From: Auricularia sp. M13
Taxonomy: Eukaryota; Basidiomycota; Agaricomycetes; Auriculariales; Auriculariaceae
Assembly (NCBI GenBank): GCA_037042915.1
Contig: CM073194.1
Span: 1,302,001 to 1,366,000, forward strand
Direction of reading: 5' to 3'
Length of the DNA: 64,000 nucleotides
The notes beneath the pieces were generated by a model. It was not told the origin of the DNA. It did no database searches and saw only the letters and a list, made by a program, of their open reading frames with translations. Shown here piece after piece: positions 1 to 64,000 of the stretch (position 1 is the stretch's first letter; every line of letters starts with the position of its first letter). The position numbers and the translations under genes were made by a program.

Positions 1-50
1 AGCTCACGTGAATGCGTTGTCAGCACCCCAACGCGCTCTCGCTCACCTAG

Positions 51-607
51 TGTCGAAGGCTCGCATTCCTGGACATAAACCCCGTCAGTGATGGTCACAC
101 GCTTATTATCCCGAAGGGTATGTGGTACCTCGCATCGTCTCGAACTCTGCTTGGGACTCTACAGCCTGACTAGACCTGCAGTTCACGGACGGACACTGCT
201 CGACATCCCCGACGAGAACTTGCGCGACATCGGCCCCATCCTGAAGATTATTGCGCGCGCCACAGGTGTGGAAGATTTCAACGTGCTTCAGGTACGTGAT
301 ATCGTCGCTCTAAAGTTGCGCGGGTCCCTTCTTATCCAACGCACGCACACTCGGCTCTTCAAGAACAACGGCAAACTCGCCTTTCAGGTCAGCCCCACAT
401 TCATAACTCTTTCTCCTGTCTCCCATGGCTCAAGCGACGCTGCAGCACGTGGATCACGTGCACTTCCACGTCGCGCCGAAGCCTAACGAGGAGGAAGGGC
501 TGAGGATCAAGCTGGGAGAGACCGTCATCCAAAAGAAGGTTACCCGCGAGCAGCTGCTTGCGACTGCAGCAGAGTTGACGAAGCGGATTGAGGCCGCAAA
601 GTCGTGA
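51..607 (+). CDS. HIT-family (histidine triad) nucleotide hydrolase, 5' end missing
   Basis: Visible exons are 51-117, 182-291, 364-387 and 446-607, joined by GT-AG introns in consistent phase; the gene begins upstream of the window. The joined protein has the family segments FLDINPVSDGHTLIIPK, then FNVLQ-NNGKLAFQ, then the signature HVHFHVAPKP, which is the H-x-H-x-H-x-x triad that gives the family its name. Proteins of this type (Hint/HNT1 class) hydrolyse AMP-lysine, AMP-NH2 or related adenosine phosphoramidates in the cytosol or nucleus; the middle His is the nucleophile. The C-terminus ends KRIEAAKS. Length and layout suit a roughly 140-residue Hint protein. The start of the first visible exon (51) is inferred from the acceptor CACCTAG and is the least certain boundary. 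The Fhit branch is less likely because the NNGKLAFQ loop is Hint-like. Confidence 0.85.
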
Positions 608-1281
608 GGCGAATGTGTGCATTCATGGATAGTGATTCGAGTTGTGTTCTTCCCCAATGCTTATAAGTATGTGTATCCCAAGAGATATGCCCAGATCGCA
701 ATAGTTCAGTCAGACTCAGAGAAGCGGCTGCCGCCTGCGCAAGATTCCAATGCCAATGATGATTCGCTGAATTCAGCAGCTCAACTCATACCACGCGCAT
801 TCCATTGAGATCTTCAAAAATCCCCGCCATATATCAGCACGCGGGCATCAATGGCACACCTAGTATGCATGAGCAACGTGGTGAGTTTACTAGCCTTGTC
901 ATGGTGAACACGTCGAAAAGGATGAAGGAAAGTGCTGAAACTCCGCGCTATCGTTCCGTTGTCCTCTTCTGCGCTACCTTGTAACGTGCTCGATAGTCTA
1001 GAGCACTCTAATACGGGCTCTACACCTTTCCGGAGGCGACGCGTGCGTCAGCCGCGCTGTTCCGAGTCTTGAACTGCTTCAATCGCTTTCATCGGCCCAC
1101 CCGCCGAACCAGTTAGGCTATGCTGAGCGCCTCGACCCCTGCGCTCATGGGATAAAAGAACCTTTTGCTTGTACGTCCAACCATGGAGCATGTCCGTTGT
1201 CACTGACAATGAGCTCCGCAGAGCTTGTGGTGGATTCGGACGCCATTCAGGCTCCAGCTTTGGGCTTTCTACGATCCAATC
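608..1281. other. Intergenic stretch between HIT gene and zinc-module gene A
   Basis: No coding region is supported here. It holds the 3' flanks of two convergent genes. The right part contains the downstream region of zinc-module gene A, which is conserved with its paralogues (see the element at 1282-1311). Short open frames in it lack any family resemblance. Confidence 0.5.
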
Positions 1282-1311
1282 GGACAACACTCTAGTACCT
1301 CCAGCTTTCAC
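1282..1311 (-). promoter_or_regulatory. Conserved 3' downstream element of zinc-module gene A
   Basis: Read on the minus strand, this 30-bp block contains AAAGCTGGAGGTACTA followed by GAGTGTTGTCC. It lies 62 nt past the stop codon of gene A. The same block lies 61 nt past the stop of gene B (34438-34467) and of the chimeric copy (41687-41716), and 205 nt past the stop of gene C (56181-56210). Gene A and B blocks match at 29 of 30 positions; B and C match at 26 of 30. Flanking shared words (ATGTATCATAGG before it, TTG-ATCGT-GAAA after it) also match between A and B. A role as a 3' UTR RNA element or processing signal is inference. Confidence 0.7.
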
Positions 1312-1372
1312 AGCGACACAATCAGCGACGGCGTTAAGGATACAATTCCTATGATACATCCCATGGTGCTCT

Positions 1373-3204
1373 TCACGCCGCCTCATCCTCCCTGTGCTGC
1401 GGCGTCAGGTCCGGCTCGTCGTGCATCTCGAGATCCTGGTATTTGGCGTAGTGGAAGATGCGCGCCAACCGCATACCGAGGAATTTAGGGATAATCGGCT
1501 TCCCGTGCTCTTCGAGCCAGTCGGCCAGCGCTCGGTTCGTCTTGGTACCGCTTGCGACGAGTTTGGCGAGGGCCTTGCATGCCGCGTTCCCACCATACCC
1601 GACCAAGTGACGCTCCATCTGGTGCGGGCGACCATATGCTGGCTCGGGGTGGTCGCAGAACGGGCAACGCGGGAGCATGCTCTCCCGCGGCGCACACCGA
1701 CTGATGTGGCTCTGGAACTGCTTCCACGTCGCGAACGCCTCGTACTCGCCGTTCTGCCCCGTCGGCTTGCAGTACTCCTTGCAGATGAAGCACGTGAATG
1801 GTGCCGTGGAATCCTTCGTCAGGCCTTTGGCCGCGCACTGCCGGCCACGCTCGGTGTCCTTGAAGAGCACACGTGGGAATGGAATCGGGAGTAGGAGCGC
1901 CGCTGGCATCTCCATATTTGGATCGGCCTGCGCCTTCTTCGCCTTCTTGGATCGGGCCTTCGTCGTCATTTGTGCCTTCGCCTTCTGCATCATGCCAGAC
2001 GGGGCCGCCCGCGACGACGCTGCGGGTTGAGCAAACCTGGGCAGAGATCCCTGTGATTGCTCTGGTGTTATCATGGTGTTGTCAGATTGGACGTCAAGTC
2101 CAAACTGGTTGCCGAGTTCAGCACTCGACGCATCGGCGTCATCTATACAACGAGTCCATCAGCAACGTCACCAGCACGGCGGCGAAGAACGTACCGTAGT
2201 GCCTTCCCGGGAGCGACAGGCGTTCATTGGCCCAGACGCCCTCTCCCATGCGGTGGTCAATAGTTTCGCTGCTAGGGAAGGTGCGTCCCATCGATCCATC
2301 GGACTGACTCCCACACCCAGGCGAGCGCCCAGACGAGGCGTCGAAGCTCGGCCACGCTGTGCCATATTGGTTGTCGATAGGCCAGGCGCTGTGAATATGT
2401 GGCAACGACTGGCTGAGCCTGGAGGGACCGGCCAGGGGCGGAGCCTCCAGCGACTGCTCGCGATCGCTGGGGCTGGTAACGGTTGAGGTGTCCGCCAACT
2501 CGAACCACTCGAAAGTCGTTGTCGACTGAGACGCACTTGATGGGCCAGCGACGGGCATATCGTTGTCATTCCAGACACCAGGCTGGGTGTCTGCGGTTCC
2601 ACTGGCAGCGGACAGCCCTTCGCAGGCAATGGCCGTCAGGGTTGACCCGTCGTGCGGAAGCATCCCATCTGCTTACGATATGTTAGTCCTTTGCCCAAAG
2701 CTCCTGCTGCTTCGACCAACTGACCGTATCCTGTGGCCAGGTCATTGTACGTGTCCGCGTCGCCCGTCGCGTACGGCATCGTATTCGTCATAATCGCGCC
2801 GTGTAACAGCAAGTCTAAAGCTTCTTCTGTACCCTCGGACGCTGGTTCGTATAGGTCAATGCCGAACGGACTGAACTGATAAGAATCCTAGCACTCGTCA
2901 GTCGACATGAATTGCGAGGAGGTGGTGGGGCATCGCCTTACCAAAGCACCCGTGCCAAAGTCCAGAGGTGTGTCATCCGGCGCTGAGCTCTCCAGGTCGA
3001 TGTTGGGTGACACAAAGGCATACGAGGCCTAGGCGCACGGCCGTGAGTCGACAGAGAGGGCATCTTGTGGCTCAAACTCACCAAGTCGTTCGTGCCAAAG
3101 TTGAGCAGTGGAGTTTGCGTGACTCCAGGCGGCATTGTCCAGTAATCGTCAATAGGTTGCGCGAAAGCCATGTTGTTGTCGAACTGATCGAGGGTGGTAG
3201 ACAT
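1373..3204 (-). CDS. Zinc-module protein A (putative transcription regulator, expanded family)
   Basis: Five exons: 3204-3082, 3028-2942, 2887-2725, 2668-2195 and 2142-1373, in phase, giving 538 residues. The start MSTTLDQFDNN follows a TATA box (about 3236-3243). The first two-thirds is low-complexity and acidic, with short DFGT repeats near exon ends. The middle carries GLDVQSDNTMI, a motif shared with the two paralogues. A Lys/Ala-rich basic stretch precedes the C-terminal domain, which has two candidate zinc modules: CFIC...FQSHISRC and CPFC...GRPHQMERHLVGYGG..AC. This layout (acidic region, basic stretch, paired Cys/His modules) suggests a nuclear DNA- or RNA-binding regulator, but the function is not known to me. 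Neighbours are convergent with the HIT gene and next to the broken CorA gene. Confidence 0.75.
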
Positions 3205-3270
3205 GTCTGGGGTGGAGGCGTCACAATGCAACGGGTTTTTATAACTTCGCGGCGAGAGGAAGGGTGGTGG

Positions 3271-3350
3271 AGAGTGGAGTTTGAAAGGACAATGAACACG
3301 TGCTGCGCGGGACAAAGAAACTGATGGCCGGTTCTAGCCGACCTGTGGTC
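3271..3350 (-). promoter_or_regulatory. Upstream promoter block of zinc-module gene A
   Basis: On the minus strand the block reads, with gaps, ACCACAGGTCGG, AACCGGCCATC, TTTGTCCCGCG and TTCATTGTCCTTTC followed by AAACTCCACTCT; the TATA box (TTATAAAA) follows about 30 bp later. The same ordered words stand upstream of gene B (32312-32393), and the last word recurs upstream of gene C (58394-58417). Retention of ordered words in front of paralogous genes suggests a shared regulatory site. The binding factor is unknown. Confidence 0.55.
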
Positions 3351-3617
3351 ATTCGCACGCCGCATTATGCCGGCCTTTTCCACCCAAACAGGCAGGTTCG
3401 ACTGACTGTCTGAATTGCTGTCGTCCCTCCAGCTCTGCAGTTAATATGAGCACTATATCATCCTACAAAATACAAGAAAATTGGGTGTGGCGGCAGGTCA
3501 GGACCACGGCAAGGAGTTCATTTGTGGGTGGCTGTGCCGACGTTGACTCTTGCAATCATTGGATCATGCCTGCTGTCTTTGTCGACGTCTGGAGTAAGCT
3601 AAGCAAGTCATAGGACC

Positions 3618-6333
3618 TCATTTTCCATTCTTTCCGCGAGCTTCCACTACAACACTAGCCAACGGAGGCTGTGGTGCTCCTGCCGCAACAATATCAGGCA
3701 GATTCTCACGTATCATCGCCCAGCCTCGCAAACGCGGCGCCGGCTCAGGTCCTGTCGCGTGCCGCCTCATGACTACGCTTTCGGGCCTCGCCTGTGGTCT
3801 CTGTGCGCGTCGGCGCCCTGGCATTGGAGGAATGTTCCAACGCAGCCAGGCAGCGTGCAAGTCTCGGAACGGCCAGAGGAGTTGGTGGTAGAATGGCGTG
3901 TCCGCGTCCCGGAGGTGGCGCCGAAGAGCTAGCATGAGCCAGCCCGTGACGACGATAAGAGGAAGACTTATGCCCAGGTATTCCCCGAGCGTCCCCTTTG
4001 TCCCGTCGCTGATGATGTTGAGATTCATCCCGAAGACTGTCTGCGCATTTAGTTAGTCGCGCAGCTATGTTTTCCGAGGTTGTACTTGCCGCAATGAATG
4101 TTGGCGGCAGGAAAACGGTCGTGAGGAATGTTATTTGCTGTGTTACCCAGCCCTGAGACTGAGCCGCCTTCGTGTCGCGGACCGTCAACGTTCGGAAGAT
4201 CTGTTGAGAGTGTTAGTGAATTCAGCGGGCGTAAGTATCTTTCACTGACAAGATCTAAGGCGTTGCTGACACGCTCCTGGCACATGTCCTTGGTGTCCTG
4301 TAAGCGCCGCACCTCGAGGAGAAGATGTTCGCATTCTCGCAAGGGGGCCTCGTCGGCAAAATCCGATATCACGAGGCGGGGGGGAGGGGGGTCCATTTGA
4401 GAGCTTATAAGAATTTTTTTAGGCAAGAATTTTACAAAAATCTCAGTGATTGCACTTGATCTCAGCTCAGAAGCCCTGGTTTTGAGCAGCAGAATGATTA
4501 ATAGGTACAGTCCTGAAGCCATTTTATACTTTATGACCAATAAAATCCGAGAAGTAGCTGAGGATGCTGTCTGTGTGAGCGGGTGGTGCTCTGGAAGCAT
4601 CCAGGCTCGGAATTAAAATTTGCCGCCGGATACTTGCAATGGGCCTCCACAGAGCACCAATGAAGCAGTAACATAACATTCCAACAATTTTCCAATGATG
4701 AATTTGCTTCCACATGACCTTTGGCTTGAGATGACTAAGCATCGGAAGCAAATAGGGGGGAGGGGGTCCATTTGAGGTCCTTATGAGAATTTTTGGCCCT
4801 GTGTCAATAATTTTTTTTCCGAGGCCCCCTTGCATTCTCGCTTAAATATTGCCCGAGATGCAGGATCATCGTAAGTCAGTTAGGCTGCTGCAGGACAAAG
4901 TCGACCGCGTTGTGGAAGTTTCTCAGGAGACCATTGTAAAGAAGCAATGCTGAGCGGACGCGATGCAGTTCGTGTGTGATATCGATTTCGCCGACTACCT
5001 CCTTGGTCATTGCGCGCTTTTCCTGAGTGCTCGTCAGCCCTAGACATCGTCATCGTTGAGAGCGGTTGGGAACTTACTGATGTCAAGATGGAGTCGAACA
5101 AGGCGTCCATCGCCTCGTCCCAGGCATACAGAGCATGCCACATAAAAACTAAGAGCATGAAGGTAGGGTCGTCCGATTTTCGCCAGATCTTGCCCCAATA
5201 GCTGCCCTTTCCAGCCATCAGTACCCGTTGGTACATATCCTCTGCGCTAGTGGTGAGCCAGAAGTCGGATTTGGGGTGGAGCATGATCAACGTTGAGGCT
5301 TCATGACGGCGGATAAGGTGGACTGCGAGTTGGTCGAGCAGAAGGGTATTCCCTGATATTGCATTAGACCATTTACCAAGCTACAGACAGGCCCTACCTG
5401 AGTTCAATTCAAGTGGATGTTGCAAATCTAAGACCAGCGCGTCTGGAGTGGTGGGTCAGTTAATTGAGCCTGTGATAGAATTCTGACCCACATTCGTCAT
5501 CATTTTTGTCTTCGGTCGACGTCTGATAAGACTCCGAGCTCACAGCTCGCACGAACGGCAAAGTGATAGTGATGTCTGTTACAGTAATTGTGAATTGTGA
5601 ATAGATGCAACGTGCCGCGGAAGGGATTACATACGGTCGCTTTTGCCATCTTCGTCAGTCTCTTGGTATCGCGAGGGAATGCCGTTTATGGCGCTCGAGA
5701 AGAAGAATGGCTCGATATTGTACCTGGGGGATGCAATCAATGCGTTGAAGGTTTCGTGTGCTGCTGGCCATGACATGCCACTAACTTTGCGCCTAACATC
5801 TGCAGTATGGAACCACACATGTCTCCAATAAATAGACAGCGGAGTGTAACACTGGCGGGTCGCTGAAATCAGGGCGTCAATTCCCTGCAGTGTCAGACTT
5901 CAGCGGTACAACTCACGGGATTGCAAAGCACGTTCCAGAGTTGTCCAATTTCGTAGTGCTTCAATGTTGGTCGAGGCATGAATCTGCCATCCTGTTGGAC
6001 ATCCAAGATATAGATAGCCGTTTCCGAACTTGCACGTCGTTCGAGAAGAAACCGAAGACCCGACCGCTCTGCAACATGGCCCGTCCAGTTCGGATAATGA
6101 GTACGGGGATATCCTGACCACTCCTCATTTCCGGAAAGCCGCATGCGCACAGGTGAAGACTCTGCGGACGAAAGACTGAGCGACGACGGCGGTCCGGAGC
6201 TCCATGGCCATGGTCCCGAAGGGGCGGCGAAGCGGTGAAGCGCGACGGGGACGTGCTCCGCGCGTACTGCCGGTCGTCTGGTATAAAGCAGTAGCTCTGG
6301 ACTCTGAACGCGATTCAAGTCGGCAGACATCAT
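3618..6333 (-). pseudogene. CorA-family Mg2+ transporter gene, disrupted by a MITE and an apparent frameshift
   Basis: The minus strand encodes a multi-exon fungal CorA-like protein. The C-terminal part contains TFLTTVFLPPTFIAA joined across an intron to VFGMN, so the GMN motif of the CorA pore loop is present, followed by a second hydrophobic segment near ISLPLIVVTGWLMLAL. Upstream exons carry LHPKSDFWLTTSAEDMYQRV and KIWRKSDDPTFMLLVF, typical of basidiomycete CorA-like proteins. A 493-bp hAT-type MITE (4340-4832) sits in the exon between IFKREC and EHLLLEV; removing it with one copy of its 8-bp target duplication restores a continuous frame there. About 70 nt upstream, between LQQPN and DDPASRA, the frame shifts by one base and no intron explains it. 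The exact start is uncertain. Family function: Mg2+ uptake by a membrane pentamer. The gene is probably dead unless the MITE is spliced out. Confidence 0.75.
4340..4832 (-). mobile_element. hAT-type MITE copy 1 (493 bp), inserted in the CorA coding exon
   Basis: The ends are perfect 13-bp inverted repeats, CAAGGGGGCCTCG at 4340-4352 and CGAGGCCCCCTTG at 4820-4832. They are flanked by an identical 8-bp target duplication CATTCTCG (4332-4339 and 4833-4840). Eight-bp duplications and CA(A)GGG termini are hallmarks of the hAT superfamily. There is no transposase frame, so it is non-autonomous. It shares end regions and internal words (TCAAATGGACCC, AAAATTCT, AATTATTGACACAGGGCC) with copy 2 at 47505-47996, which lies in the opposite orientation. 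Confidence 0.9.
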
Positions 6334-6588
6334 GAGAGTTGGAGTGCAAGGGTGGTCGCCTGGCACAGGCGCTCGCACACAAAGTCATTATGGATGCGGT
6401 GGCGGAGTGGCTGTGGGTTTCGAAGTAAATATGAGGGGAAGATGTGGAGGCAGACGCTCGGGACAAGTAGTGCAGCGCCCTCAGTTGCCGGCGGAACGGG
6501 AGAGATGCCTGTTGGGGGGAGCGCTGAAGATCGCGTCATCAAAACTTGCCGATGTTTGCACCGGTGGCAAATCCCACAAGTCCGCCTC

Positions 6589-8211
6589 ATGGACTCAGCA
6601 TCCCAGGTAGCAAGTGCACGCAGGCGAGAGCTATGTCGCTACTATGCAGAAGGTACGTTTCATCTGTATTTTATTCACAGTACGAGGCTCAGAGAGGCTC
6701 AGGACGTTGCTTTCGCGGCCAATCGTGCAATTTTAGCCATGATCAGGCTGCATCAGCTAGAGTACGAAGGCAGCGAGCTCCTCATGGCGTTTGCCACAAA
6801 TTTTTCTACACAGGTGAAGACATAGTGGGTTGCAATTATATTCCTTTATTTCGTTCCAGGGGCCTGCAACCGCGCGAATACTGCAGCAGGCTGCAAGTAT
6901 CGCCACGAGCGTCCCAGAACATCGAATGCAACTACGGCCAGCTCCTCTACGCCTCAGACACGGTCGAGTCTCCCTGCAAGGCAACGACCAACGGGAGATT
7001 CTTTCAGAGATAATAATCCACAGCCTTCAGTGGCAGCTGCGATTCCCGCTACTGGTTCGCTGGCTGCAGTTCCAGTACCTCCGACAGCTGTCCCGGTGCC
7101 TGCCGCGACGTCTCAGCAGAATTCCCGAGCGCCGACAGCGCCAACACCTCAAGCGACCCTACCTCGCCCACCAGCGGCTCAGAATCGCACTCTGACGACG
7201 GTCTCATCCCCGCAGACGGCGGTATCGTCTCAGCTGTCACGGCCGTCCCAATCCCCCGAGCATCGCCGCATTGGCGACACATTGTCCAGGGTGCACTCAT
7301 TGAGGGCTGGCGCGGTCTCACGCGCTCATTCGCGTGGGCAGCCGGCTGTCTCGCAACCTGTCGCAAATGTCGAGAACGATACCTGCGCCATTTGCTTCGA
7401 CGAACCGGCCATGTACGGACTTCTATGTGCGTTTTCCTCTGTTGAGTCCCTGTATGAAGAGCTGAGAAAGATAACGCAGGCCAGTGCAGACATGTGTTTT
7501 GCTGGAGGTGCATCAACAGCTGGCGCTCCAGCGACCAGGCAACCGCGAAAAACTGCCCCGTGTGCAGGGTGCACAGCTGCCACCACGTTATCTCCGAGTG
7601 AGCAACTCGTGCACGATTGTGGGATGGTGTCTCATCACCGCTGTGTTTTCTCTTTGAGCAGAACCTTTATTGCAGGGGATAACGATGCAGGACGCCGCCT
7701 TAAACAGCAGCTTTTTGCTACACAAAGTTGTCATGTGTATACCCGCATTACCTCTGGCAGGGCAGCCTACGCTCCAAGCACATATCGGCCAGACTCATGG
7801 TGGGACGACCCTCCGCCGTCTTCGTTCAACTTTGTTCCAGCAATAAGGACGTCGATGCGCCCTGCGTCTCAGGCTGATCACAGCGGAACATGGCCAAACT
7901 CCCCGTACATGGAGGCTGGACACCAGATGCCGAGCAGGCCGACGGCGCTCAGCTCACAGTCATGGTCTCAGCAGGCGCAGATGCAGAGATCGACGACCGT
8001 AGCGGTTGGTCGAACGCCGCCTACAACTCCGGGACCGACGAGTCGCACGCCTCTGTACAGTTCCGAACTTGAGGTTCTGCGGAGACGGCAGCAAGAGCAT
8101 CAGAGACGTGCGGAAATGCAGAACAACGCACGACCAGGCGCATTAGCTGCGGTTGCAGGCGGAATTACTGCTGCTGTGGTCGCTGCATATCGATGGTGGC
8201 GTCCTGGGTAA
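6589..8211 (+). CDS. CCCH + RING zinc-finger protein with C-terminal hydrophobic anchor (CCCH-1)
   Basis: Spliced exons give, in order: a first CCCH finger (C-RYYAEGR-C-FRGQS-C-NFS-H; the join at about 6702 is inferred), a second Cys/His finger with wider spacing (C-HKFFYTGA-C-NRANTAAG-C-KYR-H), a long Pro/Ala/Ser/Thr-rich linker, and a C3HC4 RING (CAICFDE...C-RH-VFCWRC...CPVC). After another disordered stretch, the last 25 residues are a hydrophobic segment ending AAYRWWRPG. CCCH fingers usually bind RNA and RINGs act as E3 ubiquitin ligases; the combination resembles makorins, but the order and the anchor differ. A tail-anchored RNA-binding E3 at a membrane is inferred. Two paralogues without an obvious RING lie at 37683-38583 and 39223-40403. 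Exon borders near the RING are approximate. Confidence 0.7.
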
Positions 8212-8662
8212 AGCGTGGCTCCCGGCTGGCTGCTTCGAGTCGTCGTCTAATTTTCCCTGACGTGCTGAGTATCTAGGCGGTGGAACTGACTAAGACATAC
8301 GCTGAGAATGGCAGACAAGTTTCGCATCTCATTTATCCTGAGAGTGTACATATGTAGTATTTCCGACAGCTTGAGGTTTGTACTCTAGTGATGTGTTCTC
8401 TGAGCTCTCGCATGGCGTGCTTTTTTCACGAAATTAACCAAGTCATGCTGCCTCCACTTCTTTTCTCAAATAACAGCCCTCGGAAGAGTCTAGCAACGTC
8501 TGTGTGAACTATTCTAGTCGTCCGTTCCAGGCACGGGAATAATCCCGCCATCAAAGTTGCTAGCCGTCGGCGCTCGCGTGAGCGGTAAGATCCGCACGTT
8601 GACCGCGACAGCCGCTGAACGACTTGACGACTTGCAAAGCTGGCCTTTGAGGTCCATACACC
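8212..8662. other. Intergenic stretch upstream of the BEACH gene
   Basis: No gene is supported. The sequence is the 3' flank of CCCH-1 and the 5' flank of the BEACH-WD40 gene. I see no repeat or RNA structure in it. Confidence 0.5.
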
Positions 8663-16275
<7,613 letters not shown>

Positions 16276-16959
16276 TCTACTAGACTTTGCTTGTCTGAGG
16301 AGCTCTTACTGGGACTCTCGGGTGTATCTCTCCATGTGTGTGCTCCTCATGACCTGCTCGCTTTCGAATGCACTTCTGTACTTACATCGCGCTGCTACTT
16401 TTATCCTTATTGCTAGTTTCCTCGCGGTTCTGTTTCGTGGCGTGCGCCAGCAGGAAGTATCAATCTGTGGGCTGCACCCGTGAGAGGCTACTCCCTGCAC
16501 TGTCCCGCCCAAGCAGCCGCGCGTTCCGTACGCTCCGCGTTCTCCAAACTCTCGGCATCCGCGGGTCCAGGTGGCGTCGAACGCGGTGATAGTCCGCCGG
16601 GCGGTTGCAGTTGATCTCGAACTCCTCGCCCCCTCATCGTTCCCTATCCTCCTTTTTCCCCTCCTTCTCGTCCATGTGGATGTTTATGCACCAGGGCAGT
16701 TCGCAGGATATGGTGCTAGAATATCAAAGTTCGCGAGAGAAAAATACAAACAAACGACGCGAACTTAGCCCGAGCCAATACCGCATTTCCAGGGGGGAAA
16801 ATCGGAGGTAGATCATGCTGGATGCCTGAGGGACTACATCCACTTCGGAGCGCAATTCGAGGAAGTCAAGATTAATCCGGAGGCAAATCGAACAATAGAG
16901 CATGCGATCATGAACAAATAAACCCAAACCACGCACACTCTCACCACTGCCATACCAGC
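16276..16959. other. Intergenic stretch before the Clp1-like gene
   Basis: No coding region is recognised. CT-rich runs near 16640-16680 precede the downstream gene and are typical of fungal promoters. Nothing else stands out. Confidence 0.45.
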
Positions 16960-18648
16960 ATGGCCGAGGACGGCCAACGCGCCAAGAAGGCGCGTCTGAG
17001 CATCGACTCACTCGCTGCCAACGACGACCTTATGACCGAACTCGAGATGGGCACCTTTGACGACCCCACGCCGCGTCCCAACCAGCTCACATTCGACATC
17101 GACGCGCTCGCTGCAGCCCTGCCCGCGAACACGCATTTTGGACCATCTACTGCTGCTGGGCAGAATCCCCGAGCGCTGGAGCTTGCGGAGGCTGTCAAGA
17201 AGCTGCCGCAGCAACTGCAGCGGCCAAACCAGACCCAAGTCTCCTCCGCCGCGCTGGCTGCAGTCGACGCGAATCTAGCCGGCATACCGATAGACATCAT
17301 TATGAGTGTGCTACGAGACAAAGGGCCTGGCTATCTGAAGACGCTGTCGTCGGCGCGCGTTGAGATCGCCCAGCTCGCACCCGGGGAACGCATCGCACGC
17401 ACGGTTAACGTGACGCTGAAGGGCATCACGACTCCCGACGCGGCGCCGACGCATGTAATGGCCGTCATCGATGCCCCGGCCGTCCTCCAGCGCCAGCTAG
17501 GCCTCGCGAAGCCGACCATCCGCCTCCTGCCCGTCTACCATCTCGTCCTCGCGGCCCAATGTGCCGCCCTGCCACGGTTCCCTCCGCCCGTGCCGCAGAA
17601 CTGTACTCTGGACACGAATGGCCTGACTGTGACACTGCCCGTGTTCCAACTCACCGTGCCGCACACCGAGAGCTTCATCTGGCTGCTCAAGTTTCTTTAC
17701 GACAATTCGACGGGGCACATACAGCGCGCGCTGCTGCCCATCCCCGAGGAAGTCGCTGCGCGAATTGTAACACCGCCCTCGGTGCCCGTGGCGTTCCAAG
17801 CAGGCGCACAGGCCGCTCAACAACCCGGCGGCCCCTCACGCCGCGGCTTTCTTCTGCCGCCGCTGGCGCGCGCCGCAGCAGAGGTCGGGATCGACGAGCT
17901 GCAGAAGCGCATCAAGCTGCTGCACGGGCTCTGGAGCAACGCCACCGCGCTGGGTGTCAACGATCCCAAGCTGTGGAGGGTGCTCGATACGTGCTGGGAC
18001 ATCTTGCTGGGCGCCGTCGCGACGCGCATGGCGAACGATGCTGGCGCCGCGCCGAAGCCGCCGCCGCGGCCCATCAAGAAGATGCGCAAGTCTGCAGGTA
18101 TGCGTGCGCCTTCGTCGACATCCCGCGTCGCGTCAACTGCGGTCGGCTCAACGGCGCCGTCTCGCGTTCCTTCAGGCTCGACACCCGCTCCCGTGGCCGG
18201 CCCGTCGTCTGTCACTCAGCCAGCCGTCTCAGCGCCCATGGTCATGGACCTGACTGCGTCATTTCCGGGTCTAGATCCCACTTTCGCCGCTACCATAGAC
18301 CCTGCAATGACCATGCTGATGTCGCAGCCAACTTCGTTCGCGGGCGGCCCCTCGCCACCTTCTGGACAATTACAAGCACCGCCCCTCAACGTTCAGACCT
18401 TCTCCGCAGGACCATTGTCTGCTCCCAATCCCGCGGATTACGCAGCGACTGCAGGGAGTCCCGCCGCACTTTCCGACTCTTCAAACGCGTCTTCCTCCCC
18501 AGGAGCTCAGCCGGTAGCAGGTCTACCGCCCCCAGCAAGCTTCGCCGCGACATCGCTGTCCTATCAAGCCTCCAGTTCGCGGTCTACACTGCTCGACCGG
18601 TCGTCGTTGACACCTTCGCCTCCCCGTCGTCCCACCCACCCATCATGA
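16960..18648 (+). CDS. Clp1-like protein (clampless1 family, sexual development)
   Basis: A single long exon encodes 562 residues with no need for introns. The conserved centre has LLPVYHLVLAAQCAALPRFPP, LPVFQLTVPHTESF, a hydrophobic FLYD segment and a helix HGLWSNATALGVNDPKLWRVLDTCWDILL. These match my memory of the basidiomycete Clp1-like family, first described in Coprinopsis cinerea and Ustilago maydis as needed for clamp cell formation and A-locus-regulated development. A KKMRK basic cluster lies near residue 370 and could be nuclear targeting. The last 190 residues are Ser/Pro/Ala-rich and probably disordered; this tail is longer than in the founder protein (about 365 residues). The start MAEDGQRAKKAR is the first ATG in frame. 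The assignment is by recall of motifs, not by search. Confidence 0.7.
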   Translation: MAEDGQRAKKARLSIDSLAANDDLMTELEMGTFDDPTPRPNQLTFDIDALAAALPANTHFGPSTAAGQNPRALELAEAVKKLPQQLQRPNQTQVSSAALAAVDANLAGIPIDIIMSVLRDKGPGYLKTLSSARVEIAQLAPGERIARTVNVTLKGITTPDAAPTHVMAVIDAPAVLQRQLGLAKPTIRLLPVYHLVLAAQCAALPRFPPPVPQNCTLDTNGLTVTLPVFQLTVPHTESFIWLLKFLYDNSTGHIQRALLPIPEEVAARIVTPPSVPVAFQAGAQAAQQPGGPSRRGFLLPPLARAAAEVGIDELQKRIKLLHGLWSNATALGVNDPKLWRVLDTCWDILLGAVATRMANDAGAAPKPPPRPIKKMRKSAGMRAPSSTSRVASTAVGSTAPSRVPSGSTPAPVAGPSSVTQPAVSAPMVMDLTASFPGLDPTFAATIDPAMTMLMSQPTSFAGGPSPPSGQLQAPPLNVQTFSAGPLSAPNPADYAATAGSPAALSDSSNASSSPGAQPVAGLPPPASFAATSLSYQASSSRSTLLDRSSLTPSPPRRPTHPS

Positions 18649-19980
18649 CTTTCGTAGTTTTCGTTGCTTTCATTGGATCGTGCATTGCTGTCCTGCTCTT
18701 CCCGGGTACGAAACTTTATTGCTTCTCGCTGTATCGCTGTCATCGTCGTCGTTGTCGTTATGCTACTGACTTACTCATGTCTGCACTTCAATACATTCAA
18801 GTTGCACACGCATACAGTAGATCACTTTTGGTTTGAACAACAGTCGGACCTCCTCCGCCAACGTCAACACCGCTGGTGATTGATAAAGCATTGAGGTTGT
18901 GTTCCTTGAGGGTGCCCGCTTTCACGCGTTTCGGTCTGTACGCTGCACAGTGCACATCTTCAAGAAGTTTAGGTTCAGGCTGAATGTACAGGAAGCCATG
19001 AAGGTCCAATAATGCCGCGTATGAGACGCCGAGTATTTAGGGTACTTCGTTACCAGGATTCAAATATTCAAAGAGCAGTCTTACCCAGATTTGACGGGCT
19101 ATAGACTCGTGTCCATTCAGCGGCAAACCCAAAACGTTGGCAGAAGGGCTGCTGAAGCCTGCGTTGGCAAGCAAAAGGCGCGGGAGAAGTTGGTGGTGCG
19201 GAGGAGTTTGATCAGGTGAAGAGCTGTTGGGTGGCGAAGATTCCCTGATATAAAGACAGCATCACCAAGAAAATCGCGGCCAGATAATTCTGAGCACGCA
19301 GCGTGTTTCCCTATAATCCGGGTCTGAGTAGGCCGTTTGGAGGAAGAGAGAGTGTGTGAACGCGGTCGAACTCCGCTGTCGCAACTCTTCTCCGTCTGAC
19401 TCTCTTCTGCTGCCGTTCATAGGTACTCTAAGCATGTACCGACCCTGGAATGCTACATTGCTTGTCAGTGGATGCAGGCGGTCGCGCCTGCAAATTTTAT
19501 AAGATTAGCCTGCGGTTCAACTTCTCGCCAGCCCTCAGCTCTGCACGCCTTTGCACGGTGCCAGCGCATCTTCGCGCTCCGTTGACAGGCCAAACGCCCA
19601 GTGTTACCCCGACTCCCCCGGATATGCCTCCAATCTTGCTGCGCTTGCCTATGTTTTCCGTCTAACACAGCAGGCTCACTGTCCGATTCCCACGTCAGAC
19701 AACTTCCCTTCAGCTCCAACTACTGCCCAATATCTGGTCCTCGTTCATTTCTGGACATTCAACCCGCATGATAAATCCGCCGCTGCGACGGCCGTCAGGT
19801 GACTCGCGCCTGGACGTGCCAGCGCGCACGGACGCACTCGGTCGCTCTTGGGGCTCATTGTACGGAAGCTCAGAAGCTTTTGCAAATTAACCTCGGGTTG
19901 CCTGTCGAGTCTCGTATAAATGAAGCGGTCTGCGCGGTCTCGTTCTGCCCGTGGTCGCCGTCCTCTGCGTCACCATCACG
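18649..19980. other. Intergenic stretch of 1.3 kb
   Basis: It separates the Clp1-like gene from the GH5 gene. Short frames on both strands (for example 18797-19009 on the minus strand) show no family motif or splice support. A TATA-like GTATAAA lies about 65 bp upstream of the GH5 start codon. I see no repeats. Confidence 0.4.
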
Positions 19981-21910
19981 ATGAAGATGTTTTTCGGAGC
20001 GCGACTTGCACTGGCACACCTCGCGTTGCTCGCAGGCCTCGCAGCCATCGAGGCGAAAATTATCTATGCTGGCGTCAACGAGGTGCCCCACGCCCCGCCC
20101 AATGTCGCGTGATTCTGGCCCTGACGATAATTGCATTTGCTGGTAGTCCGGCGGCGAATTTGGCGTGTTCTCGAACAACGCGACGTTGGGCTTCGGTCTG
20201 CCTGGTCGGTTCGGTCAGGACTTTGCGTTCATCAACAAGGTCTGTCCGTCCCCTACACATGCTCAAGAATACTTGCCTTGCTGAGGACTGACCCTTCTAC
20301 GCAGAGCACGGTCGACATTTTCGTGCGCGACGACAAGATCAACTTCTTCCGCGTCGCGTTCCTCTTGGTCAGTCTTTTCTGGGGCTGATTATATGGCCGT
20401 CGGCTCATAAAAAATGGTAGGAACGGATGTGCCCGGTGAACCTTAAGACGGGGAAGGGACTCGGGAGGCACTTCAATGAAACTGTGCGTGCATTACTGTC
20501 ACCCCGTCGATCTTGAAATTCAATCTGAACCTTGGCCCCATGCAGTATTTCTCCGAGTTTAAGGACGCTATCGACTACATAACCCTGCGCCACGAAAAGT
20601 TCGCCATGCTGGATGTGAGTACCAAGCGCGTCAGGGATTGCATTAGCATGTGCTCACGCGACCTAGCCTCACAATTACATGCGTTACAAGTGCGAGCGCA
20701 TCCTTGCGGTAATCCGGCTTGCGATACTGACCCTTTTCATCGAAGCGATCCTTCTCAGCAACCTAACACCGGCAGCGTTCGTCATTCCTTTGTCTTCATC
20801 ATCGCTCCCTAATTCATCATTTCCGATGCGTAGATCATTGGAGACACCAGCGACCCGCGCGCCGCGTCGACCGAGGACTTCGAAGAGTTCTGGTTCGAGC
20901 TTGCCCTGCGCTTCCGCAACAACCCCCGTGTCATCTTTGGGCTGATGAACGAGCCGCACGACATGGTGTGTAATACGAATGTCAACCTGTTTCCCGTAGA
21001 CACCGACTAATTTCTTGTTGCACTGGCAGTCCACATCCCTATTGCTCAAGAATGACCAAGCGGCCGTAAACGGGATACGTCGCGCAGGGGCGCCGCAGCT
21101 CATCCTTGCGCCGGGCAATGGCTTTACGGGTGGGCACTCCTGGACCCAGGCCTCGCAGGGCAACGCGCCCTCATCGGACTTCATGGCCAAGCTCAGGGAC
21201 CCGTTGCATAACCTTGCTATCGAAGTGCACGAGGTGTGTTTGTAGGTGCTATGATACATGACGAATGCTGACTCTTTCGCGTTGTGTAGTATCTGGATGA
21301 AGACTTCAGCGGATCGCACGCCGAATGCACACAACCAGGCCCATCCAACTTGGCAAACCTCACGACTTGGTTGAGAGAGAATAAATTGAAGTATGCCTCC
21401 ATCCTGATTGTTTGAGCTATGTGTCTGATCAATGATCAGGGCATTCGTTGGAGAATTTGGCGCGGGAAATAACGACAACTGCCGAAATGTGAGTCCTTTA
21501 TTCTTTGGAACTTCATCAATACGTCGTCTTATTCAAACCCGAACGCAGTTTGTTGGCGACCTTCTCGATTATCTCGCGGCGAATGACGAGTACATCGGTT
21601 GGTCGATGTGGGCTGCTGGTCCTCGTGAGTGCTCACAACAATACCAAGGCGATTTTTGGCGGCTATATTCTGACGTCGCGACTAGTCTGGGGTACCTTCA
21701 GGTCTTGCTGTGGCGATGACACAGGCAACCTCGAGCCCGGCACCCTCACTGATCTGGGCACCCCTGGGTAGGCCTGAGATGATTTCTCGATGCCAAACTG
21801 CAGCTAATATGTATGTCTCTGCCAGTGCGTATGAGTCGGTCTGGATCCCGGCCGTCCGCCCGAAAATACCAAAAGGTGAGCTTCGAGCGGCTATGCGATC
21901 AATTAACTGA
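19981..21910 (+). CDS. Secreted GH5 endo-beta-1,4-glucanase (cellulase)
   Basis: The gene has about ten short exons. It opens with a signal peptide (MKMFFGARLALAHLALLAGL, ending near AIEAK). Mature landmarks are IIYAGVNE, GEFGVF, NFFRVAFL, HNYMRY, the acid/base segment FGLMNEPHD, HEYLDED, the nucleophile segment KAFVGEFGAG and the aromatic WSMWAAGPLWG. The C-terminus contains CCGDDTGNLEPGT and ends RAAMRSIN. This is the GH5_5-type endoglucanase layout, which cuts internal beta-1,4 bonds in cellulose outside the cell. No cellulose-binding module is seen. One join is unclear: after PHNYMRYK the donor GTGCGAG and the acceptor before IIGDTSD are out of phase by one base, so a non-standard splice site, a sequence error or a frameshift must be considered. 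Confidence 0.85.
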
Positions 21911-21999
21911 GGGAAATCGAGTGCTCAAGACGCATGGCGTGTCGAGCCTGCATCTATAGAAAATCCAACATTCCAGAACCGATTTACACAGGCAGTCAT

Positions 22000-23525
22000 T
22001 TACTCCCACTTTGCGGTCCGCATAAACGCCTTCACCGTGTCATCGTCTGAGAAATCCGGAATCTCAGTGCCTTCACCAATTGCACGCAGCTGGTGAATGG
22101 CGCCAAGAAACTGTCGCGGGCGTCTGAGAATTGCATGGGAGTACATGTTCAAGCCGTGCCGACACACCTGCATTCCGGAAGCTGGGATCTTGTTGTCTTT
22201 TGCTCCTTTGGCCTCTCCAAACAGGATTCGCTTCGGCAAATCCGGTTCCGCGCACAGCACTCTTGCGAGTCCTGCGACTTTGGGGGTTATCAGCTTCTGT
22301 GCGGCTGCCCGCGATACGAACAGCACGCACAGCTTCCCATACCAGAACGCACTACTTTGCACATTGTCTCTGATGTGCGGAGGCCACCATTTATGACGAC
22401 CAGAGTCTTTGTCAGGTGCCGAGAGATGCTGCGGGCAAACTCCTCAAAGTGTTCGTGCCTTTGCCGGGTCATTTCCGTCTGCAAGCGGCTCAGACGCAGG
22501 TTATGCGACTTGCGCGCGACGCACCTGTTTGAGCGCCGAGGGAAACTCATAAGCGCCCCCAGATATTTCTAAGACGTCCACACGCCGCGACTCAAGCTTC
22601 TCCGCGAGTAATTTGGCGTCCTCCGCTGGAAAGCCGCACTTTATGAAATCCAGGGAGTTGACCTTGACGGAGATTATGAAATCGTCGTCGGGGATGGCTC
22701 CTCGGATCGCCGCTATGACTTCAAACAGAAATCGTGAACGGTGCTCTGACGACCCGCCGTACTCGTCCGTCCTCTTGTTGGTCACAGGGGACAAGAACTG
22801 CGTGATCAGATGACCGTAGGCCCCGTGGAGCTGCGTTCGCGTGAGACTCCGAGTCCGAGAAAGGTACTTACTCCCACCTGGATGCCGTCAAAACCAGCGT
22901 CTCGCAGTACCCTTGCACTGTGCGAAAACGCTTCAACAATGTCTTTGATCTCTCCGATCGTGAGCTGCGAGGGAGGAGGATCGACAGAACCGGCCGGTGA
23001 TTTGTCCTCGGGTCCCGACACACAGATGGGTTTAGAGAGAACGGGAGGATTTTTTTGATAGCCGGGATGACAAAGTTGTCCGAGTACAAGAGAACCATGA
23101 CGCTTTGCTGCGTCTGCAATCTTGCGAAATTCGCCATCGTTGCTGGGCAGATCATGTGAGATGATTGCATTTCCTGTTACAATTCATTATCATATAACAT
23201 AAGCTATGTAACGATACCGCAGACCTTTTGCTTCGACATAACACCGTTGCACCATGATGTTGCCCGTCACAAGCACTCCTTCGTATGTAACTTTCAGTAT
23301 ATATGCGTTGAGACAGCTGCCATCCTTACCGGCACCGGATTCGCCAAATACAGAATATAGCCGCTCGTACTGTTCTGTAGGCCTGCCCCGCTCCATATCA
23401 TCGGAGTCACTGAAGGTGCATAGGCGTTCAGTCATCCCGCATTTCCAGAACCGATTTGGGGCAGTTTTGCGACTATATGGCATTTGGACAGGTTGCCGTA
23501 GCTCCTGAGCATAGCCTCCTGACAT
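22000..23525 (-). CDS. Old yellow enzyme family NADH:flavin oxidoreductase
   Basis: Exons read 23525-23330, 23278-23225, from 23173 onward, and then several more to the stop at 22000. The protein shows [91 protein letters not shown] and [11 protein letters not shown]. These are the FMN-binding TIM-barrel landmarks of the OYE/12-oxophytodienoate reductase-like family, which reduces activated C=C bonds with NAD(P)H. The ordering and the NKRTDEYGG block are diagnostic. The join after TSETMCK to [14 protein letters not shown] is approximate; the usual SGACDxVG segment is not clear there. About 400 residues in total, cytosolic, with no targeting signal seen. It is convergent with the GH5 gene, only about 90 bp apart. 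Confidence 0.8.
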
Positions 23526-26476
23526 CCCTCCTTTCTACTTAGGTCGATTTCGGATTGGTACTGAACACTGGGCAGCGTGCAAGACGGAGAATGGGAAGAG
23601 GCACAGCCCGACGGGCCGATGAACCGGAATCAATGCCCCGACAGCTTCTTCCGCTTGATTGCCGTTTTTGTCTTGTTCGACAATCTGCGTCGGAAGCGGG
23701 ATAGGTTGGTCTCATAGAAGCCAGCGGCATCCGTGCAGTGCCTCAACTGTTTTCTCAACACCAATACACAGCCTATAGGCACGGAACTGCTGCCTTCTTG
23801 TTCTCGCAGCACTGCCGGTGCCTATCGCGGGGGAGCGGGCGAAGAACGGGATATCATCGCAAACTGGGACATATGGATAGCTAAACCCATGTAGTAGCAT
23901 TTTGAGTATCTGTATACAGATCTAAGCATTTCCTTCGGGACTCGGCCCTTGAATTCATGCAGTGAAGTACCTAGATTCTGTATCATCTAATGATTTCTCT
24001 CGATCTGCGGCCCGGGCGTCAAAGCATCATTCGTTCAATAGTTCATTCAGGTAACGAGATAATATGTAGGTCCTCAGAACAAGCCATTCCTTCCTTTGCC
24101 CGCCTCAGTCGTCCGTCCCGCACAAGTCGAGCTTGGCCCTAAGCCACGTTCTAAGGCTGAGCTACCAATATGGTTCCCGCAGTGAGGATGTGGCGTAGGG
24201 AAGTCCGAGCTTGCGAGGGACAGAGACGCTGGCAACAAGTGATAGCTGGGCTCCATACCGACGCCTACAAATTGAGCCCAATGCGTCAGTTATAAATTGT
24301 CGAGAACAGCGTAGAATACCACAAGAGGGTCCTAAGGATAGCTGTTCCTTTGTGCGTGTCAAGCGATATGTATGTAGCGGCCACACAAGAGAGTGGTGGA
24401 GGAACACTTCGAGTCTACGCTGTCCTAGTATGGTGGTCTTTAAAGGAACTGGAACAGGGCGGCTATCTTCAATGAGAAATATTTATGTAGGTACCGTGGC
24501 ACATATTTGTGGCGCCGCTTGGGATAGCGAGATGAGACCCGCTTCCCTCGGATAGGCCGGCACAGGCATGATTTGCGCCGACCGAAGCCTAAGAGAGCCT
24601 ATGGAAGGTGGGAGGCTGATTGTAAGATGGTCGCGCAGATTCCTTCCATCTGAATTAGAAGCATAAATACAATGCATAAAATACTGGCTCGGGATGGGAG
24701 TCCCGGCCACGATTCAGTTCCCAGGGAACATATAGAAATCAAATGATGCAATCGTATTCCCCGACGGCGGACGTGTCGGTCTATGTCAGCTCGATATGCT
24801 TCTGTGACTAAGTACATAAACGCTGGATATTCGACTGTATTCCCCGCACTTGACCCAGAAACATGTATGCTCCCGCCGCCGCCGTTCCGAGCATGTGCAA
24901 CAGACTCGGAAAAATGCCAGACTCAGGGTGAGACTGCCGTCCCGTTGATTTTTAGCGGCATGAAGGCACTTATCGACAGGACCGCATCGGGCGGGGACCA
25001 CACTGAAGGTGCGAGACGCGGTGACGGCCGCGCAGCGCTGTGCATAATGTGTCCGGACCCTTGACAGATCCCTCATGTTCACCTCTCTACCCGCGTGTTC
25101 ATAGCCCCACAGACCGTACTCGAAGAGCTGGTACAGCCCTAATGCTCTCCCCCAGCCTGTTTGCGTTCGATTGGCCTCGGGATCAGTCAGAGACACGAGC
25201 GGCCATCATGCCCGGGGCCAGCGCCAAGGTTATGGTCGCGACACGCAGTAAACGGCGCTGGCGTATGCTTTGACGGGTGTTTTCCCGCTCCTCACGCTCC
25301 TTTCTCATTAACCCCAGCTGCTTGAGGTTTGTCTCCTCGGCACCGTGCGTCACATTCGCGCTCATTTGCGAGAAAACATTGCTTAGTAACTAGGAGTCCT
25401 TCACATCGTTTGATTCATTTTTCTTTGCAGATAACTTGCCGCGAAGACTACGTTGTGGGTAATACTCGGCTTCTGGGGCCATGAGCTGCTATTTCGTGCC
25501 ACAGGCCTGCTGTCATCGTGCATACCTTGAAGCTCCACACCCAGTTCTTCACTCTATGTAACCCCCCCCCCCGGTGCTCCTGTCACTGTTTCATTGATTA
25601 CTAGCTCAATTTTATGCAGGCTGTGCATACTTTCCCGGACTCTGGACGGCCAGGGTACAGGTGTTCACTGCTGGATGGTCCCGATGACCACCTGCAGCCA
25701 CCATAGGCGCCGAGGACTCAACAACGACATTGCGCGACGTGACATGCGGTCCTCCTGCAGCCCAAGTTCTTCGTGCGCCGATCCTATTTCTCACCCTACA
25801 ACGCCTCTTCGGCTAATTTATCACACTTTCTCAGCATTGTGTCGGACACTGGTCTACCTGGGTCCTGGGCTCGACTGACTTACTTCATTCCGGAGATGTG
25901 CCACAGAGGTGGCATGTGCCGCAACTTGCGCAAGGTCTTGATCCAATAATCTCGTTATCGCCGAGTCTCACGCCATCGTCTTTACACCGTGTATCAGGCT
26001 AGCCGCCGCGTCGTCCTCCTATTATAGTAGTTTGAATCTCACACGGCTTCATGGTCACAGAATCCTGTCCATAGTAGCCTTGTTTTGACAATGATCGCCG
26101 TCCGTACTCCAGCGGTTAATAGGGGATATAGCGGGCTTCGAGACTAACGACATCGGCGCATCCATGCTGCCTTAGCAATCATACGATACACCCGCAGGTT
26201 GGCCGCAGAATGATACCAACTTTACCGCCCCATCTCGACGTGACGGAAGGATTCACACTCTGGATAGAGATACTGAACAATAATAGCACGGGCTTTGGCA
26301 TCCTATCAACGAGCTTCAGAGACTATGCGCTCAATGATCTCGAGTATAACGGTAACGATCTTTCATCATATGAAAACGTGGGAGAGTGGCGGTGCACATC
26401 TTTAGCGCGTCACGGGACACGGCTGGCGCCGAACGAGCGTGTCGCTCTTTCCCCGCATTTCCATTTTCCACCAGCC
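23526..26476. other. Gene-poor stretch of 2.9 kb
   Basis: Open frames are short, show no codon-like order and match no family I know. A run of 12 C (about 25561-25572) is the only simple repeat. No terminal repeats or reverse-transcriptase motifs were found. It may hold an unrecognised short gene or old decayed sequence. Confidence 0.4.
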
Positions 26477-29274
26477 ATGTTGACCCGAACCGCTCGTCGT
26501 CTGAGCCTTTCGACCAAGCGCCTGCCTAGGATTGTGCCGTGTCCTGCGCCGGCCGCCAGTTCGTCTCAGCCTGCGCGCGGTGTCGCGAGCTCCGGCCGGA
26601 TTGCTCATCGTACGCAACACGCTGTCCGCTCGAGCGAAAAAAAACTGATCAAATAAATTAGATAAAGACTTATGTGTTATACGGTCGTCTTATGCTGCTC
26701 AGACACCGTCCAGGCACTACGCAACTGTGACTGGTGTGTATCGACAATACTGCGGGGAATATAGCCTCATATCCGAAGTCAAGACCGCAAGCCGTTGTTC
26801 GACAAGATACTCATAGCTAACAGGTCTAATAACTTCAGCTCAGATGAGGTTCTTAGTCTTAACTCCTGGAACACAGAGGTGAAATTGCCTGCCGAGTCAT
26901 TCGAACGGCTCGCAAGCTCGGTATCCGGACAGTGGCAGTCTACAGTGACGCCGATGCCAATGCACTGCATGTTAGGCTGGTATGTCGATAGCCGTGCTCA
27001 TGTCAGAGCCATAGCTGAAATGTCAATAGGCAGACGAGGCTATTAACATTGGCCCAGCTCAGTCGTCAGAGAGCTATGTACGCGGAAACACTCTGCCGTG
27101 AGGTCCTTGAGTCTGACCGCCCTAGTTGAGGATGGACAAGATCATTGCCGCCGCGAAGAAGACTGGAGCACAGGTCAGCAAGATAGGCAAGTCCGATTCC
27201 AAGCTGACGGTCTCAATCTGCAGGCAATTCACCCTGGGTGAGCGCTGCAGCGCGCTACATCATCACGAAGACACCCTGACCTGACCACAGCTACGGCTTT
27301 CTGAGCGAAAACGCGACGTTTGCGGAAGCCCTGGCGGCAGAAGGTCTGGTCTTCATTGGTCCACCCGCCTCCGCTATCAAATCGATGGGTTCCAAAAGGT
27401 ATGAACCAAATGATATCTCGCGACAACGCTGAGCAGTGAGCAGTGAATCCAAAGACATCATGACGAGCGCTGGGGTGCCCTGTGTGCCAGGATACCACGG
27501 TGCCGAACAGGACGCGGCATTCCTGCTCGCGCGCGCCGAGGACATCGGCTTCCCCGTGCTCATCAAGGCCGTTATGGGCGGCGGCGGCAAGGGCATGCGG
27601 ATCGCGGCGGACGCAGCGGCGTTCCCGGACGCTCTAGAATCCGCGCGGCGCGAGGCCGCCAAGGCGTTTGGAGACGAGCGTGTGCTGGTCGAGCGCTACG
27701 TGCGCTCGCCCCGGCACGTCGAGGTGCAGGTCATGGCCGACGGCCGCAATGCGGTGAGCCTGTGGGAACGCGACTGCTCCGTACAACGGAGGCACCAGAA
27801 GATCATCGAGGAGGCGCCCGTTCCGGGTGTCGATATGGAGGTGCGGCGGCGTATGGGCGAGACAGCCGTGAAGGCTGCGCAGGCCGTGGGCTATGTCGGT
27901 GCCGGCACTGTGGAGTTTATCTTCGACAACGAATCGAAGGAGTTTTTCTTCATGGAGATGTGAGTATCTCCGTTCCGTTTAGCGCCCGTTGCTCATGTCG
28001 CAGGAATACACGGTTACAAGTCGAGGTGTGTACTTCGACGATGCGTGTAATCTACTGCTGAAACACCAGGCAGCACCCTGTAACTGAAATGATCACAGGC
28101 CTCGACCTGGTGCAGATGCAACTTGAGGTCGCGTCCGGCAACCCGCTACCGATAACTCAGGATGAGGTGCCGTGCATCGGGCACGCCTTCGAGGCGCGCA
28201 TCTACGCGGAGAATCCGCGCAACAACTTCCTGCCGGACGCGGGCACGCTAGTTCACCATGTCCCGCCGCCGGTGTCGGATGCCGTGCGCGTGGACAGCGG
28301 CGTGGAGCCCGGCGCGCACATCGGCGTATTCTACGACCCGCTTATCGCGAAGCTCATCGCGCACGGCACCGACCGCGCAGATGCCCTCCGGCGCCTGCGC
28401 GCGGCGCTTGCACAGTACGAGATCGTGGGGCCCGCGACGAACGTGGAGTTCTTGTCTGAACTTGCGAAACACGATGCGTTCATTCGCGCCGAGCTCGATA
28501 CTGGTTTTATCGATGTACGTCGCGCTGCCATTCAATTTCCGAGCGAAAACGCTGAGACCTTCGTTTCAGCGCTATCGCGACGACCTCTTCCCTGCGCTCG
28601 GGCAACCACCAGCAGAACTGCTCGCGCAGGCCGCACTATTTGTTACGCTCTCCGAATTCGCATCCCTGCCACGTAACAGCACGGCCGTAGCTTCTCCGTG
28701 GGACACTCTGACCGCTCGTCGGTTCGGCGGCGACGTCTACAGTCGCACCGTCACGCTCGTCCCCGAGGGCGCAGACAGTGCGCCCCTAGATGTCGCGGTG
28801 ACTGCCAGTGGCGTCGGCGCCGAACTCTCGTTCGACATCTCGGCCGGCCATGCGACGTTCTCTGGTGTCCGCGCGACGCTGCGCGATGAGACGCATCTGG
28901 ACGCGGCAGGTCTAGGCCGCGCGACCGTCGTCCCTTACGCGGGACGGTTGCATGTCTTTTCAGCGGGCGGGACGCAGCGCGCGGTGCTGCGCGTGCCGGT
29001 GCCACTGTGGGAGCGCTCTGCCGCGGACGCGGGTGCAGGAGCAGGAGGTGCGGTGCGTGCACCAATGCCTGGCGTTGTAGTCGACGTACGTGTTACGCCT
29101 GGAGCACGCGTTGAGCGCGGGCAGACGCTCGTCGTGCTCGAGAGTATGAAGACGGAGATTCCGCTTCGTGCCGACGCCGCCGGGGTGGTCAAGGCCGTCG
29201 CGTGTGGAAAGGGCGACATGGTGCCCGAAGGTCGTGAGTTGGTGCTCATCGAACCCGATAATTCGGAACCTTGA
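26477..29274 (+). CDS. Methylcrotonoyl-CoA carboxylase alpha subunit, mitochondrial
   Basis: The N-terminus [19 protein letters not shown] is rich in Arg, Ser and Leu with no acidic residues, as in mitochondrial presequences. Spliced exons then give [31 protein letters not shown], the ATP-grasp segments [20 protein letters not shown] and [15 protein letters not shown], then FFFMEMNTRLQVEHPVTEM and [14 protein letters not shown]. The C-terminal biotinyl domain contains APMPGVVVD and the biotin-accepting lysine in LESMKTEI. This is a biotin carboxylase plus carrier chain of about 700 residues. The [15 protein letters not shown] segment and overall size favour MCC alpha over pyruvate or propionyl-CoA carboxylase. 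The enzyme acts in leucine breakdown in the mitochondrial matrix with a separate beta chain. The exon between the presequence and RKPLFDKIL is not fully resolved. Confidence 0.85.
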
Positions 29275-29932
29275 GGTTCGAGGTTTGCAGGAGTACTGTA
29301 GCATTAGGCATGAATCAACGTTTTACAGAATCGAGCGCCATCCTCAACATGCCTGAGATGTCGGGCGTCGGGATCTTAGACATTGGGGTAAGTTGGCCAG
29401 ATCCGAAGCCTGGATTCTCATGAAAGGACAACTTGCTTTTTGCATTGGACTCGTGATGGCCACAATATCGGGCTCTGTAGCGATCGACATACAGCAAATA
29501 AACCAACGGAGCGGACGTGCGAGCAACATTGCATGAGTTGACGGGACGCGCCTCTATGCGTCGTTGATATGCTGCCGCTCGGCGCGCTCCCGCTCTTTCT
29601 TCTCCTTCGCCTCCTTGCGGGCCTCGGTGCAACCTTTCTGGCCGTCGACAGACCGCCAGCTGAGTCTCCCCACGGGCCATGCCCACAATCACGTATTGCA
29701 TTATCGACGTCGATGCCTTTCAGCCCCTACTCAACAGGAGCCTTGGTGTCGAATCGAGGCATGCCGCGACGCTTTCCGCATTCCGGGAAGGCGTCGCCAA
29801 GCCTGACCTTACTTATGGTCGCCTATTCACGTTGAAAGCACTTTACTGGGTAAGACGTTGCCGAAGCCCTTCTGGCTCACCTTGACTCGTCAACAGCTGC
29901 CTCCACCGGCGCCTATCCGTGGCGGCGGCTTT
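29275..29932. other. Intergenic stretch between MCC alpha and FunK1-like kinase
   Basis: A minus-strand frame at about 29554-29640 reads EARKEAKEKKERERAERQ and then a stop, which looks like the charged tail of a small protein, but no upstream exon could be tied to it. Nothing else is supported. Confidence 0.3.
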
Positions 29933-31635
29933 ATGTCCGCCGGCCAGCTGGCCACCGGGCGCGATTGGCGCGCCTTCATTGCAACAGAAACTATCGAAAT
30001 TGAAACGGACGATAAGCTCACAGAAGTCCTGGATAATACTGTCGCAAATCTTAGCCAGGATCTTTGCTTCGTTGCCATCGTTGGTTCGTGGTCCCGAGAT
30101 TTGCCAGACGCATTCATTCACCACGCCTTTCAGATGTCGCACAAGCAGCCGAGCAACTTCAAGGTGCTGTATGCGGTATCCACTATATTATCATACTCAT
30201 GGATTCTGCAGGATATGACGCCTTTATACGAAAATTGCAAGACCGCGCGGCGAAGTCCCCGGCGCCTTCGACGGCTGCCCACAATTCTTCGCTGCTCACG
30301 TCGCAGACCACGGCCGCGTTCGACGCCATTCTGCATGGGCGGCCTCGCGGTCTGCGTGGTCCACCGCTGGGAGTTTACCACCCTGTATTTCCCAGATTCG
30401 TCAACCTCTGCAAAGAGCCGGTCAAACCTTCACAAGACGACATCTCCGCCGCGAATGCCATCCTCTCTGTATCCGCCCGATACTTTCGCACCGAGGCAGC
30501 CTTTCAGCGAGCTATTGCCGAACCTCTACAACACTTTCTTGGCGAATCGAGCGCGGAGAAGTCCGAGACCCGATACGTCAAATCGCGCTCGTTCATATGT
30601 GATGCCCATCGCCGTATACCCCAGACTGATGGTGGTCTTGACCTTATCGGCGAGCTGAGGAACGGAATTGGCGAGGAGAAATCGGATCCGTTCGAACAGG
30701 CAGCGCAAGATTATGCGCGGATGTCCATCCATGAGCATCAGTCGGTACGCAAAATGGCCATCAACGTATTCCCAGTTAGCTGACATGCGGTCGAGGTTCA
30801 TGAGATGCGCTTGCGGACCTGCATGCCGTCTTTCCTGCTGGCATTGACCGGCACACATCTTGCAGTTGGCGGTGCTGTCTTGGCCGACCGGCTCATCATC
30901 GGCCGCTTGACGGAGCTCGTATCTCTTGTCCCTCTTGACATCGGCAACGACCCCGACAAGGACCGCATCGACGTTATTGTTAGGACCCTGCGCAGTCTCA
31001 GGATCTGCTTGGACGAGCTTGACTTGTGGTACGACCAACAATCTCGCCTTCCAGCACGCGAGCCAGAGGCATACCCCATGCCGCATCTGGTTGAAGTACC
31101 TGGCACCGACGGTCCAATCAAGATCCAGTACATGTCTCGCTTGAAGCCTGGCGATCTATCAGGTGCGGTCTTTCGCGCCAAAATCACCATGCCCGGGACT
31201 GCTGCGTCGCGTGAAGCCGTCGTCAAGTTTACTCGGCGGTATAGCAAGGATGCACACCTTGCCATGTCGGCTCAGTCGTACGCTCCGGAGTTGTACTACG
31301 CGGAGTTTGAGCCAACTGTTGACGCATTCTGCGTCATCATGGAGTATGTCTCGGAGGAGCGCCCGCCGGCGGACGCTGCGTCCCAGATGTACGCCGTTGC
31401 TACATTCCTCCACAGCCTCAACTTTGTGCACGGCGACATGCGCGAGCCCAACTTCCTCTTCAGAAACGGCAGAGCACTGCTTATCGACTATGATTGGGCT
31501 GGCAAGCTTGGCGAGGCGAGCTACCCATGCAACATCTCGGACAAGATCCACTGGGCACCTGGTGTTGGTCCAGGTCAACTCATCGGCGTTGATCATGACC
31601 TGTTTTGGGTCCACAGTGGTAAGGATGTAGTTTAG
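29933..31635 (+). CDS. FunK1-type fungal protein kinase-like protein
   Basis: Start MSAGQLATGRDW. Introns are supported at about 30084-30132, 30173-30211 and 30745-30804 (60 nt, same frame on both sides). The N-terminal half has SRSFICDAHRRIPQTDGGLDLI and a segment AVGGAVLADRLIIGRL, as in FunK1-related proteins that are abundant in agaricomycetes. The kinase-like core contains AVVKFTRRYS (likely the lysine strand), CVIMEYV, the catalytic loop HGDMREPNFLF and the metal-binding segment LLIDYDWAGK, where DYD replaces the usual DFG. It ends DHDLFWVHSGKDVV. The HGD...N pair is kept, so it may be active, but no substrate is known for the family. It heads the accessory island and is unrelated in detail to the second kinase type at 42309. 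Confidence 0.7.
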
Positions 31636-32311
31636 ATGGAATTTGCTGTATGATCAGCTTTTTGCCCGTATTTATCAGGTCGGACGACTGCAGGACAAGT
31701 TTCTTTGGTGTAAAACATCAGGAGCCAAGTGAAAACGCTGCGACGCAGAGCGAAGCGGGCGCGTGTCTATGCTTGTCTGCTCCCGGCTCAAGCGCTCATG
31801 GCCTGAGGGACGAAGTGAACAGCAGCGCACAACGTCACAGGTACTCTTTCAGTCCCACAACATTGACTTCACCCGAGTCATCCAAACTCTCATGGCATCG
31901 ATGCGCACGCGGATCTCTTTGCAGGGTAAATTTGAGAGGCTGCCATACGCGGTCCTGTCCTGTGCAACTGTATACGGAAGCCCCTCTAGCAGCGCAGAGC
32001 CACGTTTATAACAAATGAATTCCAGGAACGGACAATAAATGCACTCACGAAGCGTATGCATGAGTCGACTGCGAGGTGCATTGACGGGACTAACTGTCAT
32101 TGGTCACAGCCACCCGCAAATGAAATGGCCCTCCCGCAGTTCAGGCTTGCCGCTGGTTCAGTATTCGCCAAAGATCCGTGGCAGCAAGGTGTCCTTTGGA
32201 CGAGATACGCTGTATACTGTACCTAGAGCGAGAACCGATTCTGGGTGTGAGCGTCGTCGGACCTGCCTGTTTGGGTCGAACGCTCTCGGGATAAAGCGGA
32301 GGGAGGAATGC
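31636..32311. other. Intergenic stretch before zinc-module gene B
   Basis: No coding sequence or repeat is recognised. The promoter block of gene B begins at its right edge. Confidence 0.4.
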
Positions 32312-32393
32312 CCACCACGGCTCGGATAAACCGGGCCATCCCTTCTATTGTCACGCGGTTCGTAAGTTCATTGTTCTTTCGAACTCCACTCTC
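32312..32393 (+). promoter_or_regulatory. Upstream promoter block of zinc-module gene B
   Basis: The block carries, in order, ACCACGGCTCGG, AACCGGGCCATC, TATTGTCACGCGG and TTCATTGTTCTTTC followed by GAACTCCACTCTC. It ends 20 bp before a GGTATAAAG TATA box (32413) and 66 bp before the start codon. The same words in the same order precede gene A. Gene C keeps the TTCATTGTTC word and AAACTC. Confidence 0.55.
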
Positions 32394-32458
32394 AACCACC
32401 CTCCCGCCTCGAGGGTATAAAGCCGCGAGATCACGTTGCCTGCTCCCCAGTCACACCC

Positions 32459-34377
32459 ATGTCGACTTCCTTCGATTCTTCCTGCAACATGGCCCTTCCG
32501 CCGCTCGGCGACGATCGTGTCAACGACTTCAACTATTCAGACCTAGACCAATTGTCGCAACCGCTTGTCTTCGGCACAGACGATCTGGTAAGCCGACGCC
32601 GCACGCGCCGTTGACACTGTCGACTCACCAGTGCGCGACTATAGATGTTCTTCGACTTCATGCCTCCCGATGTCGGTCCGGACTATGCGCTTCCATACTA
32701 CATGCAGCCCACGCCAGACCAACCAGCGCTGGGTACTGGCAACGATGATATCGTGAGTCAAAGTTGTCCAAGCGAGCTCTATCGACTCACGAGCGCACAA
32801 CAAGGCTTCATATGGCCTTCCGAGCGACATCGGCATGGCATGCGCGTATGGTTCGGACTTTGCGCAGCCGAGCCCATTCTTCCATATGGGATTGGGCGGT
32901 ACGATGGCGGGCAACTTCGCGCCAAACGTCTCGGGCTACGATGGTGGCGAAGCTTTTGGTACGGGTCAGTGCTCCGTCACGTGCGATGTAGTAGTTGGCA
33001 ACGCGCTTACATTGCGAGCAGAGACGATCCCACACGAGGTGCCAGCTTGGACCTCCACTGCCCTCGGCCAGTCGGACGCGCCCACTCCCTCGATGACTAT
33101 GGACCCCCCGACGCCGGCATATTCGCCCGGATCGCCGCCCGCGGCAGGCCCGTCGATGAGGTCCGCCTCAGCGGTCAACGAGGTTGGCCAGGCGGAGCAT
33201 CCGCAGGTGGCCGCCGCCACGGACGCATGGAGCTATTTCGTCTGGCGGTTGGATGATGTGGCGGCAGCAACGGGCTCCACCACCGTCGACGCGGCTTCCA
33301 ACCGAGTGGACGCGCAAACGTCGTCCACAACCAGGCAGCCTTACGCTATGCTAGTTCCGGCGCGCCATGGAAGTCAGTCCCAGACAATGGCTGCACATAC
33401 CTTGCCCCGCGGGGAGTCGTTTGGCCTGGTAGCGGCCAGTACCGCCTCGGCCGCGAGTGAGCACTCCAGTACGTGATTCCGTCGCCTTGAGGTAAACGTT
33501 TCTAACCACCGGTTGGGCAGGCGACGTATACGCGCCGAGTGCCGAGCTCAGCGAGCAGCTTGGACTCCACGTCCAAAAACACAACACATTCGTAATTCCG
33601 GCAGTCACAGGGCTCAAGCCCAAGACGACACGTCCAGCGGCATCTTCGAAGACCCGAGCCGCTCGGGCACCGGCATCCAGCAAGGCTCGTAGAGCTAAGG
33701 CGCCGGTATCCAGCAAGACGGCGCGCCCGTCGAAAGCACGAGCGCAGAAGGCCGCCAAAGCACAGGCTTCCAAAGCGACTAAGCCGCGCGCACCAAAGAC
33801 GCCCAAGAATCCGTTCCCGCGGGTCCCTTGGGAGAAGAGCGAGCGCGGTCGGATGTGCGTGAAGCGCGAGCTCTCGGAGGACAGCCCAGGGCCATTCCAG
33901 TGCTTCATCTGCATGGAGCACAACGCGCCCGGCGCCTCGAAGCTTTTCGATAGCTGGAAGTCCTTCAAGAGCCATGTCGGCCGCTGCGCGCCGGTCGAGA
34001 CCATGTTGCCGCGATGCCACTTCTGCCACGAGCGCATCGCCGCGTACGGCCGGCCGCACCAGATGGAGCGGCATCTGGTGGGGTATGACGGCTACCCGGC
34101 GTGCAAGGCGCTTGCCGACCTGGTCCACGGCGGGAAGAAGACACACTTCGCGCTCGGCAGCTGGCTCAAGGCGAAAAAGCTGCCCATCCTCCCGGAATTC
34201 GTCGGTAGGAGACTCGCGAAGGCGTTCCACTGGGCCGTTTACGACAAGTACGAGCGCGACAAGGTGGCGGACTTGACACCCCAGCACAGGAAGCCGAAGA
34301 AGAAGGCCAACAAGGGAGCTGGCGAGGAACGCGTCGAGGAGGATGACGACGACGATGACGACGACGACGAGGAGTGA
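32459..34377 (+). CDS. Zinc-module protein B (putative transcription regulator)
   Basis: Exons 32459-32587, 32645-32752, 32805-32958, 33022-33468 and 33521-34377 are in phase and give 564 residues. The N-terminal half is acidic and Pro/Ser/Thr-rich, with an FGTDDL exon end like FGTNDL in gene A. AELSEQLGLHVQKHNTFVI matches the shared motif of genes A and C. A Lys/Ala-rich basic repeat (KTRAARAPASSKARRAKAP and similar) follows. The C-terminal domain has CFIC...FKSHVGRC and CHFC...GRPHQMERHLVGYDG..AC, then a run of about 15 Asp/Glu. The exon number, intron phases and domain order equal those of gene A, so they are true paralogues. A regulator of gene expression is the best guess, not shown. The last 130 codons were copied to 41232-41626. 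Confidence 0.78.
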
Positions 34378-34437
34378 GGGCTGGTGTAGCATGTATCATA
34401 GGCATCGGATATTCAACGCCGCTGATGACTGGGTCCC

Positions 34438-34467
34438 GTGAAAGCTGGAGGTACTAAAGTGTTGTCC
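34438..34467 (+). promoter_or_regulatory. Conserved 3' downstream element of zinc-module gene B
   Basis: The block AAAGCTGGAGGTACTA then AAGTGTTGTCC lies 61 nt past the stop codon. Equivalent blocks follow gene A, gene C and the chimeric copy. It stands out from the surrounding 3' flank, which is less conserved. Confidence 0.7.
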
Positions 34468-35499
34468 CCTTGAATCGTGGAAATCCGGGCATCGATGCTG
34501 GGCGTTGATCACGTAGCAAGCACTTCACTGGGTTCAGTACAAAGCCAAAAAGCTGCAATGGCCTTGAATACGAGCAAGTTTCATGTGGGCCTCGTACGAC
34601 TGGCGAGTCTAGAAAAAAGGCGATGAGCGCGCCGCAAATCTGGACGATGAGAGCGATATGAGTGCAAAATACGCATCTTCTCTGTGTCAGGACGCTCGGG
34701 AATGGTTCCAAGCTCGTTTGAGAGCTCTCCCTGCGTAGAGCGAGCTCGGCGGTGTTGGAGACGCATAAAGATGACCAAGGTAGCGACTCGCTCGGACGGC
34801 ACGGACTCGGAGCTTTTTGAACCTCTCTTTATCCTCGCTGTCTACACCACGTTACTCAGCCATGCTGCGCGTACAGCATGCCCTTTGATCCTGTAAAAAT
34901 GAATGCAATCAGCGTGGTATGCGTGAGGCAAGATTTTATTATTGTGACTGCGTCAAAAGTGCTTTTGATTTTGATTTTTCTTTTGGTAGCGAATGAACGC
35001 ACGCCACAGCTGTCTTCTGTGAAGTTATGTCGTCAAGATGTCTCCAGCCTCGACACGAGTTCTCCAAGTCCTCGTGATTTCGAGCGTTCGAGTACAACGC
35101 TCGCAACGAACGTCCTCTGAATCGGCTGGTCAAACGACGACAATGACGACGGACTCAGGCTTCAGCTGGCTTGCCGTGCGATTCCAAATGCTACTGTACG
35201 CAAAGTGTCCCGGAGAACCACAAAGCTCCAACTTCAGACGTCTGCGACTCTCGGGGAATCAGGTCGAATTGTCGCCGAATGAGGGTGCAGTCTTTGACGT
35301 CCACGTCACTGGCACCTCTCATGCTGCATGAGACAGCAAAGTACAATAATTCAACGGACTGCGCAGCCGAGGAAGCTCGGGGCGTCGGACATGAGCGCAA
35401 TATCCGCGACCGTGGCTCGAGTACCATTTGTTTGGACAAATGCGTCACTCGCACCTTGTTCTCCACCTACTTCGCCCTCCCGACGTGGATTCCATCGTG

Positions 35500-37041
35500 A
35501 TGGTCTACGAAGACCCAGAAGAAACACTCGCATGGCACGAAATCACTGGAATCCCAATATTATGAGGTTCCCTGGGTGCAGCGGTTTGCGTACCTTCTTA
35601 ATTCTTTCTCGCGGCTACCGTCTTGATGAACGCTACGATCCAGACCATCTGCCGTAGTGGCTCCAGTGGTCAGTCGAGGACATGGATAATATCACTGAGG
35701 ACTCTTTAGGCGCCTTTTTCACGGCGTGTCCGGATGCTCTCGACGCGGTTAGCAAATTCGCGTTTTAACTTCTCACTGCGTTAAGTTGATCTCGCGCTGA
35801 CTTTAACTCGTCCAATCATTCTTTCGCAGGACCACCCCAGTCGCACACATGTCAGAGAAGCGACGCGCACGATGGATGGCCGCCAGATGTTCCTTGAGAT
35901 CATCCCCGACGATACCGAAGAGCTCGCCATCTTGCGTTTTCTGTCTTCTGCGCCGCTGGCCAACGATCCTGGAAACCCGGCAGCGCAGCTTCTTGAACGT
36001 TTTCCCGCGAGAGCGGATGATGCTGTATGGAAAGGATCGCCTGCGAGGAAGTATTTCTTCGTTGTGCTTCCGCTGCTGCGGCCGCCTCATGTCATGGATG
36101 GTGAGACGCTGACATTCATCAGGCAGTTCCTTGAGGTATTTCTCATCACCAGATATGGCACCGGCAACTCGTTCCGTCACCGGCACATTGCTCACGGATG
36201 CGCATTGGTTCAACAACAATGGGACTGATCACGCCTCCATTCTAGTCCATCTGCTGACGCTCACTGGCACCGGACGCAGGGACATCCGCTCAGCAAACAT
36301 CATGATGGACCCCTCCCAGCTGTTCCCGCGACCCCAAGGCCAACCTCGCGATCGACTTCAGCTTCTCCCCGAGTGCACGACCGCGTAAACGTCGACCCGC
36401 GCTATCTCTTCATCGACTTAGGGAGCAGCAACATGTTTGCAATTGCGAGCACCGGAAGTCGCGGTCTCGGGGCACAGATCGTTCAAGTTGTACTGCTCGC
36501 CAGAGATGGCCCACCCCGAGTCTTCGCAATCGCCGACGACGTATACCAGCTTCAAGCGCTGTTTTCTCACTGAGTCTTTCGCAAAGGTGTGTGTATATTG
36601 CGTATTTCGCCATAAAAAGTTTCACTTGCTAACGTTCAACTGCACACTCGCTGAATTGGGGCCTCTCCTCCTCTCAATGCAACATCCAGACCCCCTTCTG
36701 CGTCCCACAGCCCAATTCGTCCTGGCGGCATTCATGGAGATATCCGCTAAGCTATCGCGTCGCGCCCGGACATGCCGAGTAAGTGGGAGAGCGCATGCGT
36801 CGGCTCGTGGGGGCCCGGCTACATGCAGTACATGCACTTCCGGCACATCGCGACATACGTGCGCACCGCGCTGAAATGCACGGACCGTGCGCGTGGGATC
36901 TCAGTCCGTCACGGTTCTGCGCAGGAAACACATATGAGCCTGAGACGGAGCCGGCGAGGGTTATCCGAGGTGCTGTCAGAGGCGCCGCGTAGCACTATTC
37001 CTGTACGACCTTATGTACGCTCCCGAGCGAATACGATCTGA
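35500..37041 (+). pseudogene. Decayed copy of the HGDIR-type protein kinase gene
   Basis: The start MVYEDPEETLAW, the segments RGYRLDERYDPDHLP, ATRTMDGRQMFLEIIPDDTEELA, DIRSANIMMDPSQLFPR, VDPRYLFIDLGSSNM and the C-terminal MHFRHIATYVRTALK match the intact kinase at 42309-43816. Here the frame is broken: a shift after the first 20 codons, an in-frame stop at DHLP-stop-WLQW, and further shifts in the catalytic-loop exon and after RYLFIDLG. HLHRQ-type catalytic sequence before DIRS is not readable. This is a host gene relic produced by, or left behind after, the segmental duplication. Confidence 0.75.
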
Positions 37042-37682
37042 TTATAAGGTGCAATGGAAATATCGCGCATTGCATTGAAATTGACCGGGCTAATCGGCAG
37101 ATGCACGCAGAAGACCAGCTCCAAAGAGACAAGCCGTCTTCGGATGAGCATAATCCTGAGCGCAGTAGCAGCTGAACGCCCTGTTGTCGTCCGGAGGGGA
37201 GCCATGGATCCGATGGCGCAACTCCTTGACTGATTTCCTGTGGGTTCAGATGACTATAAGCTGAAAGGAGATCCTGGCAAACGTGATGTCCTCGTCGTTC
37301 TCCGCCGCGCGAAATGGGACTGGACTGGCCTCGGCATTCCAGGGTCGGAGAGGCACTCCCATTCGTTTAACACATTCGCCGTTTGATATATAACCCTCCT
37401 TCTCATGCGCTGAGAGACGTTTTGTTTCTTCATCGACACAACCTTGCCTGCGGGCGCGTTCTCTCGAGATTCCGGAGCAGAAATGGCACGAGATTCTGCG
37501 TCATCATTCATGCCATGCATCATGTTCCGAGTCTCATGCACAAACCATCGCACAAGCTGATACAGCATTTGCCACTTTGACAACCTATCTCCGCCAGTCG
37601 CAGATCTCACAATTCGGGTCCAATGCTTTCGGGGTCGGCGCGGCTGCGGCATGTTCGCAGGGACCATTGACAACTCCTACCA
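37042..37682. other. Intergenic stretch before CCCH-2
   Basis: No gene or repeat is supported. The promoter words shared by the zinc-module genes are absent here. Confidence 0.35.
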
Positions 37683-38583
37683 TGCCCAGGCCGCCAAATG
37701 AGAGGTTTCTCCCCGGGAGCCGCGATTCGCTATGCCGCCAGTATGGGGCTGGTACGGCTCTACTCTACCGCTCGTCATATCCATCTCATTGCTATGTTAT
37801 AGGAAAATGTTCACGAGGGGCGTCTTGCCCCTTCAGTCACGACCGCAACTCCCGCGCCGCACCAGATATCGGGGGCATATGCTGGGGATTCAGACGCGGT
37901 ATGATCTCCCTTCACATCGCAGGAAAACGAGTTCAGATCTGATATACCGTGGCATGCTCCCAGACGGCCGCTGCGCCCGCGGAAAAGCAGCTCACGAGGA
38001 TTGCGGGTACCTGCACATCGGACCGGGCCAGCCTTTACCGCCCGAATTCGAACCACGCTCTGCTACGCGACGCAACAAGGTCGAAAGGCCCTTGAGTCCG
38101 GTTCAGGCTGGCCATGACTTTGTGCGAGTCGAACCGCGAGCCCACCTTCACACTTCTGGAAGCGCCGCCGGGCCTGCGCTTCCTCGGAGTACTGTCTCGC
38201 CACAGACATCCGGCGGACGCGCATACGAAAACCCGACCCCATCGCCGTTTGCGCCTCTCCCGTCGCGGCCAGTGGTGGCGTCTCCAAGACACCCTATTTC
38301 GCCGACTGGGAGGCATATTCCGCCGACCCGGAGTCCTATGCCGCCGACTTGGAGCTATGGGGCATATCCCAGTGCAGCGAACCTCCAGTCGTCAGATATT
38401 GCAAGCGCACGTACGATACCGGTAAATACGCCTTTGATGCGCCCTTCCCTTCCCCTGCCAGTGACAGCTGTCTCTCCTGACCGTCACGCCATCCCCAACA
38501 ACGACGGCGTTTGTAGTGTGGGATGCACCATTTTCTTCGTCACGGCGATATTTTTGTACTGGATACTTCACGTGTTGTCGTAG
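37683..38583 (+). CDS. Tandem CCCH protein with C-terminal membrane anchor (CCCH-2)
   Basis: Start MPRPPNERFLPGS. After removal of two introns (about 37743-37801 and 37900-37968) the protein has a finger C-RQYGK-C-SRGAS-C-PFS-H, the linker APDIGGI, and a second finger C-WGFRRDGR-C-ARGKAAHED-C-GYL-H, whose middle spacing (9) is wider than the classic 5. A Pro/Ser-rich region of about 170 residues follows. The C-terminus is a hydrophobic helix (TIFFVTAIFLYWILHVLS), a typical tail anchor. No RING is seen. APDIGGICW is shared exactly with CCCH-3, showing recent common origin. RNA binding at the surface of a membrane is inferred. The function is unknown. Confidence 0.65.
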
Positions 38584-38858
38584 TGGTGCCTAGATACGAA
38601 CCTGTTGTGAATGTATTCCCCTACTGGGAGATATCCTCTGCTATGTTATTCCGAGTCGAAAAGGCACTGGGAAACCCGGAACAGATGAATGATCGGACAA
38701 ACCTGTACAAAGAAAGACAATAAAAGTGATCATCAACCTATTTCATGTAACACCGTCTCAACCCTGCACGGGCCCTGCTGATGCCGGTATTAGTCTCTCA
38801 CAGCAAGAATCCCACTGTGAGCACTGGTGAGAAGGAAATGTGTCAGGGATTGACATTA

Positions 38859-39179
38859 CAGCGCTTGCACTAAGTAATGGCAGTAGACGCTTTTTTTCCG
38901 GAACGTCTTTTTTTTCTGCGATCACCGTGGGCCATACGGGGCAGACTGCTAGTGCCGAGCGACCGGTTCTCCGTCAGCCAGCGTAACGGCGGAGGGTGTC
39001 TTCCGAGGAGTCGCGAGGTTGATCGGCACACGCCAGAACACGCTAAGCGACTCCTCGGTGACCCCTTATTGTGCTCTTGGGCAGGCTTAGCAAACCCCTC
39101 GCCTGCCCTGTATGATCGCAGAAAAAAAAGTCGGTCCGGAAAAAAAAACAGCTACTGCCATTACTTAGTGCAAACGCTG
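38859..39179. mobile_element. MITE of 321 bp with long inverted repeats and TA duplication (Tc1/mariner-like)
   Basis: The ends are imperfect inverted repeats of about 70-80 bp, starting CAGCGCTTGCACTAAG on the left and CAGCGTTTGCACTAAG on the right (reverse strand), each followed by TAATGGCAGTAG, T-runs and TTCTGCGATCA. The dinucleotide TA flanks both sides (38857-38858 and 39180-39181). It has no coding capacity. TA duplication and CAG termini suit the Tc1/mariner/pogo group. It ends 41 bp before the start codon of CCCH-3. Confidence 0.8.
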
Positions 39180-39222
39180 TAATTGCCGGCTCCGACTTAT
39201 TGCATCCGCTCGTTGGCTCACT

Positions 39223-40403
39223 ATGCCCTCCTCCCGAAAGCGCGCGCAGGCCCACCCAGTAGGAGTCCTTTGTCGAGCATACGCTTCTGGTAGGACAAGA
39301 GTTATTGCAGCTTCGAGTCTGTGCTTATACAGTATTATCCACTGCACCGACGACAGGCCAGGGCTGCGATTGGGGCGCGTCTTGCAAATTCGAACACGAT
39401 CTCCATGCGCCTGCCGCGCCAGACATTGGAGGTATATGCTGGGATTTCAGTGCTCACGGTGAGTCGGAGGACTCGCGCGAGTCATCATTGTCGAGGCTCA
39501 TACGGGTGACTGAAGGTTCCTGTCTGCGTGAAACACAGAACGGTCATTGCGGCTACGTCCATGAACGCACCCAGGGTTTATTTAGCGTGGACGCAGATGG
39601 AGACCCCATATGGGCACCCCTGCCGTCGAACACCACGAGGTCCGCGTTTTGATACAGCTACCATTCTCTGACGGTATTGACGAGGCCACGATTCTAGTTC
39701 TGGGCCTCGGACCACATCCAGGGCCAACAGCTCCTCGGAGGTCACCCGCACAAGGGGTCGTGCTGCAGCTCTTAGCGTGGAGCATCGTCTTGGACAAGCC
39801 CAGCTGAAAGAAGAACGGATACTTGCACCTGAAACACTGCAGGATCATCTGGAGCGACCCAGGCTGAAAGCAGAACGGATACTTGCAGCAGCCCGAGAGA
39901 GTACTCGAGCGTGGAATTGTCGCGCGGTACTGGCTGAACAGGCAGAACTTGCAGAACGCCTGGGCGGGGCTGTCTTGGAGCCAGCAGGGTATGCCTTCCG
40001 ATCTAGCAGTCGAACCTACGCCGCTTCCAGTGTAACCGCCGTCGCTATCTCGTCCACATTACCAGCGCGGGCGGCTGGGGCTCACCCGGTCGCAGTCGTT
40101 ACGGTACGTGGTCAAGCCTGTGACACAACACGAAGGCCATTGCTGAAAGACGAGCAGCAGGCGTCGTCTTTGAATTGGCAGCCGCCTACCCCATCGGCGC
40201 GCGCTTCCAGTACAAATGCCTCGCGTGCCCGGAGTTGCAGGCATGGTCGATGGGCCGATGGTCAGACTGACTGTTTCGACTGCGACTGTGAGCGTCTTCG
40301 TGAGGCGGACGGAATCGAAGACGAATCGAGTGGCGGTGGTTGGGCTTGGCTTGGAGCAGTGGCGACCATGGCATTCGTCGCATACCGCTGGTGTAAACGT
40401 TAG
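39223..40403 (+). CDS. Tandem CCCH protein with C-terminal membrane anchor (CCCH-3)
   Basis: Start MPSSRKRAQAHPVG. Introns at 39290-39356, about 39460-39516 and about 39642-39699 join exons in phase. The first finger is C-RAYASGQG-C-DWGAS-C-KFE-H, a standard C-x8-C-x5-C-x3-H. The second is C-WDFSAHGS-C-LRETQNGH-C-GYV-H, with x8 instead of x5. Between them is APDIGGICWDF, as in CCCH-2. The C-terminal half has a short internal repeat (LKEERILA and LKAERILA) in an Arg/Ala/Glu-rich region, an Asp/Cys patch (DCFDCDCE), and a final hydrophobic segment WAWLGAVATMAFVAYRWCKR. The ending AYRWCKR resembles AYRWWRPG of CCCH-1. The third intron is inferred from phase only. Confidence 0.6.
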
Positions 40404-40929
40404 ATGACCTGATCTCGAAGAGAATTTCTGATGTGCATAGCTACCATTGCTTGTTCCAAATAATCGAGTCGTTAGACATCGCCGAGAACGATGTTCGGGA
40501 TAATGAGAGTTGCACCAATACCGGCGTCGCGTTCGGCTGACCATTAGGAGCGATGTCGCATCCAGGCCTAGCAGCGCCCATCTCGTCGCCGTTGTCTGAC
40601 AAGCGCGTCCATCTTGTGATAATCCCGCTTTCACACCGTCGTGAGGAAGAAGGTCGGGCGGAAGAGTGTCACGGCTTGCGTTGCAGTGAGGCGGACGCTG
40701 GCCCCCTTGGCGCTAGCCATTTGCGTTCGCGCAATGCGCGGAGAACATGGGTCGGAAGGGCAGAGCGGGGCGTGGCAGAGCGACCCATGGGGAAATGCGG
40801 CGTGGAAGAGCCGTCCAACTGCGCAACTCTTCGCAGCCCTATTCCATTTTAGTTTCAGCCTTGATCGAGCCCGACCGAGGGACCGGCAGAGTGCATCGAG
40901 AACGAGTCCCATTTTCGTCACATATACAC
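40404..40929. other. Intergenic stretch before the transporter-derived repeat
   Basis: No gene is supported. It ends at the left border of the sequence copied from the AEC transporter gene. Confidence 0.35.
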
Positions 40930-41231
40930 TGAAACTTGAACCAGTTCAGCATCTATTCAGGTATACAACTGTATACTACCAAAGCAACGAGACAATAGAA
41001 TACAGCAGCAGACGTACTTTGCTTTACGCAGGAAGCATAGCGTATGTGGAGCGTGTATGGATACAGATTTTTGGCAAACAGATAAGAGTCCAGAATGCCT
41101 TCTAGGCCTTGTAGTGTTCAACGAGCTTGAGCGCCGCGGCACAGGTCACGGAGATCAGAGGGGCACAGAGGTTCTGCGAGCTGATGAGTTTCGTTCGCGC
41201 GCCGCGCAAAGAGCAAATGCGCACCGCAACA
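40930..41231 (-). pseudogene. Copied 3' end of the AEC transporter gene
   Basis: About 300 bp here match 48104-48401 at high identity, including the last exon of the AEC gene (NLCAPLISVTCAAALKLVEHYKA on the minus strand), its preceding intron and 3' flank. Nothing of the rest of the transporter is present. The match stops at ACCGCAAC, exactly where the zinc-module copy begins (GCGCGCCGGTCGAG at 41232). Confidence 0.85.
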
Positions 41232-41626
41232 GCGCGCCGGTCGAGACCATGTTGCCGCGATGCCATTTCTGCCGCAAGCGCGTCGCTGCCTACGGTCGGC
41301 CGCACCAGATGGAGCGGCACCTGGTGGGCTATGACGGCTACCCGGCGTGCGAGGCGCTTGCCGACCTGGTCCACGGCGGGAAGAAGACACACTTCGCACT
41401 CGGCAGCTGGCTCAAGGCGAAAAAGCTGGCCATTCTCCCGGAATTCGTCGGCAGGAGACTCGCGAAGGCGTTCCACTGGGCCGTTTATGACAAGTACGAG
41501 CGCACCAAGGTGGCGGTTCTGACACCCCAGCACAGGAAGCCGAAGAAGAAGAAGGCCGACAAAGCAGCTGGCGAGAAACGCGTTGAGGAGGACGAGGATG
41601 ACGACGAGGACGACGATGAGGAGTAA
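41057..41626 (+). CDS. Chimeric ORF: antisense transporter 3' end fused to zinc-module C-terminus
   Basis: From ATG at 41057 the frame stays open for 189 codons. Codons 1-58 read the antisense strand of the transporter-derived repeat (MDTDFWQTDKSPECLLG and on). The rest is the C-terminal half of the zinc-module family: VETMLPRCHFC...GRPHQMERHLVGYDG..AC, then KKTHFALGSWLKAKK and an Asp/Glu tail. The first CxxC...HxxxC module is lost. Compared with gene B the protein has only scattered substitutions and no stop or shift over 130 codons, so the frame is either young or still used. Whether it is transcribed cannot be judged; no TATA box stands at the expected distance. Confidence 0.5.
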   Translation: MDTDFWQTDKSPECLLGLVVFNELERRGTGHGDQRGTEVLRADEFRSRAAQRANAHRNSAPVETMLPRCHFCRKRVAAYGRPHQMERHLVGYDGYPACEALADLVHGGKKTHFALGSWLKAKKLAILPEFVGRRLAKAFHWAVYDKYERTKVAVLTPQHRKPKKKKADKAAGEKRVEEDEDDDEDDDEE

Positions 41627-41686
41627 GCGCTGGTGTAGCATGTATCATAGGCATCGGATATTCAATGCCGCTGATGACTGGGTCCC

Positions 41687-41716
41687 GTGAAAGCTGGAGG
41701 TACTAAAGTGTTGTCC
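41687..41716 (+). promoter_or_regulatory. Conserved 3' downstream element, copy in the duplicated block
   Basis: Identical in sequence and distance (61 nt past the stop) to the element behind gene B, as expected from the segmental duplication. Confidence 0.65.
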
Positions 41717-42308
41717 CCTTGAATCGTGGAAATCCTGGCATCGATGCTGGGCGTCGTTCACGTAGCAAGCACATCAATGGGGCGTCATTAAAAGGGAAGA
41801 TGCTGCAATGGTTGTGCATACGAGCAAGAGTCATGGGGGCCATGTGCGACTAGTACTGGCGAGTCTAGAAAAAAAAAAACAGACAATGAGCGCGCCGCAA
41901 ATCCGGACGATGAGAGCGATGGAAGCTACTATGACCGCAGAATGCGCACCCTGTCTGTGTCAAGAGCCCCCGGAAGTAGTTTCGAGACAGTGGGACAGCT
42001 CGGCGCTGGAGTGCAAGAGAGGACGACGATTCGGAGTTTTCAAACCTTTCCTTTTCCTTTATCCTCCCGCGACGAGTCAACGACGGTGTCTATACCACGT
42101 TAGGTACTCAGCGCTTAGTGCTCAGACATGTAGCGCGGCATGCAGATTTCGCGGAGGGTTGTGAAGAACTGGGTGGAACCAGTGTGGTATGCGTGAGGCT
42201 CGGTGGGAAATGCAGATACATAATTGCCACCGAGCGAAGAGCGTTAGTTTGTTTGGTCGTATACGTCACTCGCAACTCATCTTCATACCACTTCGCGCCT
42301 ATAGCAGT

Positions 42309-43816
42309 ATGAAGGTGTACGAGGACCCAGACACGGTTCTCGCCCTCATGGAATATTATGGGATTCAAGACTACGAGGAGCCGTGGGTCCAGCGGTTTCC
42401 CTACCTCTTGTCTCGAGGTTATCGCCTCGACGATCGTTATGATCCCGACCACATACCCTCTTGGTTCACCCGAACTATGGAAGAACTGAACGAGCTAATT
42501 GATACTGATTGCACCATGGGAAGATTTTATAGGACACATCCTGATGCACTAGCGGTAGGCGAATCTTCTGCTGTCCTCTTCAGCCGCTGATCATTCACAG
42601 GATTATCCTGATAAACGGGTATACGTCAAAGAGGCTACTCGGACGATAGACGGGCGCCAAGTATTCCTCAAAGTCATACCCGATGATACAGAAGAACTTG
42701 CTGCCTTGCGTTTCCTGTCGTCCAGTCCCATGAACCACGACCCCGTAAATCCAGCTGCGCAACTCCTGGACTACTTTCCCGTGAGCTCGGAGGACGACAT
42801 GTGTCAAATGGAAACTGGTAGAAACTATTTCTTCATCGTCCTTCCTCTGCTGCGCGAGTGGGACTGGCCGCCGCATGCCATGGTTGGGGAGACCTTACCG
42901 TTCATTGAGCAGGTTCTCAAGGTAATGTCGCATAGTTTTTAGTGCCTCCTTTATTCTTACACATGACAGGGAGTATCGTTCCTACATCGCCAAGACATTG
43001 CCCATGGGTATGCAATAATGTGCACTGGCAAAACGTAGCCACTGCCTGCTCATTCCAGCTCTTGACAGGGACATTCGCTCATCAAACATCATGATGGATC
43101 CATCTCAAATGTTCCCGCGGGGCATGCACCCGAAGGAAAACATCGCAATCGATTTCGGGTTCTCATTCCGGGATGAGCAAGTGCACGACCGCATCGACGT
43201 CAACACGCGCTATCTCTTCACTGACTTCGGGAGTTGCAACATGTTATCCGGTGGAAAGCGCAGTATTGTCCCTTGCGCGGGGCACCGATCATTATATTTC
43301 GCCCCAGAGATGCACTCGCCGCTCGGGTATGACCCTTTTATGGGCGACATCTACCAACTCGGGCGTTTTTTAGAAGAATTTTTCGCTGAGGTAAATCGAG
43401 ACGCTGCGCTCAATCTTCCTTTGCTGACACTCGATTCCTGACAGCCGATTCCCGAGTTAATGCCGCTCATTCAAGCTATGCTACACTCGGATCCCGCGAT
43501 GCGTCCCACGGCCGATGTTACCCTGGACAGCTTCAGCGAGATATCAGCCGGACTTACCCGCCCTGCGTTTCTGCGCTTCATGCCGAGCAAGTGGGAGGTT
43601 CAGTGTGCCGAGGCCTGGCTGCCCAACTACAAGCGTTTCATGCACTTCCGGCATGTGGCGACTTATATGCGCACCGCTCTAAAGGCTACAGCGCGGGAGA
43701 CTGCGGCTGATCCTATGCATGACGGCCAAGTCACACGACGGAGGCGAAGCCTGTCACTGATGTCACCTGATACTTCCCTGAGACAGCATGTACGCGCGCG
43801 AGCAGTAACAATATGA
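42309..43816 (+). CDS. Protein kinase of a fungus-specific HGDIR type, intact
   Basis: Exons 42309-42554, 42601-42921, 42970-43007, 43069-43390 and 43445-43816 are in phase and give about 432 residues. A leader of about 80 residues (MKVYEDPDTVLALMEYYG; YDPDHIPSWF) precedes the kinase core. VYVKEATRTIDGRQVFLKVI carries the likely ATP-binding lysine, YFFIVLPLL the hinge, FLHRQDIAHGDIRSSNIMMD the catalytic loop (His-Gly-Asp and Asn), FTDFGSCNM the DFG motif, SLYFAPEM the APE segment, and MLHSDPAMRPTAD the RP motif before the last helices. A basic tail with RRRRSLSLMS follows. All catalytic residues are present, although Arg replaces the usual Lys after the catalytic Asp, so it could be active. 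No substrate is known to me. It is a copy of the gene now decayed at 35500-37041. Confidence 0.8.
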
Positions 43817-44860
43817 GAACAACAATTCCCTTACGTCCGATCGATTGTTCTGACGGTTCCATTCAAGACGTATGGTAGGACGACTGCCACGCCATATTAG
43901 CAGCAATTGAGCGACTTGCAGAAGGACCAGAGTCAAACCCCGAGAGATTCATGTTCATCTAGACTCTGCATGATACGAAGACACCTCTTGCGGGCCGTCT
44001 CGCCTCGTGGAGCGTCAATGTAGGGCAGTTGAGACAGTCGGACGGCTTCTTAGCAAACAAGCAACCCATATCAGGATTGGTGGGCAGGCCGGCGCGTGCT
44101 TAGGCCAGATGGCCGGTAGCCGGTGACTCAAGCTCTCAAGCCATGAGGGGACGGAACCTATCCAATATCCAAAGAGCTCTTCACGCACGGCGGGTGGAAC
44201 TTCAGGTCCAACTCGAGCCACTAGTAATCTCATAGCAATTGGCGGAGACTCGTAGTGGGATCCCGTGAGACCAATTGCGTGCCTGTCATACGACAGCGAG
44301 ATTGTTGGTGCAGCACGTCCCGGACGAGCCATAGATACCGACGTTTGGCATTCTGGTTCTTCCCCGATCAAATGATTCTGGCGTGGACAGCGAGCGGTGC
44401 CTTGCTCAAGCCCCATGGACCGTGAGGGAAACCCCGCGCTGCGTGCCGTGGTCCTATAGTCCGTGAGATCCTTGAGACGGTTTAAATCATTGAGACGGAG
44501 AATGGCTTCGGCAGTGAGCTGCCTAACGAAACGGCACTCAGTGCAGTGAATGCATGAGAACCGTCGGTCCGAAGTTCGCAGATCTCCCAGATCTCCGGGA
44601 GAACAAACTGCGGCACCCCGTCGCAGCTATCCCGTTTCACTGTTGTTCATGTCACCTACAGGTGTATTGAAACGTCATAGTCATTCTTCTGAGGTGTTTT
44701 TGCTGTCGTCCCCCCTGCGATTTATATTCACTTCGCTTCCTGCGTTCCAAAGTTCATCCTTGCGCTCAGAGCTCCCCGAACCGTCTTATCCCTACAAATC
44801 TCAGCCTATAACACAGATACTAGCTCTCCATATGCCTGGCGAGTAGCTTTCAGCACGCAG
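43817..44860. other. Intergenic stretch of 1 kb
   Basis: A minus-strand frame at 44015-44416 is open for 133 codons but shows no family motif, splice support or codon order; I do not call it a gene. CT-rich and TATA-like sequence (GATTTATATTCAC, about 44731) probably belongs to the promoter of the next gene. Confidence 0.35.
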
Positions 44861-46163
44861 GGGCCTGCCCGGATTGTTGACGAGCGTCATAAAGAGGCTG
44901 TATCGGCTGCCGCAGCCGGCGAGCAAGCCATCGAGGGCGGGATCAAGGCGGTCAACACAGCTTGGAACAAATACGCTCCCAGTCGGCAGACCACTAAGAA
45001 CACGAAAAAATTGCAGAAAATAGTCGCCGATGTCGAAGAACGTCTTGACGCAGGCAGAGTGTCTGACTACGATGGAGAATTGAGTATCATCAGCGACGCT
45101 ATGAAGTTGGTATTTCCTTTCAGATCAAACTCTCCGCTTTTAACAGTCTGTTTATCACGTATAGGTCCACCAAACTTAACTACAAGGCCGCGAGGACACA
45201 ATTTTTCCACAATCCCGCCAAGAAGCTCGGGCAGTCTGTTGGAGCTTCTTATTATCGGGGTCGCGCGTCCCACAGAAACAGGGTATGTCGTAGCATGTTG
45301 AGAAAATATGAAGACGGCCTGATGTACTGTACTTTCTGGCTGAACTAGGATCGCGATTCGGCCGAGGCTGCCAAGGAGATTTACAAAAAGGCCAACAAGG
45401 TTAAGAAACGCCTCAAGGGACGACCTCCGAGTCCTCCCGGGAGGCGTCCAGATAATTTAGATGACTGGGAGGACGAGAGCGAGGATTATGAGGAGCACGA
45501 AGGTCAGATTCTGCTGCTAACAATTGCCTGCCTATTTACTCACTCGAATGTAAATATCATTCTAGATAATCAGCGAGGCGCAGGTAAGCACTTTGCTTGG
45601 GACTTACAGCCTACTAATGCAAATCCGCTGATGCTGCAGGATCTTCGAGCTCGACCGGAGGTCATGCTTGGCCTGTTGTTGTCCATCAAGGCCGCGGGGA
45701 TCCGTACGCCATGCCGCCTGGCCAGTCCGGACATTGGGGGCGGGGCGGAACGCCATATAGCGGCGTTGCAGGAAGGGGCGGCTATCAGCATTCATACGGC
45801 CATTCGCAGCCTGGCGGAGGGACAGGTCACGCCGCCGCACCTTACGGTGTGCAGTATTCGGAGACGGCTGCTCCCCACGGAGGACACCCGCATGGTGCAC
45901 AAGGCATGAGTGCGTATACGCAGTATCAGCCTACTATGCTGCAGGGAATGCCCCCTGCTGCGATGAACCCGACTGCTGCGCCGCCATATATTGCTCACGG
46001 TCACGCCGGCTTTCCCCAGGCTCAGGCTATGCAACCCCTTCAAGGCGCTCCAGGCTATCCTCCACAATACGCTTACGACCCATACCAGCAGCCCGGATCG
46101 TCATCCGGTGGCACAGGGTACTATTACGCCAGCCATTCACCCGATGCTGGCGGCCGATATTAA
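44861..46163 (+). CDS. Low-complexity Gly/Tyr/His/Pro-rich protein, unknown function, 5' exon unresolved
   Basis: Exons can be followed from 44861 on: ARIVDERHKEAVSAAAAGE with a charged helical segment (KNTKKLQKIVADVEERL), then KLNYKAARTQFFHNPAKKLG, then DRDSAEAAKEIYKKANKVKKRL with an acidic patch (DDWEDESEDYEEHE). The last 170 residues are Gly/Tyr/His/Pro/Gln-rich (GGYQHSYGHSQPGGG, YAYDPYQQPGSSSGG) and end SHSPDAGGRY. The frame upstream of 44861 has no ATG, so a first exon must lie further upstream. The tail looks prion-like, as in RNA-granule or stress proteins, but no RNA-binding domain is visible. I do not recognise the family. Confidence 0.55.
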
Positions 46164-46983
46164 ATCACGTGATTCACATCAGGCAAGAAGCCGCGGCGCC
46201 GCGGCGATGACGATTACGATTCTATCTTTGCTCGAGTCGCAATTCGTTGCACCCACTTCTGAGACCCAATTGTCCGCCGTACCTTCGTTGTCTCGGAGGA
46301 GATACGGTTTCCCATCCCCCGACTGTTTCTCGCGAATGCTCCCGCGCAACTCCCCATTTTCGGAAGGAGACTGATAGTTTCTACTTTCCTAAAGATACCG
46401 CCACACCTCCTTTGTCTCGGGGGAGGTCTGGTTACCCATCCGTGACGGACCTTCCCTCGTGAATGCTTGCAGGCTTCCCGCGCGCTTGTTGAAAAGATGT
46501 AACGCATGTCTCTGCAATACACGAATACATACAATACACTGACGTGGCGTTAACATAGCACCTCAAGCTGAAATCAAGTTAGGGCCTAATTGACCGTTCA
46601 AGAGTCCGTCATACCGGCGGAGACAAGGAAACTAGACGCCGGTGGTGATCTGAAGTGATACCGCGACCGGCTGGGCTTCGAAAGTTCGAAGTCGTCCAAG
46701 ACGAGGATATTATTGAAGTGGCGCGAACGTGCTTGCTTTCTCCAGCTCTCAGGCTACACTGGTAGGATTTACGCCGATGATGTATTGTGCAGGCACGGCC
46801 TATCGGCGACGGCACCTGTCACGCAGCGTCGAGTTCTGGTCGAGTTCGCGCGACACGCTACTGGAGTGCGTCCGTATCAACCGCCGTGACCCCTTCCCGC
46901 GCAAACAACTGGCGCTTGGGATCTATGACACAGCCCAGGGTTCCCAGGCTCAGATGACCACGCTTGGACGCTAGGTGCATCGT
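46164..46983. other. Intergenic stretch with an imperfect direct repeat
   Basis: Two units of roughly 100 bp, spaced about 130 bp apart (from about 46268 and 46400), share GTCTCGG-GGAG and CCCATCC and similar CTCG-GAATGCT words. No gene is supported. Confidence 0.35.
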
Positions 46984-47191
46984 GGGAACCCGGGACATCA
47001 CGTGATGGCTGACACCCGGTAGCGTGAGAGTCTAGAGTAAACACCCACCACTTGCCAAGTTAATGGCGGCCCAACACGACGATGCCCCGACTGCACATTT
47101 TCTGAGCATCTAAAGCAGATATCTGGCCCCTCACTGCGGCTTAACTTAGGCAAATAATATTGCCCTAGATCACGTGATGTCCCGGGTCCCC
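46984..47191. repeat. 208-bp element bounded by 23-bp inverted repeats with an ATCACGTGAT core
   Basis: The left arm (46984-47006) and right arm (47169-47191) are inverted copies differing at one position; each contains CCCGGGACATCACGTGAT. ATCACGTGAT is itself a palindrome with an E-box CACGTG. No clear target duplication was found. The minus-strand ORF at 46998-47504 reads through it and takes its C-terminus from it. It could be a small MITE or a paired regulatory site. Confidence 0.55.
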
Positions 47192-48079
47192 GCTGGTATC
47201 TTAGCAGAAGATGAACGGCATTCCCATGGGTGTACGAGTGCAATCTTGCCAAAAGCTTGAGCATGTTCCCACGGTCCATCCGCCAATATAGCGCAGTGAA
47301 CTGGGAGGCAGACGCTACTGCCTGTGACGATGCCCGGTCACGAAACGGCGCTGAGGATGCCACAAGGTCTAGAAGGACGAGCGTGGAGTGGCGGGGCGAC
47401 ACGTAGGGATGCGGTATTGAAAGATGAATGTCGGCCGGCTGCGCAACACGCTTTTCGTCGTCCTCTTCCAACTTGTTTGGTTTCAGTTTCTGCGCTGGGA
47501 GCTCCAAGGGGGCCTCGCAAAAAAAATTATTGACACAGGGCCAAAAATTCTCACAAGGGCCTCAAATGGACCCCATCCCCCCCTATTTGCTTCCGGTGCT
47601 TAGTCATCTCAGGCAAAACACCATATGGAAGCAAATTTCTCATTGAGAAATTGTAGGAATGGTATGTTACTACTCAATTGGTGCTCTGGAGGCCCATCTC
47701 CAGTAGTTGGCGGCAAATTTGAATGCCGAGCCTGGATGCTTCCGGAGCACCACCCGCTCACACAACCACCATCCTCAGCCAATTCTCGGGCTTGATTGGC
47801 CCATGAATTCTGCAATGGCTTCTTAGCTACCTATTGCTGACTCTGCTGCTTAAAAACATGGTTTCCAGGCTGAGACCAAGTGTATTCAATGAAATTCTCA
47901 CATAAATTCTTGCCTAAAAAAATTCTCATAAGCTCTCAAATGGACCCCCCTCCCCCCGGCCTCGTGATATCGGATTTTGCCGACGAGGCCCCCTTGGGGA
48001 GCTCGCGATCGAGCCCGTCCAGCGTTGTCCAGTGCACCGGAACAAGTCTCCGGCTTTCGTCGCATGCTAGTTCAAGCAT
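46998..48079 (-). pseudogene. Unknown ORF interrupted by hAT-type MITE copy 2
   Basis: On the minus strand ATG at 48079 opens MLELACDESRRLVPVHW and runs to DRELP at the MITE border. Past the MITE, the frame continues in phase as AQKLKPNKLEEDDEKRV and HPYVSPRHSTLVLLDLVA to a stop at 46998. Without the MITE and one target duplication this makes an uninterrupted frame of about 195 codons. I recognise no domain. Whether it was ever a gene is uncertain; the codon order in the middle looks protein-like (Leu/Ala helix after HSTLVLLDL). Confidence 0.4.
47505..47996 (+). mobile_element. hAT-type MITE copy 2 (492 bp)
   Basis: Perfect 13-bp inverted repeats CAAGGGGGCCTCG (47505-47517) and CGAGGCCCCCTTG (47984-47996) are flanked by the 8-bp target duplication GGGAGCTC (47497-47504 and 47997-48004). 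It is within 1 bp of the length of copy 1 and lies in the opposite orientation. It is non-autonomous. Confidence 0.9.
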
Positions 48080-48271
48080 GAGCCCGTATCTGGTACACAG
48101 TGGAACTTGAAGCAGTTCAGCATCTATTCAGGTAAACAACGGTATGCTACCAAAGCAACGAGACAACGGAATACAGCAGCAGACGTACTTTACTTTACGC
48201 AAAACCATAGCGTATGCGGAGCGTGTATGGATACAGCTTTGTGACAAACGAAAAAGAGTCCAGAATTCCGT

Positions 48272-49807
48272 CTAGGCCTTGTAGTGTTCAACGAGCTTGA
48301 GCGCCGCGGCACAGGTCACAGAGATTAGAGGAGCGCAGAGGTTCTGCGAGCTGATGAGCTTCGGTCGCGCGCCGCGCAAAGAGTACTGCATACCGCAACG
48401 AGAAGATACCCTGAAATCGGCGCCTGGTCGACGCCGACGGACTCCGCTAAGCTTGCGAGCACCATGGCGCTTGGTCCAGAGGGGATGATGACGAGGAGAA
48501 ACCTAGACACGATTAGCACCGTCTTCCATAGAGTATAAATGAAACGCACAGCGTGAGCGGGTCGTCCGTGTAAAATCCATGGCTGGCAATGGTCCACACA
48601 ATACCCAGCGCAAGCGCAGGCATGATGACGAAACGCACGGCGAGCGCGAAGCTGGTAGGCCCAACGCCCGGCTTCGCTTTGGCACCGGACACGGCTAGCT
48701 CGGAGCCGACGATGAATAACTGGAGGGCGACGTAGAGGTCGCCGAGGTTATTAAGCGGCTCGCCGAGGGCGATGCTCAGCGCGCCGTTATCCTCGAAGAT
48801 GGTACGTCGAAGGGGAGGGACAAGCTACCGCAAGCGTGAGCAACGCGATGCCGGACGGTTGTCACTGCGTACTGAAATACACAACGCGATAAGAGCGCCG
48901 ACGATGGGTGGGTTGACGAAGATGCCCAACTTGCGCAGGAACTGCAGACGTCGCGGAAGATGCCATTCAGGAAGATCGAGGACGTCCTCGAGCCTATCGA
49001 GCGGCGCAAGCAGGCTGCGTTCCTCATCGTCGTCGTCTGACGCATCGTCCAGCAGGCCGACATGCTCGCGGTCTTGTATAGTCGGGACGTGTCCCCGATG
49101 TGTCTTCTTCTGTTTAATATCGCCAGCGAGGATTCCTGGTCCCGCAAGAAAGGTGACACATTGTTGTACGACAACGTTGAGGAGAATAAGCGATTTCGCC
49201 CGGGCTAACGTCTTCGACCGCGAGGTACCGCTTTGCAAGGTGTCGAGTACTCCTGCCTTGGACAGGCCGTCGAGCAGCTGCATGGGTTCAGAATAATATG
49301 AGGAGTCCGGGCGATGACGCGCACCATGAGTGGCAGGCTGTCGAGTGTCAATAATAGTTCACTCGTCACCGTGTTACCAATGGGAATGGACGTACGCAGA
49401 GCTGTTAGGTCTCCCAGAGGCTACGATGGTCCATGCAGGCAAATTAAAAGCTTTCTAGCACCACAGTTTGAGTCGCAGCGCGCGAAGGTTCGAGTCGTGT
49501 GACAGGTAAAGTATACCTTGCCAGCCCAACCGATCGCGTGAGCAACCACAGTACTCGCAAGGCCCCAGACAGGAATTATCCAAGATTTTTTCAGCTTATC
49601 AACGGTGAGGTCTGTCCCAATTTGCGTGATGAGAAGGCAAGGCAAGAACAGCTTCGAGCATAGGCCATTGACGCGTCGGGTGCTGGCCTTGTCGAGTATG
49701 CCGATTTTTGCACAGAAGTAGCCAGCGAACAGAGTAAATAAAACGGACACGGTGCCCTGGAACGCCCCAAGCATGGACGCGGCTATGTCACTTTGGGCTG
49801 CCACCAT
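48272..49807 (-). CDS. Auxin efflux carrier (AEC)/PIN-like family membrane transporter
   Basis: Start MVAAQSDIAASMLGAFQGTVSVLFTLFAGYFCAK, a first membrane span typical of AEC proteins. Next come GILDKASTRRVNGLCSKLFLPCLLITQIG, then after introns KSLILLNVVVQQCVTFL, an acidic cytosolic loop (LDDASDDDDEERS), LPEWHLPRRLQFLRKLGIFVNPPIVGALIALCI, GPSAMVLASLAESVGVDQAPISGYLLV and the last exon APLISVTCAAALKLVEHYKA. The order of N-terminal spans, central loop and C-terminal spans with GPSAM fits fungal PIN-like carriers of the ER or plasma membrane. The substrate is unknown. The join around 49290-49510 is not resolved, and the usual NSxxLP loop segment is not clear there; a small lesion is possible. The last 300 bp of the gene were copied to 40930-41231. 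Confidence 0.75.
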
Positions 49808-50023
49808 TTCGTCGGACTGGGAAGCAGGCGACTGAGGTCAAGAGGCGAGGGCGGGTGTTGCCGGCGGTCCCGCTATCACTTGTCCCTCAAGTCTTCGGTT
49901 CTGACCCAATTCTTACTTAGCAAAAGGTCTAGAAGGTGAAGTACATTCTCAAAGCAATATTAGCGCGTCGCTAACAGCTACATTTTTTTGGATAGCGAAT
50001 GTCCAAACACGCCCCCGCACACG

Positions 50024-50568
50024 CTCAGGTTCCAACGGAGCTATGATGCCTGATCTGGAGCTTTCTGTCTATGGAAGACAGTGTTTCAGCATCTCAGACG
50101 TGCTCAGCATGGCGATACGCGGCGCTCAACTGCCCACAACTATAGTGCGAGGTCGATTTCGCGTCTTCCTCACACTCGGACGGCTGCGCGTGCATGCCTG
50201 GCGATCGCGGTGTGCGCGGATATAGTAATCTTGCCCTCGTTGGAGAAGTTCTTTGCCGCAGTGCGGAACTTCCCCTTGCGCTCACAGTTCATACTCTGCA
50301 CGACGACTCGAATTTCGAAGAGCTGGACGAATTGATACGTCTCTCGTGCCCGAATGTGCATCGTCTCCGCGAGTTACGCTTCTTGACGTGGGACGAGATG
50401 GTACCCAGCTATTTCCTGGCCTTCTTCGACGTTTTTCCCGCTCTCCGCGTGCTCACTGTCCTTTCGGACGCGGAAGATCAGGTTTACAATGCATTATTTG
50501 ACGACCCAATGCAGTCCCTGTACTGCAGCAACGGGAGATACGATGCTGCTTCTTCTATGAGGGCATGA
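50024..50568 (+). pseudogene. F-box/LRR-type protein fragment
   Basis: QVPTEL at the left edge and SVSASQTCSAWRYAALNCPQL further on are typical of the agaricomycete F-box N-terminus, but they are in different frames and the second meets a stop after NCPQL. Downstream, ELPLALTVHTLHDDSNFEELDELIRL and FFDVFPALRVLTVLSDAED resemble the leucine-rich part. The fragment ends after about 180 codons, while family members are usually 400-600 residues. F-box proteins select targets for SCF ubiquitin ligases. This copy looks truncated and broken. Confidence 0.55.
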
Positions 50569-50748
50569 CGCTTCACCTCACCCAAACCGCGCATGCAGAA
50601 GGCAAATGCAGAATACATGTGCGCATACGATACTTTTTGCTTGTTGCACGACAGCTCTTGACTCCGATGATTCCTATGATACAAAAAGTACAGCGTAAGC
50701 AACGCAAGATTCTAAAAGCCTAAGAGCGATCCAAAAATCGATATTTCA

Positions 50749-53700
50749 CGTCGTTGGGCCGCAGTCCAGGTGGACCGACGGCGCAAGGTAATGCCAGTTC
50801 TCCATGGCATGCACGTCAATCCAATGCCGTCTCATCGCCTGAAATATCGCGGCCTCAGCATCCCATGCAAGGTTGAAGAAGAAAAGAATAAAAAACGAAC
50901 CTGCCTGTCCGCAAGGACCTCCCCGCACCTCTGCGTAGGCCCCACGAACCAAGTACACCGGACCTCCCGCTGGCGCTCCTCCTCGAGCTCATCGCGCGCA
51001 CTGGCGTACCGCGCTCCCAGGTCGTCCACCAGCCGCCGCTGGCCGCCCAGCTCCTCCTCGAGCTCGGCAACGCGCGACTGTAGGATATCGTACTTGGCCG
51101 CCTTCGCGCGCACGCTGTCGTCCGTGCGCGCGGCCTGCGCCTGCAGCAGCTCCGCGAGCGCGCGCCACCGCGCGACTTCGCCCTCGAGCTCCCGCGCCGC
51201 GGCCTCGCCTAACAAACGCGCCTGAGCTACACCGTGCGTTGCTTGCGACTGGAGAATCGCGTTGGACGCCGACAGCGCGGCGTTCTCCTTGCCTAAGCGT
51301 GAGGCAGCGTCGATCGCGTCGCGTGACACAGAGGTGAGCGCGTCCAGCTCGCTGCGTAGCGACGCGACGGTCTGTTTGTGCTGCTTGAGCGTCTCCTCGA
51401 GCTCGGCGATCTTCTGATTCTGAAGTGCCGCGTCCGCTGTTTCAGCTTCGGTGGCTACTGCTACGTCCCGGCCTGCGTGACCGTCCGTCGCGACCGCCGC
51501 GTCCACTCTGAGCGGAGCGGGCGGTTCGGGCTGAGGCTGAGGCTGAGGCTGCGCTGCCTGCTGCTCCATTTCGGCAAGGCGCGCCTTCGTACTGGCGAGC
51601 TCCAGCGACCGCTTTTGCAGGAGCTCGAGCGCGTTGCGCAGCTGATCTTGCAACCCCTGCCAGAAGCCGGAATCAGCGCCCTGGACAGATAAAATAGAGA
51701 TGTAGCACACACAATGACCGGCGCAGGCGCCGCCCGCGCGCCGAGCAGGCCCTGCTGCGATAGCGGCGTCTCCTCGACGATGCTCGAGTCCTGCTCCTGT
51801 TCGCGTTCTTGCGAATTCGCGGACTGCACGGGCTGCAAACCACATCAGCTTTGCGCCGCATACCACCCGAAAAAAAAGAAAGAAAAAGGACGCACGGCGG
51901 CAGCAGCGTCCCAGTTAATAAACAAGTCGACATCGGCGTCCACAACGCCGGCCTGCTCGTTGATGTTGTCGATGGTCGCCGCGGCCTCCATGACGTCCGC
52001 CCACGCGACCTTCTTCTCCTTCTCCCTCTCCTTCTCCCCGCGACTGCGCTCCTTCTCCCGCCGCGCATGCGCGTCTGCCAGCTCCTGCCCGCGCCGCGCA
52101 ATCCGCTCGTCCTCATCCTCATCTTCGTCCTCATCATCCGCGCCCTCGCCTCGCCTGCGCTCGGGCGACGGCGTGAACTCCTCGATCTGGCTCGACGGCG
52201 GCGGGAGGAGCGGCGTGAACTTGGACGGAGAGACGTACGGCACGGGCTTCAGCTGGCGCGTCTTTGCATTCGCTTTCCCCCTCCCATTTTGCGTGGTCAC
52301 TTCGGAAATGGCGCTGACATCTTGCGTCTGCGAGGGGCGATACGAATCGTCGTCGCCGGCGCTGCGCGTGGACGCGTCTGTCGCATCCGTCGATTGCGTC
52401 GGGAGTTTGTCCGGGCTGTCGATATCGGCGGTGCGGATAGCGGTGGTGTTCGATGCCGTCGAGGTCGACTGCGTCTGCGTGGGCTTGTACTCGCTTACAT
52501 CCTCCTCCTCCCGCCCATCCTCCTCCCCGTCACCAGCGCCAGGGGCGACGAAATCATCGTGCATGCCCGCCATAACGTCGTCGTCGTCCTCCAGCCAGGT
52601 GTCCCGCTCCTCATCCGCCTCCGCCCTGTCGACGAGCGGCTGGCCGGGCGAATGCCACGGCGTGGGCGGGCGTTTGGACGTGGAGGTGGGCTCGGGCGTG
52701 GATTGCAGGGGCGCGTTGGACTTGGGCTTGGAGGGGTGCCGGTTAAACGCGTCCTCCTCTTCCTCTTCCTCTTCCTCCTCTTCCTCCTGGCCGACGTCGA
52801 AGGTGACTTTGTGCGGCGCAGGCGGCGGGCTCGGCGTCTTTGCTTTTGCTTTGGACTTGGACCTGGCTCTGGACGCCCGCAAAGGTAACTGCGGCTGTTT
52901 CGACTTGGATTTGGCTAGGCGGCGGTTGAACACCTCGCCTGCATCTTCCTCTTCGTCGTCCAGCTCCAGCTCCAGCTCTTCGTCAACGCCAGCTGGGGCA
53001 GGCGAAGGACTTCGCGAGGCACCGAGTTCGGGGGAAAGTGCCTTCTTCGACTTCGACTTGGTCGCAACATCGGGTTTCGACTTGGACTTCGCTGCAGCCG
53101 TAACGGCAGGGGCTTTCTTCTGCTTCGTCTTGGGCGGCGGCTCTGGTGTAGGCGAGCGTTCCGGCTCAGTTTCGCGATCGCGCTGGCGCGACGCGCGACT
53201 CCCGCCGTACTTCTTCACCGGCCGCCTGCGCAACGCATCGCTGTCGGTGTCGGGGAGGAACAGCGGCTCCTTGGTGCTGGTCGCCGCAACCTCGGCCTCG
53301 GCCTGGTCGTCTTCCGACTCGACTTCGACTTCGACTTGGACCTCGTCCTTGCCTTTGCGACGCCGAGACTTGGCACCTTGGGCGGCCTGGTCGTCGACTG
53401 CAACCTCGTCGCGCCGCAATATCTTGCGTTCTTTACGAGGCGCCGCCTGCTCATCGTCTTCGCGTTCGGACTGGGCGTTGTCCTTGTCCTTGCCGCGTTG
53501 TGATTTGGTGCCCGTGCTGGTCCGCGCAGGAACGTCCTTCGCGTCCTTGCGTGTACGCGGGGCCTTGGGCGGCGGCGCCTCATCCTCCTCGACATCCCGC
53601 GCGCGCGTCCGCTCCGCGCGCTTGGATTTCGACGCATCCTCGCCGTCATCTTGCCGCGACCTGCCGCGTTTCAGTTTTGGCTGCTCCTCGTCATCTTTGG

Positions 53701-54417
53701 CCTGCCGGCCGCGCTTGAGTTTCGTATTGGAATCAGAAGCGGCGGGCGCGTCGTCAAGCTTCGAGCTACGCCCGTTCGCCGACGTAGGGGCGCTGGAACG
53801 CGTCGCACGGCGTTTCGCAGGCGGCTGCTCCGCGTCGTCTGGCGCGTCGAGCGCGCTCGCCTTGCGTTTGCGCTGCTGCGTGGGCGACGGCGGCAGCTCA
53901 ATGTACATCTCCTTCTTGACCTTAGGCCGCGCTGGCGACTGCGTGCGTTTGGACTTGGTCGACGCGGCGCTGGTGCTGCTGCGACGCGACGCTGGCCCTT
54001 TGCTACTTCGCGACTTGCCTGTAATCGTATTTAAGCGGTTGAATTGTTGAATTTTGTTAGAATACTAATAGCAAATCGTAATAAAACGAGCGCACGCTTG
54101 CCTGCCTTGGCCTCCTTCTTCTTCTTCCACGCGGCGATTAACGCGTCCGTGCAATTGGTCTTCAGCGTCTACTAACGCGCTCAGCACGCGTCGTAAGCCG
54201 CGAGAACGGCGGCGGCGCACCCAGCTGGGCTCCCAGGGCTTGCCGTGCTCGTCGACGCCGGCCCAGTCGACGAGATACTGGCCCTTGCGCTCGTCCAGGA
54301 TGGCAATGGCGTCCCAGAGCTTGTCCGCCGAGTCGTCGTCGTAGTCGGCGGGCCCGGGCTCGAACTGCGTCGAGCCCAGGATGGCGGCCGCGTCGTCGTC
54401 TGAGTCGGCCGCCGGCA
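50749..54417 (-). CDS. Chromodomain protein with long charged region and C-terminal coiled coil
   Basis: Start MPAADSDDDAAAILGSTQF. The first exon carries a chromo-like fold WDAIAILDERKGQYLVDWAG...GKPWEPSW, completed by TDALIAAWKKKK in exon 2. A very large exon (about 54018-51900) encodes some 650 residues of Lys/Arg/Glu/Ser-rich sequence with many KSKSK blocks, an 11-Glu run (near 52760) and SPSP sites. Two later exons give DSGFWQGLQDQLRNALELLQKRSLELASTKARLAEME and a coiled coil of about 250 residues (heptads in IAELEETLKQHKQTVASLRSELDAL). The last exon (50841-50749) ends HLDCGPTT. Total about 1,000 residues. Chromodomains bind methylated histone tails; a chromatin role in the nucleus is inferred. 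I do not recognise an orthologue. Exon 1-2 joins are approximate. Confidence 0.7.
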
Positions 54418-55349
54418 TGAGTGAGTAGTACGAGGAAGAGCAATGGAAAGCGCCGATCGAAATTACCTCGCGATCGAGTCTCGACGAGCGGAGTTGCTGA
54501 CCGCTCTTCTCCTTGCTATTTTCCAGGCCAATGCTAGGGCCTCCCTCACCCACACTGTACGCGGATGATGACTGGGATACCGATTCAATTATTTAAAACT
54601 GTTCAGTTTGCTAATCGATCAATTGCTCGCGGCAAATAAAACGTTAATTGGCCGTGTAAACTCGCGATTACTCTTCCTTGCTCCGGCCTGGAGTCCAACT
54701 CGCACTCAGTACCGGTCGGAAGTAGGTGGCTTGCTATCTCAATTGCAACGCAGTCTGACCTTCGTTTGGACTGTACTGACCGATGGAGGAGCTGCCACGA
54801 TCCAGCGTCCGCTGCTTTGTGGATATACAGTAGCTCATACCTTCCTTTCTTCCTCAGCTCGACTCCTCCAATAACCGGGACATGGACATAGCCGTCGTTC
54901 GACAGCAATGACGGCCGCAATTATAACCCGCAAGGTCTCTGAAACTCATAAGGTCAGTTTTGCGCGATTTCCGAGCTTAGCTTGCTGACCTGCCATAGCC
55001 AGCAGCTGACCGTTACTTTCTTTATCGTATAGGACGACTTCGGGGCCTCCAGCGAGGCCATTCAGCCCGCTCGAATACAAAGAAACTGCATACTGAGAAA
55101 GATGTCTTTAGATGCCGCGAACGACAGCGGTAAGTACTCTCGTCGCTCGAGGTCGACCCTTGAAGCCCTGAAATAAGGCTAAGGACATTTTAGTCAATAC
55201 CGATAATGTCCTCGCGATACCCGGCTTCAGCGATGTACGACGATCTAGAAACATCGGCCTTTGGTGCGTGTCATGGCGTGACGCGACGAGTGTGATACCG
55301 TGGCACTGATAAAGCAACGGCGTGGGATCCAGGTCCCTTCCCCACGTTA
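54418..55349. other. Intergenic stretch upstream of the chromodomain gene
   Basis: No gene is supported. Short frames on both strands lack motifs. Nothing repeated was seen. Confidence 0.35.
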
Positions 55350-56120
55350 GGACCTTTATATCTTGTATAAAGCGCGACAGTCGAAGTCAAGACCCGCAAG
55401 ACTTTCACCGCGCGCATGCTGGGATCCGAGCAGTCACATTGTCGGCCAGCAGCCCAAGGTTGAATAGTGCAGATGCACCTGATGGATCCCTTCACCACGC
55501 CAGCGGACCGATTCGCATGCACCGCTTGCACCTTCAAGTTCGCCTGCGCATTCTCGTCCGGTGCGCTCGCCGTCATGTGCGCGCGGCTCGGTGAACTCGC
55601 TCGCTCCCTTCGCCAATCCGTAGGACATGGGAACTTGCTGGCGCTGCCGCAGACAACGGTCTTGATTCTCGACTGCCGGTTCTTATGACGCATCTGCCTG
55701 CAAACGACATGCGAGGCGCAATCCCCGAGCTCATCGCCGCGGCACCCTCGCATGCCGCGCTCATAATCCTCCCAGTGCCTCCTCGTGCCCTCTTTGGCCA
55801 TGGTACAGTACTTCAAATGCGCGACCTTGGTCATCTGTAGTCTGTCCGCGTACCCTGCTCCGCACCTCTCGTATACCTCGAATGTGGCTTCGATATCTGG
55901 CAGCAGGCGTGCCTGGCTATAGGCGGATCACATTGGACTTGACCACAGGAACTCACTCGGTTCTTGCTCAGCCGCGCCGCAGAGCAAAGCGACGAACAGC
56001 TTATTCCGCCTGAGCGTCCTGCGACCATGCTCGTCGCGTTCCTGCGGGCAAACGCGAGTCAGCTCTTCCTACGAAAGAGCTCTCCTTGCCGCCATATAGA
56101 CTCGATGCGGCCAAAAGGTA
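55350..56120 (+). other. Possible small unknown gene
   Basis: A TATA-like region (CTTTATATC...GTATAAAG, 55354-55374) is followed by frames that look protein-like: MDPFTTPADRFACTAC near 55480, then MTHLPANDMRGAIPELIAAAPSHA and PPRALFGHG near 55690-55810, and RPATMLVAFLRANASQLFLRKSS near 56010-56080. They lie in different frames with possible GT-AG sites between them, but I could not build a consistent model. No family is recognised. Confidence 0.25.
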
Positions 56121-56180
56121 GTTCTTAACACTGACAGTTTATCAATAGGGATCAATTTCCGCTGGTCGTGGCGTTCAAAT

Positions 56181-56210
56181 GGATAACACTTTCGTACCTC
56201 CCGCTTTCGC
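56181..56210 (-). promoter_or_regulatory. Conserved 3' downstream element of zinc-module gene C
   Basis: On the minus strand: GCGAAAGCGGGAGGTACGAA then AGTGTTATCC. It agrees with the gene B block at 26 of 30 positions although the proteins have diverged far more. It lies 205 nt past the stop codon of gene C. Confidence 0.6.
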
Positions 56211-56414
56211 ATGCTACTGGCTCGCTTCGACTCTGCGCGCAATGGGTCACTCCTGCTGTGTACTCCAAACGGATCCTTTGCTTAGTGGTTTACCCATGCA
56301 CTCGTTACTCGACTGCGATTCGATGGATCGGATGAGAGCCCATTTCCGTCTATTCAAATGTGCCAACCCTCCACGATCCGCGTGCCTCTACTATTACTTC
56401 GTCTACGCGCCCCC

Positions 56415-58313
56415 CTACGCTTGCGAGGGCCCCGCTTCAGGTGCGGTCGAGGATTCCGCTTCCTGCGTATCTGAGGGTCCCGCCACTGCCTGCGCCTCCG
56501 CGCCACCACTGTCAGACGCCTCCCCACCGGCTTTCCTACTCTTCCTCGACTTCTTCGCCCGCGACGTGCCACCCGCACCGGCGGGGACCACCACCGTCGG
56601 CTGCAGCGAGAGCTCCGTCCCACGCCCGATCTCGCCCTTCACCAGCTGCTCTAAATCGCCCGATAGCTGGCTGCTGAGGTGCTTCGGCTGCATCTCCGTC
56701 CGGCCGTTCTGCTGCAGCCAGTCCCACAGTTCTCCGACGGTCCTGAGCCCCAGGCGCGGATACACCGTGCACACGGGCACCCCGTCCATGCCGAGCAGGT
56801 GGCGCTTCATCCCAAACGCGCGGCACCCGCTCGGGACGTCGTTCAGGCAGAACTGGCAGCTCACCAGCACGTCCGGCCCCGCGCCGCACCGAGTGTGGTG
56901 CTGGTAGAAGCTGTCCCACTTCGTGAAGCTCTTTGGGCAGCCGGCGAATAGGCACGTCCAGGTCTGCCCGGGCGTCTTCGTGTAGGTGGATTGCGCGAGG
57001 ATCTGGCCGCGGGCTGTCTCCGCGAAGGGGGGCGATTTGAATCTGGCGAGGAAGGCCCCGAGATCTTCCACTGGTATTACTGGAAGCCTGCCTTAGCTCT
57101 GCGCGTCGATGCAAGGGCGATGGGCGGTGAAATGCTTACCTGGTGCCCGCTCATTGTTTTTGGATGTGGAGGATTCACCGTGCTGGGTCTCGGCAAACGG
57201 GGCGGACCTGGAAGACCTTGCATGGCCTGTTGGAAGCGTCAGCTTTGCGAGCCGCGATAATGGTACTGGCTAGTGAAGCGCATACCCGAGTCCGACCCTT
57301 CTGCCGCGCTCGACTCGGAGTAGGAGCGCTTCTTGCCACTCCTCGCCGAGGTCCAGGTACTCGCAGCGTCGGCGCCAAGCGAGCCATTTTGCGCTGCCAC
57401 GGAATTGTTGTCGGCCGCAGCATGCGACTGTTCGGTTGCTATAAGAGTGTTGTACGTTTGGACGTCGTGTCCAACTGGTTCGAGCGGGAGGTCGGGGAAG
57501 TTCATCCCGGCTGCCTCATATCACGGTAAGCATCATGCTTGAATCCACGCAATGAGCAGCAGATCACGTACACCATGAATCGCTCGCAGGCATGAACGAG
57601 GGCCCGGCCTCTCCAGTACCAAGGTCTAACGACGGCCAGTCTGGAACTGGGTCTCGGTCAACCGTTGCGAGCCGCAGGTACGAGAGCGACGAACTTTGGA
57701 TGCCAAGAACCTGATACGCCTCGTAGAGAGTCTTCGCATCAATGGGCGCGTCGGGGTGCAGGGGCGCTGGTGCCGGGTATCCGTATAGATCCAAGGTTTC
57801 CGGCGAATCGAAGTCCCCCATCATGAGAGGCGGTTGATCGAAGGGCATAGCGGCCGGCGGCAAAGAGCCCAGTTGACCCATGTCGAACGTGAGCCCATCT
57901 AAGATTTAATCAATATACTGCGCTGTGGAAAACTCAGATGTTGTGCTCACCGCTGTCCTGCGCGCCCTGCTCATATCCATAGTATTCGTTGGCCAATTCT
58001 TCAAGCGCAGCGGCCGAAGTTTTCGCGGTGGCATCCGCTTCGAGGACTTCATTTCCTCCAACCTCTCCGGCAATGGATGAGGTATTATGATGGTCGCCCT
58101 CGAGCTGCAATGCGAGTGCGGGCTGGAGATCGCCAGAGCCCTGTATTGGCGCGTGAGAAACGCGTGGCACGAGAGCTACAACCATCTTACCTCAATGGGC
58201 GGCTCGAAGTATGTCCAGGGAGTGCTCATGGGATTGAAGAAAGCCGCAGCGGTGTCGGAATGGTCGTGCCGAGGCAGGTCGGGTTGTTCGCCGGGAGGCG
58301 GGGTGCGCGACAT
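56415..58313 (-). CDS. Zinc-module protein C (divergent paralogue of A and B)
   Basis: Start MSRTPPPGEQPDLPRHD at 58313, downstream of TTATATAG (about 58361-58368 on the plus strand). Exons encode an acidic, Ala/Glu-rich N-terminal part (ANEYYGYEQGAQDSG; DSPETLDLYGYPAPAPLHPD), then PLEPVGHDVQTYNTLIA, which matches the shared motif of genes A and B. After a Pro-rich exon (FQQAMQGLPGPPRLPRPS) the C-terminal domain has CLFAGC...FYQHHTRC and CQFC...FGMKRHLLGMDG..VC: the same two modules with extended spacing in the first. The tail is Arg/Lys- then Glu/Ala-rich and lacks the Asp run. The joins near 57240 and 57080 are approximate. Function as for A and B: putative regulator. Confidence 0.65.
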
Positions 58314-58393
58314 GCTGGAGGAGATGTGAGGTGAGCGAGATCGGTTCGCCGGAGTGGCAACTTATATAGCTGCGCGAACAGCTGAACCACGGG

Positions 58394-58417
58394 TTTGAGT
58401 TTGAAAATGAACAATGA
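58394..58417 (-). promoter_or_regulatory. Upstream promoter motif of zinc-module gene C
   Basis: On the minus strand TTCATTGTTCATTTTC then AAACTC, about 25 bp before the TATA box. It corresponds to TTCATTGTTCTTTC of gene B and TTCATTGTCCTTTC of gene A. The more distant ACCGG words of A and B are not visible here. Confidence 0.45.
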
Positions 58418-59574
58418 AATGCTTCGATGTCGCGCTTCGCGCATTCGGGCTGAGCTGGCGGTGGTCCAGGTGCTTCCGGATGTGGCATAACAATACAACT
58501 GGTTATTGCAGTCTGCCTCGTTGCCAGACTGAAATTTAATTTATCGAAGCGTTGACAGCGGCGTCGTCCAGGCACACTGTCATTGCAGCCGTTTGAATGC
58601 TCATGCGCGACTCGATGCCATCGTGAACCGTGGCTCGAAGTCAAAGAACACAGTCAGAAGCTGACAGAAATACCTAATAATCGTATCTCTACGTATGCAA
58701 GAGCTACCCAGGTACCTTCCCGACGCCTATAGCATATAGTACAAGCGAGATCCGCCAATTCCACCATAACATTGTCCTCCGAGTCGAGCTCCACCTCCAG
58801 GTCAACACTGAGCATTTCCAGCCGACTTCAGCGACCGTATGAAGCGCTGAAGGTACCCAGGACGGTGTCGGACGGGGTGATAGAACCCACCGGCCTTTGC
58901 TGGGGTGATGCGTTTGTGATCTTCTAGGACTGCATGATCACGCTACGCGGCGATGCAGCGCCGCCTGCCGGTGGGTCGAAATGCGCAGTTCGCGAAGGAT
59001 ATCCATTGGCTGAACCAGCTCCGGTTTGACGCCGAAGTCTAAGTCGTCCAATTCGTCCACTGGAAACAAGAGCGAGAGCCCGGTGGTAACTTTCCATGGC
59101 AATGTTTGCGAACCGATGTGCTCAGAAATGAAGCAGGTGCTCTAAAAGCGCGAATATATTGAGGATGCCAACAGTGACGCGTCGTCGTGGTGGGTGGCTT
59201 TGTGGTTGAATTTGAGGTGAACAAACAAACACCCCGAATGCAATACATGGCAGTAATAAGGATTTCCAGAGATTCAGACCTATGTGAGCATGTGGCGTAG
59301 GATTAAAGACGAGGGGGGGGGGGGGGGCAGAAAATCGACACAGGTTATTCGGTCGTTTCGGAGTTTTCAGCCCCTGCTCCCTTGTTCCGTCGAGTTCATC
59401 CCCAACCCTTGCGTGTGCAGACCGATCACCTCGACATTGGTATGTAGTTTCGCAGCTCACCCAGAGCCCCACTCAGATTGCTGATAATTCGCGACACAGT
59501 GTGAAAGCCAGTCAATCGCATAACAGCAGACCAAGACCGCATCCCATACGCCATAATCGCTTCACACGCATATC
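58418..59574. other. Intergenic stretch with a poly-G run
   Basis: No gene is supported. A run of about 16 G lies at 59312-59327. Confidence 0.4.
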
Positions 59575-60391
59575 ATGGAACAGAACGAAGAGTCGTCGCC
59601 ACTTCTGCGCCTGTCGAGCCTGCCCGGCGTGAGTGTCGATCTAGTCTTCTCTGCGGCGGCAGCTGACCCTGGGCATTCATCGATGTAGCCCGTCGTGCCC
59701 GTCACCGGTATACTCTGTACAGGCCCATCCTCTTCGACGATTTTCAATCCTGCACACACGCGCCCCGTGGTGAGGACATTTCCACCCCAAGTATTGTCGA
59801 GCACGCTGACGACCAAATAATCGGCAGCGTCCTCCAGCAATACTTGAAGGAGACATCTCCTTCCACGGGCCTTGCTTTCGCAGACCAGAAGCCCCGCCCA
59901 AAGAAGACGTATTCAGACAGGAGCACGGAGACTCGGTTGTGCTTGACGAGAAGGCGCCCGCCGCTTCCGGCTCGAATTTTCGTAGGACCGAGTACGAGGC
60001 ATCGACTGTTCTACCCCGTATGGCGGAAGCACTGGCCCTTGATACTGGCGACGACATCGTCCTCTACCCGAAGACGGCACAGCACGCTGGAGAGACAGGC
60101 CAAGCTGCATCCTCGTCGCGAGACTCGATAGAGGCCGCAATCCAAGAAATGCTAGCGCTGCACCGTTCCCTCAAGAACACTGACCCGCGCTACTGGGTAG
60201 AGGCCGGGGTCGACGCCGACCTCGTCGGTGTTGATGCACCAGAATCGAAGCCAGTCGCAGCGGGCGCAATCCTCCCTGCGCCGTCCAGGGTATCCGCGGA
60301 GACTTCGAACGAACCTGGCGGCCGCGACGGGTTTGTGCACGAAACGCAGGACTTGGAAGATGTAGACGACGACAGCGCGATGCAGTATTGA
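59575..60391 (+). CDS. Hypothetical protein, exon structure uncertain
   Basis: A first exon MEQNEESSPLLRLSSLPG precedes a good donor (GTGAGT). The last exon is the clearest: PPKEDVFRQEHGDSVVLDEKAPAASGSNFRR, EALALDTGDDIVLYPK, EAAIQEMLALHRSLKNTDPRYW and an acidic end DLEDVDDDSAMQY. An acceptor GCTTTCGCAG stands just before PEAPPKED. The middle exon is ambiguous: the frame YRPILFDDFQSCTHAPRGED is open but its phase does not match exon 1. No domain, signal peptide or membrane span is seen. Confidence 0.45.
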
Positions 60392-61516
60392 CCTAGCTGG
60401 GGCTGCACCTACAAAATCGGTCATCATTCCCACCCCTGCAGAGGAAGGCCCGCTCGCACCGCTGAATTTTTATGGTCCTCACAGTCATTCCCGTGAACCG
60501 TTTCAGGCCGCTTCGCCATCGCCGCTCACCAGCATGAGAGCTGACGACGTGGCACAATGAAGTCATCGCGCACAGATCGATAGCTGGAGCTCGACACCGA
60601 CCGAAGTCGTTGACCTTACACCATCGGCTCTTGGCAAAGAGAAATGCGCTGCAAGCGCTTTCGGCCGTGGGTTTACTCGAGGCGTGGCCCCGATTTCGTT
60701 CCCGAGTCTCAAGTTATACAACCTCCGTAGAGCTACACGGCTCGCTAGGAGGCCACAGCTTCAGCGAATCCGTGACTCTGATGCCTGGAGATATCCATCT
60801 ATGGTTGGGGAAAGGGTATGTAGCTGCCTGACTCGGAGGCGCGAGGATGGGGAAGAGATCGAACACGGATTTCGGACTCAGTGGCTCCATTCTTGCCCTT
60901 CCATTCTCTCCCTTCCCCTCCGACCTTCGAGAAAGCTCACGCGACGCCCCCCATGGCGTCTATCAGGACTCGGTTACTCTGAAACACGCATCACGTTTCA
61001 GTGAAGTCTCGAACTTTGCTTACATGCACGGCGTTCTGCCCCTGGGGGCCTGAGGCCTCGGCGCCTGCTCCTGCAGCCTTTCAACCCACAGTTTCCAGGT
61101 TGTCTGATCACGGCGATATCACCGCTTGCTGCCCTTCCTCGTGAATACTAGCTGGCTTGCGTCGTTAAGCGCTTTCAGCACACCAGCCTCCCCCTCGCCG
61201 CTCGAACAGGCGCGGGAACCTGTACGTCTTGCTTTGGTCTAAACATCGGGGTCTGCACAATATACCCGCCTCCTCGTGTTTGAACGGCTCTCAGTCTGAC
61301 AGGTGGGAGCAGTTTATCCGCTCGCATTCTCTCTGACCATCTACTTCGCACTGTGCACTTGACAGAACTCACGGACAGACGATTTGAACGGGTTCAGAGG
61401 TATCAAGGTGTATAAGGAATAAATACGTGTAAAATGAAAAAGCTACGCAATGGGCCGTATCCGTTTCTTCATGAAATTCTTTGCTTCGCGAGTTGAAGGA
61501 GAAAAGACGAGCCGTT
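60392..61516. other. Intergenic stretch of 1.1 kb
   Basis: Short frames only, with no family motif. The CTCGTGAATACTAGC words near 61138 resemble those at 46452, perhaps an old dispersed repeat. Confidence 0.3.
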
Positions 61517-62943
61517 TTAGAGGCTGTCGAGGTACGGGCGCATGGCCTTGCGGAAGGCGCCGCCGTTGAACTCGTCCCAGTTGATGGACCAGGTCATGAT
61601 GCCGCGGAAGTCGGGGTACGGGCCAGCCTTGGTCTTGTACGAGCCGCAGTTGGAGCCCTTGGTGATGCAGTCAATGGCAGCCTGGAGCTGGGTCGTGTCG
61701 ATGTAGCCGTTGCCGGCGCCAGTGGACGAGGGCGCGCCGAAGCCGACCTGGTCGGGGCGCAGCGGCGGGAACTTCTTGTCGGCCTTGCCACCGACGTTGA
61801 AGCCGTTGAGCAGGATGTCGGACATCGCGACGTGGAAGTCGGACGAGCCCATGTTCTGCGCGGTGCCGTCGAGGTCGTTGATCGGGCCCGAGTTGTAGTC
61901 TTGCACGTGCAGGATCGTGAGCTCGTCGCGCAGAGCGTGGATGACGGGGATGAAGGAGCCCGCGCGCGGGTCCTGACCGCCGAAGTCTCCGGAGCCGTAG
62001 AACGTCGCGGCGAGCTGGACGAAGAACGTCTCCGGCGCCATCGTCAGCGCGAAGTTGTCGCCGTACTTGCCCTTAAGCGTCTTGAGGGCCGAGATTAGGT
62101 TGACGACGACGGCCGTCTTCGGGTTTTCGAAGTCGGTGTCGCCGGTATCGAGGTGCATAGACTGGCCCCTGCGCGAAAAGTTAATAAATGGACTGTGCAT
62201 GCCAGGCATTCACGCACTCGAAGTCAATGTCGATGCCAGTAAGGCCGTACTTGTCGATGATTCCACCGACGGTCTCGACGAACTTGTCGCGGGCAGCCTC
62301 GGTTTCAAGGCGGACCTGTCCCTTCTCACCACCGATGGAGAGCTGGACGAGCTTGCCCTTGGACACCTTGTCCTTGACGGCGGCAATGAACTCCTCCTCG
62401 GACTCAACGTTCGGGCACTCGGTCTGCCTGAAATCGAAATTCAATAGACTGTTCGAGCTGTTATGCTGAAGCTACTCACGGGCACATGTGGTACATGATG
62501 TTGCCAGTCTCAGGCGAGTCGGGCTCGCCGAAAGACAGGTTGATCACGTCCCAGTCGTCAGACACATCCTTGAGCGGGATGTAGCCTGCACCGTTCGCGA
62601 AGCTCGAGTGCAGGTAGCCGATGAGAGCGTGCTTCTTCAGGCCAGCGACGCCTCCTCCGCCGGAGGATCCGCCACCCGACGGCGGCGGCGGCGCGGGGGT
62701 CTCCGCGGGCGGGGCGGGCTCCGAAGACGGCGGGGCCGGGGCAGGCTCGGACGACGGCGGGGCTGGCTCGGGCTCCGGAGTCGGAGTCGGGGCAGGGGGA
62801 GCCGGCGCAGGCGTCGTGGTCGGTGGGGCGGGCGCCTGGCATTGGCGCTTCGCGACACCGGGGCGGGTCGCGTTGAACGGTGCGGCGGCCGAAAAGCCAG
62901 CGAGCATGAGCACGCCGGCCGCAGACAGAACGGACGTCTTCAT
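61517..62943 (-). CDS. Secreted GH18 chitinase with Pro-rich linker
   Basis: Exons 62943-62480, 62427-62218 and 62168-61517 join in phase (introns 52 and 49 nt). A signal peptide (MKTSVLSAAGVLMLAGFSAA) is followed by a Pro/Ala/Glu/Ser-rich linker of about 70 residues and a Gly-rich spacer. The GH18 barrel begins KHALIGYLHSSF, with VQLSIGG on strand 3 and the catalytic DGIDIDFE-type motif as GIDIDFE on strand 4, where Glu is the acid/base. It continues with ALTMAPETFFVQ, LHVQDYNSGP, and MTWSINWDEFNGG on strand 8. The protein is about 440 residues. Chitinases of this type act outside the cell on chitin in fungal walls or prey. No chitin-binding module is visible; the linker at the N-terminus may be a remnant of one or a site for O-glycosylation. 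Confidence 0.9.
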
Positions 62944-64000
62944 CGCGCGAAGAAAAAAGAAATAAAAGGAAGAAAGTGAAGTAAAGGTCGCAAAGAGCGC
63001 GAAGAGAAAGAGAAGGGCGGTTTGGGAAGGCCATGTGGAATCGCAGCACGCGGTTTAAGTAGTCCGGTCACTGCCAGCGGTGATGCGATGAGCATCGCAA
63101 CGCCCGCCATCACCGTGCCTCCACAGCATGATGCATGCCGGCAAAGAACAGCTGGCGCTCTGCGCGACTACACCGGTTAGGAATTTGGTTCGAACGCGCA
63201 GCTGAGGAAAAGACAAATGGACTCTGCGAAGACGACCGCAACCACAACATAGATCCGATCCCAGAGAACCGTTGTGGAAATTTGCCAAATGACAGTCTCC
63301 TTATAGAATTTGATATCGCTGTTGTGAGAGTATCAGGAGAACTGTGGCGTGTGCTTAGTGTCCAGAAAATCGGTCGAGATGAAGTGGCTGGACGAGGAGG
63401 TACGCATTTGCCAGAACCTACCGAATGGCACGTACCACAGAGTAAATCTTTGCATCACGACGTGGACACTGGACGCCGAGGGCAGTGAGCAGGCCTCTGC
63501 ATCATCTAGCCGCTGCGGTGGCGATGGGTCAACACTGGGTCAACAGCGGTCCCCGTCATTCTCATGTTGCGGTATTTGTGTCTACCTTGCGCTCTGTTGG
63601 GATGCATTTGTAAGGCCGAGACCGGTTGATACGACAGGCAAGCAACAGGAGGCTTCAGGTAGACGGCTTGTCGTTGAGTTTAGTTTGAATGATCCCTGAA
63701 ATGCCCTGACGGCGGGCTGCAATGTTTCCGCCAGCATAGATTCTGGCCTGAGGGTTTGGAGGCGCATGGAACGCAAGGTGACGCCGCCGAGGGACCAGGC
63801 GTGTGTTTGTATGAAAAGACAAGAGTGCGTGCCTCAGCCGCTTTTTGCCGGCTGTCCTCTGACTCTTTCTCAGCGGTCTTGCCGCAAGTTGTGCCATATT
63901 CGAGGCCCACAGTAGACCACTTCGCCCAGGATCACACTGTTCTACTCCTTCCGAAACAAAATCAACTGGAATACCAGTCCGCGGGGCGAATTTCCGAACA
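62944..64000. other. Right edge, no gene recognised
   Basis: The chitinase promoter lies at the left, with an AG-rich 5' leader (CT-rich on the minus strand). A plus-strand frame at 63349-63699 and minus-strand frames at 63655-63910 are open but carry no known motif and no clear splice structure. Confidence 0.35.

Follow-up and report, generated by a model that had tools for sequence, protein, structure and literature searches.

The 30-nt block that follows the stop codon of the zinc-module genes of Auricularia sp. M13 is best described as the downstream arm of an inverted repeat lying within the gene itself, a well-supported assignment that the earlier sequence-only reading of this DNA had missed. 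Reverse-complemented, the block aligns with the beginning of the gene's own exon 2, 0.8–1.3 kb upstream, and this pair of arms is the best inverted repeat in all seven genes that carry both. Complementary arms inside one gene region, as expected of a fold-back, are thus present in 7/7 two-armed genes, while the chimeric copy X and an orphan copy on contig C10 have no detected upstream arm. In gene B, the 30-mer search itself also returned a minus-strand match with nine mismatches at 33579–33608, within the upstream arm.

The window, by which we mean the whole stretch analyzed, comprises 64,000 nt (assembly GCA_037042915.1, contig CM073194.1 (C2), positions 1,302,001–1,366,000, forward strand) with a G+C content of 56%, and the features of interest are listed in the table below. 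The genome searched amounts to 52.1 Mb in 14 contigs, and all comparisons were made inside this one genome. Short introns seem to interrupt the zinc-module genes. A threshold scan of the window against Rfam and for tRNAs gave no matches.

Block copies, repeat arms and associated coding regions in the window
Feature	Position	Strand	Remark
Reported block, gene A	1282–1311	-	sequence match
Downstream arm, gene A	1263–1316	-	
Upstream arm, gene A	2049–2106	-	within exon 2
Exon 2, gene A	1373–2142	-	putative splice acceptor
Reported block, gene B	34438–34467	+	sequence match
Downstream arm, gene B	34433–34486	+	includes reported block
Upstream arm, gene B	33557–33614	+	within exon 2, peptide LGLHVQKHNTFVIPAVTG
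Exon 2, gene B	33521–34377	+	upstream arm, basic linker, zinc module, acidic tail; putative splice acceptor
Block, chimeric copy X	41687–41716	+	sequence match; upstream arm looked for, not found
Block, gene C	56181–56210	-	sequence match
Downstream arm, gene C	56162–56215	-	
Upstream arm, gene C	57420–57477	-	putative coding exon 5' of zinc exon
ORF with zinc module, gene C	56415–57071	-	

Several neighboring features were also observed. A second stretch (36277–36875 and 43066–43683), with protein kinase-like motifs, is co-duplicated with B and X, and two 50-bp units with 78% identity stand in tandem at 39778–39887. A 493-bp repeat occurs at 4340–4832 and 47505–47996, with at least 45 matching pieces genome-wide; its two ends are also found on C1, C5, C7 and C10 with ~6.1–6.2 kb between them, which would fit a longer mobile element whose termini are also those of a short derivative.

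The presence of the block behind A, B, the chimeric copy and C was confirmed, and further copies were found outside the window, giving nine accepted copies in the genome: eight behind zinc-module genes, all in the same orientation relative to the gene, and the C10 orphan. The earlier claim that the block follows all zinc-module paralogues holds for eight genes genome-wide, but not for the ninth and most diverged member of the family, which lacks it. The orphan belongs to a ~440-bp piece (L032:4660–5140), related to the 3' region of gene C (72%) and found at these two genome places only. Neither a neighboring zinc gene nor a partner arm was detected for it, and it nevertheless keeps 39/41 core positions (26/30 of the reported 30-mer), compared to 316/453 overall with gene C.

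As the earlier reading had proposed, the block outlasts the divergence of the genes that it follows: it is identical at 29/30 positions between A and B and at 26/30 between B and C, against 15/42 and 6/22 fourfold sites, respectively. Between clades, fourfold sites, which look close to saturation, are 27–60% identical, while the block retains 21–29 of 30 positions. Moreover, although the flank is conserved over much of its length in clade 1, between-clade alignments past the block stop at +28 to +40, rather than showing equal conservation over the whole flank. Taken together, the retention of the block despite near-saturated fourfold sites, and the end of these alignments soon after it, indicate that it has not merely been carried along by recent duplication.

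The arms pair in 75.6% of cells, compared to 29–42% when they are slid against each other, a value reached by 0/500 shuffles, and cognate arms pair better than swapped ones (2/5040 permutations). Two-sided change cells and the covariation score were likewise reached in 0/500 shuffles, two-sided pairs in 25/500 and pair types in 82/500, with the caveat that kinship was not removed from these counts and that conversion between arms could mimic them. These observations hint that the two arms change in step, through either pairing or sequence exchange. Our tentatively favored reading, proposed for clades 1 and 2 ahead of an antisense exon and of exchange between the arms as DNA, is a fold-back RNA stem, in which the upstream and downstream arms would pair and the zinc-gene mRNA would extend through the block. 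We note, however, that two downstream-arm positions are invariant despite being unpaired with the upstream arm, which, together with the partnerless C10 copy keeping most of its core, shows that pairing does not account for everything.

These same two positions, and the survival of the block in C10 away from any zinc gene, would be easier to understand if the block formed all or part of a coding exon in a small convergent antisense gene, encoding a protein with the motif (I/V)QxDNT(L/F)VPPAF, paralogous to the exon-2 motif; the block would then lie behind zinc genes because the gene pairs were duplicated jointly. We consider this possible, if rather doubtful. A parsimony count of codon changes over the nine copies (tree assumed from the clades, 1000 permutations, six frames) gave 11 synonymous to 6 nonsynonymous changes in the antisense frame of the 30-mer (p = 0.001, the permutation floor, uncorrected for six frames) and 15:13 in the 42-nt block (p = 0.003), with no codon-like change in the other five frames of the block. 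By the same measure, the true coding frame of the upstream arm scores more weakly than the antisense block (20:31, p = 0.10), and the opposite strand of that arm at offset 0 gave 22:29 (p = 0.035). In gene B, a three-exon antisense model built by hand stays in frame to NTLVPPAFTGPSHQRR, and then meets a stop. Against this, no antisense gene model fitting all copies was found by hand (rather than with a gene finder), and the flank carries no sustained coding signal.

Alternatively, the arms could act as DNA, with recombination or template switching homogenizing them and sometimes swapping or flipping the intervening cassette, such that the block would stay conserved as arms convert one another and also the corresponding arms of sister genes. 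This is unlikely, as arm-specific states survive within the supposedly converted stretch (column 39/79 is mismatched between the arms in 7/7 genes), the downstream arms of clades 1 and 2 cluster by position (support 90), and the blocks behind genes share a single orientation. Arms of this length are also short for mitotic recombination. A bolder version, which we hold to be highly improbable, treats the arms as a switch, where recombination would flip the zinc-module cassette, so that exon 1 continues via a hybrid arm into the antisense frame NTLVPPAFTG...stop. Such a switch would yield a short isoform without zinc, with both arms coding, each in its own state, and would explain together the antisense codon-like change, the co-varying arms, the frame-independent conservation and the divergence of the cassette; no flipped copy of the cassette was seen in the assembly.

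The sequence-only reading had suggested a functional 3' UTR element recognized in a sequence-specific manner by a protein or small RNA. Conservation beyond recent duplication stands, with ungapped between-clade bins 80–90% identical in the core (0 to +20) and 5–48% before -10 and from +40 on, and with 19/42 positions invariant across the nine copies. However, such a site leaves the upstream partner, the co-variation and the antisense codon pattern unpredicted, and no near-full complement of the block was found elsewhere in the genome; we thus regard it as possible but distinctly unlikely. Finally, a neutral remnant of an inverted duplication or transposon end, kept through recent duplication only, would suit the flank conservation inside clade 1 but is scarcely tenable given the between-clade contrast of block and fourfold sites. 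Nor do the arms resemble the terminal inverted repeats of DNA transposons: homology in close pairs extends beyond both arms instead of ending there, no target-site duplication was seen by eye at the arm ends, and the accepted copies number just nine rather than many dispersed ones.

A stretch beyond a stop codon that survives longer than the fourfold sites of the gene it follows, and that co-changes with a coding block ~1 kb away, makes it possible to ask in a natural setting whether long-range pairing (or arm exchange) inside a gene is open to selection. The zinc-protein family matched neither a Pfam entry above cut-off nor a PDB sequence, so its regulation could offer a first handle on it.

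Under the inverted-duplication model, an inverted partial gene copy can yield a fold-back RNA complementary to its source gene. The repeat described here resembles this model, as put forward to explain how plant microRNA genes arise (PMC3237417), in combining an inverted partial copy with a potential fold-back RNA, and resembles the fold-back RNAs described from fungal hairpin small-RNA loci (PMC9757828) in that the putative RNA would be fungal. Unlike both, it has one protein-coding arm; the arms are widely spaced compared to the fungal loci, and, in contrast to the plant model, both lie in one gene, ~1 kb apart, in a fungus. In Ganoderma lucidum, for which 373 convergent cis pairs of natural antisense transcripts are described, the term "inverted repeat" is absent from the main text of the paper (PMC5515960). 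The likeness here is to a basidiomycete with antisense transcription at gene 3' ends, the antisense in our case being a candidate predicted from sequence.
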